Source of the DNA: Chryseobacterium camelliae
Lineage (GTDB): Bacteria > Bacteroidota > Bacteroidia > Flavobacteriales > Weeksellaceae
Assembly: GCF_030818575.1 (NCBI RefSeq)
Contig: NZ_JAUTAL010000001.1
Span: 744,001 to 808,000 of the forward strand
Length of the DNA: 64,000 bases
Direction: 5' to 3'
The notes below the pieces were generated by a model. The model made no database searches, was not told the origin of the DNA, and saw only the letters and a program-made list of their open reading frames with translations. Of this stretch, positions 1-64,000 are shown piece by piece (the stretch's first letter is position 1; the number at the start of each line of letters is the position of its first letter). A program made the translations under genes and the position numbers.

Positions 1-1348
1 CGCTTACCCAAAGGTTGACATAATCCTTGTCCAGATAAGCTGACCCCATCCTTCCCAGGTCATATTCAGCAGCAAAAATTCTTCCCGGGGCATTATGGTT
101 TTTAAATGGCAAGGTAGAGGCATCCCTGGTCTGCCTGAACATGGCATCGATAACGTCTTTTTTTACTTCTACATGATCAAATTTGTAACCTTCAGCAATA
201 TCCATCAGTGTTTTGGTAGCAAATTCCTTGGATGGTTTTTCACCTCCTTTTTTCCAATAGTCAAGCAGCTTCTGATATTCCGGGGTGATTTTTACATTGG
301 TGATTCCTGCAATATTGTCAATCTTTTTCATCGGCCAGAACGCATAGCCGATATTATGTTTGTCTAGCAGTTGTATCAGCTGGGTAAACCATACATTAGA
401 GTTTTCACCGGTTTCTCCCAGCCAGATCGGTGCATTATGCTTATTTCTGAGGTCGAGCGCAAACTTAAGCGTTGCATCGTCATTGTTATTCCAGTATTTA
501 TGGAAGCTGAATACCATATTGTTGTCCCATAGCTGAGGAAGTCCGTTATAATTATTTCCCCATCCGTTTCCTTCAATGATGATGATGTGTTTTTTATCTA
601 CTTCGCGGATGGCCTGTGTAATTTCCTTCTGAAGCTTCCAGAGAGGTGCATTGGACATCTCATCTGTACCGTTAGGGTTTTTGCCGGTAAAATTAATATT
701 AGGTTCATTAATCAGATCATAGCCTCCAATCCAGGCTTCGTCTTTATATCTTTCGGCCAGCTTTTTCCAGAGGGCAATGGTTTTTCTCTGGTTTTCCGGG
801 CTTTCCCAAAGGGAGGGTTTGGATTTGTCATTATCCGAAATATTAACGTCATTGCCCTGGCCACCCGGAGCGGCGTGAAGGTCGAGGATCAGGTACATAT
901 TGTTTTCAGCACACCATTTCAGCAGGTCATCCGTCATCCTGAAACCTTCCTCCAGCCAGGTATCTTGTCCCTTCACGGGTTCTTTTTCGATAGGGAGCGT
1001 ATACAGGTTATAGTGCATGGGAAGGCGGATGGAATTAAATCCTGCCTGCTTCAAAAAATCAATGTCTTTTTTAGTGATCCCATTATTCAGATAGGCCTGA
1101 TAGAATTTTTTCATTCCTTCCTCGCCAATCAGTTCCGCTATTTTCTCTTTTATTTTATACTGCGGACCTGCAAAGTCGGCAGTTTTCAGCATATAGCCCT
1201 CCTGGAGCATCCAGCCGCCGGGCCCGAGGCCTCTCAGCTGTATATTTTCACCTTTGTCGTTTACGATCTTCTGGCCGCTTGTTTTTAAAAGCTGTGATGT
1301 CCCAAATTGAGACAATAAAAAAGCGGATAATAGAATGGCTCTTTTCAT
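1..1348 (-). CDS. Glycoside hydrolase family 5 (cellulase-like), secreted, 3' end outside window
   Basis: The minus-strand frame is open from the ATG at 1346-1348 to the window edge, giving 449 codons without a stop, so the C-terminus is missing. It begins with a basic, hydrophobic signal peptide (MKRAILLSAFLLSQFG). The (beta/alpha)8 barrel signatures of GH5 are present: an LDLHAAPGG strand, the acid/base Glu215 in DLINEPN, and the nucleophile Glu312 in WLGETGE. GH5 enzymes cleave beta-1,4-glycans such as cellulose, mannan or xyloglucan; the substrate cannot be told from sequence. The protein is probably periplasmic or exported. No other polysaccharide-utilisation gene is adjacent on the visible side. 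Confidence 0.88.
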   Translation of the reverse strand, partial: MKRAILLSAFLLSQFGTSQLLKTSGQKIVNDKGENIQLRGLGPGGWMLQEGYMLKTADFAGPQYKIKEKIAELIGEEGMKKFYQAYLNNGITKKDIDFLKQAGFNSIRLPMHYNLYTLPIEKEPVKGQDTWLEEGFRMTDDLLKWCAENNMYLILDLHAAPGGQGNDVNISDNDKSKPSLWESPENQRKTIALWKKLAERYKDEAWIGGYDLINEPNINFTGKNPNGTDEMSNAPLWKLQKEITQAIREVDKKHIIIIEGNGWGNNYNGLPQLWDNNMVFSFHKYWNNNDDATLKFALDLRNKHNAPIWLGETGENSNVWFTQLIQLLDKHNIGYAFWPMKKIDNIAGITNVKITPEYQKLLDYWKKGGEKPSKEFATKTLMDIAEGYKFDHVEVKKDVIDAMFRQTRDASTLPFKNHNAPGRIFAAEYDLGRMGSAYLDKDYVNLWVS

Positions 1349-1595
1349 AATGGTTTGCTTATTTAATATGAGGAGATTTGTTTAAAGAAATTAGGTTACT
1401 GATGACAAATATATTTAAAAATTAGCCATTACCTTATCATTTTTATGAAAAAATGATTTGTAATACAAAATATAGCCATTTATGCCATCCCAAATTAACT
1501 TAACTGCTCATTTTTTGCAGATTATTCAATAATTGTGAAAATATTTTCTGTTTTTACGCAAAAATTACTTTTAAAAACTATAATTGTTTATATAT

Positions 1596-1621
1596 TTACA
1601 CGGTAAAATTGTACTGTAAAA
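1596..1621. promoter_or_regulatory. Imperfect dyad TTTACA-N14-TGTAAA before the DUF6624 gene
   Basis: Six-base arms TTTACA (1596-1601) and TGTAAA (1616-1621) form a dyad ending 12 bases before the ATG at 1634. The size and position fit a dimeric HTH operator such as a Crp/Fnr-type site, and a Crp/Fnr gene lies two genes downstream. Binding by that protein is only a guess. Confidence 0.25.
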
Positions 1622-1633
1622 AACTGAATAAGA

Positions 1634-2194
1634 ATGAAAAACAAATTCTCTGAGCAACTGATTCAGATGGCAGCATTAGATGAATCGGTACGGGAAAAAC
1701 TCCTGAAAGAGAATAAACTTATAGGAGGTTATCATCCGGAAATGGAATATGTCCACCGGCAGAATGCTGATGAACTAAAATCAGTTATTAATGAAATCGG
1801 ATTCCCGACCATTTCAAAGGTTGGGGAAGAGGCCGCCGAGGCCGCATGGTTGATTGTTCAGCATTCCATTGGAGAGCCGGAATTCATGAAAGATTCATAC
1901 AAGCAGATGCTTGAGAGCCGTATAGATGTTAACCCCGCCAACCTGGCTTTCCTGTTTGACCGGATTCAGTTTTTTCAGGGGAAACCTCAGAAGTACGGTA
2001 CCCAGCTCAATGCAGACGGAAGCATCTATCCGGTTATGGATACTGATCAGCTCAATGCTTTAAGGCAGGAGCATAACCTTCCGCCTTTGCCACAAGATAA
2101 GATCAGCAGTATCCTTCCTTCAGATAAGATAGAAGAGCTGGAAAATCAAAATCCGGATTATGTTCTCTGGAGAAAGAATGCAGGCTGGAAATAA
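1634..2194 (+). CDS. DUF6624-like protein
   Basis: 186 residues, cytoplasmic (no signal peptide or membrane span). The conserved pattern resembles DUF6624 proteins: a GFPTISKVGEEAAEAAWLIV segment followed by QHS around residues 57-79, and a DRIQFFQGKPQKYGTQL segment around residues 109-125. The biochemical role of this family is unknown. The gene is followed after 12 bases by a Crp/Fnr-family regulator on the same strand, so the two are probably co-transcribed. A TTTACA/TGTAAA dyad sits just before the start. The ATG at 1634 is the only sensible start. Confidence 0.7.
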   Translation: MKNKFSEQLIQMAALDESVREKLLKENKLIGGYHPEMEYVHRQNADELKSVINEIGFPTISKVGEEAAEAAWLIVQHSIGEPEFMKDSYKQMLESRIDVNPANLAFLFDRIQFFQGKPQKYGTQLNADGSIYPVMDTDQLNALRQEHNLPPLPQDKISSILPSDKIEELENQNPDYVLWRKNAGWK

Positions 2195-2206
2195 CCTCAT
2201 GACCAT

Positions 2207-2758
2207 ATGAAGATGCTGGAACAATTCGGATGTTTTTCGGAAGCTGAGACGAAGCTTTTTCATAGCATGCTGACAAATAAATATGTGAAAAAAGATGAAG
2301 TGCTTGTCCGGCAGGGTGAGATTTCAAAATCCATATTTTTTGTTGTCAAAGGATCTTTTTATCAGTTGTATTTCTGCCAGGACCGTGAAGAGAATCATAT
2401 TACTGATCTGTACATGGAAAACGACTGGCTATTTAATGCTGACAGCCTGATCAACCAGGCTCCGTCAAAATCAGCTATTATCTGTTTCTCCGATGCTGAG
2501 GTAGCTGAACTCACACTGGAAAGTCTGCATCAGCTTATTGCTTTTTCCCGGAATTTCCTGTTGCTTAATAAAATATTCAATACATTAAGTTCTAAAATAG
2601 CTCTGTACGATGAACATCTGACTCCTGCCCGGAAATACAATCATATTCTCACCTCAAAACCTCAGCTATTGCAGTCATTCCCCCTGGCAATGATCGCCTC
2701 CTATCTTAAAATAAGGCCGGAAACCCTCAGCAGGGTAAGGGCAAATATCCGTATTTGA
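2207..2758 (+). CDS. Crp/Fnr family transcriptional regulator
   Basis: 183 residues. The N-terminal cyclic-nucleotide-binding-like beta-roll is visible (ILVRQGE-type segment at VLVRQGEISKSIFFVVKGS, about residues 32-50). The C-terminal helix-turn-helix is MIASYLKIRPETLSRVR, about residues 163-179. This is the short Bacteroidota type of Crp-like regulator, usually located beside its targets. No Fe-S cysteine cluster of the Fnr kind is seen, so the effector is unknown. It lies 12 bases after the DUF6624-like gene and 52 bases before a VOC gene, and may control both. Confidence 0.85.
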   Translation: MKMLEQFGCFSEAETKLFHSMLTNKYVKKDEVLVRQGEISKSIFFVVKGSFYQLYFCQDREENHITDLYMENDWLFNADSLINQAPSKSAIICFSDAEVAELTLESLHQLIAFSRNFLLLNKIFNTLSSKIALYDEHLTPARKYNHILTSKPQLLQSFPLAMIASYLKIRPETLSRVRANIRI

Positions 2759-2810
2759 TTTCAATCAAGTGTCCGTCCGGGAAATTATCATGATATTTAA
2801 TTAAAAATAT

Positions 2811-3167
2811 ATGATACAACAGATAATTCCCAAACTGCCCATGCGGCAAAAAGAAATTACCGAAAGGTTTTATAATGCCTTAGGATTTGAGACCTCACAA
2901 AATGATTTTCACCAGTATCTTATGATGAAAAACGGAGCCGTGGAAATTCATTTCTTTGAGTTTAAGGGTCTTATTCCGGAAGAAAATTACGGTCAGATCT
3001 ATGTCCGATGCTCGGCTTTGGAAGCCCTTTATCAACATTACACAGAACGCGGTATTGAAATTCATCCGGCAGGGAGCCTCAGCAGCAAACCGTGGGGACA
3101 GAAAGAATTCTCTATTCTTGATCCCGATCATAATCTGATAACATTTGGTGAGGCAATCAGTTTATAA
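2811..3167 (+). CDS. VOC superfamily (bleomycin-resistance-like) protein
   Basis: 118 residues with the beta-alpha-beta-beta-beta fold order of the vicinal oxygen chelate superfamily: an N-terminal FYNALGFE motif, a central AVEIHFFEF strand, and the C-terminal FSILDPDHNLITFGE signature. The similarity is to BLMA/Ble-like drug-binding proteins. Small VOC proteins of this size act as dimers that bind metals or small molecules, and many have no resistance role. It follows a Crp/Fnr gene at 52 bases and is likely in the same unit. The specific substrate is unknown. Confidence 0.75.
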   Translation: MIQQIIPKLPMRQKEITERFYNALGFETSQNDFHQYLMMKNGAVEIHFFEFKGLIPEENYGQIYVRCSALEALYQHYTERGIEIHPAGSLSSKPWGQKEFSILDPDHNLITFGEAISL

Positions 3168-3191
3168 TCCGGATATAATTTCTCTGTCAAT

Positions 3192-3223
3192 ATCAAAAAT
3201 AAACCCTCCTAAGCAGAGGGTTT
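3192..3223 (-). terminator. Rho-independent terminator of the Gfo/Idh gene
   Basis: Arms AAACCCTC (3201-3208) and GAGGGTTT (3216-3223) form an 8-bp hairpin. Read on the minus strand it is followed by TTTATTTTT, which fits termination of the minus-strand oxidoreductase. It lies between two convergent genes and may also stop the plus-strand VOC transcript. Confidence 0.75.
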
Positions 3224-3258
3224 AGTCTTATGATGAAAGTTGAATACCGTCAGTAAAA

Positions 3259-4233
3259 CTATTGCAATGGTGAGGCAATCAGTTTCATGATTTCCAGAGC
3301 AACTTTCAGGGCTTCGGTTCCATCTTCCAGTGAAACTTCCACATTCTTGTTATTGACGATGGCATCTGCAAAAGAATTCAGCTCATCAAGTATTGCATTG
3401 TTGGCCTGGATATTCGGATACTCAAATAAAATCTGATTTTTCTCTCCGTCCGAGTTTTCTATGATCATATCAAATGGGGTAGGCTGTTCCGGAGCCTCTT
3501 TCATCCGGATAACCTCTGCTTTCTTCTCCAGGAAATCTACGGAAATGTAGGCGTCCTTCTGGAAGAAACGGCTTTTCCGCATCGCTTTCATGGATATTCT
3601 GGACGTGGTAAGATTGGCAACGCAGCCATTTTCAAATTCAATCCTGGCATTGGCAATGTCCGGGGTTTTGCTCACTACGCAGACGCCGCTGGCATGGATG
3701 CTCTTGACTTTTGATTTTACCAGGCTCAGCAGGATATCAAGGTCGTGGATCATCAGGTCAAGCACTACGGAAACATCCGTTCCGCGCGGATTGAATTCTG
3801 CCAGGCGGTGGATTTCTATAAACATCGGATTCCTGATGTAGTCCTTTGTCGCAATAAATGCAGGATTGTAACGCTCCACATGGCCTACCTGGGCCTTGAT
3901 GCCGTTTTCCTGGCACATCCTGAGGATTTCTTCTGCTTCTTCCAGGGTTTGTGTTACCGGTTTTTCTATAAAGAAATGCAGCCCTTTACGGATAGCCTGC
4001 AAAGCATAGTCGTAGTGATAAATGGTAGGGGTTACGATATCCAGCATATCGATCTCATCCAGAAGATCATCAAAATGTTCGAAATAGCGGTATCCGAATT
4101 CAGCTTCCAGTTTCCTGCCGTTTTCAGCATCTTTATCATGAAACCCAACCAGTTCATATTGATCCGACTGGTTCAGAAGCCGCAAATGTATTTTCCCCAG
4201 ATGTCCGGCACCTACCAAACCTGCTTTTAACAT
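3259..4233 (-). CDS. Gfo/Idh/MocA family oxidoreductase
   Basis: 324 residues. It has an N-terminal Rossmann fold with the dinucleotide motif GAGHLG (residues 8-13), the family's EKP motif at residues 90-92 that places the catalytic lysine and nicotinamide, and a C-terminal alpha/beta domain. Members oxidise or reduce sugars, inositols or biliverdin using NAD(P). The conserved core HVERYNPA suggests the branch common in Bacteroidota genomes near housekeeping genes, where the substrate is unassigned. It is a monocistronic minus-strand gene, divergent from pcm. Confidence 0.88.
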   Translation of the reverse strand: MLKAGLVGAGHLGKIHLRLLNQSDQYELVGFHDKDAENGRKLEAEFGYRYFEHFDDLLDEIDMLDIVTPTIYHYDYALQAIRKGLHFFIEKPVTQTLEEAEEILRMCQENGIKAQVGHVERYNPAFIATKDYIRNPMFIEIHRLAEFNPRGTDVSVVLDLMIHDLDILLSLVKSKVKSIHASGVCVVSKTPDIANARIEFENGCVANLTTSRISMKAMRKSRFFQKDAYISVDFLEKKAEVIRMKEAPEQPTPFDMIIENSDGEKNQILFEYPNIQANNAILDELNSFADAIVNNKNVEVSLEDGTEALKVALEIMKLIASPLQ

Positions 4234-4300
4234 AGTCCTTTAAAATTTCCGTAAAGATAGTCATTTTATGAATTTGCAAAGCAGTACAGGGCTTTTAAGG

Positions 4301-4331
4301 TTGACCGGTACCGATTGTTTTACTACTTTTG
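4301..4331 (+). promoter_or_regulatory. Bacteroidota-type promoter of pcm
   Basis: TTG at 4301-4303 and TACTTTTG (TAnnTTTG) at 4324-4331 are separated by 20 bases. This matches the -33/-7 layout used by the Bacteroidota primary sigma factor. The transcript would start about 30 bases before the pcm ATG. Confidence 0.6.
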
Positions 4332-4365
4332 TGCCTTAGTATTGTGATCCCTAAACTATGATCCC

Positions 4366-5019
4366 ATGATGCATGATTCATTTGTACATAAAGGAAAAAG
4401 AAAGATTTTGGTTGACTATCTCCGGCAGAGGATCGGGATTTCCGATGAAGACGTGCTTTCAGCCATGAATGACGTTCCCCGCCACCTGTTCATTGAAAGT
4501 ATCTTTGAAGATTATGCTTATGAAGACCGTGCATTTCCCATTCTGGCACACCAGACCATTTCACACCCCTCAACCGTAGCGGAACAAACCGAGCTTTTGC
4601 AGGTAAAACCGGGTGAAAAAATCCTGGAGATCGGAACAGGATGCGGATATCAAACTGCCGTCCTGTTAGCTATGAAAGCACAGGTGTATACTGTGGAAAG
4701 GCAGAAAGACCTCTTTGATTTTTCAAAGAAAAAGCTCAGGGAACTGGGAATGTATCCTAAATTCCAAAGCTTTGGGGATGGATTTGCAGGGCTTCCCACT
4801 TTTGCTCCTTTTGATAAGATCATCGTTACCTGCGGCGCATCCGTTCTTCCTACTGAACTGCTGAAGCAGCTGAAAGTGGGCGGAACCATGGTTATTCCGT
4901 TGGGACCTACAGATGAGCAGGTTTTATACCGCTTTACCAAAGTATCGCAGACCGAGTTTGAAAAAGAAGAGTTCGGGGCATACAAATTTGTTCCGATGCT
5001 GGGCAACACGAATCAGTAA
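4366..5019 (+). CDS. pcm: Protein-L-isoaspartate O-methyltransferase
   Basis: 217 residues, the usual family length. It methylates isoaspartyl residues that form by ageing of Asn/Asp, using S-adenosylmethionine, and so starts their repair. The SAM-binding motif EIGTGCGYQ is at residues 88-96, and the RHLFIE and HQTISHP substrate-loop motifs are at about 39-44 and 62-68. Two adjacent ATG codons (4366 and 4369) could both serve as start. It has its own -33/-7 promoter and a downstream terminator hairpin, so it is monocistronic. Confidence 0.93.
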   Translation: MMHDSFVHKGKRKILVDYLRQRIGISDEDVLSAMNDVPRHLFIESIFEDYAYEDRAFPILAHQTISHPSTVAEQTELLQVKPGEKILEIGTGCGYQTAVLLAMKAQVYTVERQKDLFDFSKKKLRELGMYPKFQSFGDGFAGLPTFAPFDKIIVTCGASVLPTELLKQLKVGGTMVIPLGPTDEQVLYRFTKVSQTEFEKEEFGAYKFVPMLGNTNQ

Positions 5020-5040
5020 TTCATATATTGATCATAGCGA

Positions 5041-5075
5041 TCAGGGCTTAAATTTTTTAAGCCCTGAATTGTTTT
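5041..5075 (+). terminator. Terminator downstream of pcm
   Basis: TCAGGGCTTAA (5041-5051) pairs with TTAAGCCCTGA (5057-5067), an 11-bp stem, followed by a short T-rich tail (AATTGTTTTTG). Confidence 0.75.
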
Positions 5076-5206
5076 TGATGGTGGTGAAAGGCTTTCAAAG
5101 GAAATCAGAAAGAATTATTCATAAATTTTAACTGGACCTGCTATCTAGGGTCATAGTTTGCTAATAATAAGTTTCAGGTGCATCCTGATGTCAAAAAAAT
5201 ATCATC

Positions 5207-6187
5207 ATGAAAGTATTCATCACTAAGAAAATTCCTGAAATAGGGATGAAGATGCTGGGAGAGGCCGGTATGGAAATCATTCTTCCGGATAATAATGATC
5301 TTACACGCTACGAGTGGCTGGAGCATTGCCGCAATGCAGATGCGGTTCTGAACGTAGGGAGCAGGTTCCGTTATGACAGGGCATTTTTTGACCATTGCCC
5401 GGATGTGAAGGCGATTGCGCTTTACTCTGTAGGGTTTGACCAAGTAGACGTCTGGGAAGCAAGCCGTAGAAATATTCCTGTCGGGAACACCCCTGATGTG
5501 CTGAGCAGGGCTACTTCCGATGTTGCATTTTTACTGATGCAGTCTGTGGCTAGGAGGGCTAGTTATAATTTCGAGAAGGTAAAGGCTGGCAACTGGACAG
5601 ATTTTGATCCTATGCATGCTTTGGGACAGGAACTGTACGGCAAGACCTTGGGGATTTTCGGGCTGGGAAGGATCGGTTTTGAAATGGCACTTAAGGCACA
5701 GCGTGCTTTCGATATGAAGATTGTGTATCACAACCGGCACCGCAACGAAAAATCAGAAAAACTGCTGGATGCCCATTATGTCTCTTTTGATGAACTGATT
5801 GAGGTTTCTGATGTGCTGAGTATCCATGCTAATTTTAATCCGGATCAAAAAGGTATTTTCAACCAATCCGTATTTAAAAGAATGAAACCCGGATCGATCT
5901 TTATTAATACAGCCCGAGGAGGATTTCATCAGCAGGACGACCTGTATGGCGCCTTGGTTGCAGGAGACATCTGGGGGGCAGGCCTGGACGTTACCGATCC
6001 TGAGCCGATGTCACCTGATGATCCTTTGCTGCAACATTCAAAGGTATGTGTGCTCCCGCATATCGGCTCCGCAACCCATGAAGCGCGGAATGGCATGGCC
6101 CGCATTGCTGCCCTGAATATCATTGCATTTTCGCATGGGGAGATAATGCCGTATTGTGTCAATCCTGAAATATATTCTGCACGGTAA
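5207..6187 (+). CDS. D-2-hydroxyacid dehydrogenase (glyoxylate/hydroxypyruvate reductase type)
   Basis: 326 residues. The NAD(P)-binding motif GLGRIG is at residues 152-157. The catalytic Arg lies in NTARGG and the catalytic His in LPHIGSAT, with the intervening Glu in VTDPEPM. The family reduces 2-keto acids such as glyoxylate or hydroxypyruvate to D-2-hydroxyacids in the cytoplasm. The closest named type by motif is GhrB/GyaR-like, but the substrate is an inference. A small acidic protein gene follows after 53 bases on the same strand. Confidence 0.85.
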   Translation: MKVFITKKIPEIGMKMLGEAGMEIILPDNNDLTRYEWLEHCRNADAVLNVGSRFRYDRAFFDHCPDVKAIALYSVGFDQVDVWEASRRNIPVGNTPDVLSRATSDVAFLLMQSVARRASYNFEKVKAGNWTDFDPMHALGQELYGKTLGIFGLGRIGFEMALKAQRAFDMKIVYHNRHRNEKSEKLLDAHYVSFDELIEVSDVLSIHANFNPDQKGIFNQSVFKRMKPGSIFINTARGGFHQQDDLYGALVAGDIWGAGLDVTDPEPMSPDDPLLQHSKVCVLPHIGSATHEARNGMARIAALNIIAFSHGEIMPYCVNPEIYSAR

Positions 6188-6240
6188 GGGAAGCTTGGAA
6201 CTATTTTTGATCTTTACACACTACACTAAACAACAATCTT

Positions 6241-6534
6241 ATGGTATCAGAAAACAGTCCTCAGGAGCAGGACAGAAAACTAGAACAGATGGATTACAGT
6301 CCGGGAGAGGACATTTTTAATCAGGAAGAACATATTCCCGTTGACGGAGATGGAAATCCTATTCCCGATACAGTGACGGATGAGGATGAAATAGACAAAG
6401 GATTGGATATTCCCGGTACTGAAGATGACGAAGTGGTAGACAATAATGGTCTTGATGATGAGGAGAATGATTACTGGAGCATCAGCGACAATGATGATAA
6501 CCACGAAGAAGAAAATACAGATTTAATCCGCTAA
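6241..6534 (+). CDS. Small highly acidic protein of unknown function
   Basis: 97 residues, with a very high content of Asp and Glu and almost no Lys or Arg outside the N-terminus. It contains DGDGNPIPD and DEDEID stretches that look disordered and could loosely bind Ca2+. There is no signal peptide or membrane span. It follows the dehydrogenase gene and ends right before a clear terminator, which supports it being expressed. I do not recognise a characterised family. Confidence 0.6.
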   Translation: MVSENSPQEQDRKLEQMDYSPGEDIFNQEEHIPVDGDGNPIPDTVTDEDEIDKGLDIPGTEDDEVVDNNGLDDEENDYWSISDNDDNHEEENTDLIR

Positions 6535-6535
6535 G

Positions 6536-6562
6536 CCTTACTGAATTAAGTAAGGTTTTTTA
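6536..6562 (+). terminator. Rho-independent terminator after the acidic protein gene
   Basis: CCTTAC (6536-6541) pairs with GTAAGG (6550-6555), followed by a run of seven T. Confidence 0.8.
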
Positions 6563-6631
6563 ATTATATCACCATATTGGGGATTTGTATGAATTTATTT
6601 TATATATATTAATTTATTTTTAGATAGATAA

Positions 6632-6695
6632 AAATCATAAATGTTTATGATTTGGAATAAGAAAAAATATCTATTTTTATCTCTGTTTAGAGATA
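6632..6695 (+). promoter_or_regulatory. Two dyads in the 5' region of the large T9SS protein gene
   Basis: The first dyad is AAATCATAAA (6632-6641) and TTTATGATTT (6644-6653), perfect 10-base arms two bases apart. The second is TATCTCT (6678-6684) and AGAGATA (6689-6695) around GTTT, ending ten bases before the ATG at 6706 and followed by T residues. They could be operators or mRNA hairpins. Their role is unknown. Confidence 0.4.
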
Positions 6696-6705
6696 GTTTT
6701 TATAT

Positions 6706-9700
6706 ATGGTTAAATTTATACAATCTTTTTTAATATGTATTGGAGTATCACTGTATGCACAGTCTCAGGTAAACGTTAAAGTTAAAGATGCTTCAGGCAA
6801 TGAAAGTTTTAATGTGTCCTGTACCAATACGCTGGATTCTAACGGATGTCTGTCACTTCATGTAGAGTATCCGGTTCTAAAGGAAACAACAGGCTACCAG
6901 GTGAGCCAGGAAACCTACAATCCTGCTGCGGCATTCAATCAGGGAACGGCTCTTAATGCCAACTACGACGACGTGTTTGCCAAAAAGTTGGATCTGCCTT
7001 TTAAGTTCTGCTTTTACAATCAGTATTACGAATCCTTGGTCGTAGGGTCCAACGGGATGATTACTTTTGACCTCAGCCAGCTGGGAAAAATCAATTATCC
7101 AAACGTTCAGGGACAGAATCCTAACGTTAACCTTCCGAAGAATGCTGTATTCGGGGTCTATCATGATATGGTATTTTCCGCTTCTGATGCTTCCGAAATC
7201 TATTATGCTACCCTTGGAACCGCACCGTACAGGAAGTTTGTCATCAGTTTTTATGAAGGAAGGATTGCAGGATGTACTGAACGGTCTACTTCACAGATTG
7301 TCCTGAATGAAACTACCAATGTCATCGATGTATTTGTCGATAAAAAGCCTCTGCCGTGTCCGACCAGGAAATTTGAAAATGCGTTGATAGGAATTATCAA
7401 CAGTACCGGTACAGATGGAATCTCACCCGCTTCCCGAAATACGGGTAACTGGCAGGCTTCACAGGAAGCATGGAGGTTTACGCCTACCGGAAATGTCATT
7501 CAGCCTCAGGTAACATGGACGAATGCTGCGGGGCAGACGGTAGCTACCGGAGTTCAGACTACGCTGTGCCCTGCTCAGAACGAAGTATATACGGCCAATG
7601 TAGTATTCAACAGCTGTGGAAACAGTACACTCACCCTAACGGATGACTTTCCGGTGACGTTTGATGCTGCGTATCCTGCTGCAAAAAACTTTACACAGAA
7701 TATCTGTGGCAATGCGCCGGTGAATGTCAGCCTGAACAGCTTTCAGCAGAACCTGACTTCCCAGAATCCTGCCAATTTTAATTTCAGTTTTTATACAACG
7801 TTACAGAATGCACAGAGCGGGCAAAATCCATTGCCTAACACTTATACAGTAAGTTCCAATACCGTTCTGTACGTACGGATACAGAATCCAGGCGTACCGG
7901 GGTGTTTCAGGACAGCGGTACTTACCCTGAATTTCCTGACCAGGAACCTTCTCAAGAACACCGTAGAAATCTGTGATACCAACAATGACGGTACAGAATC
8001 CGGATATGATCTCTCTGCTATAACAGGCGAACTTTTTCCTCCAGGTACTTCCGGGTATTCCTATCATCTCAGCCAGGCTGATGCACAAAACAATGTAAAC
8101 AGTGTTACCACCGCTACCATTACAGCCAACACCAGTATTTGGGTAAGGCTTCAGGATGGATCATGTACCTATATTCTTGGACCTGTCCATTTTCAGTTCA
8201 GGCCCGGTGCCAATATTAATACACCGATTACTTATCCGTATACGACATGTGATATTAATGCGGATAATAAAGAACCCTTTGATTTTGCAGTTAATGTCGG
8301 TCCTCTGATCAGCAGTCAGCAGGGCGTAACATTCAGTGCTTACGAAACCTATGCTGCCGCACTTGCAGGATCAGCACCTACGCTGGGAACTATCAAAGAA
8401 GGACAATATCCCGTTTTTATTAGGGTTCAGACCCCAAACGGATGTTTTGCTGTAGCCCAGGTAAATATGAATGTTACCTTTACAAAGATACAGGCCAATG
8501 AAAAGAATGAATACATCTGCTTCAACGGGACTGATGACATCAGTATTAACCTGAATACCCTTTCGGCGGGTATGTTGATTTCCCCTACATCGGTTCCCGT
8601 AACTGAATTTTATGCTGGTTACAATGAAGCCATGGCCGGGACTACTCCTATCAGTCCCAACCAGACTATCACCACTAATGGGAATTTCGTAACCCAGACT
8701 TATTACGTAAGGTTTGAAATTTCAGATCAGTGTTTTACCGTAAGGCCTATCAATGTCAATCTTGTTCATCCTGTTGCGGTACAGTCCAGCTTTACCGTAT
8801 GTGATATCAATAATAATAATTCTGAAAATGTCCAGCTGAACCAGTTTTCAGCCGCCATAATCGGGACACAGAATGCATCTGCGGTATTCTATCTGACACA
8901 GGGTGATGCCCAGAACGGGACCAATCCTGTCAATACCATAACGCTGAACGGTACCCAGCAGGTCTTTGTGAAGATTACTTCCTACAACTGTTCGCAGGTA
9001 TATCCGGTAACAGTGGGGCTGGTATCCACTCCGGCGGTGAGTTCACCCGTGACGATTACGCTCAGCAACATCTGCGACAATAATAATGACGGTACGGAAA
9101 TCTATAATCTTACGCTTGCCCAGCCGCAGATATACAGCGGCTCCAACGTGATATTTACTTATTATACCTCATACAATCCTTCTACCCAGGCTCTTTCGGG
9201 TGAAATTACCAATCCTTCGCAATTTTCAGTGCAGGGAAGTGCTACGGTATATGTAAAGGTTAAATTCAATAACAGCGATTGCTTTTCTGTGGCACAGTTG
9301 AACATCCAGATGACGTTCCTTCCGCCTGTAGTACTGAATAATGCCGTTCTCGATATCTGTGATCAAAATTTCGACCTGAACGAAACTTTTCAGCTGAGTG
9401 CCGCAACGCCACAGTTATTTATCGCTTCCCAGAATACACAGCCGGTATCCAATATGACGATTACGTACTACAATACGGCTGCTGATGCCAATGCTGGAAA
9501 TGCTTCTGCACAGATTGGAAGCACTGTAACCACCAATGTTTCTACAGTGACTGTCTGGGCAAGATTCCAGTCTAAAACCACAGGTTGTTACTCTGTAGCA
9601 TCTATTCAGCTGAATACGTATTTTCCGCCAAAAGCAATTAATTCAACCATTACGGTCTGTGATGAAAACCTGGACGGAAGCTATGAAGTCAACCTCCTGA

Positions 9701-10905
9701 ATTATACCAGCCAGATGGTAGACCTGCCCAATGCAGCGAATACATTTGTCTTTTATTATACCCAGCAGGATGCGCAGAACAATACCAATCCTATTACCAA
9801 CCCGCAGAACTTTTCTGTACAGCCGTTTCCGGCGCAGATATGGGTAAAGGTCCAGAACCTGCCGGGATGCAATGATATTGCTGCTGTCAACTTTGTATTC
9901 GGGAATAAGGTAACCCTTCAGAACGCAGGGCCATTTCAGCTGAACAATGTATGCGATACAGGCAATGACGGGGTAGAAAATGTGAATCTTAAGCAGTTTG
10001 AAGCCCAGATCTACACAGGGTCCAATGCGACTTTCACGTATTATACCTCACTCGCTGACCTTAATGCCGGTACCAATGCCATTGCCAATCCGGATTCCTA
10101 TCCGTTTAACCAGAATACAGGACCTAATACGATCTATGTTAAAGTAAGCGTACCTGGGCTATGTCCGGAAAAAGTACTGATCAACCTGTCGCTTAAGCCG
10201 GTTCCTGTTTTCGACATTCCGGACCAGTACATCTGCCCGGACGGTTCCCTTACTTATACCCTGAACGTAGAAAACTATGTCATTACAGGCTATACCTGGA
10301 CGAATCCTTCGGGGCAGATCGTCTCAACCACAAATACTCTGTCAGGAGTTAATGCAACGGGAACTTATAGCGTTACGGTAACGGCATCTAACGGATGTTC
10401 TTACACCGATACCTTTGTCCTGAAATATTATGATGTTCCGGTAATCGAAAAACTGGTTGCTGACGGCAATACCTTTACGGTTTTTGCTACCGGATCCCAG
10501 CCAATACTGTATTCCATAGATGGAACAACCTGGCAGACCGGAAATGTATTTTACAACCTTCCTACCGGAATTACCACGTTCTATGTAAAGTATGCAGAAG
10601 GGAAATGTATCATCAAACAGGACGGGGTTATCCTGGATATCAAGAATGCTATCACGCCTAACGGTGACGGGAAAAATGACCAGTGGATCGTTAAAAACCT
10701 GCATGTTTTCGGAAGTAAAATGACGAATGTAAAAGTATTCGACCGTTACCAGGCGCTGATCTTCGAGCAGAACACCAATACGCAGATCATCTGGGACGGA
10801 ACCATACAGGGCAGGGCTATTCCTACTTCCAGCTACTGGTATGTGATCACATTGCCGGACGGAAGGACGTTTACGGGATGGATCCTGGTAAAGAACAATA
10901 ATTAA
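6706..10905 (+). CDS. Giant secreted repeat protein with type IX secretion type-B sorting domain
   Basis: 1399 residues. A signal peptide (about residues 1-20) is followed by a Bacteroidota extracellular domain with GSNGMITFDLSQ (about 120-131). A series of modules of about 90-110 residues then starts from motifs such as VEICDTNNDGTES, TVCDINNNNSEN, SNICDNNNDGTEI, LDICDQNFDLNET, TVCDENLDGSYE and NNVCDTGNDGVEN. Each has a Cys and an acidic, Asn-rich loop resembling Ca2+-binding turns. The C-terminus carries the gliding-motility-associated/T9SS type-B domain: ITPNGDGKNDQW, then VFDRYQALIFE, then WDGT and a final YWYVI strand. Proteins with this domain are exported across the outer membrane by T9SS and held at the surface or released; adhesion or gliding roles are common. 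The specific ligand is unknown. Confidence 0.9.
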   Translation: MVKFIQSFLICIGVSLYAQSQVNVKVKDASGNESFNVSCTNTLDSNGCLSLHVEYPVLKETTGYQVSQETYNPAAAFNQGTALNANYDDVFAKKLDLPFKFCFYNQYYESLVVGSNGMITFDLSQLGKINYPNVQGQNPNVNLPKNAVFGVYHDMVFSASDASEIYYATLGTAPYRKFVISFYEGRIAGCTERSTSQIVLNETTNVIDVFVDKKPLPCPTRKFENALIGIINSTGTDGISPASRNTGNWQASQEAWRFTPTGNVIQPQVTWTNAAGQTVATGVQTTLCPAQNEVYTANVVFNSCGNSTLTLTDDFPVTFDAAYPAAKNFTQNICGNAPVNVSLNSFQQNLTSQNPANFNFSFYTTLQNAQSGQNPLPNTYTVSSNTVLYVRIQNPGVPGCFRTAVLTLNFLTRNLLKNTVEICDTNNDGTESGYDLSAITGELFPPGTSGYSYHLSQADAQNNVNSVTTATITANTSIWVRLQDGSCTYILGPVHFQFRPGANINTPITYPYTTCDINADNKEPFDFAVNVGPLISSQQGVTFSAYETYAAALAGSAPTLGTIKEGQYPVFIRVQTPNGCFAVAQVNMNVTFTKIQANEKNEYICFNGTDDISINLNTLSAGMLISPTSVPVTEFYAGYNEAMAGTTPISPNQTITTNGNFVTQTYYVRFEISDQCFTVRPINVNLVHPVAVQSSFTVCDINNNNSENVQLNQFSAAIIGTQNASAVFYLTQGDAQNGTNPVNTITLNGTQQVFVKITSYNCSQVYPVTVGLVSTPAVSSPVTITLSNICDNNNDGTEIYNLTLAQPQIYSGSNVIFTYYTSYNPSTQALSGEITNPSQFSVQGSATVYVKVKFNNSDCFSVAQLNIQMTFLPPVVLNNAVLDICDQNFDLNETFQLSAATPQLFIASQNTQPVSNMTITYYNTAADANAGNASAQIGSTVTTNVSTVTVWARFQSKTTGCYSVASIQLNTYFPPKAINSTITVCDENLDGSYEVNLLNYTSQMVDLPNAANTFVFYYTQQDAQNNTNPITNPQNFSVQPFPAQIWVKVQNLPGCNDIAAVNFVFGNKVTLQNAGPFQLNNVCDTGNDGVENVNLKQFEAQIYTGSNATFTYYTSLADLNAGTNAIANPDSYPFNQNTGPNTIYVKVSVPGLCPEKVLINLSLKPVPVFDIPDQYICPDGSLTYTLNVENYVITGYTWTNPSGQIVSTTNTLSGVNATGTYSVTVTASNGCSYTDTFVLKYYDVPVIEKLVADGNTFTVFATGSQPILYSIDGTTWQTGNVFYNLPTGITTFYVKYAEGKCIIKQDGVILDIKNAITPNGDGKNDQWIVKNLHVFGSKMTNVKVFDRYQALIFEQNTNTQIIWDGTIQGRAIPTSSYWYVITLPDGRTFTGWILVKNNN

Positions 10906-10920
10906 TACTTATGATAGTTT

Positions 10921-10967
10921 AAACGCCATTCGCGGGGCAACGAAGTTGCCCCGCGAATGGCGTTTTT
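10921..10967 (+). terminator. Very strong terminator: 21-bp perfect hairpin
   Basis: Positions 10921-10941 are the exact reverse complement of 10945-10965 around a GAA loop. The right arm ends in TTT and continues to five T in total. It lies 16 bases after the stop of the 4.2-kb gene. The GC-rich core contrasts with the AT-rich surroundings. Confidence 0.85.
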
Positions 10968-11164
10968 ATGATCTGGTGAAGCATCCCGCTTTTTAAAATG
11001 AGATTTTAAATTAAAATAACTTAGTATATATCGTAAAGCTAAAATATGCGGAAACCATGCTGATTTGGAGAGCTTTTCTATTGTAAAGGAATTTTCAGGC
11101 TTTTGTTTGCTTGGTATTTTCTAATTTGAATATCTTTAAAACCTTGAATTTAAAATCAAAGACT

Positions 11165-13165
11165 TTGAATACGACCATCACATTCCAGGAACAGATCCGG
11201 CAGGGCATACCGGCAGAACTGCCTCAGCCTAAACCATACGATACCACCATCAACCATGCGCCTAAACGGAAAGAAATTTTAGGTGAAGAGGAGAAAAAAC
11301 TGGCTTTAAGAAATGCTTTACGGTATTTTGAACCTAAGTTCCATGCTGAGCTGCTGCCTGAATTCAGGGCGGAGCTGGAACAGTACGGGAGGATTTATAT
11401 GTACCGCTTCCGTCCGGAATATGAGATGAAGGCAAGGCCGGTTTCAGAATATCCGGGAAAATCTGAGCAGGCAAAAGCGATTATGCTGATGATCCAGAAC
11501 AATCTGGATTATGCCGTAGCCCAACATCCGCATGAGCTGATTACGTATGGAGGAAACGGAGCTGTATTTTCCAATTGGGCCCAATACCTCCTGACGATGA
11601 AATACCTTTCCGAAATGACCGATGAGCAGACACTTGTCATGTATTCAGGGCATCCGATGGGGCTTTTCCCATCCCATAAAGATGCGCCGAGAGTGGTGGT
11701 GACCAACGGAATGGTGATCCCGAATTATTCAAAACCGGACGACTGGGAGAAATTCAATGCCCTGGGCGTTTCGCAATACGGCCAGATGACAGCGGGGAGT
11801 TATATGTATATTGGACCGCAGGGAATTGTTCACGGAACTACGATCACCGTGCTGAATGCTTTCAGGAAAATTAAAAAAGAGCCGAAAGGCGGACTGTTTG
11901 TAACATCAGGATTAGGCGGAATGAGCGGTGCCCAGCCTAAAGCCGGGACTATTGCAGGTTGCGTAACGGTGTGTGCGGAAGTCAATCCTAAGATCACTAA
12001 AATCCGCCACGATCAGAAATGGGTCAATGAAATTCATGATAACCTGGACGAATTAACGGAAAGGGTCAGAAAAGCGCAGGAACAGAAAGAAACTGTTTCG
12101 CTGGCGTATTTAGGGAACATTGTTGAGGTTTGGGAAAAATTCGACAAAGAAGATTTGCGTATTGATATCGGTTCAGATCAGACCTCGCTTCATAACCCAT
12201 GGGCAGGCGGTTATTATCCGGTAGGCCAGAGTTTTGAAGAATCCAATGCGATGATGGCTGAAAATCCTGAGCTGTTTAAAGAAAAAGTCCAGGAAAGCCT
12301 CAGAAGGCATGCAGAAGCCATTAATAAACATACGGCAAAAGGAACCTACTTTTTCGATTATGGAAATGCCTTTCTGCTGGAAGCATCCAGAGCAGGTGCC
12401 GATGTTATGGCGGAACATCCTTCGCTTGGCCGGGAATTCAGATATCCAAGCTATGTACAGGATATTATGGGGCCAATGTGTTTCGATTATGGCTTCGGGC
12501 CGTTCCGTTGGGTATGTGCAAGCGGAAAACCGGAAGATTTGCAGAAAACTGATGAAATAGCATGCCGTGTGTTAGAAGAAATTCAGAAACATTCTCCTGA
12601 AGAGATCCAGCAGCAGATGAAAGACAACATCCAGTGGATCAAAGGCGCTCAGGAAAACAACCTTGTTGTGGGTTCGCAGGCGAGGATCCTGTATGCTGAT
12701 GCGGAAGGAAGAATGAAAATTGCGGAAGCATTCAATAAAGCGATCAGGAACGGGGAAATCGGACCGGTGGTTTTAGGGCGTGACCATCATGACGTTTCCG
12801 GGACGGATTCTCCTTACAGGGAAACCTCCAATATCTATGACGGATCACGTTTTACGGCCGATATGGCTATCCATAACGTAATCGGCGACAGTTTCCGGGG
12901 CGCCACCTGGGTATCGATCCATAATGGCGGAGGCGTAGGCTGGGGCGAAGTGATCAACGGAGGTTTCGGGATGCTGCTGGACGGCAGCGATGATGCGGAC
13001 CGCAGATTGAAATCCATGCTGTTCTGGGATGTCAACAACGGAATTTCAAGGCGAAGCTGGGCGAGAAATGAAGGTGCCGTTTTTGCGATTAAAAGAGCGA
13101 TGGAAGCGGAACCCAACCTTAAAGTAACGCTGCCGAATTTTGTGGATGATAATCTTTTCTTATAA
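11165..13165 (+). CDS. hutU: Urocanate hydratase, non-ATG start
   Basis: About 666 residues from the TTG at 11165; in-frame TTGs also occur at 11111, 11126 and 11144. Urocanate hydratase converts urocanate to imidazolonepropionate with NAD+ in histidine breakdown. Visible signatures are the NAD-binding TSGLGGMSGAQ, the Cys in FRWVCASG that is catalytic in the family, and RDHHDVSGTDSPYRETSN. Family members in related bacteria begin Met-Thr-Phe-Gln; here that place reads ATC-ACA-TTC-CAG (11177 onward), so the usual ATG is an ATC. The start is therefore uncertain. No other hut gene is present in the window. A peroxidase gene follows after 26 bases. Confidence 0.9.
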   Translation: MNTTITFQEQIRQGIPAELPQPKPYDTTINHAPKRKEILGEEEKKLALRNALRYFEPKFHAELLPEFRAELEQYGRIYMYRFRPEYEMKARPVSEYPGKSEQAKAIMLMIQNNLDYAVAQHPHELITYGGNGAVFSNWAQYLLTMKYLSEMTDEQTLVMYSGHPMGLFPSHKDAPRVVVTNGMVIPNYSKPDDWEKFNALGVSQYGQMTAGSYMYIGPQGIVHGTTITVLNAFRKIKKEPKGGLFVTSGLGGMSGAQPKAGTIAGCVTVCAEVNPKITKIRHDQKWVNEIHDNLDELTERVRKAQEQKETVSLAYLGNIVEVWEKFDKEDLRIDIGSDQTSLHNPWAGGYYPVGQSFEESNAMMAENPELFKEKVQESLRRHAEAINKHTAKGTYFFDYGNAFLLEASRAGADVMAEHPSLGREFRYPSYVQDIMGPMCFDYGFGPFRWVCASGKPEDLQKTDEIACRVLEEIQKHSPEEIQQQMKDNIQWIKGAQENNLVVGSQARILYADAEGRMKIAEAFNKAIRNGEIGPVVLGRDHHDVSGTDSPYRETSNIYDGSRFTADMAIHNVIGDSFRGATWVSIHNGGGVGWGEVINGGFGMLLDGSDDADRRLKSMLFWDVNNGISRRSWARNEGAVFAIKRAMEAEPNLKVTLPNFVDDNLFL

Positions 13166-13191
13166 ATGATCATTGTATAACCCTGAGAAGG

Positions 13192-14214
13192 ATGCGTACT
13201 GTCGTGTATTCAAAACTGAAACCTGCCGGAATGCTGGTGCTGTTTGTGCTGATGGCTTTTTACAGCCTTCAGGATATTCAGCTTATTTATCCTTCCTATT
13301 TCCCTGTTCCGGCTTATGATTTCAAAGCCCGTCCGTTAAAACGTGCGGTCATACAGCTGGGCAGGAAACTGTTCTACGATCCTGTGCTGTCGAGGAGCAA
13401 TACTATTTCCTGTTCTTCCTGCCACCAGCAGCAACATGCTTTCTCCGATGTCGGAAACCGTCTCAGCAAAGGGATAGAAGATGGAATAGGAGACCGCAAT
13501 TCTCCGGCGATTTTTAATTTGGCCTGGCAAAAAACATTCATGTGGGATGGCTCAGTAGGAAATATCGATGTGCAGGCGCTCGCGCCCATTAACCATCCCA
13601 AAGAAATGGGGGAGGACATCAATGTGGTGGTCCGCAAGCTGAATGCTTCCAAAGAGTACAGAACACTGTTCTACAGGAGTTTCGGAGATAGTCTAGCCAC
13701 CGCGGAACGGGCCATGAAAGCCCTTTCGCAGTTCCAGCTTACCATTGTGTCCGCCAACACAAAATATGACCGGGTAAAGCAAGGGAAGGCTACATTCACC
13801 GGAAAGGAAATAAAGGGCTATGAACTGTTCCGCAAAAACTGCAATGCCTGTCATACTGAACCGCTGTTTTCAGGATATGGATTTGCCAACAACGGACTTC
13901 CCGTACACCCGGAACTTAAAGACTACGGCAAATGGAATAAAACGATGGAACCTCAGGACCGGCTGATGTTCAAGATTCCCAGCCTCAGGAACCTGGCGTA
14001 TACCTATCCGTATATGCATGACGGCCGCTTCGGTACGCTTCATGAGGTTTTAGAACATTATGAAAAAGGAATTGTGAAAAGCCCTGGTTTAGCGAAAGAA
14101 CTTCAGCAGCCTATTATTTTTAATCCGGACGAAAAAGATGCCCTGCTGACTTTTCTGGCAGCGCTGAATGATTCCACTTTAGTTTCCGACAGCAGTTTCG
14201 GGAAGCCGAAATAG
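13192..14214 (+). CDS. Di-haem cytochrome-c peroxidase family protein
   Basis: 340 residues. It has an N-terminal membrane anchor or signal (residues 12-25, LVLFVLMAFYS type) and two covalent haem sites, C74-S-S-C77-H78 and C217-N-A-C220-H221, matching the bacterial CcpA/MauG family layout. Such periplasmic enzymes reduce hydrogen peroxide with electrons from small cytochromes or cupredoxins. The segment PSLRNLAYTYPYMHDGRF near the C-terminus is typical of the family. It lies 26 bases after hutU on the same strand and 66 bases before a Crp/Fnr gene that could regulate it. Confidence 0.9.
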   Translation: MRTVVYSKLKPAGMLVLFVLMAFYSLQDIQLIYPSYFPVPAYDFKARPLKRAVIQLGRKLFYDPVLSRSNTISCSSCHQQQHAFSDVGNRLSKGIEDGIGDRNSPAIFNLAWQKTFMWDGSVGNIDVQALAPINHPKEMGEDINVVVRKLNASKEYRTLFYRSFGDSLATAERAMKALSQFQLTIVSANTKYDRVKQGKATFTGKEIKGYELFRKNCNACHTEPLFSGYGFANNGLPVHPELKDYGKWNKTMEPQDRLMFKIPSLRNLAYTYPYMHDGRFGTLHEVLEHYEKGIVKSPGLAKELQQPIIFNPDEKDALLTFLAALNDSTLVSDSSFGKPK

Positions 14215-14280
14215 TTAATGTATCTTTATCTTGCTGAACCGCAATTAACTTTGAGATTGTTTTACATAAAACGCATCACT

Positions 14281-14823
14281 ATGGCAAAGATCAACAAAGA
14301 AATATTTTCGCACCTCCGTGTTGAGGATGATGACCCCGTCTGGGACAAGTTCTCTCCGGTAGAATTTGCGAAAAAACATGTGTTTGATACGGATAAAGCT
14401 TATCTGTTGGAAGACGGCTTCGTACGGAAGTATTATATCCACAGCACAACAGATATCGATACTGAAATTTCTGCCGGCTTTTATTTCCCTGGGGAAATTT
14501 TCAGCATCCAGAAACATGATTCTGAAGGCAGCTATGAATCGCTTACCTCTGGTGTAGCCTGGGAAATTACCCTGGATGCAGTAAAGGAACTGTTTGTGGT
14601 GAATCCTCAATGCCGCTTCGTCCAGAACTACTATTTAAGCCGCCAACTGGATGCGGCCATGAAGCGTGAAATGCTCCTGCTTCAGAACTCGCCGCAGGCA
14701 CTCTATGAGTACCTTTTAAAAAACAAGCCGCACTACATCCAGAATATTCCGTTAAAGTACCTGGCTTCCTACATCGGCATTACGCCTATTTCGCTGAGCC
14801 GCATCAGAAAGAGGATTAATTAA
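14281..14823 (+). CDS. Crp/Fnr family transcriptional regulator
   Basis: 180 residues from the ATG at 14281. An upstream in-frame ATG at 14218 would add 21 residues that do not resemble the family, so the later start is preferred. The N-terminal effector domain is cyclic-nucleotide-binding-like (FYFPGEIFS about residues 67-75), and the C-terminal HTH is YLASYIGITPISLSRIR. No Cys cluster is seen. Its location after a periplasmic peroxidase suggests a redox-linked target, but this is only context. Confidence 0.82.
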   Translation: MAKINKEIFSHLRVEDDDPVWDKFSPVEFAKKHVFDTDKAYLLEDGFVRKYYIHSTTDIDTEISAGFYFPGEIFSIQKHDSEGSYESLTSGVAWEITLDAVKELFVVNPQCRFVQNYYLSRQLDAAMKREMLLLQNSPQALYEYLLKNKPHYIQNIPLKYLASYIGITPISLSRIRKRIN

Positions 14824-14876
14824 CTTTTGTTTATTGACTCCCGTTCCATAAGTCTTTTCCTTTGCTAAAAAAGAAT

Positions 14877-15638
14877 ATGGAAATACAAAAGCTCAACTGG
14901 GCAGGCCTTAAAATTACCGCCCATAACAGAACGGTACTGATTGATGCAGTAGAAGATTTCTCTTATTATAAGCCCGTTTTAGGAGAGGCTGTAGAACAGC
15001 TGATAAAATTCTCGGATGCTGTGCAGGCAGATTATATCCTGTTTACACACCTTCATCTGGACCATTTTGATGTAAGCGTTATTAAAAAATGCCTGAAAAA
15101 AGACGGGAAGCTGATTGTTTATTCGGCATTGGAACCTTTAGTAAGGGATTCGGTTGACGGTGTGGAAATTATAGCACTGGACCTGGATGAAACCTTTACA
15201 GAAAACAACATTACCTTTAAGCCTGTATTTGCCATGGATGGAATTGGTGAGATCCAGTCCTCCTGGATTGTGGACGACGGAGAAAAAAAGATCTTTCACG
15301 GCGGAGATACCATTTGGCATAACCGGTTCTGGAAACTGGGAAAAGAAAATGAAGGGATCGACTACGCCTTTCTGCCTGTCAATGGTGTCGTTGTGGATTT
15401 CGGGATCATCGGACTGGAATATAGTCCTATCGCTGCTTCGCTCAACCTCAAAGAAGCTTTCGCAGCGGCCCGGCTCTTGCATGCCCGAAAGCTGGTGCCA
15501 ATCCATTACGGACTGTTTGCCCATGAAAAATACTATATTCCGGAAATCTTCGATGACCATGACCTGGAAAGCCTTTCTAAAGAAACTGGACAGGAGTATA
15601 TTACCTTAAAAGATGGTGATGTACTGCATGAAATATAA
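14877..15638 (+). CDS. MBL-fold metal-dependent hydrolase (UlaG-like)
   Basis: 253 residues from the ATG at 14877 (a TTG at 14862 is a less likely start). The metal-binding motif HLHLDH is in the FTHLHLDHFD segment (about residues 57-66). The second metal ligand Asp is in FHGGDTIW and the later His in PIHYGLF. The fold is the UlaG/RomA-like branch that hydrolyses lactones or phosphoesters; the substrate is unknown. It is not a beta-lactamase by motif context. A terminator hairpin follows immediately. Confidence 0.8.
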   Translation: MEIQKLNWAGLKITAHNRTVLIDAVEDFSYYKPVLGEAVEQLIKFSDAVQADYILFTHLHLDHFDVSVIKKCLKKDGKLIVYSALEPLVRDSVDGVEIIALDLDETFTENNITFKPVFAMDGIGEIQSSWIVDDGEKKIFHGGDTIWHNRFWKLGKENEGIDYAFLPVNGVVVDFGIIGLEYSPIAASLNLKEAFAAARLLHARKLVPIHYGLFAHEKYYIPEIFDDHDLESLSKETGQEYITLKDGDVLHEI

Positions 15639-15643
15639 ATAGG

Positions 15644-15667
15644 AAACCTGCCGGAAGGCAGGTTTTT
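15644..15667 (+). terminator. Terminator after the MBL-fold gene
   Basis: AAACCTGCC (15644-15652), loop GGAA, and GGCAGGTTT (15657-15665) running into five T. Confidence 0.85.
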
Positions 15668-15689
15668 GAGTATTAACGAGTTACTAAAG

Positions 15690-15915
15690 TGGTATATATC
15701 GCGAACTTATTGCAGAGGATTATGTTCTTTTGCTTGATCATCACCGGTTCTCGATACATTTTTCTTTGCTTTGCTGCAAAAAACACTCGAACTGACGGCG
15801 CCGAATTGATTGTTAGAAAATTGATTTTGCATCTTTTATACTGCGGAAGGAAGTGGAGCGTATTGATAACTTGTTGCGGATGATACCCACCGGTTCCCGA
15901 TATATTTTCTTAGCC
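15690..15915. repeat. Degenerate remnant of the palindromic repeat array
   Basis: One well-preserved type II element lies at 15747-15792 (starts GTTCTCGATAC, ends CACTCGAAC). It is flanked by decayed type I pieces at 15690-15705 and 15836-15871 and a decayed type II start near 15889. Spacer sequence (GAATTGATTGTTAGAAAATT) matches the spacer in the 18.4-kb array, and the orientation is the same. The rest of the 15.67-16.07 kb gap holds only AT-rich sequence and the presumed promoter of the next gene. Confidence 0.85.
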
Positions 15916-16069
15916 CCGCACTAGTGGGAGGAAAACAAGATCTGCTGAAGCTTCAGAGCCATTCTTCTTTCAACTGAAGTCCGGATTCTGAGAACGATTA
16001 AAAAAAATAGATGTCCATTTTTCGGTTGTAAAGCACCTCACCATTTTCTAGTTTTGAATAAAAAAAATT

Positions 16070-16834
16070 ATGATCAGCTTTAAACAGTTACATTATGGTG
16101 AAGAACCATTACTTTTGGGTAATGTATGGAATGTAGAGAGTGCAAGGGTATACGAAAAATTAGGGTACAAGGCATTAGCAACATCAAGTTCGGCAGTGGC
16201 GCATAGTTTGGGATATGAGGATGGAGAGCAAATGACCTTTGAAGAATATTTTTATATCATTAAGAGAATCAAAGCTTCTGTAGCAATTCCTTTGTCGGTA
16301 GATCTGGAATCCGGATACGGGACTGAAAATAATAGTATTGTTTCTAATATCATAAAGCTTATAGAAACAGGAATATCGGGAATTAATATTGAAGATACAA
16401 AGGTTATTGATGGAACACGAAGGCTAACGGACAAAAATGTTTTGTACGAAAAACTGAACGATATTTTTATAAAATTGGGAGAAGACAGGGATAAGATATT
16501 TATCAATATTCGTACCGATCCTTTTTTACTGAATATTGAAAACGCGTTGGAAGAAACTTTAGCAAGAATACAGTTGTTTGAAAAACTTAATGCAGACGGC
16601 ATTTTCATTCCCGGAATAACTGCTAAAAATGACATCAGGACGGTTACGGCATCTACTTCTCTTCCTGTGAATGTGATGGGTATGCGTAATCTGCCGGATT
16701 TTGATCAACTTAAAGAATTAGGGGTGAAAAGAATTACGTCAGGTGCTTTTATTTATGCACATATTTACCGAGAAATGGAAAAATCAGGTCAGGCCATCAT
16801 AGATGAGAAAAGCTTTTCAAAACTTTTTATTTAA
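16070..16834 (+). CDS. Isocitrate lyase/PEP mutase family protein
   Basis: 254 residues, a single (beta/alpha)8 barrel domain. The N-terminus PLLLGNVWNVESARVYEKLG and the metal-site region SVDLESGYG followed by GINIEDTK are typical of the oxaloacetate decarboxylase/PEP mutase branch. The isocitrate lyase KKCGH-type motif is absent. Family members cleave or rearrange C-C or C-P bonds of small acids with Mg2+; the substrate here is unknown. The gene ends two bases before ada on the same strand, so the two form an operon. The pair is visibly more AT-rich than flanking genes. Confidence 0.8.
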   Translation: MISFKQLHYGEEPLLLGNVWNVESARVYEKLGYKALATSSSAVAHSLGYEDGEQMTFEEYFYIIKRIKASVAIPLSVDLESGYGTENNSIVSNIIKLIETGISGINIEDTKVIDGTRRLTDKNVLYEKLNDIFIKLGEDRDKIFINIRTDPFLLNIENALEETLARIQLFEKLNADGIFIPGITAKNDIRTVTASTSLPVNVMGMRNLPDFDQLKELGVKRITSGAFIYAHIYREMEKSGQAIIDEKSFSKLFI

Positions 16835-16836
16835 TT

Positions 16837-17880
16837 ATGGAGCTCACGGAAAAAATAATGTATGAAGCATCTTATAGCAAAGACGTTTCATTTGAAGGGA
16901 TATTCTGGATGGGTGTAAAAACCACGGGAATATTCTGCAGACCTACTTGTACAGCAAGGAAACCAAAATTTGAAAATGTAGAATTTTTTTTCAACACCAA
17001 AGATGCGATGCTAAAAGGGTATCGCCCGTGTAAAGTATGCCGGCCTTTAGAAAACCTTGATGCAACACCACAATATATCAAAGAATTGCTTAAAGAAATT
17101 GCGGATGACCCAACATTGAAGCTTAAAGATTATGATCTTGTAAAAAGAGGCTTAGAACCGGCTACCGTACGCAGATGGTTTTTGAAACACCATGGAATTA
17201 CTTTTCACGCTTTCCAGAGGATGTCAAAACTCAATACGGCATTTAAAAAGCTTCGTCAGGGAGAATCCGTTACGGAAGTTGCCTATGATACGGGGTATGA
17301 TAGTCTGAGCGGTTTTAATGAGGGTTTTAAAAATATTTTTGGGGTATCTCCTAAAAATACTCCAATGGAAAAGGTCATTGACCTTAAGAGAATAGAGACC
17401 ATGCTGGGAACCATGATCGCCTGCGCCGATGAGCATGGAATCTGCCTTCTGGAGTTTTCAGACAGGAAAGCGCTTCCCACAGAGTTGAAGAGTATCGCAG
17501 AATATTTTAAGGCGAATATTATTCAGGGAGAAAATCCTCACTTTATCACTCTGGAAGAAGAACTGAAAGAGTATTTCGAAGGAAAGAGAACCCGGTTCTC
17601 CGTTCCGCTTTCTCTGGTAGGAACCGATTTCCAGAAACAAGTATGGAAGGTTCTGCAGGAAATTCCTTACGGAACAACCAGGACGTACCAAGAACAGGCC
17701 GATATTCTGGGAAATCGCAAATCTGTACGGGCCGTAGCCAATGCCAACGGACTGAATAAGATATCCATTATTATACCCTGCCATCGCGTAATCGGGAGTA
17801 ATGGGCATTTAACAGGTTATGGAGGAGGAATCTGGAGAAAACAAAAACTGCTGGAATTGGAAAGGGCTATTTTATTTTAG
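16837..17880 (+). CDS. ada: Bifunctional Ada: methylphosphotriester/O6-methylguanine repair and AraC-type regulator
   Basis: 347 residues with the three Ada domains. The N-terminal Zn/methyl-acceptor domain has C34, C38, C65 and C68 (FCRPTC ... RPCKVC). An AraC-type DNA-binding domain follows at about residues 85-180 (GYDSLSGFNEGFKN). The C-terminal methyltransferase has the acceptor Cys315 in IIPCHRVIG and a Tyr/Arg-rich FQKQVWKVLQEIPYG segment. Ada removes methyl groups from DNA onto its own cysteines and then activates alkylation-response genes. It is co-transcribed with the PEP mutase-like gene (2-base gap), which would therefore be part of its regulon. Confidence 0.92.
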   Translation: MELTEKIMYEASYSKDVSFEGIFWMGVKTTGIFCRPTCTARKPKFENVEFFFNTKDAMLKGYRPCKVCRPLENLDATPQYIKELLKEIADDPTLKLKDYDLVKRGLEPATVRRWFLKHHGITFHAFQRMSKLNTAFKKLRQGESVTEVAYDTGYDSLSGFNEGFKNIFGVSPKNTPMEKVIDLKRIETMLGTMIACADEHGICLLEFSDRKALPTELKSIAEYFKANIIQGENPHFITLEEELKEYFEGKRTRFSVPLSLVGTDFQKQVWKVLQEIPYGTTRTYQEQADILGNRKSVRAVANANGLNKISIIIPCHRVIGSNGHLTGYGGGIWRKQKLLELERAILF

Positions 17881-18042
17881 AACTGTGTTAGTTAAAAAGT
17901 CTAGCGTAAATATATATTTACATTGTCGCTGGTGCGGGTATCTTGCTCGTACCACTTTGAGTAATGTCTGGTTTAATTTTGTATTAATTTCTAATGTTTT
18001 ATAAAGCACAAGCTTGAAGCCGGCTCTAGCTGTGGGCAGAGA

Positions 18043-18345
18043 TTATCTTTTAAAACTTTTTCTAGCCAAATTCGGTAAATCTTCAAATCTCCCCTCTATA
18101 AGCGCAGTCTTTTTTGCCTGTGACCATTTCTTAATTTTCTTTTCAAATATAATGGCCTGACTGATATCTGTAAAAGTACAATAGTAGATCAGTTGGACAG
18201 GCCGTCTTGTAAAGGTATAAGAACCGAAATATTTTCCGTCCTGATGCTCATCAAACCGTTTATAAACATTTTCTGTAACGCCTGTATAATAGGTGTTATC
18301 TGAACAAACAGAGCAGTATATAAACAAAGGAAGTTTGCATTGCAT
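18043..18345 (-). CDS. Small stand-alone GIY-YIG nuclease-domain protein
   Basis: 100 residues, almost entirely one GIY-YIG domain. It has FIYCSVCSDNTYYTG (GIY...YIG equivalents, residues 8-22), the catalytic Arg in VYKRFDEH, a Tyr/Arg loop TRRPVQLIYY, and the metal-binding Glu in IIFEKKIKKW. Stand-alone members (YhbQ/UPF0213-like) are common in Bacteroidota. Their DNA target is generally unknown. The start lies about 100 bases from the first unit of the 18.4-kb repeat array. Confidence 0.85.
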   Translation of the reverse strand: MQCKLPLFIYCSVCSDNTYYTGVTENVYKRFDEHQDGKYFGSYTFTRRPVQLIYYCTFTDISQAIIFEKKIKKWSQAKKTALIEGRFEDLPNLARKSFKR

Positions 18346-18448
18346 AAAAATAGTGAATTTCTGGATGGGATTATACTATTGTCATGTGTTTAAATACATT
18401 TGTATATATGTTTTAAGCACTTACTAATAGATAATCAATTCCCCGTCT

Positions 18449-19370
18449 GTTCGAGTGCGGAACGGAGTGGAGCGTATCGAGAACTTGTTTAGGATAGTAA
18501 CCATCTTTTGTTTGTTAATCACCGGTTCTCGATACATTTTTCTTCGCTTCTCTGCGAAAAACACTCGAACTGACGTAGCCGAACTCATTGTTGTAAAATT
18601 GATTTTCCGCCTGTTCGAGTGCGGAACGCAGTGGAGCGTATCGAGAACTTGTTGAAAATAATGACACTTTTGTTTGTTAATCACCGGTTCTCGATACATT
18701 TTTCTTTGCTTTGCTGCAAAAAACACTCGAACTGACGGTGCCGAATTGATTGTTAGAAAATTGATTTTGCGTCTGTTCGAGTGCGGAACGGAGTGGAGTG
18801 TATCGAGAACTTGTTGAAAATAATTACACTTTTGTTTGTTAATCACCGGTTCTCGATACATTTTTCTCCGCTTTGCTGCGAAAAACACTCGAACTGACGG
18901 AGCCGAACTGATTGTTAGAAAATTGACTTTACGTCTGTTCGAGTGCGGAACGAAGTGGAGTTTATCGAGAACTTATTGCGGATGGTAACCTCTGTTTGTT
19001 TGATAATCATCAGTTCTCGATACATTTTTCTTCGCTTTGCTGCGAAAAACACTCGAACTGACGTAGCCGAACTCATTGTTGTAAAATTGATTTTCCGTCT
19101 GTTCGAGTGCGGAACGCAGTGGAGCGTATCGAGAACTTGTTGCGGATGGTAACCTTTGTTTGTTAATCATCAGTTCTCGATACATTTTTCTTCGCTTCTC
19201 TGCGAAAAACACTCGAACTGACGTAGCCGCAGTTAAATTGGATAATTGATTTTGCGTCTGTTCGAGTGCAGAACAGAGTAGAGTGTATTGAGAACTTGTT
19301 GCGGATGGTAATCTTCTTTTGTTTGATAATCACTGGTTATCTATACATTTCTGCGCTTTGGTTTTCAGCG
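18449..19370. repeat. Array A: six tandem units of about 162 bp, each with two palindromic elements
   Basis: Type I elements (36 bp, starting GTTCGAGTGCGGAAC and ending TATCGAGAAC) lie at 18449-18484, 18613-18648, 18775-18810, 18937-18972, 19101-19136 and 19260-19295. Type II elements (46 bp, starting GTTCTCGATACATTTTTC and ending CACTCGAAC) lie at 18525-18570, 18687-18732, 18849-18894, 19013-19058, 19173-19218 and a decayed copy from 19335. The two types share their ends in inverted sense (GTTCGAGTG ... GTATCGAGAAC) but differ in the core. The period is 159-164 bp. Open frames through the array are an artefact of a unit length near a multiple of three. Confidence 0.95.
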
Positions 19371-19464
19371 ATATTTTTGTTTGGGTAATGTGCTACTTTT
19401 AAAACCTTAGAAGGAGCAAGAGCCCAGGCTCGCGTCCGCGAAGAAGAAAGCCCATATCATACCA

Positions 19465-20929
19465 TCACATCTCTCCGGTATTGGAGCCGTTTTTCAGTTC
19501 TTCAAATTTTGAGGCCATGGTTGGGTTTCCTTTCGTCAGCTTTTTGATGGTTAAGTCATCCGCTTTGTTATTGGCAAGCCGCAGGTTGTTTTCTGAAGAA
19601 AGCAGGGCGTCCTTGGTTTTCTGGAGGTGCGTAATTGTTTTGTCGATTTCTTCAATGGCGGTTTTAAATTTCCTGCTGGCCAGCTCGTAGTTCCGGGCAA
19701 AACCTTCTTTAAAGCTATTGATGTTTTCTTCAAAATTGGTAATGTCAATATTCTGGTTTTTGATCATGGCCAGCTCTGCCTTTACTTTCATTGAATTGAG
19801 GGCTGCATTCCTCAATAAAGTAATCATTGGGATAAAAAACTGGGGCCGTACCACATACATTTTAGGGTACTTATGGGAAACATCCACTATGCCTGCATTG
19901 TACAGCTCATTATCAGCTTCCAAGAGGGTAACCAGAACGGCATATTCACACCTTTTATCATTCCTGTCTTTGTCCAGTTCCCTGAATAAAATCTTCGTTC
20001 TTTTTCTTGGTTGCGGTTTCATCGCCTTCATTTTTCATTTCAAACATAATCGAAATCACCTCATTCCCGGCCTCATCGGTTTCCCTGTAAATATAGTCGC
20101 CTTTGCTTCCTGATCTGGCGTCATTGTCTTTTTCGAAATAGGCATTCTGGAACGCAATAGACCTGAGTTTGTTGAACTCCACTTCACAATGCTGCTCCAG
20201 GGTTTCTCCCAGCATCTTTGTGGATAGTTTGAGTTTCATGTCTTTGCGGAAGGCAATTTCTTCATCTTTATGGCGGATGATATCTTCTTTGGCTTTCAGT
20301 TCGGCCAGATGTTTTTCGTTCAAAGACTTTTCCAGCAATTCCATTTCGGTTTTGGTTAGCGTGACTTTGCTGGCAAAATCATCCCTTTCCTTTTCTATTT
20401 TCTGGACCGCTTCCGTAACGGAAAGCTTTTTTTCCGTTTCAGCATTATCCAGCTTTAGTTTCAGCTCAGAGATCATGATCTCCCTGTGAGATAATTGTTC
20501 GTTCAAATTACGTTCAATATCGGCTTTCAGCTGGATGATTTCCTTCTCTTTTTCGTCTTTTTCTTTTTCTATATTTTTGATAGCTTCAGAAACCGATAAT
20601 TTTTTTTCAGTTTCCGCATGGTCAAGTTTCGATTTTAAATCGGTGAGCAAATAGTCTTTTTCAGCCAGTTTTTCAGCCAGGATTTTATCATTGTCTGCTT
20701 TAAGACGGAGGATTTCCTGATCCTTATTGGCCAGTTCAGCCTGTATGGTATTTTTAAGATGGGCTTCCGTGAGCTTTACGGCATTTTCTTTTTCCTTTTC
20801 AGCCAAGGCAAGCCTGGCGTGCAGCTCTTCTTCAAACTGATGGTCCCTTACCTGTTTGAGGATATCCGCAAAACCGGTTTCATCTACTTTGAAAACTTTG
20901 TGACAATGGGGACATTTAATATCGTTCAT
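19465..20929 (-). pseudogene. DUF2130-domain protein, split by a +1 frameshift
   Basis: The N-terminal part (20929 to about 19988) begins with a zinc-ribbon-like CPHCHK (residues 5-10). A long coiled coil follows at about residues 30-220 with several similar LKLDNAETEKKLSV-type segments, and then the DUF2130 core up to KKKNEDF. The C-terminal part (to 19465) continues in another frame from [10 protein letters not shown] through [15 protein letters not shown] to [11 protein letters not shown]. Removing one base (the T at 19987 on the plus strand) fuses the two frames into an uninterrupted protein of about 487 residues. The function of DUF2130 is not established. It could be a real mutation or a sequencing error in an A/T-rich run. 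Confidence 0.85.
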
Positions 20930-21226
20930 GATGTACTTTACCTTTATTGTATAATGTAAGTTTTGGCTTTCTGCTAATACCTTTGATTGTGCAAAGTAAT
21001 AAGGCCTAACTGCAATAAACCAAATATAGAAAAACTAACTTGAATTCTCAATGAGGTTTCCCGTAAATGAGTTTAAATGTCGCTTGGTGTTTTCTGTTTT
21101 GATTATGATCCTGTTATGTCTGCTTTAAGATAAGTCTGTAGATTTTAAATACCAGTATCATTATGTAAAGGTGTCATTAAATGATTGTATTTGTATAAAA
21201 TAATGATACAAAAAAAGTGTAAAATT

Positions 21227-21571
21227 ATGATTGCTGAAATAGAAAAATTTATCGAAATCCAGAATAATATTGACCAGATTCTGAAAAATTCTCCCTTTAA
21301 AATGTCTTATATCATTGAGAAGTCGGGGATTAAAAAACCTACATTTTTCAAGAAGCTTAAAGAAAAGAGATTCACTCCGGAAGAGCTTCTTACGATTTCA
21401 AAAACCATCGAAATGAAAAAATGGCGCAATGAAACGAAGGAGGAAATTATGGAGTCGCTAAAACGCTCTTAAGAAGATTTTAATGGGGGAAGGGTTCAAG
21501 ATTATCAGGACGTTATGGAAGCAGCAAGGGAGCGTTTAGAAAAACACAGGAATGAAAATACAATTCTCTGA
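21227..21571 (+). pseudogene. Antitoxin of a RelE/ParE-type pair, interrupted by an in-frame stop
   Basis: The frame from the ATG at 21227 (alternative 21203) encodes an HTH-like protein with YIIEKSGIKKPTFFKKLKE at about residues 28-46, ending at TAA 21470-21472 after 81 codons. The same frame is open directly after that stop for 32 more codons (GGRVQDYQDVMEAARERL ...) to TGA at 21569-21571. This reads like a normal antitoxin tail and overlaps the toxin ATG by 20 bases. A single nonsense mutation has therefore removed the toxin-binding tail. The annotated remnant would be the 81-residue N-terminus. Confidence 0.7.
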
Positions 21572-21843
21572 TGAATCATTCCTTGATTTACGAAATATAG
21601 AAGAGTGTCCTCTTATGCATTGGAATGATAAAGTACTGGATGATTTTCTTACAAAACTGGACGAGATTGTACAGATGATCTGCAGTGGAAATGTCGTATT
21701 TCAAAAATATGAAGGTAGCCATTACCATAAAATATTGATCACGAAACATAATACACTCATTTACGCCGTTGAAAAATGATGTGTTAAAAATTATCCGAAT
21801 TATCCAAAACTTTCAGGATCCTGGCTACAATAAGAAATCTTAG
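21552..21843 (+). pseudogene. RelE/ParE-family toxin, C-terminus lost by a 1-base deletion
   Basis: The open part (21552-21779) carries the fold of small RNase or gyrase toxins: MKIQFSDESFLDLRNIEE, then VLDDFLTKLDEIVQMI, then KILITKHNTLIYAVEK. The frame stops at 21777 after an A5 run (21772-21776). Adding one A restores NDVLKIIRIIQNFQDPG, which is the conserved last strand of the family, and the frame then ends at TAG 21841-21843. Loss of the last beta-strand would inactivate the toxin. The overlap with the antitoxin frame supports the pairing. Confidence 0.75.
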
Positions 21844-21992
21844 AAAAAATAAGAATTTCCTATTGCAGCTGACCAGAGCCACATTGTGGAATATGTATCT
21901 GGATTTGTACACGGCTGTTTAATTCCACAAAAAAGCCTGCTACAAAGCAGGCTGAGAATATAGGAAAGTATAGAATTTAGATTTTCAGCAGA

Positions 21993-22781
21993 CTACTTCC
22001 TCAGCATTTCTTCATACGTCGTTCTGATAGTTTCTTTACCATAGATCTTTTCCAGCCGTCTGACTGTAAAATGGCCTTTTGCCATCGCCTGGAAGTGATC
22101 GATAAACAGGGTGTTAACGATGGCACCGCCGGCAGCTCCAATGGCCGGAACAGCCTGTGCAGTCACTTTTTCAGAAACCTGTACACTGAACCTTGCGGCT
22201 ACTTTTGAAATTAACTTAACGATGACAGATGCGCCCTCATCCGCAACGGTTTTGGTCGTAAATTGCCTGGCTGCTTCAGCCATGGTTTGTGCCAAAGCAA
22301 TTCTGGCTGCGAAATATCCGCTCTCGCTTGCGTTATCAGATTCGCTTTTTCCGCCCAGTGCAAACACTTCGAGACAGGCCAGCTTCACATCCGGATCGGC
22401 TATAGATTCCCCTTCGCTTCGTGCTATATCAACAACGGATCGCAGCATAATGGTGGTAGATACCGGAAGCTCAATGGTCAGCGCAGGCAGCCCGAAGAAA
22501 CCGCCAACGGCCCCGAATGCCGCTACCCCGAATTTATGCCACCAGTTGGAAGGCCTGGTATTGGGCGTATCTTTCATCGTAAAGATTGCAGTATCTGCCG
22601 CTTTTATTAATGCCGCTTCCGTAATGGTACCGATTTTTTCATGTACGTTTTTAGGGAGGAATTCCAGTGCTTTTTCCAGAGGCTGACCAATCGCATTGGT
22701 AATTTTAGCTACAATTCCCGGATTTTCCAGGATTTCCATGGCCTGGCGCAATTCTTCAAGGTGATTTTCAGATAAGTTCAT
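21993..22781 (-). CDS. EcsC family protein
   Basis: 262 residues. The EcsC domain covers most of the protein: an N-terminal amphipathic helix region with ATNAIG-type GQPLEKALEFLP, then glycine-rich AAFGAVGGFFGLPALTIELP (about 88-107), VSTTIMLRSVVDIARSEGE, and a second glycine-rich AVPAIGAAGGAIVNTLF near the C-terminus. EcsC proteins are named from a Bacillus ABC transporter locus, but their activity is unknown. They appear membrane associated through short hydrophobic stretches. It is monocistronic on the minus strand. Confidence 0.82.
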   Translation of the reverse strand: MNLSENHLEELRQAMEILENPGIVAKITNAIGQPLEKALEFLPKNVHEKIGTITEAALIKAADTAIFTMKDTPNTRPSNWWHKFGVAAFGAVGGFFGLPALTIELPVSTTIMLRSVVDIARSEGESIADPDVKLACLEVFALGGKSESDNASESGYFAARIALAQTMAEAARQFTTKTVADEGASVIVKLISKVAARFSVQVSEKVTAQAVPAIGAAGGAIVNTLFIDHFQAMAKGHFTVRRLEKIYGKETIRTTYEEMLRK

Positions 22782-23012
22782 TATTTTGGTGGTTGTTATT
22801 TGGTTTATACGTTTTCGAATATTCAGGTCTTGTAAAAATGTCTATTCAAAAAAAGGGAGTACCGATAAAGTAAGCATATTTCTGGTCATGAAATTTATAT
22901 TCTCCGATCATGGATTAAAATTAGGAAATATTGATTGATCTTTCTGTTTTTTTCTTTCCTTAAAGCACGAGCTTGATGCTCGTACTCGAGTCCCTGATTG
23001 GAATGGTAAATA

Positions 23013-23060
23013 TAATATCAAAAAAAACTCCTGCCACGACAGGAGTTTTTTTTGATATTA
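23013..23060. terminator. Bidirectional terminator, perfect arms of about 21 bp overlapping a stop codon
   Basis: The left arm (23013-23033) and right arm (23040-23060) are reverse complements around a CCACGA loop, containing ACTCCTG/CAGGAGT flanked by eight A and eight T. On the minus strand it terminates the lipoprotein gene, whose TAA is the last three bases of the right arm (23058-23060). Confidence 0.85.
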
Positions 23061-23702
23061 TTGTAAACCTTTGATCTTATCCAGGTAAGAGTAATCCTCT
23101 TTAACTTTTTCAATCCATTTTTCTCTACCTGTTGGTTTACTGAGGAAATCCGAATGAAATTTTTCTGATTCAGAATACACTGAAATTTGGTTTGCCAAAT
23201 CTTTAACTAAGGCAGTGTTTTCAGAATCATTATTCAATACGCTTAGCGCATTATACAAAAGACAATAGCCGAAATATTTTGTGTTCACTAATTCTTTTGT
23301 ATATTCTTTGATAATATCTTCCTGGTCTTTTGATGGTGTTTCATCCTGAATTCCCAAAAGATCTTTTTTAGCAAATAAAATATAAATCAGATACTGTTTT
23401 GAAGCTGTACTCAAATCAGAACTATAAAGAGAATTCAGAGTTTTCCAATCAATTTTCGGATCATTCATTTTGTGGCCCAAATCATTTTCAACATTGAATG
23501 CCATAAAATCAGTGTGAGCATCAAGATACGGCAATTGGTCCATATACTCTTTGCCTGCAATTTTTGAACTATTATTCTTATTTAAAATAGATGATTTAAA
23601 TTGACCCTTATCGGTCATTTTTTCATTATTTGTAACGTCTTCTTTTGAACAACTTGAAAACATTGAGACAACTACGATTCCGCTTAGAATTAAATTTTTC
23701 AT
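23058..23702 (-). CDS. Lipoprotein of unknown function
   Basis: 214 residues. The signal sequence ends in a lipobox VSMFSSC followed by SKE (Cys about residue 18), indicating export and lipid anchoring. Ser/Lys at +2/+3 and Glu downstream are common in Bacteroidota lipoproteins. The mature part is charged and mostly helical, with no motif I recognise. The gene starts 17 bases after the stop of a small secreted Cys-containing peptide, so they are one operon, and it ends in a strong terminator. Base composition is AT-rich compared with neighbours. Confidence 0.7.
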   Translation of the reverse strand: MKNLILSGIVVVSMFSSCSKEDVTNNEKMTDKGQFKSSILNKNNSSKIAGKEYMDQLPYLDAHTDFMAFNVENDLGHKMNDPKIDWKTLNSLYSSDLSTASKQYLIYILFAKKDLLGIQDETPSKDQEDIIKEYTKELVNTKYFGYCLLYNALSVLNNDSENTALVKDLANQISVYSESEKFHSDFLSKPTGREKWIEKVKEDYSYLDKIKGLQ

Positions 23703-23719
23703 GTTATATTATTTATTAG

Positions 23720-23971
23720 TTAACATCCTACACTTGTACCTTCCCATGAATCTACAACACCGGAATCAAAAACCCCGTCAGTTGTTGCATAAGCAAAGTA
23801 AACGGTCTTTCCGCGGGGAGGATTCCCGGAGCATGCGGTGCCGTTCGGGACATTCCATCCCATTCCTATTCCGTAACCGCCTGATGAGTTATAACAGCTT
23901 TTGGTACATACTTTTGCTTCGGCCGCTGTAAGGGCCAAAACAGCTAAAAACGTCAGTGTTTTTCTTTTCAT
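23720..23971 (-). CDS. Small secreted cysteine-containing peptide of unknown function
   Basis: 83 residues. A clear Sec signal peptide (MKRKTLTFLAVLALTAAEA) would leave a mature chain of about 64 residues. It has four Cys (22, 26, 48 and the last residue 83) and a Gly/Ser/Tyr-rich segment (YNSSGGYGIGMGW). The spacing allows two disulfides. It heads an operon with a lipoprotein 17 bases downstream. I do not recognise a family. A secreted effector or bacteriocin-like role with the lipoprotein as partner is possible but unsupported by homology. Confidence 0.6.
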   Translation of the reverse strand: MKRKTLTFLAVLALTAAEAKVCTKSCYNSSGGYGIGMGWNVPNGTACSGNPPRGKTVYFAYATTDGVFDSGVVDSWEGTSVGC

Positions 23972-24220
23972 TGTTTTTGGATTAAATTGATTAATGATTT
24001 AGTTTTTCAAAAATAGCAAGCAGCACCTAAATTAAATTGTGGAAAACCAGAACAGGAATTGTCATATAGTAAGGAGGGCATATTTGTGTTTTTTAAGTAA
24101 AAGATTAAACGTCAAAAGTTCAGTATGGCACTCAGGTTTTATAAGGTAATTTTTATTATTTTTAATGGAAGATAATTTGTTAACCCGTTTGCAGGATAGG
24201 GTATAATATGACCTGAAAAA

Positions 24221-24281
24221 TGACAATTTTTCATTTCAAGTGACAACATTTCAGTCTTATAGCACTGGCACAGCTTTTGAA
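24221..24281 (+). promoter_or_regulatory. Possible sigma-54-like promoter with paired upstream repeats before hsp20
   Basis: TGGCAC (24266-24271), five bases, then TTGAA (24277-24281) resembles the -24/-12 element TGGCAC-N5-TTGCA with one mismatch in the -12 half. Just upstream are two direct repeats, TGACAATTTTTCA (24221-24233) and TGACAACATTTCA (24241-24253), spaced exactly 20 bases, two helical turns. The hsp20 ATG is 55 bases downstream. The rest of the 23.97-24.34 kb gap shows nothing else recognisable. Confidence 0.35.
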
Positions 24282-24335
24282 AATATTTTAGCGTGTTCAT
24301 TAAAAATATTGTTTAACCTTTAAAATTCGTTTGTT

Positions 24336-24791
24336 ATGTCAATCGTAAAAAGAAACAACGGCAGCATGCTCCCTGCCGCTCCGCGTGCACTGTTCGATGA
24401 CTTTTTCGGACGTGAACTTTTTAACTGGGGCAACAACAATTTTTCTTCTACCATGACCACCGTTCCATCGGTGAACATCAGGGAGAACACAGAAAACTTC
24501 GAGGTGGAAGTGGCCGCTCCGGGAATGGATAAAAAAGATTTTCAGATCACCCTGGAAGGTAACATGCTGACGATTTCATCTTCAAGAAAAAATGAATCGG
24601 AAGAAAACAAGGATCAGTACACCAGAAGGGAATTCAGCTATCAGTCTTTTACAAGAACATTTGAGCTTGCCAAGGATGTGGTGGATGAAGAGCATATTGA
24701 AGCCAAATACGACAACGGCGTCCTGAAGCTTACCATTCCGAAAACGGAAAAAGCCAAGAAACAGGCACCGAGACTGATTGAAATTCAGTAA
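24336..24791 (+). CDS. Hsp20/alpha-crystallin family small heat shock protein
   Basis: 151 residues. The alpha-crystallin domain spans about residues 42-140, from VPSVNIRENTENFEVEVAAP to the signature DNGVLKLTIPK. The N-terminal arm is short and the C-terminal tail ends in PRLIEIQ, whose I-x-I-like motif (LIEI) normally mediates oligomer assembly. These proteins hold unfolding proteins without ATP. It is monocistronic: a promoter-like region lies upstream and a terminator follows. The upstream repeats suggest stress-dependent control. Confidence 0.93.
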   Translation: MSIVKRNNGSMLPAAPRALFDDFFGRELFNWGNNNFSSTMTTVPSVNIRENTENFEVEVAAPGMDKKDFQITLEGNMLTISSSRKNESEENKDQYTRREFSYQSFTRTFELAKDVVDEEHIEAKYDNGVLKLTIPKTEKAKKQAPRLIEIQ

Positions 24792-24827
24792 GCATTATTA
24801 TTTAATTTAACTAAGAATGTATATAAT

Positions 24828-24866
24828 ACAGCAATTGGTTTTCCTCAGGAAGACCAATTGCTGTTT
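24828..24866 (+). terminator. Terminator after hsp20
   Basis: ACAGCAATTGGTTTTCC pairs with GGAAGACCAATTGCTGT (one T-G wobble) around TCA, followed by TTT. Confidence 0.8.
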
Positions 24867-24921
24867 AACGGGCATTATGTTCTGAAATTATTTTAATTGT
24901 TAGGGATTAAATACGTTTATC

Positions 24922-26085
24922 ATGAATACATTGCTGGTATCAATAGCCATTCTGTGCCTTACCACAACAGGTTTAATTTTCCTGCTGAAAAAAATCAGGC
25001 AGCCTTATCTTATTGCATATATTATCGCAGGAATTCTTCTGGGTCCGTACGTTTTGAAAGTCTTCACGGAAACGCAGCAGATTGAGGTGATTGGTGAGAT
25101 CGGTATCCTTCTGCTGATGTTTTTCCTGGGAATGGAAATCAACATTCCGAACCATCACAGCCTGATTGTAAGGCCACTGATTGCGCAGGCTTGTAAGATC
25201 ATACTCAGTTTTGCCTTTGCATTTCTTGCCGGGTATTTTCTGCATCTCGATATCAGGAGCATGGTGTTGATGGCATTCCTGTTCATTTTCAACAGTACGG
25301 CAGTGGTTAGTGAATTCCTTAAAAAAGACAGGATGCTCAATACTTCGTTCGGGATGATGATCCTGAACATCCTGATCATACAGGATCTGCTGCTGGCGCC
25401 CGTGCTCACAGTCCTTAAGGTGTGGAAAGGAGAACATTTCGATTTGCTGAACCTGGTTCTCCCTGTACTGCTTTGTATAGTTATCTTTTTCATATTCCGA
25501 AAAATCAGGAATACCCAGGAAATTAAAATCCCGAAGATTTTCAGGGGAATAGAATATGACCATGACCTACAGGTTTTTACAGGCCTGCTGATCTGTCTCG
25601 GCTTTGGGATCCTTGCCGAAGCTATTGGGCTAAGCGGGGCTCTGGGAAGTTTCCTAGCAGGTGTCTTGGTAGGAAGGATTAAGATATTTAGCTGGCTGGA
25701 GCACTCCCTTACACCTTTTAAGGTATTCTTCATCACGGTCTTTTTTGTTTCCGTGGGCCTTAGGCTTGACCTTGCTTATTTGTATGGGCATTATGGCCTG
25801 GTGATAACCGGAACCCTCGTGGTACTTCTCAGCAACAGTGTAATGTCTGCACTGGTATTCAGGTTTTTAAAATTTGACCGAAGGAGCAGCTGGTACGGCG
25901 GTGCGCTGCTGGCCCAGACTGGAGAGTTCGGGATCCTGGCACTGTCAGTGGCTTATAAAGCCGGTATTATTCCTTACGATCTTTTCAAAGCCGGGCTTTG
26001 TATCACCTGTCTCAGCCTGCTGCTTTCCACCATCTGGATTTCAGTCTTTAAAAAGCTTACGGATAAGAAGATTATTGACCATTGA
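24922..26085 (+). CDS. Kef-type cation:proton antiporter (CPA2 family)
   Basis: 387 residues, nearly all membrane, with about 12 hydrophobic segments. Typical CPA2 features are visible: YIIAGILLGP near residues 33-42, EIGILLLMFFLGMEI (55-69), the FNSTAVVSEFL segment, and QTGEFGILALSVAYKAG near the C-terminus. It lacks the cytosolic TrkA/RCK domain found in KefB/KefC, so it is a bare exchanger of K+ or Na+ for H+. It sits between hsp20 and the GAPN-like gene with separate signals on the upstream side. Confidence 0.88.
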   Translation: MNTLLVSIAILCLTTTGLIFLLKKIRQPYLIAYIIAGILLGPYVLKVFTETQQIEVIGEIGILLLMFFLGMEINIPNHHSLIVRPLIAQACKIILSFAFAFLAGYFLHLDIRSMVLMAFLFIFNSTAVVSEFLKKDRMLNTSFGMMILNILIIQDLLLAPVLTVLKVWKGEHFDLLNLVLPVLLCIVIFFIFRKIRNTQEIKIPKIFRGIEYDHDLQVFTGLLICLGFGILAEAIGLSGALGSFLAGVLVGRIKIFSWLEHSLTPFKVFFITVFFVSVGLRLDLAYLYGHYGLVITGTLVVLLSNSVMSALVFRFLKFDRRSSWYGGALLAQTGEFGILALSVAYKAGIIPYDLFKAGLCITCLSLLLSTIWISVFKKLTDKKIIDH

Positions 26086-26252
26086 AGTGCTTTGGAATAA
26101 AGCATAGACTGAAAAAGTTTTTCTTTTTTTGATAACACCCATCCCTAATACAGCGTGTGGAAAATAGAATAAATCTATAGCTAAGGTCTTTGAAAAACGG
26201 GTTTTTACCCCTACCTTTAATAGACCCGATTATTAAAAAAAATAAAAGATTT

Positions 26253-27882
26253 ATGAATTCAGAAAACAAATCACTTTTTCAGAACATTTTTAAAAGCGAA
26301 AACGAAATCCCCGAAGAATATAAAGTCCCTGAAATCCATCAGCGGGAGTATCTGGTCAACGGAGAACTGGTAGAATGGAACGGGGACGTCACTGAAATTT
26401 ATTCGCCAGTCTGCATCCCTACGGAGAACGGACTACAAAGAAAACTTTTAGGCAGCATCCCGAATATCAGTCCGCAGGAAGCTATGGAAATCCTGGATGC
26501 TACCGTTAATGCCTACAATAACGGTTTAGGAGAATGGCCTTCCATGTCCGTTGAAAACCGCATCAAGTGCATGCAGAAGTTTGTCTATCTCATGCTTCAG
26601 CAACGTGACCTGGTGATTAAACTCCTGATGTGGGAGATTGGAAAAACCCTGGCAGATTCCACCAAAGAATTCGACCGTACCGTAGATTATATCAATCAGA
26701 CCATTGATGCACTTAAGGAGCTTGACCGAGAATCTTCCCGTTTCCAGCAGGCGGAGGGTACCATAGCCCAGATCAGAAGAGCTCCGTTAGGCGTTGTGCT
26801 CAGCATGGGACCATTCAACTATCCTTTGAATGAGATCTTCACGACACTGATTCCTGCTCTGATTATGGGAAATACCATTCTGTTCAAACTTCCGAAACAC
26901 GGAGTTCTGGCCCATTACCCATTGCTGAAAGCATTTAAGGAAGCCTTTCCGAAAGGAACGGTTAATACTCTGTATGGTAAAGGAGCAGAAATTATCACCC
27001 CGATCATGGAGAGCGGGAAAGTAAATGTACTTGCCTTTATCGGTTCAAGCAAAGTGGCTAATGGCCTGAAAAAACTGCACCCTAAAGTTAACCGATTGAG
27101 GGCGATCTTAAGCCTTGATGCAAAAAATGCTGCTATCGTAACCAAAAATGCCGATCTGGATGTTGCTGTAAGTGAATGTATCCTCGGAGCTTTGTCATTT
27201 AACGGTCAGCGCTGTACCGCTCTCAAACTGATTTTTGTTCAGAAAGATGTTGCTGCAGAATTTACTGAAAAGCTCACTGCAGCCGTTTCAGCCATGAAAC
27301 CGGGGCTTCCGTGGGAAAAAGATGTCAAAATCACTCCGCTTCCGGAAGCCAATAAACCGGGGTATCTCAAAGAATGCATCGACGATGCCCTATCGAAAGG
27401 AGCTCAGGTGCTGAACGAAAACGGAGGCTTCACAGAATCCTCTTTTGTATTCCCTGCGGTAGTATATCCGGTGAACAGTGAGATGAATATTATACCATGA
27501 AGAACAGTTCGGACCTGTGATTCCCGTAGTTCCTTTTGATTCTATCAATGAGCCTCTGGAATACCAGATCCACGCTTCACACGGAATGCAGGTCAGCATT
27601 TTCAGTGAAGACCCGTTGGAAGTTGCACGGCTGATAGATCCTTTCGTTAACCTTGTAAGCCGTGTCAACATCAACTGCCAGGCACAGCGCGGTCCCGACG
27701 TTTTCCCGTTTACCGGAAGAAAAGACAGCGCCGAAGGAACACTTTCTGTTTTTGATGCCCTGAGGTCCTTCTCGATCCGTTCGCTGGTTGCTGCGAAGCT
27801 CACCGAGTCTAATAAAACCTTGCTGAACACCATTGTCCGCGATCATGACTCCGGATTCCTGAGCACGGATTATATTTTTTAA
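26253..27882 (+). pseudogene. GAPN-like NADP-dependent aldehyde dehydrogenase, frameshifted
   Basis: The start at 26253 (MNSENKSLFQNIF) is preferred over the upstream 26190. The first frame runs to TGA at 27498-27500. From about 27489 the protein continues in the next frame (LYHEEQFGPVIPVVPF ...) to 27882. Dropping one base near 27488 gives a full-length aldehyde dehydrogenase of about 542 residues, similar to non-phosphorylating glyceraldehyde-3-phosphate dehydrogenase. The catalytic Cys is present (FNGQRCT). The general-base Glu normally 34 residues earlier is a Ser (LSLDAKN in place of LELGGK). Either a real mutation or an assembly error. Confidence 0.85.
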
Positions 27883-27933
27883 AGGGATTCATGCACTATT
27901 AATAAAAATCCGTTCAAGTATTCCTTAAAGAAG

Positions 27934-28003
27934 AAAATGTATCGAGAACTGTTGATTATCAAATGAAAAAGATATCATTAAAAACAGTTTTCCGATACAT
28001 TTT
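27934..28003. repeat. Isolated inverted repeat related to the array element ends
   Basis: AAAATGTATCGAGAACTGTT (27934-27953) and AACAGTTTTCCGATACATTTT (27983-28003) are near-perfect inverted arms about 29 bases apart. The ATGTATCGAGAAC core is the conserved end of the array elements, so this is probably a decayed or solo copy. A 14-base perfect palindrome (CAAGTTTAAACTTG, 28019-28032) follows. Confidence 0.6.
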
Positions 28004-28076
28004 ATTTCCTTGTGTATTCAAGTTTAAACTTGTACTTATATAATTAAAAACAAATTAATGAAAAAAAAGAAAAATT

Positions 28077-28778
28077 ATGACAAATGGAATCCGGCATAAA
28101 CAAAAGCAGAATGTGGAGCTTTATTTCAAAAAAGTAGATGCGGGTGAATTTGATGCTGTTTATTATCAGCTCTTTACAGAAGACGTAGAACTTTATTTTC
28201 CAAAGTTTGGGTTTGCTTATGGGAAAGCAGGCATTAGAAAATTCTGTGAAGCAATGGCAGCCTATGTGAAATCACTTACGCACGATATTGAAAACTTTAA
28301 TTACGTTGTTTCAGGAAATATGGTTGTAGTTGAAGGTAGAGAGGCAGGTGTAAATGCAGATAATAAACCATTTCCGGACAATGTTACAGCTTTTGGTAAA
28401 TTCTGCAATGTATTTGAATTTGATGGAGATTTAATTAAGCGTGTACACATCTATGTTGATCCTGACTTTACTTCCGAAGATGCTGTAAGAATAAAAAGAT
28501 TGGGTAATCATACGCTCAGCAATGAAGATCATGAACAGCAGACGGAAAATCACGAAATTGGTCTTAGTGTAGAATTCAGCCTTAAACCTGGTGTAATCAA
28601 TGAATTTGAAGCTGTCTTGCTTCCCCATTTGGAACGTGTAGCTTCAGAAGATACCTGTATCACGATGATTGCAAACCGTGATCCCAAAGATGAAACCCGT
28701 TATATGCTGTATGAGAGATGGGCGTTCTCGATACACTTCACTCCGTTCCGCACTCGAACTGACGGAGACGGAAATTAA
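28077..28778 (+). CDS. SnoaL-like plus antibiotic-biosynthesis-monooxygenase-like protein with repeat-derived C-terminus
   Basis: 233 residues. The N-terminal part (1-130) resembles the SnoaL/NTF2 fold (VELYFKKVDAGEFDAVYYQLF, FDGDLIKRVHIYVDP). From about residue 155 an ABM-like ferredoxin-fold starts (GLSVEFSLKPGVINEFE, then TRYMLYERW). It breaks off at the Trp that normally precedes the last helix. The last 17 codons are translated from the first palindromic element of array B (28724-28759). The gene was therefore truncated by the repeat, and activity of the second domain is doubtful. Substrate unknown. Confidence 0.7.
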   Translation: MTNGIRHKQKQNVELYFKKVDAGEFDAVYYQLFTEDVELYFPKFGFAYGKAGIRKFCEAMAAYVKSLTHDIENFNYVVSGNMVVVEGREAGVNADNKPFPDNVTAFGKFCNVFEFDGDLIKRVHIYVDPDFTSEDAVRIKRLGNHTLSNEDHEQQTENHEIGLSVEFSLKPGVINEFEAVLLPHLERVASEDTCITMIANRDPKDETRYMLYERWAFSIHFTPFRTRTDGDGN

Positions 28779-29412
28779 TCTATGACAAACACTGCGGCAC
28801 CGTCAGTTCGAGTGTTTTTCGCAGCAACGCGGAGAAAAATGTATCGAGAACCGGTAAGTAACAAACAAAAGAGTGCTTCTATTCAACAAGTTCTCGATAC
28901 GCTCCACTCCGTTCCACACTCGAACAGACGGAGACGGAAATTAATATCTGACAAACACTGTGGTACCGTCAGTTCGAGTGTTTTTCGCAGCAAAGCGAAG
29001 AAAAATGTATCAAGAATCAATGAATTACAGACAAAGACTGATTCTTTTCAACAAGTTCTCGATACGCTCCACTTCGTTCCGTACTCGAACAGACGAAAAT
29101 CGATTATCTGACAATAAGTTCTGCTACGTCAGTTCGAGTGTTTTTTCGCAGCAAAGCGAAGAAAAATGTATCGAGAACTGATGAATAACAGACAAAGACT
29201 GATTCTTTTCAACAAGTTCTCGATACGCTCCACTCCGTTCCGCACTCGAACAGACGCAAAGTCAATTTTCTAATAATCAGTTCGGCTCCGTCAGTTCGAG
29301 TATTTTTCGCAGCAAAGCGAAGAAAAATGTATCGAGAACCAATGAATAACAGACAAAGACTGATTCTTTTCAACAAGTTCTCGATACACTCCACTTCGTT
29401 CCACACTCGAAC
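28724..29412. repeat. Array B: same palindrome family in inverted orientation
   Basis: Five type I elements (28724-28759, 28890-28925, 29055-29090, 29216-29251, 29377-29412) alternate with four type II elements (28806-28851, 28972-29017, 29132-29178, 29294-29339). The period is 161-166 bp. The orientation is opposite to array A. Spacers differ from array A (GATGAATAACAGACAAAGAC type) although the general layout is the same. The 28.78-29.53 kb gap contains only this array and a terminator. Confidence 0.95.
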
Positions 29413-29466
29413 AGACGGAGAATTCATTCTTGCAATTAGCTGATCATCAGTTAATAAAAGTAAACA

Positions 29467-29505
29467 AAATCCCCGCAGTGAACTTTGTTCACTGCGGGAA
29501 TTTTT
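29467..29505 (-). terminator. Terminator of the alpha/beta hydrolase gene, probably bidirectional
   Basis: AAATCCCCGCAGTGAAC pairs with GTTCACTGCGGGAATTT (one mismatch or wobble) around TTT. T runs occur on both sides in the respective reading directions. Confidence 0.8.
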
Positions 29506-29529
29506 ATAGTAAATATTGAAGGTCAGTTT

Positions 29530-30363
29530 CTATTTCATCAGGAAATCAGCCAAAGCTGCATTCAGTTGATCGGCATGAGTAATATTCAGTCCGTGAGGAC
29601 CTCCCTCAACAATTACGAAACGGTTGTCTGCAATACCTTGTGCAGCCTGGCGGCCTGCGGTATCAATAGGGACTACATTGTCATCATCACCATGTACAAT
29701 CAGTGTTTTTACCGTAACATTCTGAAGTTCCGGGCGGAAATCGGTATTCGCCCAGCTTTCTGCACATTTAATGGTGGCAATAGGGCACGCATGCGCGGCG
29801 ATACTCCAGTCATAATCCAGCTGCTTCTGGCTTACCGAATGTGAAAGCATTCCGTAGTTATAGAAGTCTTTGTGGAAAGATTCCAGGAAGGTAACCCTGT
29901 CTTTTTTCAGGTTTTCCATGATTTCATCCAGTTTCTCCTGTGGAACGCCGTCCGGGTTGTCGTCTTTTTGTTTTACGATCGGGATGATGGAGGAGATTAA
30001 AGCTATACGGTCTACATTTTCAGCCCCATAATTGGTTAAGTAGCGGACAACTTCTCCGCCACCCATAGAGAATCCGAATAGGATTACATTTTTAAGGTCC
30101 AAAGTTGTAATCAGTTCGTGCAGGTCTCCTGCAAGTTCGTCATAATTATATCCTTCAGGTGAGGAAGAGGGGAAGGACTTTCCGAAACCTCTTCTATCAT
30201 ATTTGATCACACGGTAGCCCAGATTAAGAAGGGCAGGAACCTGAAGTTCCCATGATTTTCCGCTTAACGGCCATCCGTGGATTAAAATAATGGGTTGTCC
30301 GGAACCTAAATCTTCATAGTAAATCTGAACATTTTTTTCATTTTCTTTTGTAATGTAAGGCAT
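29530..30363 (-). CDS. Alpha/beta hydrolase (haloperoxidase-like)
   Basis: 277 residues, cytoplasmic. It has the oxyanion-hole HGWPLSG (29-35), the nucleophile elbow GFSMGG with Ser99, the acid Asp in VHGDDDNVVP and the catalytic His257 in GGPHGL. This is the pattern of cofactor-free chloroperoxidase/esterase enzymes such as those annotated as non-haem haloperoxidases. Natural substrates are probably esters or lactones. It is a single gene, divergent from the ECF sigma factor, and ends at a strong terminator beside array B. Confidence 0.9.
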   Translation of the reverse strand: MPYITKENEKNVQIYYEDLGSGQPIILIHGWPLSGKSWELQVPALLNLGYRVIKYDRRGFGKSFPSSSPEGYNYDELAGDLHELITTLDLKNVILFGFSMGGGEVVRYLTNYGAENVDRIALISSIIPIVKQKDDNPDGVPQEKLDEIMENLKKDRVTFLESFHKDFYNYGMLSHSVSQKQLDYDWSIAAHACPIATIKCAESWANTDFRPELQNVTVKTLIVHGDDDNVVPIDTAGRQAAQGIADNRFVIVEGGPHGLNITHADQLNAALADFLMK

Positions 30364-30490
30364 ATTTTGATTTTTAGTGTTGTATCGTTCTGAACAAATA
30401 CTGAGCCATAAAAAACAATCAAATGGTTAAAAATAATTAACAGTCTGTGAAAAACCATAGAATAGGTTGGGTTATATTCTTTGAAACTGG

Positions 30491-30518
30491 TGTAACATTT
30501 TTTTCAGAATACAACTAA
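30491..30518 (+). promoter_or_regulatory. Possible ECF-type promoter before the sigma gene
   Basis: TGTAAC (30491-30496), a 15-base spacer, and CAACTAA (30512-30518), 20 bases before the sigma factor ATG. The AAC-type -35 and its position suggest autoregulation. No second copy in the window was identified. Confidence 0.35.
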
Positions 30519-30537
30519 CTGTATAGAGTTTACAACC

Positions 30538-31035
30538 ATGGTTACACTGGAACACGAATTTTTAGCTAAAATGGAGAAGCATAAGGGAATCCTCTTTAAG
30601 ATTTCCAAAATGTACATGGATGAAAAAGACGATCGGGATGATCTCTTCCAGGAGATCATTTATCAGGTCTGGAAAGCCTATCCCAATTTTAAAGGTGAAA
30701 GTGAGTTTTCCACCTGGATGTACAGGATAGCCCTTAACACTGCAATCATCTTCCTGAAATCTGAAAAGAAAAGAAGCCTGATCAGCCATGAGGATTATAC
30801 AGAATATAAAATCGAGCAAGATGAGTATGACCATGAAAAGGAAGAGCGTCTGGAAAAAATGTATGCTGCGATCCATCAGCTCAACCCCATAGATAAGGCA
30901 TTCATCTTCTATTACCTGGAAAATTTTTCCGGAAAGCAGATTGCTGAGCAGATGGGAATCTCCGAAGGCAACGTCCGAGTAAAAATGAATCGTGCCAAAA
31001 ATAAACTTAAAGATATCTTACACTCCAATACCTAA
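30538..31035 (+). CDS. ECF RNA polymerase sigma factor
   Basis: 165 residues. Region 2 is visible as DDRDDLFQEIIYQVWKAYPNF with FSTWMYRIALNTAI (about residues 31-75). Region 4 is FYYLENFSGKQIAEQMGISE followed by VRVKMNRAKNKL (about 123-157). It directs RNA polymerase to a small regulon. The next gene, starting 19 bases after the stop, encodes a four-helix membrane protein that may control it. A TGTAAC-type motif upstream suggests autoregulation. Confidence 0.92.
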   Translation: MVTLEHEFLAKMEKHKGILFKISKMYMDEKDDRDDLFQEIIYQVWKAYPNFKGESEFSTWMYRIALNTAIIFLKSEKKRSLISHEDYTEYKIEQDEYDHEKEERLEKMYAAIHQLNPIDKAFIFYYLENFSGKQIAEQMGISEGNVRVKMNRAKNKLKDILHSNT

Positions 31036-31054
31036 ACCCTTAAAATGTACAGCA

Positions 31055-31648
31055 ATGAATATAGATGAATTAAAAAATGCCTGGAATGAAGACATTTTTG
31101 AAAACACCCCTGAAATAAGTACCGAGCAAAGCCATAAAATCAACCTTCCGTTGGAAAAAATACGTAAAAATATGCGTATGGAATTTTGGTCCACGGTTGC
31201 TATTTTTGTTTTTTCCTTCAGCATTATTACCGTTTGTGCGGCTCCGTTTAAATTTAAATTTTACTTTGACGTGCTGATTGCCTCGATGCTGATTGTAACC
31301 GCATTTTTCTTCAGTAAGTTTTTTAAACTGTACAGGGAAATGAGCAATCCGGTTATGAAAACCGCTGATTCCCTGCGTGATCTTTTGTTACAGCTGAACC
31401 TCAACAAACAATACTATCTTTCGTTTTGCCTGGCTTTTGTGCCGTTTCTGGTCTGTGAACTGATCATTGTGATAGAATGTATCCCAAGAAAAGAACCTTT
31501 GTCTGATCTAAGAATTGCAGTGGTCCTCATCAGCACTATGGTTGCAGGCCTTTTCGCTCTGTACTTCTTTGGTCAGTGGTGGTTTGAAAGGCTTTATGGA
31601 AAGCATATTACCAAAATTGAAAAACTGGTTAAAGAGCTTGGCAGCTGA
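31055..31648 (+). CDS. Four-helix membrane protein, possible anti-sigma partner
   Basis: 197 residues from the ATG at 31055; the longer frame starting inside the sigma gene is unlikely. A soluble N-terminus (MNIDELKNAWNED, resembling the start of many Bacteroidota sigma-linked membrane proteins) is followed by four hydrophobic segments: FWSTVAIFVFSFSIITV, VLIASMLIVTAFFF, YLSFCLAFVPFLVCELI and IAVVLISTMVAGLFALYFF. No ZAS zinc motif is seen, so the anti-sigma role is inferred only from position after the ECF gene. Confidence 0.7.
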   Translation: MNIDELKNAWNEDIFENTPEISTEQSHKINLPLEKIRKNMRMEFWSTVAIFVFSFSIITVCAAPFKFKFYFDVLIASMLIVTAFFFSKFFKLYREMSNPVMKTADSLRDLLLQLNLNKQYYLSFCLAFVPFLVCELIIVIECIPRKEPLSDLRIAVVLISTMVAGLFALYFFGQWWFERLYGKHITKIEKLVKELGS

Positions 31649-31742
31649 GATAAGGATGCCTTTATCAATCCGGTTATCCTCATTTAATTTTGAAATTCGG
31701 AGGAGATTTTAGAGAAAATGCTTGAACAACGGTGTTATTATA

Positions 31743-33302
31743 TCACCTGGCCTCTGCATGCCGTTTCACCGGATCTCCCTTTTCCATCATAATCGTGCTC
31801 ATAACCCAATTCATCTCCGGATCCTTTTGATCTATGACTTCCTGTATGCTTTTCCGTATGATAACATCAGGAACGACTCCCTGACGGGTTCCGGAAAAAG
31901 TAATATCAGGCTGTACCAGCAGCAATCCTACCGGCAGGCTGAGCTTTGAATTTGGAAGTTGTTGATAAGAATAAAATCCTGCCACCGTACCGTCGTTGGC
32001 TCCGCCGGTTTCTTCTCCCACCAATATAGCACGGCGGTCGTTTTTGAGCTTGGAAGCTAAAATAGATGAGGCAGAAAAACTGGAACCGTTGATCAGTACA
32101 AAAATTTTTCCCGTAAAAGCGTTGGGCTGTGGCTTGTTCTGCCTGCTTTCCTTCATCCTGTAATATATCTTTCCGTCCCTGCTGTACGTGCTGAATGCCT
32201 GGGTAGTGAGGTAAACAGGGTAGGTGATGCCTTTAATAATGTATTGCCAAGGGCTGCTCTGCCTGAAGTAATTGGTCTTCAGCGGGGTTTTGGAAGAAGC
32301 CAGCATGGAAGGCCGGATCAGGGTATAAGGTTTAGACGTCAGGTAAGAATACAGATGGTTGATTTCATACAGTGAACCGCCGTAATTATTCCGGATGTCT
32401 AAGATAAGGTATGTTGAACCGGCTGCTTTGATCCGGGCAAAGGCATCTTTGTAAAATTGTTCGGAATGGTTTTCTGAAAAACTTTTTACTCCGATATAGG
32501 CAACCGTGCTGTCCTGATCCAGAAAACTGAAGCTCCGGTTATAGCTTTGTGTGAATGCATCGTAATCATGTACTTTTTTTTCAGGGGTAAGCTTGGCCTG
32601 CTTTTTTTCGCTGGCAAGTTCAGACTCAGACTTGGATTCCCTTTTCAGGGTGTAGGTCTTGTGTTGTCCCTGATAAACGGTTTCCAGTACTGCCTGGTTG
32701 TCAAATCCGTGTTCTGCTGTATAAAAATTGAAAAATACATCCTTCAGGTAATAAGGATAAAAAGTTGTGTTGAATCCGTCGCTGCTGATCAGCTTCCTGT
32801 ATTTTTTCATATAATCTGAAACGGGAACATGATTGATGGAAAGGATTTCGGTACCGGGCTGTATATTTTGGATAGAATCTGCATTGCTGACGATAAACAG
32901 GCGGTCACCTTCCACATAATACCCGAAACGGCTGAAAAGCCCTTTGGTATGCTCCAATGCCTTGATTTCTTTCTTGGTAAACCTGCGTGCAGGAACCTTC
33001 AGGGAAAGGTGCCCCTCACGGACCGAAGCGATGAGCGGTTGCAGCCTGAAGTAAAACTGCAGCGGGCTCAGGGGAGTGTTAAGCGTGTTCTTAAGACTGT
33101 CAAATTTATATTTAAGATCCTGTTCCGAAATGTACCAATACAGGTTAGGGTGCATTTCTTTCAGCTTGTTATAAGCATAGTCCACATCTTCCCTAAGCTT
33201 TTCAGGAGGGATGCAGGACATTCTTTGAGTATTGTATTTGCTTACCGATGTGCATGAAGTAAGAAATACAATGATAAATATTAATATCTGATGATTTTTC
33301 AA
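31743..33302 (-). CDS. S41 family peptidase, lipoprotein
   Basis: 519 residues. A lipobox FLTSC places the lipidated Cys at residue 17, so the enzyme is anchored in the cell envelope. The tail-specific protease domain includes YLILDIRNNYGGSLYEINHL and the catalytic Ser region NGSSFSAS (about residues 405-412), followed by GEETGGANDG. A PDZ-like segment lies around IQPGTEILSINHVPV. S41 peptidases cleave exposed C-termini or processed proteins; a specific substrate is not evident. It is a lone gene on the minus strand. Confidence 0.88.
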   Translation of the reverse strand: MKNHQILIFIIVFLTSCTSVSKYNTQRMSCIPPEKLREDVDYAYNKLKEMHPNLYWYISEQDLKYKFDSLKNTLNTPLSPLQFYFRLQPLIASVREGHLSLKVPARRFTKKEIKALEHTKGLFSRFGYYVEGDRLFIVSNADSIQNIQPGTEILSINHVPVSDYMKKYRKLISSDGFNTTFYPYYLKDVFFNFYTAEHGFDNQAVLETVYQGQHKTYTLKRESKSESELASEKKQAKLTPEKKVHDYDAFTQSYNRSFSFLDQDSTVAYIGVKSFSENHSEQFYKDAFARIKAAGSTYLILDIRNNYGGSLYEINHLYSYLTSKPYTLIRPSMLASSKTPLKTNYFRQSSPWQYIIKGITYPVYLTTQAFSTYSRDGKIYYRMKESRQNKPQPNAFTGKIFVLINGSSFSASSILASKLKNDRRAILVGEETGGANDGTVAGFYSYQQLPNSKLSLPVGLLLVQPDITFSGTRQGVVPDVIIRKSIQEVIDQKDPEMNWVMSTIMMEKGDPVKRHAEAR

Positions 33303-33571
33303 GCAGTGAATTTAAAAATTTAAATTGAATCTGCGATATTATTTTCGTCTCCTGCTCCCGGAAATTTCCTGCATTTTTTCCTGGTACGGATTAATTGAAT
33401 ATCAGGGTGATCTGCGCATCTGTGTGTAAATAGACGTGGAAACTATAGTCCTGATCGCGATTTTTAAAGTAAAAAGGTGCTAGCTTCGTCTGTTGATGAA
33501 GATCATACAGGACCGGATTTGCCTGTTACCTGAAAAGTATTACATTTGAACCTTAATTTCTGCCACTATTT

Positions 33572-34669
33572 ATGATTTTTTCCATCGTTGTTATTGCATT
33601 GATCGTTATCGGAGTTTATTATCTTATTACTTCCCGTGAAGTTTTCGGGGCTGAACCCAGCGGAAATAGGCTGGAAAGGATGAAGCTGTCTCAGCATTAT
33701 AAAAACCGGCAGTTTCAGAACCTCAGCTATACACCGTCCATTGCCGAGGGATACAGCATGCCGCGCGTGATGTTTGATTTTTTCTTTGGTAAAAAGGACC
33801 CGCTGCTGAAACCGCTTAAAGCAATCCCATCCGTTCATACCGATTTAAAAGCGATTCCTGCGGATCAGGATGTAATGGTATGGCTGGGCCATTCATCCTA
33901 TTATATCCGCACCAATGGTGTCTCTTTCCTGATTGACCCGGTCCTGAGTTCTTACGGTTCACCGTTTAAATATTTCAATAAAGCATTTTCAGGATCAGAT
34001 ATTTTTCGTCCTGATGATATCCCGCACCTGGATTATTTGGTCATTACCCATGACCATTATGACCATCTGGACTATCCTACGGTAAAAGCCCTGCGGGATA
34101 GGGTGGACCAGGTTATTTTGCCATTGGGTGTCGGTGCACATCTGGAACGATGGGGATATGCCGGAAGCAGTCTTATTGAAGAGGAGTGGGGCGCCACCGT
34201 ACAGCTGAAAAATAATATTAGCATCACTTTTACGCCGGCAAGGCACTTTTCGGGGAGGAAAGTCAGAAGAAACGGAACATTATGGACTTCTTACGTATTG
34301 CAGACCCCGGACAAGAAAATATTTCTGGGCGGAGACAGCGGCTACGACACCCATTTTAAAGCCATTGGCGAACAGTACGGCCCTTTCGATTATGCCATTA
34401 TGGAAAACGGCCAGTACAACGAAGCCTGGAAATACATCCATTCTTTACCTGAAGATGTTGTTAAGGCGGGGATAGATGTGAAAGCAAGAAATATCATTCC
34501 CGTACATTCCGCAAAGTTTGCTCTTGCACTCCATCCGTGGAATGAACCGCTTGAAAAAGTAACCCTTCTGGGCAAAGAAAACCACCTGAATATCCTGACT
34601 CCGATGATCGGTCAGCCTGTTAATCTCAATGGCTCACCACAGCATTTCGATCCTTGGTGGAAGGATTGA
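33572..34669 (+). CDS. MBL-fold hydrolase, NAPE-PLD/UlaG-like, membrane anchored
   Basis: 365 residues. An N-terminal transmembrane anchor (residues 2-20, IFSIVVIALIVIGVYYLI) is followed by a metallo-beta-lactamase fold. Metal motifs are VWLGHSSYYI, THDHYDHLDYPT, the Arg/His segment TPARHFSGRK, and LGGDSGYDTHF. The pattern matches N-acyl-phosphatidylethanolamine phospholipase D-like enzymes and RomA. The probable substrate is a phosphodiester or lipid at the membrane face. Its stop abuts the stop of a convergent GNAT gene, with no room for a separate terminator. Confidence 0.82.
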   Translation: MIFSIVVIALIVIGVYYLITSREVFGAEPSGNRLERMKLSQHYKNRQFQNLSYTPSIAEGYSMPRVMFDFFFGKKDPLLKPLKAIPSVHTDLKAIPADQDVMVWLGHSSYYIRTNGVSFLIDPVLSSYGSPFKYFNKAFSGSDIFRPDDIPHLDYLVITHDHYDHLDYPTVKALRDRVDQVILPLGVGAHLERWGYAGSSLIEEEWGATVQLKNNISITFTPARHFSGRKVRRNGTLWTSYVLQTPDKKIFLGGDSGYDTHFKAIGEQYGPFDYAIMENGQYNEAWKYIHSLPEDVVKAGIDVKARNIIPVHSAKFALALHPWNEPLEKVTLLGKENHLNILTPMIGQPVNLNGSPQHFDPWWKD

Positions 34670-34957
34670 TCAGGCATGCCAGATATCCCGGTAACGGTCC
34701 GGATGGTTTTCAAACTGCTGCCTTACGAAATCGCATTCCGGATCTACCAAAAGGTCATTTTCCTCGGCGTAGCGCACCAATTCGTCCAGCAGCATTTTAG
34801 CATAGCCATGCCCTTCATATTCCTCATCAAGCTTGGTGTAATATACAATCAGTTGTCTTCCGTCTATCTTTATAGACATATAACCTGCTTTCCGGCCGTC
34901 GATCAACAGCTGCAGCTCATCCTGGTAAGGAGTTACCTCAAATGTTATATTTTCCAT
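34670..34957 (-). CDS. Small GNAT-fold N-acetyltransferase (YjdJ-like)
   Basis: 95 residues, a minimal GNAT domain of the YjdJ/DUF type. KLDEEYEGHGYAKMLLDELVRYAEEN contains the acetyl-CoA pyrophosphate-binding pattern (G-H-G-Y-A), and the C-terminal FENHPDR is typical of this short family. The acceptor substrate is unknown. It converges on the MBL-fold gene, and the two coding regions are directly adjacent. Confidence 0.8.
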   Translation of the reverse strand: MENITFEVTPYQDELQLLIDGRKAGYMSIKIDGRQLIVYYTKLDEEYEGHGYAKMLLDELVRYAEENDLLVDPECDFVRQQFENHPDRYRDIWHA

Positions 34958-35027
34958 GACTTTTGATATTTGTGTTGAAAGGACAGAGAACTTTTCTCTT
35001 GATTAAAGTTACGAATTAATTTATTAG

Positions 35028-36329
35028 TTATGAATTATGAATTGCCATAGTAGATTCGTCTCTTCTTGTGGCCAGGATTTTGTCGATTTTATGGCCGTCC
35101 TTATCTACAATTTCAAGGATCAGATCGCCAATATCGATCCGGTCACCGGTTCTGGGAACTGTATGTTTGCCGTGAATGAACAGCCCTGAAACGCTTACGA
35201 AATTCTTTTCAATATCTTCATCAAGCGTAAGGTTAAAATATTTCCTGAAATCATAGATGGAACATTTGCCGTCTATCAGCCATGAATGCTCATCTCTTAC
35301 GGCAATCTCAGGCTCGTCATCCAAACCGTACGGAATATTGCCTACCAGATCATCCAGGATATCATTGAGGGTTACAATCCCTTTTGTTGTGCCGTATTCG
35401 TCAATGACGATGGCCAGGTGAGCCCTGTTTTTCTGGAAACTTTCCATGAGCGGGTAAACAAAAGAGTTTTCACTGATGAATAAAGCTTTTCTCAGGTGTG
35501 ACCTTACATTGAAGCTGTTGGTCTCCAGGTCAAAAAGGTCGCAGAGTTTTACGATCCCGATAATATGATCGGGATTATGATTATCCGTGACGGGATAGGT
35601 GGAAAACGAGCAGTTTCTGATTTTCTGTTTTACCGTTTGATAATCATCGTCGGCATCCACAGAAATGATCTTTGACCGGTGGGTAGCCAATGAACTGACC
35701 TTTCTGTTAACCAGTTCGAATGCATTTTCGAGGACATCATGCTCCTTATTCTCAATAATTCCGCCTTCTCTTCCTTCCCGGATAATGGATTTTATTTCTT
35801 CCTCAGTCACGGTTTCTTTTTCATCATGACTGATCCCGAAGAGTTTTAAGATTCCTTCATTGGTAACCGTTAAAAGCCAGACAAACGGGGATGTAAACAA
35901 GACCAGCCAGTACATAGGCCCGGCTATCAGCATGGAAATCTTTTCCGGAAATTTCAGTCCCAGCCTTTTAGGAATCAGCTCCCCAAATACAATGGACAAA
36001 AATGTAACCATTCCAATGATGATGACAGATGCAATCGGCCTGGAATAAGCACTCAGCGGCCCAATGCCGGAAATCTGTGCAGCAAGGTCAGCAGTAAGGC
36101 GGTCGCCTGAATAAATTCCCAGAAGGATGCCGATCAGGGTAATCCCGATTTGTACCGTTGAAAGGAAAGTGCCGGGATTTCCGGTTAGCTGAAGAGCCCT
36201 TTGTGCATGGCGGCTGCCCAATCTTTTTTCATTTTCGAGTTTAAAATTTTTGGCTGATACCAATGCCATTTCAGACATTGAAAAAATGCCGTTAAGAAGG
36301 ATGAGCAGGATGATAATGATCATTTCCAT
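35028..36329 (-). CDS. Hemolysin/CorC family membrane protein with CBS domains
   Basis: 433 residues. The N-terminal CNNM/DUF21 membrane domain has about four helices (residues 1-170; MIIIILLILLNGIFSMSEMALVS at the start). Two CBS domains follow at about 205-335 (GIVKLCDLFD, IVIDEYGTTKGIVTLNDILDDLVG). The C-terminal CorC/HlyC transporter-associated domain ends at DGHKIDKILA. Family members are linked to Mg2+/Co2+ efflux; haemolysis is not their usual role. It is monocistronic and divergent from the AraC regulator. Confidence 0.9.
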   Translation of the reverse strand: MEMIIIILLILLNGIFSMSEMALVSAKNFKLENEKRLGSRHAQRALQLTGNPGTFLSTVQIGITLIGILLGIYSGDRLTADLAAQISGIGPLSAYSRPIASVIIIGMVTFLSIVFGELIPKRLGLKFPEKISMLIAGPMYWLVLFTSPFVWLLTVTNEGILKLFGISHDEKETVTEEEIKSIIREGREGGIIENKEHDVLENAFELVNRKVSSLATHRSKIISVDADDDYQTVKQKIRNCSFSTYPVTDNHNPDHIIGIVKLCDLFDLETNSFNVRSHLRKALFISENSFVYPLMESFQKNRAHLAIVIDEYGTTKGIVTLNDILDDLVGNIPYGLDDEPEIAVRDEHSWLIDGKCSIYDFRKYFNLTLDEDIEKNFVSVSGLFIHGKHTVPRTGDRIDIGDLILEIVDKDGHKIDKILATRRDESTMAIHNS

Positions 36330-36538
36330 AATGAATTATCTGTAAATGGTGTTCTCTAAATATAGACATAATTTTACAGATCGAAGGTTGAGCAGCCATG
36401 TTTGACGGATATTATAAAGTAAAATGTGTTAAAGAGCTTAAGATGATCCATTTGTATGCTCTGCTGCCAACAGTATTTTTCTTGTAACGAAATGATATTT
36501 GTTGTTTGTATGTTGTTTGAATTTTATAATTTAGAGGT

Positions 36539-37444
36539 ATGGAAACAACTGAGACATTAAAAGGTTTTTACGAAAGGAACACTTTTTACAGGCTGCCGGA
36601 AGGCTGCACGGCTCCCGGGCTCGGGCATTTCAATGTATTTGCACGGGATAACTGTTCCTCTGCCACTCCTTACAGCAGAAGGGATTATTATAAAATCTCA
36701 CTCATCATAGGGAAAGGAACAATCCATTATGCAGATAAGTGGATTTATTTAGACCGGCCCGCAGTCCTGTTTTCAAATCCCATGATTCCGTATTCATGGG
36801 AGGCTGAAAATGAAGATCAGAAGGGTTTTTTCTGCCTTTTTACAGACCATTTCCTTCATAATGGCAGTCGTTTCGGCAGCCTTTCGGATTCCTGGCTCTT
36901 TAAAATAGGCGGCACCCCGGTATTTTTTGTAGATGAAAAACAGCAGCAGGAAGTGGGAGAGCTCTTTGGTAAGATGATGGCGGAAATACAGTCGGATTAT
37001 CCACACAAATATGATTTGCTGAGGGCTTACCTCCATCTTCTCATTCATGAAACGATGAAAATGCATCCTACGGAAAACTTCCAGCCCTACCAGAATTCTT
37101 CACAGCGCATTGCTTCGCTGTTTATGGAACTCCTTGAGCGCCAGTTCCCGATTGACAGTCCGGAACGGTATCTAAGGCTGAAAACCCCCAATGACTATGC
37201 GGCAAGCCTTTCCATTCATGTCAACTCGCTGAACCGTTCCGTAAAAGAGATTACAGGCAGGACAACAGGGCAGCAGATTGCCTCAAGGGTAATCCAGGAA
37301 GCCCACGCGCTGCTTAAGCATACGGACTGGAATATTTCGGAAATTGCTTATGCACTGGGTTTTGAAGAGCCTTCTTATTTTACCAACTATTTTAAAAAAC
37401 AGGCCGGGATAACGCCTAATGCCGTAAGAAATACACTGGTTTGA
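36539..37444 (+). CDS. AraC family transcriptional regulator
   Basis: 301 residues. The N-terminal cupin-like ligand-binding region (about 30-170) has YYKISLIIGKGTIHYAD and DRPAVLFSNPMIPYSW. The C-terminal double HTH is at about 205-300, with NSLNRSVKEITGRTTGQQI and ISEIAYALGFEEPSYFTNYFK. It is transcribed in the same direction as two aldo/keto reductases, an MFS pump and an MBL-fold gene, and is the obvious candidate regulator for them. The inducer is unknown. Confidence 0.9.
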   Translation: METTETLKGFYERNTFYRLPEGCTAPGLGHFNVFARDNCSSATPYSRRDYYKISLIIGKGTIHYADKWIYLDRPAVLFSNPMIPYSWEAENEDQKGFFCLFTDHFLHNGSRFGSLSDSWLFKIGGTPVFFVDEKQQQEVGELFGKMMAEIQSDYPHKYDLLRAYLHLLIHETMKMHPTENFQPYQNSSQRIASLFMELLERQFPIDSPERYLRLKTPNDYAASLSIHVNSLNRSVKEITGRTTGQQIASRVIQEAHALLKHTDWNISEIAYALGFEEPSYFTNYFKKQAGITPNAVRNTLV

Positions 37445-37496
37445 TTTTTATAATTCTTAGTTTGAATTTTATAGGGTAAAGGATCTATTTCCATTC

Positions 37497-37504
37497 TAAC
37501 TTTG
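37497..37504 (+). promoter_or_regulatory. -7 box (TAACTTTG) before the first aldo/keto reductase
   Basis: An exact TAnnTTTG match, 28 bases upstream of the ATG at 37533. No convincing -33 TTG at the expected distance, which would fit activator dependence. Confidence 0.45.
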
Positions 37505-37532
37505 TCTTATTAATCATAAAATACAAACCGTT

Positions 37533-38534
37533 ATGCAATTCAGAAAATTAGGAAATACAGGAAAAGAACTTTCAGCTATTGGATTAGGGTGCATGGGGAT
37601 GAGTTTTGCCTATGGCCCAGCGGATGAGCAGGAAAGCATCAACACACTTCATAAAGCACTTGATCTTGGTGTAAACTTCTGGGATACCGCAGACATGTAT
37701 GCCAATGGGGAGAATGAAAAACTAATCTCTAAAGTGCTGGTTCCGAACCGGGATAAAATTTTCATTGCCACTAAATTCGGATTTAGATTTAAAGACGGTA
37801 AGGCAAGCCACAGCGGCGCGCCGGGAACGTATTTTGACGGCTCCCCGGAATGGGTAAGGCAGGCTGTAGATGCAAGTCTTCAGCGGCTAAAAGTTGATGA
37901 AATCGACTTGTATTATGCCCACCGCATAGATCCCAATATCCCAGTCGAGGAAACGGTAGGTGCCATGGTAGAACTGGTAAAAGCCGGGAAGGTAAAATAT
38001 ATCGGGTTATCAGAAGCTTCTGCATCCTCTATCAGGAAGGCGAATGCTGTTCATCCAATCACTGCCTTACAATCTGAATACTCACTGCTTACCAGGGATG
38101 TGGAAAATGAGATCTTACCCGTAATCAGGGAGCTTGGGATTACTTTAGTTCCTTATTCTCCGCTGGCAAGAGGATTATTCTCCAACATCAATGATGTTCA
38201 GAACTTCGGAGCAGAAGATTTCAGAAAGTCACTTCCAAGATATCAGGATGAATACCTGGAGAACAACAGGAAGCTGGCGCAGGAAATCAATGATTTCGCC
38301 GCTTCCAAGGGAGTGAAAGGAACACAGCTTGCGCTTGCCTGGGTATTGAATCAGGGAGAAGATATTATCCCGATTCCAGGCACGAAAAGGATCAAATACC
38401 TGGAAGAGAATATTGCGGCAACAGACCTGAAACTTTCCGGAGAAGACCTTATCACCATTGATTCCATCTTAAAGAAATACCCTCATGTAGGAGAGAGGTA
38501 CAGTGAAGGATCCATGAAGCTGGTCAATAATTAA
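37533..38534 (+). CDS. Aldo/keto reductase, copy 1
   Basis: 333 residues of the AKR TIM-barrel family. The catalytic Tyr is in WDTADMYANGENE, the Lys in FIATKFG and the His in YYAHR, with the NADPH-binding C-terminal IPIPGTKRIKYLEENI. The closest named type by motif is the YhdN/IolS-like AKR11-AKR13 group. It probably reduces aldehydes or ketones with NADPH. A second, very similar copy follows after 73 bases, so this is a tandem duplication. Confidence 0.92.
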   Translation: MQFRKLGNTGKELSAIGLGCMGMSFAYGPADEQESINTLHKALDLGVNFWDTADMYANGENEKLISKVLVPNRDKIFIATKFGFRFKDGKASHSGAPGTYFDGSPEWVRQAVDASLQRLKVDEIDLYYAHRIDPNIPVEETVGAMVELVKAGKVKYIGLSEASASSIRKANAVHPITALQSEYSLLTRDVENEILPVIRELGITLVPYSPLARGLFSNINDVQNFGAEDFRKSLPRYQDEYLENNRKLAQEINDFAASKGVKGTQLALAWVLNQGEDIIPIPGTKRIKYLEENIAATDLKLSGEDLITIDSILKKYPHVGERYSEGSMKLVNN

Positions 38535-38607
38535 ATTGTAATCAATAAGACGGCATCCTTTGTTATTGTAGTAACTCGGAGAATGCCGTATATAATCATA
38601 AATTATT

Positions 38608-39612
38608 ATGCAATTCAGAAAATTAGGAAATACAGGAAAAGAGCTTTCAGCCGTTGGACTGGGATGTATGGGAATGAGTGCTGCTTATGGCCCGGCTGAT
38701 GAGCAGGATAATATCAGGACGCTGTATAGGGCTCTTGATCTTGGCGTTAATTTCTGGGATACCGCAGATATCTATGCCAATGGTGAGAATGAAAAACTGA
38801 TCTCTAAGGTGCTGGCTCCGAACCGGGATAAAATTTTTATTGCTACAAAATTCGGATTCAGGTACAGGGAAGGGGAGGCCAATCACAGTGTTGCCACGGG
38901 AACATATTTCGATGGCTCTCCGGAATGGATCAGAAAGGCGGTGGATGCAAGTCTTCAGCGGCTTAAGGTGGATGAAATAGACCTATATTATGCACATAGG
39001 GTAGATCCGAACATTCCGGTTGAAGAAACGGTAGGCGCCATGGCGGAACTGGTAAAAGCCGGGAAAGTAAAATACCTGGGTCTATCAGAAGCTTCCGCAT
39101 CCTCCATCAGGAAAGCCCATGCGGTTCATCCTATTGCCGCTTTACAGTCAGAGTATTCGCTGCTGACAAGGGATGTTGAAAAAGAAATTCTGCCGGTAGT
39201 CAGGGAGCTCGGCATCAGCCTGGTTCCGTTTTCCCCTTTGGCAAGAGGGTTGTTTTCCAATATCAATGAAGTACAGAATCTCAACAAGGAGGATTTCAGG
39301 AGATCCCTTCCCCGCTACCAGGAAAAACACCTGGAGAACAACAGAAAACTGGCTCAGGAGATCAATGATTTTGCAGCCTCGAAAGGAGTAAAAGGAACGC
39401 AGCTGGCTCTCGCCTGGGTACTGAACCAGGGGAACGATATCATCCCGATTCCAGGGACGAAAAGGATTAAGTACCTGGAGGAAAATGTTGAAGCTGCAAA
39501 TCTTGAACTTTCCGGGGAAGACCTTATCACCATTGATTCGATCTTAAAGAAATATCCTGACGTGGGAGAAAGGTATAATGAAGGCCTTATGAAAGAACTG
39601 GTCAATAATTAA
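38608..39612 (+). CDS. Aldo/keto reductase, copy 2
   Basis: 334 residues, a clear paralogue of the preceding gene with identical first 16 amino acids and the same catalytic set (Asp/Tyr in WDTADIYANGENE, Lys in FIATKFG, His in YYAHR). The differences are concentrated at GVATGTYFDG (SGAPGTYFDG in copy 1) and in the middle loop. These may change substrate choice. It is followed after 72 bases by an MFS transporter on the same strand. Confidence 0.92.
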   Translation: MQFRKLGNTGKELSAVGLGCMGMSAAYGPADEQDNIRTLYRALDLGVNFWDTADIYANGENEKLISKVLAPNRDKIFIATKFGFRYREGEANHSVATGTYFDGSPEWIRKAVDASLQRLKVDEIDLYYAHRVDPNIPVEETVGAMAELVKAGKVKYLGLSEASASSIRKAHAVHPIAALQSEYSLLTRDVEKEILPVVRELGISLVPFSPLARGLFSNINEVQNLNKEDFRRSLPRYQEKHLENNRKLAQEINDFAASKGVKGTQLALAWVLNQGNDIIPIPGTKRIKYLEENVEAANLELSGEDLITIDSILKKYPDVGERYNEGLMKELVNN

Positions 39613-39684
39613 CGACAACAATCCATAATCTTCAGGTTCCGGAATCATCCGGAATCTGAGTTTTTTATCAATATAGAGACGATA

Positions 39685-40875
39685 ATGGTTACACTTAAAG
39701 AGAAAAATAAATTTATTGCTACACTTCTGGCTTTTGCCGTAATCCCGATGTCCGGGCTGTCAACCGATATTTACCTTCCATCCATGCCCAGTATGGCCGT
39801 GGAACTGAACCAGCCGGAAAGTCGTATCCAGCTTACCCTTTCAATATTCCTGATCAGTTACGGGTTAACCCAGTTTTTTGCCGGGAGTATTGTGGATTCA
39901 TTTGGCCGATATAAGGTTTCGATGATTTCGCTGGCTTTATTTGTGGTTTCTTTTATCATTACAGCGACTACCCAGAATATTTTTATCATTTATGCCATGC
40001 GGGTACTGCAGGGGATACTGTCAGGCTTTGCAGTGGTATCGAAGCGGGCATTTTTTGTGGATGTCTATGATGGCGACAAACGGAAGCATTATCTCAGCAT
40101 CATGACCATTGTATGGTCGGTGGGCCCTATTATTGCACCCTTTATTGGGGGATACCTTCAGAAAAATTTTGGCTGGCAGTCCAATTTCTATGTACTGGCG
40201 GGGTACAGCCTGCTGCTTTTCGTTCTGGAGTTTGTTTTTTCAGGCGAAACACTGAAGAAGAGGAATCCTTTCCATGTAGAATACCTGATTGAGCAGTACG
40301 TTTCTATGTTTAAAACAAAAGATTTCTTTTACGGCATGATCATGTGCGGGCTCAGCTATTCGATGATTATGTTCTTCAGCCTTTGCGGCTCTTTCATCAT
40401 CGAGCATAAAATGGGCTATTCAGAGGTAGTGGCCGGATATGTTTCCCTGATCCTAGGATTCGCCTGGATGACCGGGGGCTTCCTGGGAAAAGCACTGATC
40501 AATAAGGCTTTCCTGCCGAAAATAAGGTATGCCAATTTCATCCAGTTGGCTTTTATAGTCCTGATGTTTATCGCCTCTTATTTTTTAAGCAATATTTACA
40601 GCCTTGTGGCTTTTGCGTTCTGCATTCATATTACGGCCGGATTTGTATTCAATAACTATTTTGCCTACTGTATTGGCAGGTTCCCTGAATCCGCAGGTGT
40701 AGCGGGCGGGCTGACCGGTGGGGTAGCTTATATCATCACTTCCGCAGTAAGCTATGGTATCGTTGCGGTCATCAGGCCGCAGGTTCAGCTGGAGGTTGCG
40801 GAAGGATACTTTGTTCTGGGGATACTGGGATTGTTTATTCTCAGCATGATCAAAATCAGGAAGGCCCATATTTAA
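39685..40875 (+). CDS. MFS multidrug transporter (Bcr/CflA type)
   Basis: 396 residues with 12 predicted membrane helices. The N-terminal signature STDIYLPSMPSMAVEL and the motif A-like loop GSIVDSFGRYKVS after helix 2 are typical of Bcr/CflA drug:H+ antiporters. The conserved Arg in MRVLQGILSG (helix 4) is present. It would export small hydrophobic compounds. It lies in a same-strand run after AraC and two reductases, suggesting a detoxification unit that modifies and exports a compound. An MBL-fold gene follows after 13 bases. Confidence 0.9.
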   Translation: MVTLKEKNKFIATLLAFAVIPMSGLSTDIYLPSMPSMAVELNQPESRIQLTLSIFLISYGLTQFFAGSIVDSFGRYKVSMISLALFVVSFIITATTQNIFIIYAMRVLQGILSGFAVVSKRAFFVDVYDGDKRKHYLSIMTIVWSVGPIIAPFIGGYLQKNFGWQSNFYVLAGYSLLLFVLEFVFSGETLKKRNPFHVEYLIEQYVSMFKTKDFFYGMIMCGLSYSMIMFFSLCGSFIIEHKMGYSEVVAGYVSLILGFAWMTGGFLGKALINKAFLPKIRYANFIQLAFIVLMFIASYFLSNIYSLVAFAFCIHITAGFVFNNYFAYCIGRFPESAGVAGGLTGGVAYIITSAVSYGIVAVIRPQVQLEVAEGYFVLGILGLFILSMIKIRKAHI

Positions 40876-40888
40876 GATAAAATTTAAA

Positions 40889-41872
40889 ATGATGGATAAA
40901 AAAGAAATTTCAGAAAAAGATGCATTAGCTGAATCTGCCGGTGCGGGTCAGGTTTCAAAAGATTGTTTTCAGCAAATAAAAAATGACCTTTCAGGTTTTA
41001 GGAAAATGATACTTGGCGAGCTGGAACTATTTATCCTTACGGATGGATACCTTCACGAAGAGAATGTAAACTCCTTTGCTCCGAGAAGTCAGGTATCGGA
41101 ACTGAAAAACATTCTTAAGGAGCATTTCCGGCCTGAAGATTATATTGATATGGCGTTGAATATCCTTCTGGTAAAAACAAAGGACAGGCTGATCTTATTG
41201 GATGCAGGCATGGGTATTTTTGCCGATGAAAGGGCCGGGTTCCTATTAAAAAGCCTTCATAAGGCAGGCTTTTCCCCGGAAGACATCACCGATGTTTTCA
41301 TTTCTCATGCACATCCCGACCACATTGGAGGATTGGTGGATCAACAAAACAGCCTTGTATTTTCCAATGCCGGTTATTTTATATCAGAGACTGAATACGA
41401 CTTTTGGATGAATGCAACCCTTGAAGATTTCGGCAACAGTGCTTTAAAGGACCAACCGGAATTGATCAGCCAGATGATTCCTCCGTTGCAGGGTATTCTG
41501 AAAACCATACAGCCTAAACTGACATTTTTTGATCTCAACAGCGAGCTTTATAACCATTTCAGGTTTCAGGCGGCTCCGGGACATACCCCTGGCTTGACCG
41601 TGATCACGATTTTTTCCGGAAAAGAAAAGCTGATCCATATTGCTGATATTGTCCATTCTGATATCGTGTTATTCCCGCACCCCGATTGGGGCTATTTCGG
41701 AGATACAGATCAGGATATTGCAATAGAGACCAGGATCAGGTTTCTTCAGCAGTTATCTGAAACCAAGGCAAGGGCATTTGGTTATCATATGCCGTGGCCT
41801 GGATTAGGCTTCACCAGAAAGATAGCGCCACAGGGTTTTGAATGGCTTCCGGAAAGCTTTATGACGCCTTAA
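40889..41872 (+). CDS. MBL-fold hydrolase
   Basis: 327 residues. The metal-binding motif is ISHAHPDHIGG (about residues 133-143), with a following His in AAPGHTPGLTV and Asp in LIHIADIVHSD. The layout is that of the quorum-lactonase/AttM or arylsulfatase-like group that cleaves lactones or sulfate esters. It is not a typical class B beta-lactamase. It starts 13 bases after the MFS gene and belongs to the same transcript, which ends at the terminator at 41913. Confidence 0.85.
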   Translation: MMDKKEISEKDALAESAGAGQVSKDCFQQIKNDLSGFRKMILGELELFILTDGYLHEENVNSFAPRSQVSELKNILKEHFRPEDYIDMALNILLVKTKDRLILLDAGMGIFADERAGFLLKSLHKAGFSPEDITDVFISHAHPDHIGGLVDQQNSLVFSNAGYFISETEYDFWMNATLEDFGNSALKDQPELISQMIPPLQGILKTIQPKLTFFDLNSELYNHFRFQAAPGHTPGLTVITIFSGKEKLIHIADIVHSDIVLFPHPDWGYFGDTDQDIAIETRIRFLQQLSETKARAFGYHMPWPGLGFTRKIAPQGFEWLPESFMTP

Positions 41873-41912
41873 TAAAGACACTTATATTTTCTATTTTATA
41901 ATTTTCTTCATG

Positions 41913-41940
41913 AATCCCCTCATTGCTGAGGGGATTTTTA
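41913..41940 (+). terminator. Terminator of the MFS/MBL transcript
   Basis: AATCCCCTCA (41913-41922) pairs with TGAGGGGATT (41927-41936), followed by TTT. Confidence 0.85.
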
Positions 41941-41992
41941 CGGTCTAAAAATGCATTTTGATATAAGAATACAGCTTCACAAAGTATTCCTA

Positions 41993-42022
41993 ACAAAAAA
42001 GCCCCTTTAAAAAAGGAGCTTT
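41993..42022 (-). terminator. Terminator of icd
   Basis: On the minus strand AAAGCTCCTTT pairs with AAGGGGCTTT (with a U-G wobble), followed by TTTTGTT, directly after the icd stop. Confidence 0.8.
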
Positions 42023-42043
42023 CATTTATAGCGTATCCGGATA

Positions 42044-44290
<2,247 letters not shown>

Positions 44291-44300
44291 TTAAGACTCA

Positions 44301-44308
44301 CAAATTTA
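44301..44308 (-). promoter_or_regulatory. -7 box (TAAATTTG) of icd
   Basis: Reading on the minus strand, TAAATTTG is an exact TAnnTTTG match 37 bases before the icd ATG. A -33 element is not obvious. Confidence 0.5.
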
Positions 44309-44449
44309 GTAAATATGATTGTGTATTGAGTTATTTTGCGTAAAAAAAGAGGCTGCTGCCTCTTTAGATTATATTTGACTTATGGTATGAGACATGATTC
44401 CATATTAAAACATCCATTATGTACACTTTAAGATTTATTTAACCACCCA

Positions 44450-44483
44450 TTGAACATACAAGTCCTTGTTTTGGTTAAATTTG
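44450..44483 (+). promoter_or_regulatory. Promoter of tpx
   Basis: TAAATTTG (44476-44483) is a consensus -7 box, with TTG at 44450-44452 at the upper end of accepted spacing. The predicted transcript starts about 20 bases before the ATG. Confidence 0.5.
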
Positions 44484-44505
44484 TAAGGAACTAAAAAAAT
44501 ACATT

Positions 44506-45006
44506 ATGTCAACAACCATTACTTTGAAAGGCAACGAAGTGCATACCATAGGTAAGCTTCCTGCTGTAGGGACTACAGTAAAAGACTTTGCTCTGGTAGA
44601 TTCCGGTCTGAATGTGAAAACCCTTAAGGACTTTGAAGGTAAGAAAAAAGTATTCAATATTTTCCCGAGCATCGATACAGGCATCTGCGCCGAATCAGCA
44701 AGAAAATTCAACGAAGCGGCTTCCGGCCTTGATAATACTGTAGTCATCAATGTGTCTAAAGACCTGCCGTTTGCATTGGGAAGATTTTGTGCAGCAGAAG
44801 GATTGAACAATGTGGAAACGCTTTCGGATTTCAGGGGAAATTTCGGAGATGATTATGAAGTTACCATGACGGATTCTCCTATGCAGGGGCTATTGAGCCG
44901 TGCGGTGATCGTAACGGATGCCGACAATAAGGTAGTCTATACCGAACAGGTTCCCGAAATTGCCCAGGAACCGGATTATAATGCGGCTTTAAAAGCATTG
45001 AAATAA
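44506..45006 (+). CDS. tpx: Thiol peroxidase (atypical 2-Cys peroxiredoxin)
   Basis: 166 residues. The peroxidatic Cys61 lies in [11 protein letters not shown] (many Tpx proteins have DTPVC here, so Pro is replaced by Gly). The resolving Cys95 is in [10 protein letters not shown]. Tpx reduces hydrogen peroxide and alkyl peroxides through thioredoxin and is usually periplasmic or cytosolic; there is no signal peptide here. A promoter and a terminator flank it, so it is monocistronic. Confidence 0.95.
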
Positions 45007-45020
45007 CTGGAAAAATTAAT

Positions 45021-45055
45021 AAGCCTTGCAGATTGATTTCGTCGCAAGGCTTTTT
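45021..45055 (+). terminator. Terminator of tpx
   Basis: AAGCCTTGC (45021-45029) pairs with GCAAGGCTT (45044-45052), followed by TTT. Confidence 0.85.
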
Positions 45056-45101
45056 ATGATTGTTTATTATTCAGAACAAGCAATAATGTAAAAGCATTCA
45101 T

Positions 45102-45506
45102 GTGAAAGCAGAGCAAATTATACCCGTTATAAGAATATTTGATTATCAGAAAGCCGTTGAGTTTTATATGAACTGGCTGGGTTTTGAAATGGTGTGGGAA
45201 CATCGTTTTGAAAACCATTCGCCAGCCTATATGGAAATAATAAAAGACGGTATGGTATTTCACCTCAGCGAACATCATGATGATGCAACTCCAGGCAGCA
45301 GCACATTTATCTGGGGACAGGGGATTGCGGAATATCATAGAGAACTGATCGATAAAAACTACCCATACAACCGCCCCGGGCTTGAGAAAACCTTTTATGC
45401 AGCCGTTGCTTTTACGGTGGTTGATCCTTTTGGAAACAGGATTATTTTTAACGAGAAATTTGATGAGGAAAAGCATAAAGATTTAAATTTTAATTCCATT
45501 CATTGA
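45102..45506 (+). CDS. Glyoxalase superfamily (VOC) protein, GTG start
   Basis: 134 residues starting at GTG; the overlapping ATG at 45100 is out of frame. VOC features: the N-terminal IIPVIRIFDYQKAVEFYMNWLG, a HLSEHHDDATPGS segment characteristic of the glyoxalase/bleomycin-resistance branch common in Bacteroidota, and the final FTVVDPFGNRIIF. The role is unknown (small-molecule binding or metal-dependent isomerisation). It lies 32 bases before an AraC regulator and may be co-transcribed with it. Confidence 0.75.
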   Translation: MKAEQIIPVIRIFDYQKAVEFYMNWLGFEMVWEHRFENHSPAYMEIIKDGMVFHLSEHHDDATPGSSTFIWGQGIAEYHRELIDKNYPYNRPGLEKTFYAAVAFTVVDPFGNRIIFNEKFDEEKHKDLNFNSIH

Positions 45507-45538
45507 TTCATTCAATGCAACAACTTACCTTTTAAGCC

Positions 45539-46327
45539 ATGTCGCTTCAGACCTATTATCAGGAATTTGAGCCTGCAGAAAATTTAAAGCACATCATCCA
45601 GTGTTTCTGGTATCATAAGAGAGCTGTTGGTGAGGAGCAATCCTGTTTTGAGGTGATCCCGGACGGACACGCCGAAATTATTTTTCATTTCGGAGACGGG
45701 CTGAAGATTTACTGCAATGAAATGCTGAATCCGTTACCTTCGCCTTTCATTATGGGACTACAGGATGGGCCTGTTTTATTTTATATAGGCAATACGCTCG
45801 AAATTATTGGCGTCAGATGCTATCCATGGGTGGTATTTGACTTGTTGAATATTCCCCCGGGTAAAGGGATCCATATTTTGGATCATCCTGTTAAGGAGTT
45901 GGATCCGGATCTGGCTGCTTTAATGCTTTCCGAAGAAATAGAAACCGCTGTTGCCAAAGTACAGCAATATTTCCTTGAACTGTTTTCAAAGATGTCTTTT
46001 GACAATACTTTAAGCAAAGCAGGAGCCGTCATTAGGACGGCTAAAGGAAGTATTCCCGTACATCAGGTTGCAGATTCTTCTCATTCAACGATTCGTACCC
46101 TCGAACGGAAATTTAAAAAGTCTTCCGGGCATACCGTAAAAGATATGTGTGCCCTCATCCGTTTTGAACAGGTGAGAAATGAATTGATGCTCAATCCTGA
46201 TTCTAATCTTGCAGGTCTTGCTTATGAACTGGGCTATACCGACCAATCCCACCTCACCAGGGAATTTAAGCGCTATGCCCATATGACGCCTGCTGCCTTC
46301 GCCAGGAAATCTAAAAAAGATAAATAG
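45539..46327 (+). CDS. AraC family regulator with DUF6597-like N-terminus
   Basis: 262 residues. The N-terminal part (residues 1-140; YQEFEPAENLKHIIQCFWYHK, then EVIPDGHAEIIFHFGDG) matches the DUF6597 sensor found in Bacteroidota AraC regulators. The C-terminal HTH covers 160-255 (SHSTIRTLERKFKKSSGHTVK, LAYELGYTDQSHLTREFKRY). It sits 79 bases upstream of the TetX-family gene on the same strand and is its most likely regulator. The ligand is unknown. Confidence 0.88.
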   Translation: MSLQTYYQEFEPAENLKHIIQCFWYHKRAVGEEQSCFEVIPDGHAEIIFHFGDGLKIYCNEMLNPLPSPFIMGLQDGPVLFYIGNTLEIIGVRCYPWVVFDLLNIPPGKGIHILDHPVKELDPDLAALMLSEEIETAVAKVQQYFLELFSKMSFDNTLSKAGAVIRTAKGSIPVHQVADSSHSTIRTLERKFKKSSGHTVKDMCALIRFEQVRNELMLNPDSNLAGLAYELGYTDQSHLTREFKRYAHMTPAAFARKSKKDK

Positions 46328-46406
46328 CGCGTCTTTATTTGTCGCATTTATACAATCACCGCTTATCCGCATTGCTGAATTTTGTAATCATTCAATTATA
46401 CAGAAT

Positions 46407-47540
46407 ATGCTATTGCAAAACAAACATGTGGCGATCTTAGGTGCCGGGCCTGTTGGTCTTACCATGGCACGGCTGTTACAGCTGAAAAATGTTGATGTAA
46501 CCGTATACGAGCGGGATCAAAATGCAGAAATAAGGATTTGGGGCGGAACCCTGGACCTGCATAAAACCTCCGGGCAGCTGGCCATGGAAAAAGCCGGCCT
46601 GCTCGAAAATTATTACCAGGCTGCTATCCCGATGGGTGTGAATGTGGCAGATAAGCTCGGACATATTGTATTCTCTAAAGAAATAAAACCGGAAGAACAG
46701 TTCAATAATCCCGAAATCAACAGGAACAGCCTGAGGACTCTACTATTCAATAGTTTAAAGCCGGATACGGTAGTTTGGGACAGAAAAGTGACCGGACTTA
46801 AAGAACATAATGGTCAATGGTTACTTCAATTTGAACAGCAGGCTGCTGCAATGGCGGATGTCGTGATTGTGGCGAATGGCGGAATGTCTAAAGTCCGCAG
46901 CTATATTACGGATGCTAAAGTTGAAGAAACGGGAACCCTTATCATACAGGGAGATGTTCCCAAACCCGAAATCAACTGTCCGGATTTTTATCGCCTATGT
47001 GACGGCAAAAGGCTGATGACGGCGAAAAACGGAAATCTGCTGGTTGCCAATCCTTATAATAGCGGCTCCCTGAGCTACGGTGTTATTTTTAAAACCCCGA
47101 AGGGTCCGGATATGGATGCCCTGGATTTCAGTGATCAGGATGCTGTGGTCAGATATCTTTTACAGCGATTTTCAGGATGGGGGGACGTTTACAAAGAGCT
47201 GTTCAGGGCCACTACTTTTTTTGTCGGCCTTCCGACAAAGAAACTGCCTTTAGATCAACCGTGGAAAATTGCCCGGCCTCTGCCTGTTACGCTGATCGGG
47301 GATGCTGCGCACCTGATGCCGCCTTTTGCAGGGCAGGGCGTGAATACAGGATTGATGGATGCTGTTCATTTATCAGAGAATCTAACCGGCGGGAATTTTG
47401 AAAGTATTGAGGCGGCTATCCAGGATTATGAACAGAGGATGCTCGTGTATGCGGGAGAAGCACAGAAAGAATCGGAAGAGAACGAGAAGCAGATGCATGA
47501 TCCTGATTTTTCGTTTACCAGTTTCATTCACTGGACCTGA
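46407..47540 (+). CDS. TetX-family FAD-dependent monooxygenase (possible tetracycline-inactivating enzyme)
   Basis: 377 residues, colinear with Tet(X) proteins. The FAD Rossmann motif GAGPVG is at 12-17, RIWGGTLDLHKTSGQ at 43-57, and the GDAAHLMPPFAGQG motif at 298-311. Tet(X) hydroxylates tetracyclines, including tigecycline, using NADPH and O2. With a constant offset of 11, TetX2 substrate residues Gln192, Arg213 and Gly236 map to Gln181, Arg202 and Gly225. His234 maps to Ser223, so one contact is lost. It is therefore either a diverged, possibly weaker, resistance enzyme or a monooxygenase with another substrate. No mobile element adjoins it, and base usage resembles the neighbours, which suggests an intrinsic gene. 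Confidence 0.85.
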   Translation: MLLQNKHVAILGAGPVGLTMARLLQLKNVDVTVYERDQNAEIRIWGGTLDLHKTSGQLAMEKAGLLENYYQAAIPMGVNVADKLGHIVFSKEIKPEEQFNNPEINRNSLRTLLFNSLKPDTVVWDRKVTGLKEHNGQWLLQFEQQAAAMADVVIVANGGMSKVRSYITDAKVEETGTLIIQGDVPKPEINCPDFYRLCDGKRLMTAKNGNLLVANPYNSGSLSYGVIFKTPKGPDMDALDFSDQDAVVRYLLQRFSGWGDVYKELFRATTFFVGLPTKKLPLDQPWKIARPLPVTLIGDAAHLMPPFAGQGVNTGLMDAVHLSENLTGGNFESIEAAIQDYEQRMLVYAGEAQKESEENEKQMHDPDFSFTSFIHWT

Positions 47541-47609
47541 ACGCAATCAGATGATGCAGATCATTAATTTTTCAAATAAATAAAGCTATCTTTATGCTTT
47601 AAAATAATA

Positions 47610-48821
47610 ATGAAACGTTCAGGCACTGCAGATTTACCGCTTCACTATGGCAAAGTTCCGCCATGGCTGTATGAACGTATGTCTGCTTTAGGACTGTCTG
47701 TTATTGAAGTCATCCTGATGGATTACGGTAAAGATGAGGTATTGCGGAGACTGGCGGACCCGTTCTGGTTTCAGAGTTTTGGAGCAGTGATGGGAATGGA
47801 CTGGCATTCTTCAGGAATTACCACATCCGTGATGGGTGCTTTAAAACGCTCTGTTAATCCCAATTCCCGATCCCTGGGCCTTTACATCTGCGGGGGAAAA
47901 GGCAAGTTTTCAAGGGAAACACCTTCCGAACTGCTTCAGATTGCAGACAAAACAGGCCTGGACGGGAATGCACTGGTAAGAGCCAGTAAGCTTTCTGCCA
48001 AAGTGGATAATACCGCTATTCAGGATGGTTATCAGCTCTACCTGCATAATTTCATCCTTGCCGACAATGGTAACTGGAGCGTTGTGCAGCAGGGAATGCA
48101 TGAATCTGACAGTACGGCAAGACGCTACCACTGGCACTCTGAAAATATAACCTCTTTTGTGGAAGAACCGCATACAGGAATCGATGGCATTTCAAGAGGA
48201 ATGATCCTGAACCTCACCGATGCAGAAGCTTCGGGCAACAGGAAAGGCATCCTGGAAATATCCCATACTGATTCCGCAGAGGTTATGAATGATTTTTCGA
48301 GGCTGATTCTTCCTGCTCACCATGATGTGCAGGCTTCAGATGTCGACCTAAAACGGTTGGGTGCGCTTTTATATGTTACCCGGGAGCAGCAGCCGCAAAA
48401 TTTTGAGGAGCTCCTGCTGCTGGAGGGAGTAGGACCGCGAACCATGCAGTCTTTAGCACTCGTAAGTGAAGTGATCCACGGTGCACCGTCACGGTTTACC
48501 GATCCTGCGCGGTTTTCATTTGCCCACGGAGGTAAAGACGGCCATCCTTTTCCGGTTCCGACACTCGTATACGATGAAAGCCTCAGCATCATTAAGAAAG
48601 GAATTGAAAAATCTAAACTTGGGAATTCAGATAAGCTCAAGACCCTGAACAAGCTTCATCAGATTATTGCTGAAACCGAAAAAGGCTTCACACCGGATTT
48701 TGATATCCGGGAAGTAATTGAAGAAGAAAGGCAGAATTCCTGGCGCTTTGGCGGAAAAACTGTCTTTGGAGATGCACAGAAACCTTCACCTCCCAAACCG
48801 ATCCAGCTTTCCCTTTTCTAA
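47610..48821 (+). CDS. DUF763 domain-containing protein
   Basis: 403 residues. It begins with RSGTADLPLHYGKVPPWLYERM and contains GLYICGGKGKFSRETP, the typical opening of DUF763. The C-terminal part has a helix-hairpin-helix-like segment LLLEGVGPRTMQSLALVSEV (about 271-290) and FAHGGKDGHPFPVP. DUF763 proteins occur in bacteria and archaea. The HhH suggests nucleic-acid contact but the function is unknown. It is a single gene. Confidence 0.88.
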   Translation: MKRSGTADLPLHYGKVPPWLYERMSALGLSVIEVILMDYGKDEVLRRLADPFWFQSFGAVMGMDWHSSGITTSVMGALKRSVNPNSRSLGLYICGGKGKFSRETPSELLQIADKTGLDGNALVRASKLSAKVDNTAIQDGYQLYLHNFILADNGNWSVVQQGMHESDSTARRYHWHSENITSFVEEPHTGIDGISRGMILNLTDAEASGNRKGILEISHTDSAEVMNDFSRLILPAHHDVQASDVDLKRLGALLYVTREQQPQNFEELLLLEGVGPRTMQSLALVSEVIHGAPSRFTDPARFSFAHGGKDGHPFPVPTLVYDESLSIIKKGIEKSKLGNSDKLKTLNKLHQIIAETEKGFTPDFDIREVIEEERQNSWRFGGKTVFGDAQKPSPPKPIQLSLF

Positions 48822-48992
48822 TTTTTCATTGTCCGGAATCTGACCTGAAATTTCAGCAGGTTTACAGTATTCATAATTACAAATATTTTTTGTTTGAAAT
48901 ATTCTAATAAAGGCAGGGAATTGTTAACCCTGAATCTTTTTTGATCATATCCGGTAAAAAAGTTACTTTTAAGAAGTTTAAATTTAAAAGCA

Positions 48993-49589
48993 ATGACCAG
49001 CAAAGCGTTACAGATTTCGTATGAATTTCCGTTCTTCCTTGATGAAGAGCTTGCCGAAATTTTCCAGGCGCACGAACGGGTTACCTTTCATAAAGGAGAA
49101 TATATCCTCAGGGAAAGTAAAACGGCCAATGAATATTTCATTCTTGAAAAGGGGCTTGCCCGTTCTTTTGTCAATGATTTCAACGGAAATGAAGTCACCA
49201 CCAATTTTTTTACCGAAAATGAAATTATCATTGAAGTCTCTTCCCTGTTTCAACGGATACCGGCACAGGAAAATATGGTCTGCATTACGGATTGTGAATG
49301 CTGGAAGCTGAGTTTTGAAGCTTTTCAGGATTTATTCCACAGGATTCCCAACCTCAGGGAATGGGGAAGGGCCTGGATGTCACAGCAGCTTTTCCTGTAC
49401 AAGCAGCGTTCTGTGGAAATGTTTACGCTCTCCGCTACGAAGCGCTATCTGAACCTCCTGGAGCAGAAACCGGAAGTCATCCGGTACGCGCCGTTAAAAC
49501 AGATTGCTTCCTATCTGGGCGTTACGGACACCTCTTTGAGCCGTATACGGAAGGAACTGGTTTCACATCCTGGTAAAATCCAGTCCTGA
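48993..49589 (+). CDS. Crp/Fnr family transcriptional regulator
   Basis: 198 residues. The N-terminal effector roll includes FHKGEYILRESKTANEYFILEKG (split around residues 31-53), and the C-terminal HTH is IASYLGVTDTSLSRIRKEL. It is the third Crp-like regulator in the window and, like the others, lacks an Fe-S motif. It precedes the VOC/SRPBCC run (from 49766) by 176 bases, with a -7 box in between, so it could regulate that run. Confidence 0.87.
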   Translation: MTSKALQISYEFPFFLDEELAEIFQAHERVTFHKGEYILRESKTANEYFILEKGLARSFVNDFNGNEVTTNFFTENEIIIEVSSLFQRIPAQENMVCITDCECWKLSFEAFQDLFHRIPNLREWGRAWMSQQLFLYKQRSVEMFTLSATKRYLNLLEQKPEVIRYAPLKQIASYLGVTDTSLSRIRKELVSHPGKIQS

Positions 49590-49692
49590 TGTCATAATCC
49601 TATTCTGCCTGGGAGCAGACCATAGTTATTTTGTCAAAAAAGGTTCCTGCATACACACACAACGGATAAAAAACTTGAACTTAATGGTAATT

Positions 49693-49708
49693 CTTGCCTT
49701 ATGGCAAG
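49693..49708 (+). promoter_or_regulatory. Perfect hairpin CTTGCC-TTAT-GGCAAG upstream of the VOC gene
   Basis: Six-base perfect arms (49693-49698 and 49703-49708). It lies just upstream of the -7-like TAATTTTG at 49730-49737, so it may be an operator. Confidence 0.35.
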
Positions 49709-49729
49709 CTAATTGTCCTGCCAAGCCGT

Positions 49730-49737
49730 TAATTTTG
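49730..49737 (+). promoter_or_regulatory. -7 box (TAATTTTG) before the VOC gene at 49766
   Basis: Exact TAnnTTTG match 28 bases before the ATG. A TTG at 49713-49715 is closer than the usual -33 spacing. Confidence 0.45.
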
Positions 49738-49765
49738 GTTTAAAGGTCTAACTAAAAATAACTAC

Positions 49766-50173
49766 ATGGAAATCAATCAGATTTATATTAACCTTGCTGT
49801 GAAAAACGTTCAGGAAACAAAGGAATTCTGGACAAAGCTGGGTTTTACCGCCGACGAACAGATGTCAAATGAAAAGGGTGTATGTATTGTGATGAAACAG
49901 GGGCAGATATCGGTTATGTTTCTTCAGGAAGACTATTTCCGCACTTTTTCGGAAAAGCCTGTTCCGGAAGCCGGGACAATACAGGTGCTTCTTGCTTTAG
50001 GCCTGAACAGCCGTGAGGAGGTGGACCGGATGGTAGCTACCGCGGTAAAAAATGGATCTTCCCAACATGAAGAGCCTCAGGATTACAACGGGATGTACCA
50101 GAACTCTTTCTGGGATATCAATGGCTATGGCTGGAACATCATCTATGTTGATTCTCCAAAGCTCCCGGAATAA
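49766..50173 (+). CDS. VOC family protein
   Basis: 135 residues with the VOC fold: INLAVKNVQETKEFWTKLGFT (split across residues 8-28), VCIVMKQGQISVMFLQEDYF and the closing FWDINGYGWNIIYVD. The NSFWDINGYGWN ending is the lactoylglutathione-lyase-like type seen in many Bacteroidota proteins. Substrate unknown. It is first of a same-strand run of VOC, SRPBCC and HhH-like genes. Confidence 0.8.
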   Translation: MEINQIYINLAVKNVQETKEFWTKLGFTADEQMSNEKGVCIVMKQGQISVMFLQEDYFRTFSEKPVPEAGTIQVLLALGLNSREEVDRMVATAVKNGSSQHEEPQDYNGMYQNSFWDINGYGWNIIYVDSPKLPE

Positions 50174-50224
50174 TCAATCATCATTAGACAAGCCTGCAAA
50201 CTCATAACTCATAACTTCAAACCT

Positions 50225-50656
50225 ATGCCTAAACTTAATCCGTACCTAAATTTTGACGGAAAAGCAGAAGAAGCTTTTCATTTTTACAAATCCGTCTTCG
50301 GAGGGGAATTCCTGGGAGAAATTTACAAAATGGGAAATGCCCCCGGAACGGAAAGCCTTTCTGAAGAAGAGAAAAACCGCGTTATGCACATTGCACTTCC
50401 GATAGGAGATGATCTCCTCATGGCATCTGATATTGTTCCGGGTTTCGGACAGAAGCTGAATATCGGAAACAGCAATTATGTATCTGTTTTTCCCGATTCA
50501 AGGGACGAAGCAGACCGGATCTTCCATGCTCTTTCAGAGGGAGGAACCATTGAGATGCCTATTGAAGACCAGTGCTGGGGAGACTATTTCGGAAGCTTCC
50601 AGGACCGTTACGGAATATATTGGATGATCAATTATAATGAATCCTATCCAAAATAG
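50225..50656 (+). CDS. PhnB-like VOC family protein
   Basis: 143 residues. The signature LNPYLNFDGKAEEAFHFYKS and VFGGEFLGEIYKMG match PhnB-type VOC proteins, as does the ending WGDYFGSFQDRYGIYWMINY. Despite the name, PhnB proteins are not shown to act in phosphonate use. It lies 51 bases after the previous VOC gene, probably in one transcript. Confidence 0.85.
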   Translation: MPKLNPYLNFDGKAEEAFHFYKSVFGGEFLGEIYKMGNAPGTESLSEEEKNRVMHIALPIGDDLLMASDIVPGFGQKLNIGNSNYVSVFPDSRDEADRIFHALSEGGTIEMPIEDQCWGDYFGSFQDRYGIYWMINYNESYPK

Positions 50657-50729
50657 TCTTACCTTTAAATCAGTTAAGTGGTATCCATGTTGTGGGTACC
50701 TTTTTTACACCATTTCTTAAATCGATATT

Positions 50730-51146
50730 ATGGAATCTATCACCCTTGAAATTACTATTCTTGCTTCTGCAGAGAAAGTCTGGCAGTATTTTAACAGTCC
50801 GGAACATATTATCCGCTGGAATTTTGCGGATGAAACCTGGCATTGTCCGGAAGCGGAAAACAACCTGAAGGAAGGCGGAACTTTCAGGTACCGCATGGAA
50901 GCAAAAAACGGCAGCTTCGGATTTGACTTTCAGGGAACATACGATGAAATTGTTCCTGAACACAGGATAAAATACCATCTGGATGACGGCCGAAAAGTGA
51001 AAGTTCTTTTCGAGCAGATCGATGCCCATACCACAAAGCTTATCCAGACTTTCGAGCCTGAAAATCAAAATCCCATACAGATGCAGCGGGACGGATGGTA
51101 TGCCATTATGAATAACTTCCATAAGTATGTGGAGGAAAATGCATAA
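50730..51146 (+). CDS. SRPBCC (AHSA1/START-like) protein
   Basis: 138 residues. ITILASAEKVWQYFNSPEHI followed by RWNF at the N-terminus and TKLIQTFEPENQNP are typical of the AHSA1 branch of the SRPBCC hydrophobic-cavity superfamily. Members bind lipids or small molecules, and the N-terminal helix-grip motif is intact. It is 11 bases upstream of a small HhH-like gene. Confidence 0.82.
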   Translation: MESITLEITILASAEKVWQYFNSPEHIIRWNFADETWHCPEAENNLKEGGTFRYRMEAKNGSFGFDFQGTYDEIVPEHRIKYHLDDGRKVKVLFEQIDAHTTKLIQTFEPENQNPIQMQRDGWYAIMNNFHKYVEENA

Positions 51147-51157
51147 CTCTTCCGGGT

Positions 51158-51472
51158 ATGATCAATTTAGTGCTTATGGCCAAATGCCTTAAAAATGTTG
51201 TTCCTTACCATCCGGAAAGTGACTTTTTAAAGGATATCCTGCCTGTAACAGCCAGAAGAGCGCTGGAAAGAGAGAAAATCGATTCACTGGAAAAGCTGTG
51301 CGGATATTCTGAAGCGGAAATCCTGCAAATGCAGGGTTTCGGAAAATATTCCATGCAGAGGCTGAAGAAGTATATGAAGGATCATCAGGCGGATTTCCGG
51401 AACAATCCGGGAAGTAAGATTAAAATTATGACGGAACTTACAGAAAGAAAAGGCAAATCAAACGTTATTTAA
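51158..51472 (+). CDS. Small helix-hairpin-helix (RNA polymerase alpha-CTD-like) protein
   Basis: 104 residues (an internal ATG at 51176 could also start it). The central stretch PVTARRALEREKIDSLEKLC followed by EAEILQMQGFGKYSMQRLKK resembles the alpha-CTD/HhH DNA-binding fold. Such short proteins recur in Bacteroidota and Firmicutes beside stress genes and are of unknown function. It lies between an SRPBCC gene (11 bases) and a VOC gene (11 bases), all on the plus strand. Confidence 0.7.
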   Translation: MINLVLMAKCLKNVVPYHPESDFLKDILPVTARRALEREKIDSLEKLCGYSEAEILQMQGFGKYSMQRLKKYMKDHQADFRNNPGSKIKIMTELTERKGKSNVI

Positions 51473-51483
51473 TATCAGAGATT

Positions 51484-52347
51484 ATGAACAACAATATTTT
51501 TCCGTGCCTGTGGTATGATCAGGATGCTGTAGCATCGGCGCGGTTTTACTGTGAGGTTTTCGGCGGAAAGCTTACGGCAGATACTCCTGTAGTATTGAAC
51601 ATCGAACTTTTCGGACAGAAATTCATGCTGCTGAATGCCGGTCCGCAATTCACCAAGAATCCTTCCGTATCTTTTACGGTATTTTGCCAAACTGAAGAAG
51701 AAATCCTCGGATATTGGCAACGGCTCAGTGAAAAAGGAAAAGTGATGATGCCTCTGGATTCCTATCCGTGGAGCAGGAAGTTTGGCTGGGTGGAAGACCA
51801 GTACGGGGTAAGCTGGCAACTGACGCTGGATGAAAAAATACCTGAACAGAAGATTATGCCTGCTTTAATGTTCATCCATCAGAACAATGGTAAAGCACAG
51901 CAAGCTATGGAATTGTATACACAGATTTTTCCTGATTCGGAAATTAAAAAAATACAGAGATATGGTGATTCAGGTGAAAATAATAATGCTGAACCGGCAG
52001 GACATATCAGCCAGGGGCATTTTATCATTAATGGGTACAGCTTTCTATGCACGGAAAACTCATATGATCACCAGTTTGATTTCAACGAAGCCATATCAAT
52101 TGTGGTAATGACCGATGATCAGAGCCAAACCGACCATTACTGGAATGCACTGGTTGCAGGTGGCGGCAGGGAAAGCATGTGCGGATGGCTGAAGGACCGT
52201 TATGGGCTCAGCTGGCAGATCGTTCCCAAAAGGCTGATCGAGCTGATGAATGATCAGGATCCTGCAAAGGCTCATAAAGTCGTTCAGGCAATGTTTCAGA
52301 TGCAGAAAATTATTATAGAGGATTTGGAAAAAGCTTATTATTCATAA
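51484..52347 (+). CDS. Two-domain PhnB-like VOC protein
   Basis: 287 residues, two PhnB-type halves. The first (about 1-120) has PCLWYDQDAVASARFYCEVF and WVEDQYGVSWQLTLD. The second (about 125-287) has ALMFIHQNNGKAQQAMELY and WLKDRYGLSWQIVP. This is the 3-demethylubiquinone methyltransferase-like fold but without the methyltransferase. Function unknown. It starts 11 bases after the HhH-like gene. Confidence 0.85.
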   Translation: MNNNIFPCLWYDQDAVASARFYCEVFGGKLTADTPVVLNIELFGQKFMLLNAGPQFTKNPSVSFTVFCQTEEEILGYWQRLSEKGKVMMPLDSYPWSRKFGWVEDQYGVSWQLTLDEKIPEQKIMPALMFIHQNNGKAQQAMELYTQIFPDSEIKKIQRYGDSGENNNAEPAGHISQGHFIINGYSFLCTENSYDHQFDFNEAISIVVMTDDQSQTDHYWNALVAGGGRESMCGWLKDRYGLSWQIVPKRLIELMNDQDPAKAHKVVQAMFQMQKIIIEDLEKAYYS

Positions 52348-52396
52348 GTGTGTTTCGGCGTGTTGTTTGATGTGTTATTATGAAATCTAAATTAAT

Positions 52397-53230
52397 ATGA
52401 AAACACACAACCAATCACAATCCAAATCAGAGGTGCCCCAGGAAGGCCTGTATCCCGAGATTATCCGGGAAGGTTACAAAGGCAGTGAAAAGCTTCTGGG
52501 ACGGAAAGCTCTGATATCCGGAGGTGACAGCGGAATCGGCCAGGCAGTGGCTGTTCACTTTGCCAGGGAAGGGGCAGATGTTTCCATCATATATAAAGAA
52601 AGTGATGACGATGCTGAAGAAACCAAAAAACTTGTTGAAGAAGAAGGCCGGCAATGCCTGTTGCTGAAAGGCGATATTTCCGATAAAGCATTCAGGAAGC
52701 AGATCATAGATCAGATTGCCCAGGATTGGGGGAAGATTGATATCCTCGTGAATAATGCCGCAATACAGTCTCCCAAAAATGAAATAGAAAATATCAGCGA
52801 CGAGCAGATCCTGAAAACCTTCAATACCAATATCATTTCCATGATCTCCTTTACCCGGGATTGCCTTTCGCTCATGCAGCAAGGCAGCAGGATCATCTGT
52901 ACTACATCCGTAACGGCCTATCGCGGCAGTGACCACCTCATCGATTATTCTTCCACAAAAGGGGCTATTGCTACCTTCATACGTTCCATGGCCACCAATC
53001 TTGCCGAAAAGAAGATTCTGGTTAATGGAATTGCACCGGGACCTATATGGACCCCACTGGTAAAAGAAACTTTTGACGATGTTTCCGATTTTGGAAAAGA
53101 CACTCCGCTGAAGAGGGCAGGACAACCCTCTGAAGTGGCTCCTGCATTCGTTTTCCTGGCTTCTGAAGACTCAAGTTATATCACCGGCGATATTATCCAC
53201 ATTAATGGCGGAGATTTTGTAGGAGGTTAA
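52397..53230 (+). CDS. SDR family oxidoreductase (general-stress type)
   Basis: 277 residues. The nucleotide-binding motif is ISGGDSGIGQAVA (about 40-52). The catalytic triad is Ser in CTTSVTAYRGS, Tyr/Lys in YSSTKGA. The N-terminal extension EGLYPEIIREGYKGSEKL is the pattern of YdaD/YhdF-like general-stress SDRs, which oxidise small alcohols or sugars. It lies 49 bases after the VOC gene, still plus strand. Confidence 0.88.
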   Translation: MKTHNQSQSKSEVPQEGLYPEIIREGYKGSEKLLGRKALISGGDSGIGQAVAVHFAREGADVSIIYKESDDDAEETKKLVEEEGRQCLLLKGDISDKAFRKQIIDQIAQDWGKIDILVNNAAIQSPKNEIENISDEQILKTFNTNIISMISFTRDCLSLMQQGSRIICTTSVTAYRGSDHLIDYSSTKGAIATFIRSMATNLAEKKILVNGIAPGPIWTPLVKETFDDVSDFGKDTPLKRAGQPSEVAPAFVFLASEDSSYITGDIIHINGGDFVGG

Positions 53231-53298
53231 ATTAAAATATTATGTTAAAGCCTTATTAACATATTTAAAAATCAAAAAAAAAATCTTTTTTTTGTACT

Positions 53299-53310
53299 CA
53301 CAAATTTGTG
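53299..53310. promoter_or_regulatory. Perfect palindrome CACAAATTTGTG before the second SRPBCC gene
   Basis: A 12-base perfect palindrome, 20 bases before the ATG at 53330. Its position over the expected promoter suggests an operator, but the binding protein is unknown. Confidence 0.35.
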
Positions 53311-53329
53311 ATTTTACACTATAACAATT

Positions 53330-53770
53330 ATGGAAACACTATCTTACATGATTATGATTGAGTCTTCGCTGCAGAAAGTTTGGAATGTGCTTTGGGGTGA
53401 TGAAACGTATGGTAAATGGACTCAGTACTTTAACCCTGGATCTAAAGTTAAATCTGACTGGCAGATCGGAGGAAAAACGTATTTCCTGAATGCGGAAGGA
53501 AACGGATTGGTTTCTACGATAGGGAGCCTGCAACAGCCTCATTACGTAGTTTTTAAACATTTGGGCGTATTAAAAGACGGAGTAGAAGATACGCAGAGCA
53601 AAGAAGTAAAAGAATGGAGCGGCTCTTTCGAAAGGTATTTTCTTACTGAGTTTGGCGGAAAAACCAAACTTTATATAGAAGTTCAGGCAGAGAAACAGAG
53701 ACGGGAAGCGATGGATGCAGGCTTTACAAAAGGCCTTCAAACCGTAAAACAATTGGCAGAACAGGTTTAG
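53330..53770 (+). CDS. SRPBCC family protein
   Basis: 146 residues. SSLQKVWNVLWGDETYGKWTQ is the N-terminal SRPBCC helix-grip start, and the C-terminal helix is GFTKGLQTVKQLAEQ. Probably binds or senses hydrophobic ligands; function unknown. A palindrome lies in its promoter region. A small DoxX-like membrane gene follows after 29 bases. Confidence 0.78.
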   Translation: METLSYMIMIESSLQKVWNVLWGDETYGKWTQYFNPGSKVKSDWQIGGKTYFLNAEGNGLVSTIGSLQQPHYVVFKHLGVLKDGVEDTQSKEVKEWSGSFERYFLTEFGGKTKLYIEVQAEKQRREAMDAGFTKGLQTVKQLAEQV

Positions 53771-53799
53771 ATGATAAATTATATTACAATATTGCGGCT

Positions 53800-54258
53800 A
53801 TGAAATTACTGGTGATCATGTTCGGGAGTTTCCTACTTGCACTTGTTGGAACCAGGGTGTTTCAGGGAGAATGGAATATTCTGTTTTCAGGAAACTTCGG
53901 GATGGCCATATTCCTTTTTTTTACCGGAATAGCTCATTTCAGATATCAGAAAGGGATGGCCATGATGATTCCTGATTTCATTCCTGCTAAAATATTCTGG
54001 GTGTATGCTACCGGCTTTATTGAAATAGCCGCCGGCATAGGACTTTTGATTCCCTCTTTACGGGAACTGACTGCCGTTTTGCTGATCATCTTTTTTATGC
54101 TGGTTTTTGTTGCCAATATCAATTCATCCAGGAAAAGGATTAACCTGTTCAAAGCAGATTATACCGGCCCGGGCATGAACTATCTCTATAAGGAAAGACT
54201 TCCGATGCAGATTATCTTAATTGCCTGGACATGGTTCTTCGGAATACACTTAAACTAA
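53800..54258 (+). CDS. Small DoxX-like membrane protein
   Basis: 152 residues with about four hydrophobic segments: LVIMFGSFLLALVGTRVF, FGMAIFLFFTGIAHF, VYATGFIEIAAGIGLLIPSL and LTAVLLIIFFMLVFVANI. The FTGIAHF and FIEIAAGIGLL segments are typical of the DoxX/DUF4870-like family, some members of which are linked to redox processes. No catalytic motif. It is likely co-transcribed with the SRPBCC gene and ends at a terminator. Confidence 0.72.
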   Translation: MKLLVIMFGSFLLALVGTRVFQGEWNILFSGNFGMAIFLFFTGIAHFRYQKGMAMMIPDFIPAKIFWVYATGFIEIAAGIGLLIPSLRELTAVLLIIFFMLVFVANINSSRKRINLFKADYTGPGMNYLYKERLPMQIILIAWTWFFGIHLN

Positions 54259-54260
54259 TA

Positions 54261-54292
54261 AAAACGTCTCACAGTAATGTTGAGACGTTTTT
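54261..54292 (+). terminator. Terminator after the DoxX-like gene
   Basis: AAAACGTCTCA (54261-54271) pairs with TGAGACGTTTT (54281-54291). Confidence 0.85.
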
Positions 54293-54415
54293 ATTGATCC
54301 ATACTTTTCACCATGCGATACCAGCGGCATCATTCATATCCTGAATTCAGCAAGTTCCGGATTTTTACAAGGCCTTAAAATAATAATCTTTGCATCATCA
54401 TTTAAATTAAAAACA

Positions 54416-55171
54416 ATGCAGAGATTTAAAAACAAATTTGCCCTGATCACTGGCGGAACCAGCGGAATGGGCTTTGCTACGGCAGAACAGTTCATCAGCG
54501 AAGGCGGAAGCGTGGTCATTACAGGAAGAAGTGAAAAAACAGTCAGTGAAGCAATGAAAAATTTGGGTAACAGAGCTTTCGGAATGATCTGTGATGCGGG
54601 CAATTTAAAAGACGTCATGAATTTGCAACGGGAGGTAAAAAATTACACAGACAGCATAGACCTTGTCTTCGCGAATGCCGGCTACGGAAAATTTGCCCCT
54701 ATTGAGGCTGTGAATGATACCTTTTTTGATGAGCTGTTCAACACGCTTGTAAAAGGTTCGTTTTTTACGGTACAGCAGATGCTGCCGCTCATGAAAGAGG
54801 GAAGTTCGGTTATCTTTAATACTTCAATTGCCACCGAAATGTCAATGCCCAATTTCTCAGTTTATTCAGCAGCGAAATCAGCCGTACAATCATTCATAAA
54901 AAGCTTTGCGACGGAACTTACTGCCAGAGGAATCCGCGTAAATGGCATAAGTCCGGGACATATCAAGACGAATATTTTTAATAATACCGGTCTTAACCCT
55001 GAGCAGATTGATGAAGCTATCCAGCAAATCATTCCTGCGATTCCATTTAAACGGCAGGGAGATCCGGCTGAAATTGCCCGGGCTGTACTATTTCTGGCCT
55101 CCTGTGATGCATCCTATATCCATGGTGCGGAACTCCGGGTAGACGCGGGGATTTCCGTGGTTGGTCATTAA
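54416..55171 (+). CDS. SDR family oxidoreductase
   Basis: 251 residues. It has ITGGTSGMGFATA (nucleotide binding, about 11-23), the NAG motif in FANAGYG, Ser in NTSIATE and the YSAAKSA Tyr/Lys pair. The C-terminal GAELRVDAGISV ends the fold. NAD(P)-dependent alcohol or ketone oxidoreduction; substrate unknown. It is a single gene that ends just before a terminator shared with lipB. Confidence 0.9.
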   Translation: MQRFKNKFALITGGTSGMGFATAEQFISEGGSVVITGRSEKTVSEAMKNLGNRAFGMICDAGNLKDVMNLQREVKNYTDSIDLVFANAGYGKFAPIEAVNDTFFDELFNTLVKGSFFTVQQMLPLMKEGSSVIFNTSIATEMSMPNFSVYSAAKSAVQSFIKSFATELTARGIRVNGISPGHIKTNIFNNTGLNPEQIDEAIQQIIPAIPFKRQGDPAEIARAVLFLASCDASYIHGAELRVDAGISVVGH

Positions 55172-55177
55172 AAATTA

Positions 55178-55206
55178 AAACCCATCTGATGCACGATGGG
55201 TTTTAT
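55178..55206. terminator. Bidirectional terminator between the SDR gene and lipB
   Basis: AAAACCCATC (55178-55187) and GATGGGTTTT (55196-55205). T-rich flanks on both strands serve the convergent genes. Confidence 0.82.
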
Positions 55207-55253
55207 ATATTATTATTGCGCACGTGGTGCCTGCTGCAATATTTGTCAGTTTA

Positions 55254-55982
55254 TTATACATTGACAAGCTCTGCTTCAAAAACTTCGGTAAAATGTTTTC
55301 TGACCGCAGATTTTACTTTTTCAATTTCTTCAGGAGTCAGATCCCTTTCCAGCTCTCTTTTCAGAGAGGTAACCTGCTTGTCTTTAATGCCGCATGGGAT
55401 AATATATTCAAAATACCGCATGTCTGTATTGACGTTGAGCGCAAAACCGTGCAGGGTTACCCAACGGGATGCTTTAACACCCATGGCACAGATTTTCCTC
55501 GCATAAGGTTTTCCCACATCCAGCCATACGCCGGTTTCCCCTTTTGAACGTTCCCCTTTCAGACCGAATTCAGCAATAGTCCTTATAATAACTTCTTCAA
55601 GGTTCCTCATATACAGGTGAATGTCCGTAAAGAAATTTTCAAGGTCTAAAATCGGATATCCTACCAGCTGCCCGTAGCCGTGATAGGTAATGTCCCCGCC
55701 ACGGTTGGTCTTTACAAAAGTGGCTTCTATTTCTTTAAGCTGCTCCATTCCGGCCAGCATATTTTCTTCATGACCGCTTTTACCCAGTGTGTATACATGC
55801 GGATGCTCTACAAAAAGCAGATAATTGGACGTTGTATGGTGCTGCTCAGGAGGCAGGTCCCGGTTCCTGATCTTGGTATCAATGATCCCTTTCATCAGTT
55901 GCTCCTGATAATCCCAAGCAGACTGATAGTCTTTAATGCCTAAGTCCTCAAACACCACTGCTTTGTTCTGATGTGTATTCAT
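55254..55982 (-). CDS. lipB: Lipoyl(octanoyl) transferase
   Basis: 242 residues. LipB transfers octanoyl groups from acyl carrier protein to lipoyl domains. Signature RGGDITYHGYGQLVGYPI (about 94-111) and GVKASRWVTLHGFALNV are present, with the active Cys in IIPCGI. It starts 33 bases after the trpA stop on the same strand without an obvious terminator between, so it may be read through from the trp operon, though an own promoter cannot be excluded. Confidence 0.94.
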   Translation of the reverse strand: MNTHQNKAVVFEDLGIKDYQSAWDYQEQLMKGIIDTKIRNRDLPPEQHHTTSNYLLFVEHPHVYTLGKSGHEENMLAGMEQLKEIEATFVKTNRGGDITYHGYGQLVGYPILDLENFFTDIHLYMRNLEEVIIRTIAEFGLKGERSKGETGVWLDVGKPYARKICAMGVKASRWVTLHGFALNVNTDMRYFEYIIPCGIKDKQVTSLKRELERDLTPEEIEKVKSAVRKHFTEVFEAELVNV

Positions 55983-56015
55983 ATCCAGTTATTGAAGTAC
56001 AAAGATAGTGATTTT

Positions 56016-56750
56016 TTAAGCTTTAACAGAGCGGATAAAGCGGGTCGCTTTTTCCTTCCATTCGGTTTCATGAAGCAGAATATTAACGAAAGCAGTCCCT
56101 ATGATTCCGCCGTCCGCATATTTGGTCACCCTTTCAAAATCCTGCCTGGACTGGATGCCAAAGCCGATCATTAAAGGATTGGTAAGTGGTAATGAGGCCA
56201 GTTTGGAAAGATAATCTTCGTTGTTGACGGCTGCTTTCTGGCTGCCGGTTGTAGAGGAAGAACTTACGGCATATAAAAAACCTGAACTCAGGGAATCCAG
56301 ATACAGGATTCTTTCCGAAGACGTTTCAGGAGTTACCAGAAATGTGAAATTAAGGCCGTATTTCCTGATCACCGGTCCATAATTCTTTTCAAACTCAACG
56401 GGTGGCAGGTCCGGAATGATGAGTCCGGAAACTCCGCTTTCCGCACAGGCCGCACAAAACCTTTCAAATCCGAAACTCAGTACCGGATTGATATACCCCA
56501 TCAGGATAACCGGAATCGTGATGTCGTCTTTAACGGATTTCAATTGGGAAAAAAGTTTCTCAAGCGTCATGCCGTTATGAAGGGCCCGTTCATGGGCCTG
56601 CTGGATTACCGGTCCGTCCGCTACAGGATCAGAATACGGCATGCCGATTTCCATCATTTCTGCTCCGGAATCCTGGATCAGCTTCATGATATCTGCTGTG
56701 TCTTCGGCTTCAGGAATACCGGCCGTAAAGTATATATTAAGTTTTTTCAT
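56016..56750 (-). CDS. trpA: Tryptophan synthase alpha chain
   Basis: 244 residues. It cleaves indole-3-glycerol phosphate and channels indole to TrpB. The catalytic Glu is in MEIGMPYSDP and the Asp-equivalent region in ILMGYINPVL. The phosphate loop GFGIQSRQD and the C-terminal GGIIGTAFV are present. It lies 22 bases after trpB in the minus-strand trp operon. Confidence 0.96.
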   Translation of the reverse strand: MKKLNIYFTAGIPEAEDTADIMKLIQDSGAEMMEIGMPYSDPVADGPVIQQAHERALHNGMTLEKLFSQLKSVKDDITIPVILMGYINPVLSFGFERFCAACAESGVSGLIIPDLPPVEFEKNYGPVIRKYGLNFTFLVTPETSSERILYLDSLSSGFLYAVSSSSTTGSQKAAVNNEDYLSKLASLPLTNPLMIGFGIQSRQDFERVTKYADGGIIGTAFVNILLHETEWKEKATRFIRSVKA

Positions 56751-56772
56751 TTGAATAAAAAGCTAAGATTGG

Positions 56773-57984
56773 TTAGAGTTGACCAGAAAGTTCCTGATCC
56801 ATATCCTGGATTTTCTTTAAATAGGTTTCCATATCCTTATCTCCGCGGCCGCTTAAGCAAATGACGATCACCTCATCAGGTTTGAACGTTTTCTGGTCCA
56901 GAACTGCCAGAGCGTGGGCACTTTCCAGCGCCGGAATAATGCCTTCGGAGCGGGTCAGTGCAAAGGCAGACTGTAATGCCTCTTCATCCGTAATGCTGAA
57001 AAATTCAGCCCGTTTTTCGTTGAAAAGGTGCGCATGAAAAGGTCCAATACCCGGGTAATCCAGCCCCGCAGAAATTGAATGCGGCTCAATCACCTGTCCG
57101 TCCGCTGTTTGCATGACCAGGCTTTTGCTTCCATGCAGGACGCCCAGTGTCCCTAAAAAAGTCGTTGCTGCTGTTTTTCCTGAATCTATGCCTAAGCCAC
57201 CCGCTTCTGCGGCAATCAGTTTAACATTCTCTTCCTCCACAAAATGGTAAAAAGTACCCGCAGCATTGCTTCCGCCGCCTACACAGGCTATGACATAGTC
57301 AGGATTTCGGTTTCCGGTCTGCTCGTACAGTTGTTCCCGGATTTCCTGAGAGATAATACTCTGGAACCTTGCCACAAGGTCAGGGAACGGATGGGGACCA
57401 ACGACGCTTCCGATGACGTAATGGGTCGTCACAGGATTACTGATCCAGTCGCGCAGTGCCTCGTTTACCGCATCTTTCAGGGTTTTGGAACCTGATGTGG
57501 ATGGCACTACCTTCGCACCCAGCATATTCATCCGGGCTACATTGGGTGCCTGCCGTTTGATATCCACTTCTCCCATATACACGATGCACTCCAGTCCGAG
57601 CAGGGCGCAGGCGGTCGCAGTCGCCACACCGTGCTGTCCGGCTCCTGTTTCTGCGATAATCCTTTTTTTGCCGAGTCTTTTGGCCAACAAAACCTGTCCA
57701 AGTGCATTATTGATCTTGTGTGCTCCGGTGTGATTCAGATCTTCCCGTTTCAGGTAGATCTGAGTATTGTATTTTTTACTTAAGTTTTTAGCAAAATACA
57801 GCGGTGTGGCACGTCCTACATAATTTTTCAAGAGGTCCTGGTATTCCTGCTGGAAATCTTCAGATTCTATGATGGCAATATAACTGTTCTGCAGTTCCTC
57901 TACATTAGGGTACAGCATTTCGGGGATGAACGCTCCGCCAAATGCACCGTAGTATCCGTTTTCGTCTGGGTTTTTATATTTCAT
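56773..57984 (-). CDS. trpB: Tryptophan synthase beta chain
   Basis: 403 residues. A PLP enzyme that condenses indole with serine. The Schiff-base Lys lies in [12 protein letters not shown], the phosphate-binding loop is [10 protein letters not shown], and ETGAGQHG marks the substrate loop. It starts three bases after the stop of an embedded GNAT gene, so translation is closely coupled. Confidence 0.97.
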
Positions 57985-57987
57985 TTT

Positions 57988-58524
57988 TTATTGATCTTTT
58001 AAATATGTTTTGTTTTCAGGAAGCTGGCTTAGCAATGTTGCTTTTTCATCGGATAAAGTGAAGATCAAGGTATCATCATCTTCAGAATTGATCCAAGCTG
58101 TTCCTTCTTTTTCTTTAATAATCCTGGCCTGATTATATAAAATTCTGATCTGACACTTTTCATAAAAGGGACGTAATTCTGCCTTACAGAAACCAATAAC
58201 TTCAAGATTTCTTTCCTGAATATGATCTTTAAAATAATGGAGGAGTTTCCTGCCATACCCTTTATTCTTTTCTGATGAAACAAAACCTACTACTTCCATA
58301 AAAGCGTGTTCTTTATCATCGATGTCCAGAATTAAATCCATGTTCAATCTCAGTACAGCAAGAATTTTATTACCTTCTACAAGAAAGTGAAATTCCGAAT
58401 TGCTGAATGACGTCCGGAACTCATCTGTTGTAATGCCATTCCACTGGGGTACATTCCAGAGTTCCAGGATATCTTCAATCTGTGTGGCGGTTAATTCATG
58501 TACTTTTTTGGTTTCATATTTCAT
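57988..58524 (-). CDS. GNAT-family acetyltransferase embedded in the trp operon
   Basis: 178 residues. The acetyl-CoA loop is FVSSEKNKGYGRKLLHYFKD (about 91-111), and the C-terminal part contains AELRPFYEKC (about residues 129-138), resembling the F-Y-x-K-x-G segment of GNAT proteins. It lies between trpF and trpB, with a 117-base gap from trpF and only three bases before trpB. No link to tryptophan synthesis is known from sequence. It may be an inserted gene or act on a Trp-related amine. Confidence 0.8.
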   Translation of the reverse strand: MKYETKKVHELTATQIEDILELWNVPQWNGITTDEFRTSFSNSEFHFLVEGNKILAVLRLNMDLILDIDDKEHAFMEVVGFVSSEKNKGYGRKLLHYFKDHIQERNLEVIGFCKAELRPFYEKCQIRILYNQARIIKEKEGTAWINSEDDDTLIFTLSDEKATLLSQLPENKTYLKDQ

Positions 58525-58641
58525 TTGTCAAGCGAATATTATTACAATCTGATCGTATTGCTTTATCAAAATCAATCCTCGGAATACTTTTTCATCAAAT
58601 TTTTTTTCTGAAATGATGATGAATTCATCTCGGTATTCTTT

Positions 58642-59310
58642 TTAGCAGATACCATTTTTAAAAGTTTTTATTTTTTCTATGTCTTTATCACCTGGTGCCC
58701 GTTCGAACTTGGAATTGATATCAATGGCAAAAGGCTTATGGCTGATCATGTCCAAGTCATTTATATTGGCTTCTGAAATCCCGCCGCTTAAAAAATAGGG
58801 AATCGGAATATCCAGGCTGTCAAGGAGACTCCAGTCAAAGCTTTTTCCTGTACCGCCGTATCCTTTGCTGTCCGTATCAAACAAAATATAATCCACATCG
58901 TGCCGAACAGCCCGGATCTGTTCCGAAATCTTTTCTGAATACTGCTCTTTTGAAACAGTATCCTGGAACCCAATTCTAACAGCCTTCATAATTTTAATTT
59001 TATTGCCTGCCTCTTTTCTGAGTTCACTAATGTAATCCTGATCTTCATCTCCGTGCAGCTGGATCATATTTAAACCAGCTTTTTCGGCTATTTCAATAAT
59101 TTTTTCGACTGATTCATTTACAAATACACCGGTCTTTCCAGAATGGTCTATAGATTGAATGTCGGCCAATGTGAGCGAGTTCAGTACAAAGCGTGGAGAA
59201 CATTCATAAAATATGAACCCTATAAAGTCCACATTCATGGCAATAAGCTCATTAATCTGCTCTTTCCTGGTCATGCCGCATACTTTCAGCGCCTCTATTC
59301 CTTTCTTCAT
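58642..59310 (-). CDS. trpF: Phosphoribosylanthranilate isomerase
   Basis: 222 residues of the TIM-barrel PRAI family. KVCGMTRKEQI carries the catalytic Cys, and the catalytic Asp is in ILFDTDSKGYGGTGKSFDW; GGISEANI is the phosphate loop. It starts five bases after trpC ends, so the two genes are tightly linked. Confidence 0.96.
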   Translation of the reverse strand: MKKGIEALKVCGMTRKEQINELIAMNVDFIGFIFYECSPRFVLNSLTLADIQSIDHSGKTGVFVNESVEKIIEIAEKAGLNMIQLHGDEDQDYISELRKEAGNKIKIMKAVRIGFQDTVSKEQYSEKISEQIRAVRHDVDYILFDTDSKGYGGTGKSFDWSLLDSLDIPIPYFLSGGISEANINDLDMISHKPFAIDINSKFERAPGDKDIEKIKTFKNGIC

Positions 59311-59315
59311 ATCCC

Positions 59316-60107
59316 TTATAATAAATGTCCATGGGTAAACTCATTGACAAAACCTGCAAAAGCCTGTCCCGGATCACTGTTTTTCATAAAATATTCGCCC
59401 ATCAGGAAAGCATCAAAGCCTTGCTCTTTAAGGAACAGGAAATCCTTAACAGTATAAATGCCGCTTTCCGCTACAGAGAGTGTCTCTTTAGGAAGCATAT
59501 CTTTAAGCTGTACGGAATGCTGTAAATCAACCTTAAAATCTTTCAGGTTCCTGTTATTAATGCCAACCATATCAATAGCGGAATGATAATGCTGAAGTTC
59601 GGTTTCGGCATGGATTTCTAGCAGTACTTCCAGACCCAGTTCATGGGATAATGCAGTGAATTCAGTTACCTGTTCCGGAGAAAGGCATGCGGCAATCAGC
59701 AGCACGGCATCGGCACCAATGCTTTTAGCCTCATAAAACTGGTATTCATCAATCATGAAATCTTTACGTAAAACCGGAATACGGATGTGGTTTCTTACTT
59801 CCGCAATATCATCCAGGCTTCCGCCGAAAAAATCATGGTCGGTAAGGATAGACACTCCCCCGGCTCCGGTGCGTTCATAGCCTGAAACTACTTCTAAAGG
59901 AGTAGATGTATCGTTAATAATCCCTTTGGATGGTGACTGCCGTTTGAATTCCGCAATAATTCCCGTGCTGTTTTTCAGGGAAGTCTTTAAAGAATTAGTT
60001 TTCCTCCTGAAAAACGGAGAATCTTTAAGCACGGCCAAAGGGATTTTAGATTTAGCTGATAAAACTTCTTCTTTTTTCCTGTGTATGATTTGATCTAATA
60101 TGGTCAT
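59316..60107 (-). CDS. trpC: Indole-3-glycerol phosphate synthase
   Basis: 263 residues. The catalytic residues lie in IAEFKRQSPSKGII (Glu, Lys) and in RKDFMIDEYQ (Lys), with GINNRNLKDF and AESGI later. It is not fused to TrpF, unlike in enterobacteria. It follows trpD after 55 bases. Confidence 0.96.
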   Translation of the reverse strand: MTILDQIIHRKKEEVLSAKSKIPLAVLKDSPFFRRKTNSLKTSLKNSTGIIAEFKRQSPSKGIINDTSTPLEVVSGYERTGAGGVSILTDHDFFGGSLDDIAEVRNHIRIPVLRKDFMIDEYQFYEAKSIGADAVLLIAACLSPEQVTEFTALSHELGLEVLLEIHAETELQHYHSAIDMVGINNRNLKDFKVDLQHSVQLKDMLPKETLSVAESGIYTVKDFLFLKEQGFDAFLMGEYFMKNSDPGQAFAGFVNEFTHGHLL

Positions 60108-60162
60108 AATAGGTTATTTTAAAGGCTATTATAATGGATGCTTTTTAAAAATTCCGCATCTT

Positions 60163-61149
60163 CTATTGAAGCAGCAATGTTAGGCTTTGCAGGGCTTTGC
60201 CGTTTTTCAGGCTTTCTTCAGCCATCAGGAGGCAATCTTTATAACTTCCGTACTGGTGAGTATGGTAAAGTGCTACGGCAGCATTCGCCAGCACCACGGA
60301 ATTCTGCTGTTCCGTGCCTTTTCCTTCCAGGATCTTCCTGAATAAAGCCGCCGTTTCTCCAATGGTTGCTCCGGCCTGGATGCTTTCCGGACTTACGGCA
60401 TGGAAGCCGAGGTCCTGAGCGGAATACATTTCCTCACCGTATTTTGTGATGATCTTGGTATCCTGTGTAAGGCTGATTTCGTCATATCCATCCATGCCAT
60501 GAACCAGGACAAATTCCCTGCTGTCTTTCTGCAGCAGGTATTGGTAAATCCGTGCAATTTCAAGGTTATAGACTCCGATCACAGAATATTTTGGTTTTGC
60601 AGGATTGACTAACGGTCCTAAAAGATTGAAGAATGTACGCAGTCCAAGGGCTTTCCTCAAGGCGCCCACGGACTTCAGGGCAGGATGGAAATAGGGGGCA
60701 TGCAGGAAGCAGATGTTGGCTTTGAAAAGGTCTTCGTTGAGGTCTTCTGAGGTTTTTTTAAACTGGTAGCCCAGCTCTTCCAGCACATTGGAAGCACCCG
60801 TAGCCGTTGAAGCGCCGTAATTTCCATGCTTGGCCACCTTCTGTCCGGTCCCCGCAACAACAAAGCTGGCCAGGGTAGAGATATTGATGGTGTCTTTTCC
60901 GTCACCGCCCGTTCCTACGATATCCAGCAAGCCGTCTTCTTCCAGCGTTACCGGGACCGCCATCTGTAAAAGTGCTTCCCGGAAGCCTTCCAGTTCCTGC
61001 AGGGTGATATTTCTAAGCAGGAAGACACTGATGAAAGCTGTGATTTCAGCATCATTGAATTTATTGTGGGCAATTTCAAGCATGATCGCTTTCGCCTCAG
61101 ATTTGGAGAGTGTATAATGATTGAACAGGTATTGCAGTATTTCTTTCAT
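60163..61149 (-). CDS. trpD: Anthranilate phosphoribosyltransferase
   Basis: 328 residues. The PRPP site GTGGDGKDTINISTLASF and KHGNYGASTATGAS are typical of TrpD. It transfers the phosphoribosyl group onto anthranilate. Here it is separate from TrpG. Gaps of 33 bases to trpG and 55 to trpC. Confidence 0.96.
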   Translation of the reverse strand: MKEILQYLFNHYTLSKSEAKAIMLEIAHNKFNDAEITAFISVFLLRNITLQELEGFREALLQMAVPVTLEEDGLLDIVGTGGDGKDTINISTLASFVVAGTGQKVAKHGNYGASTATGASNVLEELGYQFKKTSEDLNEDLFKANICFLHAPYFHPALKSVGALRKALGLRTFFNLLGPLVNPAKPKYSVIGVYNLEIARIYQYLLQKDSREFVLVHGMDGYDEISLTQDTKIITKYGEEMYSAQDLGFHAVSPESIQAGATIGETAALFRKILEGKGTEQQNSVVLANAAVALYHTHQYGSYKDCLLMAEESLKNGKALQSLTLLLQ

Positions 61150-61182
61150 AACAGGATTCTGTAAATATTAATCAGTCTGGTC

Positions 61183-61797
61183 TTAATGCAGAAGAAAGTT
61201 TCGGATGATGGTTTCTCCGTCCGGCGTCAGGATGCTTTCAGGATGGAACTGGACGCCATGCACATCATATTGTCTATGTTGCAGGGCCATGATCATGCCA
61301 TCATTATCCACGGCGGTAATCTCCAGTTCTTCTGGAAAACCTTCCGTGTCAACAGCCCAGCTGTGGTATCTTCCGACTTCCATTCCGGAACTAAGGTTCC
61401 GGAAAAGTTTGGTTTCTTCCCTGACCAGATGGGCCGGGGTAGAAACACCATGGAAGATCTCAGACAGGTTGATCAGAGTTCCGCCAAATGCTTCTGCAAT
61501 GGCTTGCTGACCCAGGCAAACGCCCAGGATGCTTTTGCTGGGAGCATATTCCCGGATCAGGTCCAGCAGGATGCCTGCTTCTTCCGGAATACCGGGACCA
61601 GGTGAAAGAATGATTTTATCATATTGTGCAATCTCTTCCAGAGAAATTTCATCGTTCCTTACAACATCCACTTTTCTGTTTAAGATTCTCTCTATGATCT
61701 GCACAAGATTATAGGTAAAACTGTCATAGTTATCAAAAACCAGGATTTTTGTTTCCTGATTTGTATCGGATGTATTTATAGGTAGGGTAGTGTTCAT
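61183..61797 (-). CDS. trpG: Anthranilate synthase glutamine amidotransferase component
   Basis: 204 residues. Class I amidotransferase triad: Cys in GVCLGQQAIAE, His and Glu in VQFHPES. It supplies ammonia to TrpE. It lies 63 bases after the trpE stop. The first 15 residues (MNTTLPINTSDTNQE) are an extension that may not be needed, since the family usually starts near ILVFDNYDSF. Confidence 0.94.
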   Translation of the reverse strand: MNTTLPINTSDTNQETKILVFDNYDSFTYNLVQIIERILNRKVDVVRNDEISLEEIAQYDKIILSPGPGIPEEAGILLDLIREYAPSKSILGVCLGQQAIAEAFGGTLINLSEIFHGVSTPAHLVREETKLFRNLSSGMEVGRYHSWAVDTEGFPEELEITAVDNDGMIMALQHRQYDVHGVQFHPESILTPDGETIIRNFLLH

Positions 61798-61860
61798 TTT
61801 TATTAACAGTTGTTTGTTTAGTTAGGAGTAATGGATGGGGTACAAGCAATTAAAGGTAGG

Positions 61861-63282
61861 TTAATCTACTATTTTCTCTGCTTTTTCCACTGCTTTCTTC
61901 AGGGCATTCAGTTTGTTATTGACTTCCTGAAGTTCGTTTTCAGGCACCGAGTGGGCTACAAGGCCTGCTCCTGCCTGATAATACAGCGTATTGTTCTTAC
62001 TCAGGAACGTCCTGATCATAATGGCCTGGTTGCAGGTACCGTTCAGGCCGATCATCCCGATGCAGCCCCCATAGTATCCCCTGGAATCTTTTTCATACGC
62101 ATCAATCAGCTGAAGCGCTTTATGCTTCGGAGCCCCGCTTAAAGTACCCTGAGGGAAAGTGGCAGATACCATCTCAAAAGGCTGAATGCCCTCCGGAAGA
62201 TCAGCAGTGACTTCGCTTACCATGTGAATAACGTGTGAAAACAGCTGGATTTCTTTCAGTTTCGTAACGGTTACATTTTTACCCAGCTTTCCGAGGTCAT
62301 TTCTGGCCAGGTCCACCAGCATGGTATGCTCTGCATTTTCTTTTGGATCCTTTTTTAAGGTTTCAATAGCCTTCAGGTCAGTTTCCAGATGTCCTGTTCT
62401 TTTGAATGTCCCGGCAATCGGATGGATCACTGCCTGGTTATTTTTAATAATTAGCTGGCTTTCCGGACTGGAACCAAACAGCCTGTAATTGCCATAGTCG
62501 AAGAAAAAGAGGTAAGGGGAAGGGTTGATATTCCGCAAAGCGCGGTATACATTGAATTCGTCACCGGTAAACTTCTGCTGAAACCTCCTGCTGAGTACCA
62601 GCTGGAATACATCACCTCTCATACAATGCTTCTGGGCTGTTTTTACCAGCGCTATATATTCTTCATCTGTAAGGTTGGAAGTTTCGGAACCGGCTTTTCC
62701 GAAAGGATAGATCACAGGATTCCTGTTTTTGATGAGGCTTTCCAGGAGATAAAGTTCGGAGTGGACACCTTCGATGCGGTTTTCAATAAAATGCATTTCA
62801 TCATTATAATGATTAATAGCAATGACATACTGATAAAGGCGATACCTGAGCAGTGGAATCTCCACCTCCGGGCTCTGCGCCTTAAAAGTGATTTTTTCAA
62901 AGAGCTGTACGGCATCAAAACTGGTATACCCGAATACGCTTTGGGCAGTTTCCTCTACCGCGTCCTTTGCTTTTTCACATTCAAAGATCTGACAGAAGTT
63001 GCTGAATATATCCGTAACGGAATGACCTTCCAGCGACTGTTTTACCGGTTCTTCCAGAGGAAGTTTCACTTCGTATTCTTTCAGTGACCTGATCTCAATT
63101 CCGGCGATGGCATTGATGCCGATATACGAGAAGTTGTGCTCTGCATTCCTTGAATCCGAACTTTCCAGCAGTACGGTATCCCTGAAATGATCCCTTACCT
63201 GAAGGTAAATGTTCATGGGAGTCTGGAGGTCTCCGAGTGTTTTTTTTGAAACGGTTTTTATTTTGATTTTTTTGTGGAACAT
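61861..63282 (-). CDS. trpE: Anthranilate synthase component I
   Basis: 473 residues. The chorismate-binding domain has GTLSGAPKHKALQLI and YYGGCIGMIGLNG. The N-terminal VLLESSDS matches the LLES motif that binds tryptophan for feedback inhibition. It is the first enzyme of the operon and lies downstream of a leader peptide and hairpin. Confidence 0.96.
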   Translation of the reverse strand: MFHKKIKIKTVSKKTLGDLQTPMNIYLQVRDHFRDTVLLESSDSRNAEHNFSYIGINAIAGIEIRSLKEYEVKLPLEEPVKQSLEGHSVTDIFSNFCQIFECEKAKDAVEETAQSVFGYTSFDAVQLFEKITFKAQSPEVEIPLLRYRLYQYVIAINHYNDEMHFIENRIEGVHSELYLLESLIKNRNPVIYPFGKAGSETSNLTDEEYIALVKTAQKHCMRGDVFQLVLSRRFQQKFTGDEFNVYRALRNINPSPYLFFFDYGNYRLFGSSPESQLIIKNNQAVIHPIAGTFKRTGHLETDLKAIETLKKDPKENAEHTMLVDLARNDLGKLGKNVTVTKLKEIQLFSHVIHMVSEVTADLPEGIQPFEMVSATFPQGTLSGAPKHKALQLIDAYEKDSRGYYGGCIGMIGLNGTCNQAIMIRTFLSKNNTLYYQAGAGLVAHSVPENELQEVNNKLNALKKAVEKAEKIVD

Positions 63283-63302
63283 CTGTACTTGTTTAAATTT
63301 TT

Positions 63303-63342
63303 AAATAAAAAAAAGACTTCAACGGTATCCGTCAAAGTCTTT
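63303..63342 (-). terminator. trp attenuator hairpin
   Basis: On the minus strand, AAAGACTTTGACGG pairs with CCGTTGAAGTCTTT (14 bp with two wobbles) around ATA, followed by eight U. It lies 28 bases after the leader stop codon and 21 bases before the trpE ATG, so it is placed to cut transcription before trpE. Confidence 0.88.
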
Positions 63343-63369
63343 ATATGCTTATATTATTTTTGTCTTGCG

Positions 63370-63447
63370 TTAACAACATAACAATACTTCCAGACCCGAC
63401 GAAGAGTTTGAAAGCCACCACCAGTTATTGTTGCTGATCTGATTCAT
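63370..63447 (-). CDS. trpL: trp operon leader peptide, 25 residues with three tandem Trp codons
   Basis: The ATG at 63445-63447 opens MNQISNNNWWWLSNSSSG, with TGG-TGG-TGG at 63415-63423 (Trp9-Trp11), and the frame ends LEVLLCC at TAA 63370-63372. Three consecutive Trp codons in 25 and a terminator hairpin right after are the features of a ribosome-stalling attenuator. By eye AACAATA upstream of the Trp codons can pair with TATTGTT near the stop, and TTCGTCGGG after the Trp codons can pair with TTTGACGGA in the left terminator arm. These would be the anti-antiterminator and antiterminator. The ORF is too short for standard tracks. Confidence 0.85.
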   Translation of the reverse strand: MNQISNNNWWWLSNSSSGLEVLLCC

Positions 63448-63451
63448 GGGA

Positions 63452-63459
63452 CAAATGTA
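63452..63459 (-). promoter_or_regulatory. -7 box (TACATTTG) four bases before the leader ATG
   Basis: Exact TAnnTTTG match on the minus strand ending at 63452, with the leader ATG beginning at 63447. If this is the real promoter the leader transcript is leaderless or nearly so. No clear -33 TTG is seen upstream. Confidence 0.5.
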
Positions 63460-63613
63460 AATATTTTTTTAATACGAAGGATAAAAAAAGGAAAAAATTA
63501 TTAAAGCTTAACCTTTATCATACTATTAAAGGGGCAGAAGCCTGAAAAAATCAGGATTTGTCATAACCTGAAATTTATTTTTTATATTTTTGCTTAAATA
63601 ATATAGAAAAATA

Positions 63614-63841
63614 ATGAAAAAAGTATTAGCCGCCGCATTTATAGCAAGCTTATTCATGATCAACTGCTCTAAGAAAACCGATCATTCCCTACAGGACAGC
63701 AACACGATGCTGGAAGAACCTGAAGCGCCAACAGTAACCGATTCTACTGCTAAAAAGGCAGATACACCGGCTGCCACAGCTACAGCACCTGCATCAACCG
63801 CTACTGCTGCTGCCAAAAAAGATTCTACAGCAGCAAAATAA
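63614..63841 (+). CDS. Small lipoprotein, Ala/Thr-rich
   Basis: 75 residues. A lipobox FMINC followed by SKK (Cys about residue 18) marks it as an exported lipoprotein. The mature part is a low-complexity Ala/Thr/Lys/Pro chain likely to be disordered and to span envelope space. It overlaps the next gene by one base (TAATG), so the two are translated together. No function can be assigned. Confidence 0.75.
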   Translation: MKKVLAAAFIASLFMINCSKKTDHSLQDSNTMLEEPEAPTVTDSTAKKADTPAATATAPASTATAAAKKDSTAAK

Positions 63842-64000
63842 TGAAAAAACTGTTTTTAACAGGATGCATTGGGTTACTAATAGCGTCCTGTTCTAAAAAA
63901 GAAAATACGGCCGTGCAATCTACGGAAGGGTCAGGGCAATCCGAGCAAAAGGTTACCCAGCTTTCCGGGGAACAGATGATCCAGACGCTGGATTGCTCGG
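63841..64000 (+). CDS. Second lipoprotein, cut by the window edge
   Basis: 53 codons visible. Lipobox LLIASC followed by SKK (Cys about residue 17). The visible part ends QMIQTLDCS, which is how many small c-type cytochromes begin (the next residues would need to form the CxxCH motif), but the motif itself lies beyond the window. It overlaps the preceding gene by one base. Confidence 0.7.
   Translation, partial: MKKLFLTGCIGLLIASCSKKENTAVQSTEGSGQSEQKVTQLSGEQMIQTLDCS

Follow-up and report, generated by a model that had tools for sequence, protein, structure and literature searches.

Does the stretch that separates a short minus-strand reading frame from trpE in Chryseobacterium camelliae regulate the tryptophan genes through translation of a leader peptide, and how would ribosomes begin on that peptide in a bacterium with weak Shine-Dalgarno use? 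An earlier note on this DNA had seen here a complete trp attenuator following the ribosome-stalling logic of proteobacterial trp operons. The E. coli trp attenuator comprises a short open reading frame (ORF) with tandem Trp codons, the 1:2 / 2:3 / 3:4 pairing logic and an intrinsic terminator before trpE. In the window, by which we mean the whole stretch of 64,000 nucleotides analysed, the corresponding parts were located as follows.

63452 to 63459, minus strand: promoter −7 element TACATTTG, matching the Bacteroidota consensus TAnnTTTG and ending 4 nt before the leader ATG
63370 to 63447, minus strand: leader ORF of 25 codons plus TAA, MNQISNNNWWWLSNSSSGLEVLLCC, read from 63447 to 63370
63415 to 63423, minus strand: three Trp codons TGGTGGTGG, codons 9-11 of the leader
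63387 to 63414, minus strand: 1:2 hairpin CUUUCAAACUCUUCGUCGGGUCUGGAAG, directly 3' of the Trp codons, −7.8 kcal/mol
63392 to 63403, minus strand: segment 2, TTCGTCGGGTCT, which pairs with segment 3 at −13.5 kcal/mol
63328 to 63340, minus strand: segment 3, AGACTTTGACGGA, the terminator 5' arm and partner of segment 2
63307 to 63342, minus strand: terminator, consisting of a hairpin at 63342-63312 (14 bp, 3-nt loop, −15.8 kcal/mol) that overlaps U8 at 63314-63307

The 25-codon peptide with three consecutive Trp codons described in the earlier note was recovered at 63447..63370, and its 14-bp hairpin and U8 were found at 63342..63312 and 63314..63307, so that tandem Trp codons lie in a short ORF ahead of the trp genes, with an intrinsic terminator between that ORF and trpE. 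The gap from the stop codon to the hairpin is short, as had been claimed, although we counted 27 rather than 28 nucleotides. A suggested pairing of TTCGTCGGG with TTTGACGGA proved to be real complementarity, supported by relatives: segment 2, located in the loop and 3' arm of the 1:2 hairpin, forms 12 pairs with one bulge (−13.5 kcal/mol) with the terminator 5' arm, and this pairing ranks 37/1000 against shuffles of the single sequence. Given that the partner of segment 2 is the terminator 5' arm, antiterminator and terminator are mutually exclusive. The window thus resembles the E. coli trp attenuator in its Trp-codon ORF, its 1:2 / 2:3 / 3:4 logic and its terminator before trpE, but differs in having its whole 1:2 hairpin 3' of the Trp codons, and no Shine-Dalgarno-dependent start is expected.

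The genes after the leader run in the order trpEGDCF-x-BA, all on the minus strand, with x being a 178-aa ORF. The names of TrpE and TrpF are best matches below model cut-offs, while the other five trp genes reach a cut-off.

61861 to 63282, minus strand: trpE, anthranilate synthase component I, 473 aa; best match TIGR00564, 400 bits, under the model cut-off of 517.7
61183 to 61797, minus strand: trpG; TIGR00566 over cut-off
60163 to 61149, minus strand: trpD; TIGR01245 over cut-off
59316 to 60107, minus strand: trpC; NF001377 over cut-off
58642 to 59310, minus strand: trpF; best match NF002298, 152 bits, under its cut-off of 215
57988 to 58524, minus strand: 178-aa ORF between trpF and trpB; no NCBIfam match at 1e-10
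56773 to 57984, minus strand: trpB; TIGR00263 over cut-off
56016 to 56750, minus strand: trpA; TIGR00262 over cut-off

Two small proteins are encoded on the plus strand, divergent from the leader (63614-63841 and 63841 to the window end), and both have lipoprotein-like N-termini by eye (MKKVLAAAFIASLFMINC... and MKKLFLTGCIGLLIASC...).

Folding of the RNA through U8 with no ribosome gave three hairpins: the one after the three Trp codons (WWW), one in the middle, and the terminator. When the RNA reached only through segment 3, the antiterminator formed both when a ribosome occupied the first Trp codon and when none was present. By contrast, the terminator was still in the lowest-energy fold of all three stalled states when the whole RNA was folded. 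Because equilibrium folds keep the terminator in the stalled states, the choice must be kinetic and would be made during synthesis, which is when a textbook attenuator chooses its fold. We reasoned that transcription of the trp operon is very probably controlled here by ribosome-mediated attenuation, with the leader probably read from a leaderless message. RNA polymerase would start at, or about one base from, the leader AUG, and ribosomes would load on the leaderless message. Under scarcity of charged tRNA-Trp, a ribosome would stall at WWW and mask the 5' arm of the next hairpin, an arm that a ribosome positioned there would cover by its footprint size; segment 2 would then pair with segment 3 once the latter is made, and transcription would continue into trpE. 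With ample Trp, the ribosome would pass WWW and segment 2 would be covered, or refolded in the 1:2 hairpin behind the ribosome, with the terminator hairpin and U8 forming and transcription stopping. Read-through is predicted to depend on both charged tRNA-Trp and translation of the Trp codons. In this scheme the ORF, the overlapping hairpins, their conservation and the cognate pairing in different genera come from sequence and comparison, and the start site, translation, stalling and Trp response are inferred.

That the terminator dominates the full-length folds could also be read as the mark of a plain or constitutive partial terminator, accompanied by a chance short ORF and sensing nothing. 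We therefore turn to the comparative evidence on the ORF. The 110 Chryseobacterium upstream regions surveyed (the window plus two overlapping sets of 80 and 29 loci) yielded 93 matches and 88 distinct leaders, the 17 non-matches being minus-strand loci scanned unreversed, whose genomes all match the leader model strongly; WWW was present in 88/88 of the distinct leaders. A second set comprised 60 regions upstream of trpE-like genes from the window's family and order, and in 46/60 of these the 380 nt ahead of the gene held a short forward ORF with WWW. A leader was found at 54 of the 61 loci when the window was included. Among the seven loci missed by the leader search, L169 carries a WCW leader matched by the covariance model R1 (see below). 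No leader was present at three g36 loci, nor ahead of three additional (second) TrpE-like genes in the window's genus. For the class, 63 of 197 genomes gave a TrpE match at E 1e-90 or better, and 56 of the 64 listed places were taken; those set aside were the window, one congener, one place at a contig end, two fetched earlier and three more. Here, 380 nt of upstream sequence contained a short forward ORF with WWW at 29/56 loci and with WW at 41/56, and 19 of the 25 families in the set had at least one WW leader. By contrast, the opposite strand had no WWW ORF at any family/order or class locus and no WW ORF in the class set, and dinucleotide shuffles gave means of 0.0 (family/order) and 0.0 (class) WWW ORFs, and 0.6 WW ORFs in the class. 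The conserved short ORF with tandem TGG codons that the earlier note proposed to look for is present in relatives.

The stems were compared in a genus alignment of 45 leaders, namely the window and 44 of the 85 other distinct leaders. The terminator was paired in 95.7% of cells, with 21 doubly changed cells and 0/500 shuffles as good. The hairpin after WWW was paired in 90.4%, a weak signal in that 23/500 shuffles reach that percentage, and the antiterminator was nearly invariant, with 97.9% of cells paired and no covariation in the 45 leaders. The compensatory changes anticipated for the stems were accordingly seen in the terminator but not, within the genus, in the antiterminator. A further pairing advanced in the earlier note, AACAATA with TATTGTT, was given up as the 1:2 pairing: its letters exist, but 77.8% of cells were paired, 389/500 shuffles were equal or better by this measure, the outer pair was kept in 2/45 leaders and no covariation appeared among the 45. 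The competing hairpin adjoins the Trp codons instead, and AACAATA:TATTGTT may act in a weaker role.

Across genera, cognate combinations of segments were scored against swapped ones. In 26 genus representatives, cognate duplexes of segment 2 with the terminator arm had a mean of −10.5 kcal/mol versus −8.1 kcal/mol when swapped, with 0/20000 permutations as good; for the 15 type-A genera, the window's type, the values were −13.5 and −10.2 kcal/mol (0/20000). The arms of the hairpin after WWW were likewise better cognate than swapped in the 26 representatives and in each group (0/20000 throughout), although the hairpins taken singly seldom beat shuffles (rank 2 to 261 of 300). A single antiterminator geometry for all was rejected, as it failed in the 11 remaining representatives (13276/20000 permutations as good), which are four genera of the window's family and seven representatives from other families. 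In these 11, pairing of segment 2 to the terminator loop plus 3' arm was supported (3/20000), with single loci ranking 15 to 743 of 1000, and type-A genera leaned to this pairing too (839/20000). The loop and 3' arm idea came first by eye and the groups were split after scores had been seen, making this division partly circular, while the test on 26 representatives is free of the split. L154 failed the type-A test (434/1000), and a different hairpin had been taken as its terminator by the script. The antiterminator differs between genera, with cognate pairing retained. Returning to a plain terminator, it is at odds with this cognate pairing and with WWW ORFs upstream of trpE in 46/60 and 29/56 loci against none on the opposite strand or in shuffles; moreover, it would have no upstream transcript to end, because the upstream neighbour genes run away from the leader. 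We regard it as very improbable.

Leaders of the genus strongly conserve the stretch that follows WWW, as might be so in a ligand- or protein-binding RNA (a riboswitch or a TRAP-like target) to which the short ORF was incidental. Other genera, however, carry a different sequence there: the segment sequences differ while their pairing is retained, and WWW and the pairing logic stay constant. Such an RNA is the least probable of the readings weighed here, and attenuation by a translating ribosome remains the one we adopt.

Two loci of family f2, L187 (88-209 and 243-357, minus) and L189 (99-215 and 235-358, plus), have two successive WWW leaders, each matching R1, and two leaders before one trpE are predicted to be tandem attenuators. 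In a g48 genome, a 5S rRNA match (L171, 334-441, minus strand, 79.6 bits) lies shortly upstream of the trp leader.

The remaining question is where the message begins. The spacing from promoter element to ATG was 4 nt in 87/88 distinct Chryseobacterium leaders and 5 nt in 1/88. For 241 of 434 candidate promoters in Flavobacterium johnsoniae, the distance from the TAnnTTTG element to the start site is 4 or 5 nt (PMC6847099). Because the 4-nt spacing here coincides with that element-to-start distance, the transcript is predicted to have the A or the U of the leader AUG as its first nucleotide, and is probably a leaderless mRNA. A leaderless start would probably also answer the concern raised in the earlier note about weak Shine-Dalgarno use. 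A trp leader peptide on a leaderless transcript upstream of trpE has been described for Sinorhizobium meliloti trpL / rnTrpL (PMC7298713) and for Streptomyces lividans TrpL1 (PMC8079986); in these other phyla the start is mapped, whereas the window's start is predicted from promoter spacing.

The spacing was less uniform further afield. In a wider set of 46 leaders from the window's family and 8 from other families of the order, 34/54 had 4-5 nt spacing, all in the window's family, and only 7/46 class-level candidate leaders had it; tight promoter spacing is a trait of the window's family more than of the class. These counts, with 12/46 leaders of the window's own family lacking the 4-5 nt spacing, speak for an attenuator on a leadered mRNA, in which transcription comes from a more distant upstream promoter and the TAnnTTTG next to the ATG does not set the relevant start. 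Leaderless messages make up only 5.5% of mRNAs in Flavobacterium psychrophilum (PMC9723704), and 87% of probable-promoter leaders in F. johnsoniae exceed 10 nt (PMC6847099).

Two other leaders in the same genome bear on this point. Upstream of the hisG match (L261, G000:C1:1433930-1434469), a 15-codon ORF MKPNFLTVHHHHHLC with five His codons lies 18 nt after TACCTTTG; a hairpin and T run, read by eye, come next, and the whole is likely to be a his attenuator. Upstream of the aspartokinase match (L264, G000:C1:2787274-2788659, an 842-aa frame), a 34-codon ORF MKFSRNIADISAPDFSIPEVSSVSIIATTTITTP lies 11 nt after TAGATTTG and ends ...SSVSIIATTTITTP, a likely Thr/Ile attenuator. Both are leadered (18 and 11 nt), unlike the trp leader. 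At pheA, which directly follows another gene, and at ilvD, which has no non-coding leader region ahead of it, no leader was expected. Given that exactly 4 nt are kept in 87/88 distinct Chryseobacterium leaders, however, we consider a leadered trp message unlikely, though less so than the two alternatives above, and favour the leaderless start.

We then ask whether the element is of a known family. At the gathering cut-off, Rfam gave no match in the window, while a permissive search scored it against RF01692 (Bacteroid-trp) at 20.9 bits (E 5.1, cut-off 49), with the window aligned in register to model positions 1-131. The Rfam description of RF01692 is Bacteroidete tryptophan peptide leader RNA, the same role as proposed for the window element, and its model as printed stops in the terminator 5' arm. 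At cut-off, RF01692 detected 14 of 79 leader-bearing loci (4/19, 3/20, 5/20 and 2/20 by batch) and none of the eight Chryseobacterium among them. Under strict filters, R1, the covariance model built on the 45 Chryseobacterium leaders, matched upstream of trpE with at least 133 bits in 60/60 same-genus genomes and gave weaker matches in 8/39 non-genus genomes. It recovered 14/14 RF01692-positive loci at E < 0.001, with scores from 72.4 bits down to 30.1 bits (E 0.00028) for L175. Some opposite-strand matches are as strong as this last one (E 0.00008 to 0.001, for example L146, L156 and the window), and R1 missed the WWW leader of L206. A new RNA family had been entertained and was dropped, as the permissive search and relatives pointed to RF01692. 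The window element appears to be a divergent relative of RF01692, under the formal cut-off and linked to it by intermediates.

The attenuator reading itself was supported by the R1 matches in 60/60 same-genus genomes and by cognate antiterminator pairing across genera. Its presentation as a device of proteobacteria that is new to this group was not, because RF01692 was already listed in a 2010 screen and attenuation was proposed for F. psychrophilum in 2021 (PMC9723704). Bacteroid-trp appears in a table of Weinberg et al. 2010 (PMC2864571), in whose main text, as far as available, the terms 'tryptophan', 'leader peptide' and 'attenuation' are absent. F. psychrophilum belongs to the window's class and shares short peptides ahead of amino-acid operons; the 2021 paper proposed leader-peptide attenuation of such operons and described conserved 5' elements at hisG and pheA, and 'tryptophan' and 'trpE' are absent from the available part of its main text (PMC9723704). 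Among the matches listed in a search of open-licence full-text literature, no account of this Chryseobacterium leader appeared.

Taken together, the trp attenuator here is real, well conserved and of a known kind, in a lineage missed by the current Rfam model, with a probable leaderless start and a predicted response to Trp. RF01692, catalogued but little described, is thereby extended to Chryseobacterium and relatives that the model misses. For the window's family, we lean towards a trp attenuator on a leaderless message with promoter-AUG spacing held at 4-5 nt, which would amount to Shine-Dalgarno-free translation sensing where leaderless mRNAs are rare, together with an antiterminator that, within the class, has shifted between two topologies (terminator 5' arm versus loop plus 3' arm) while the Trp codons and the next hairpin stayed fixed. 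With its AUG start predicted and translation of its peptide readable via termination, the leader is a case in which leaderless translation in Bacteroidota can be put to the test.
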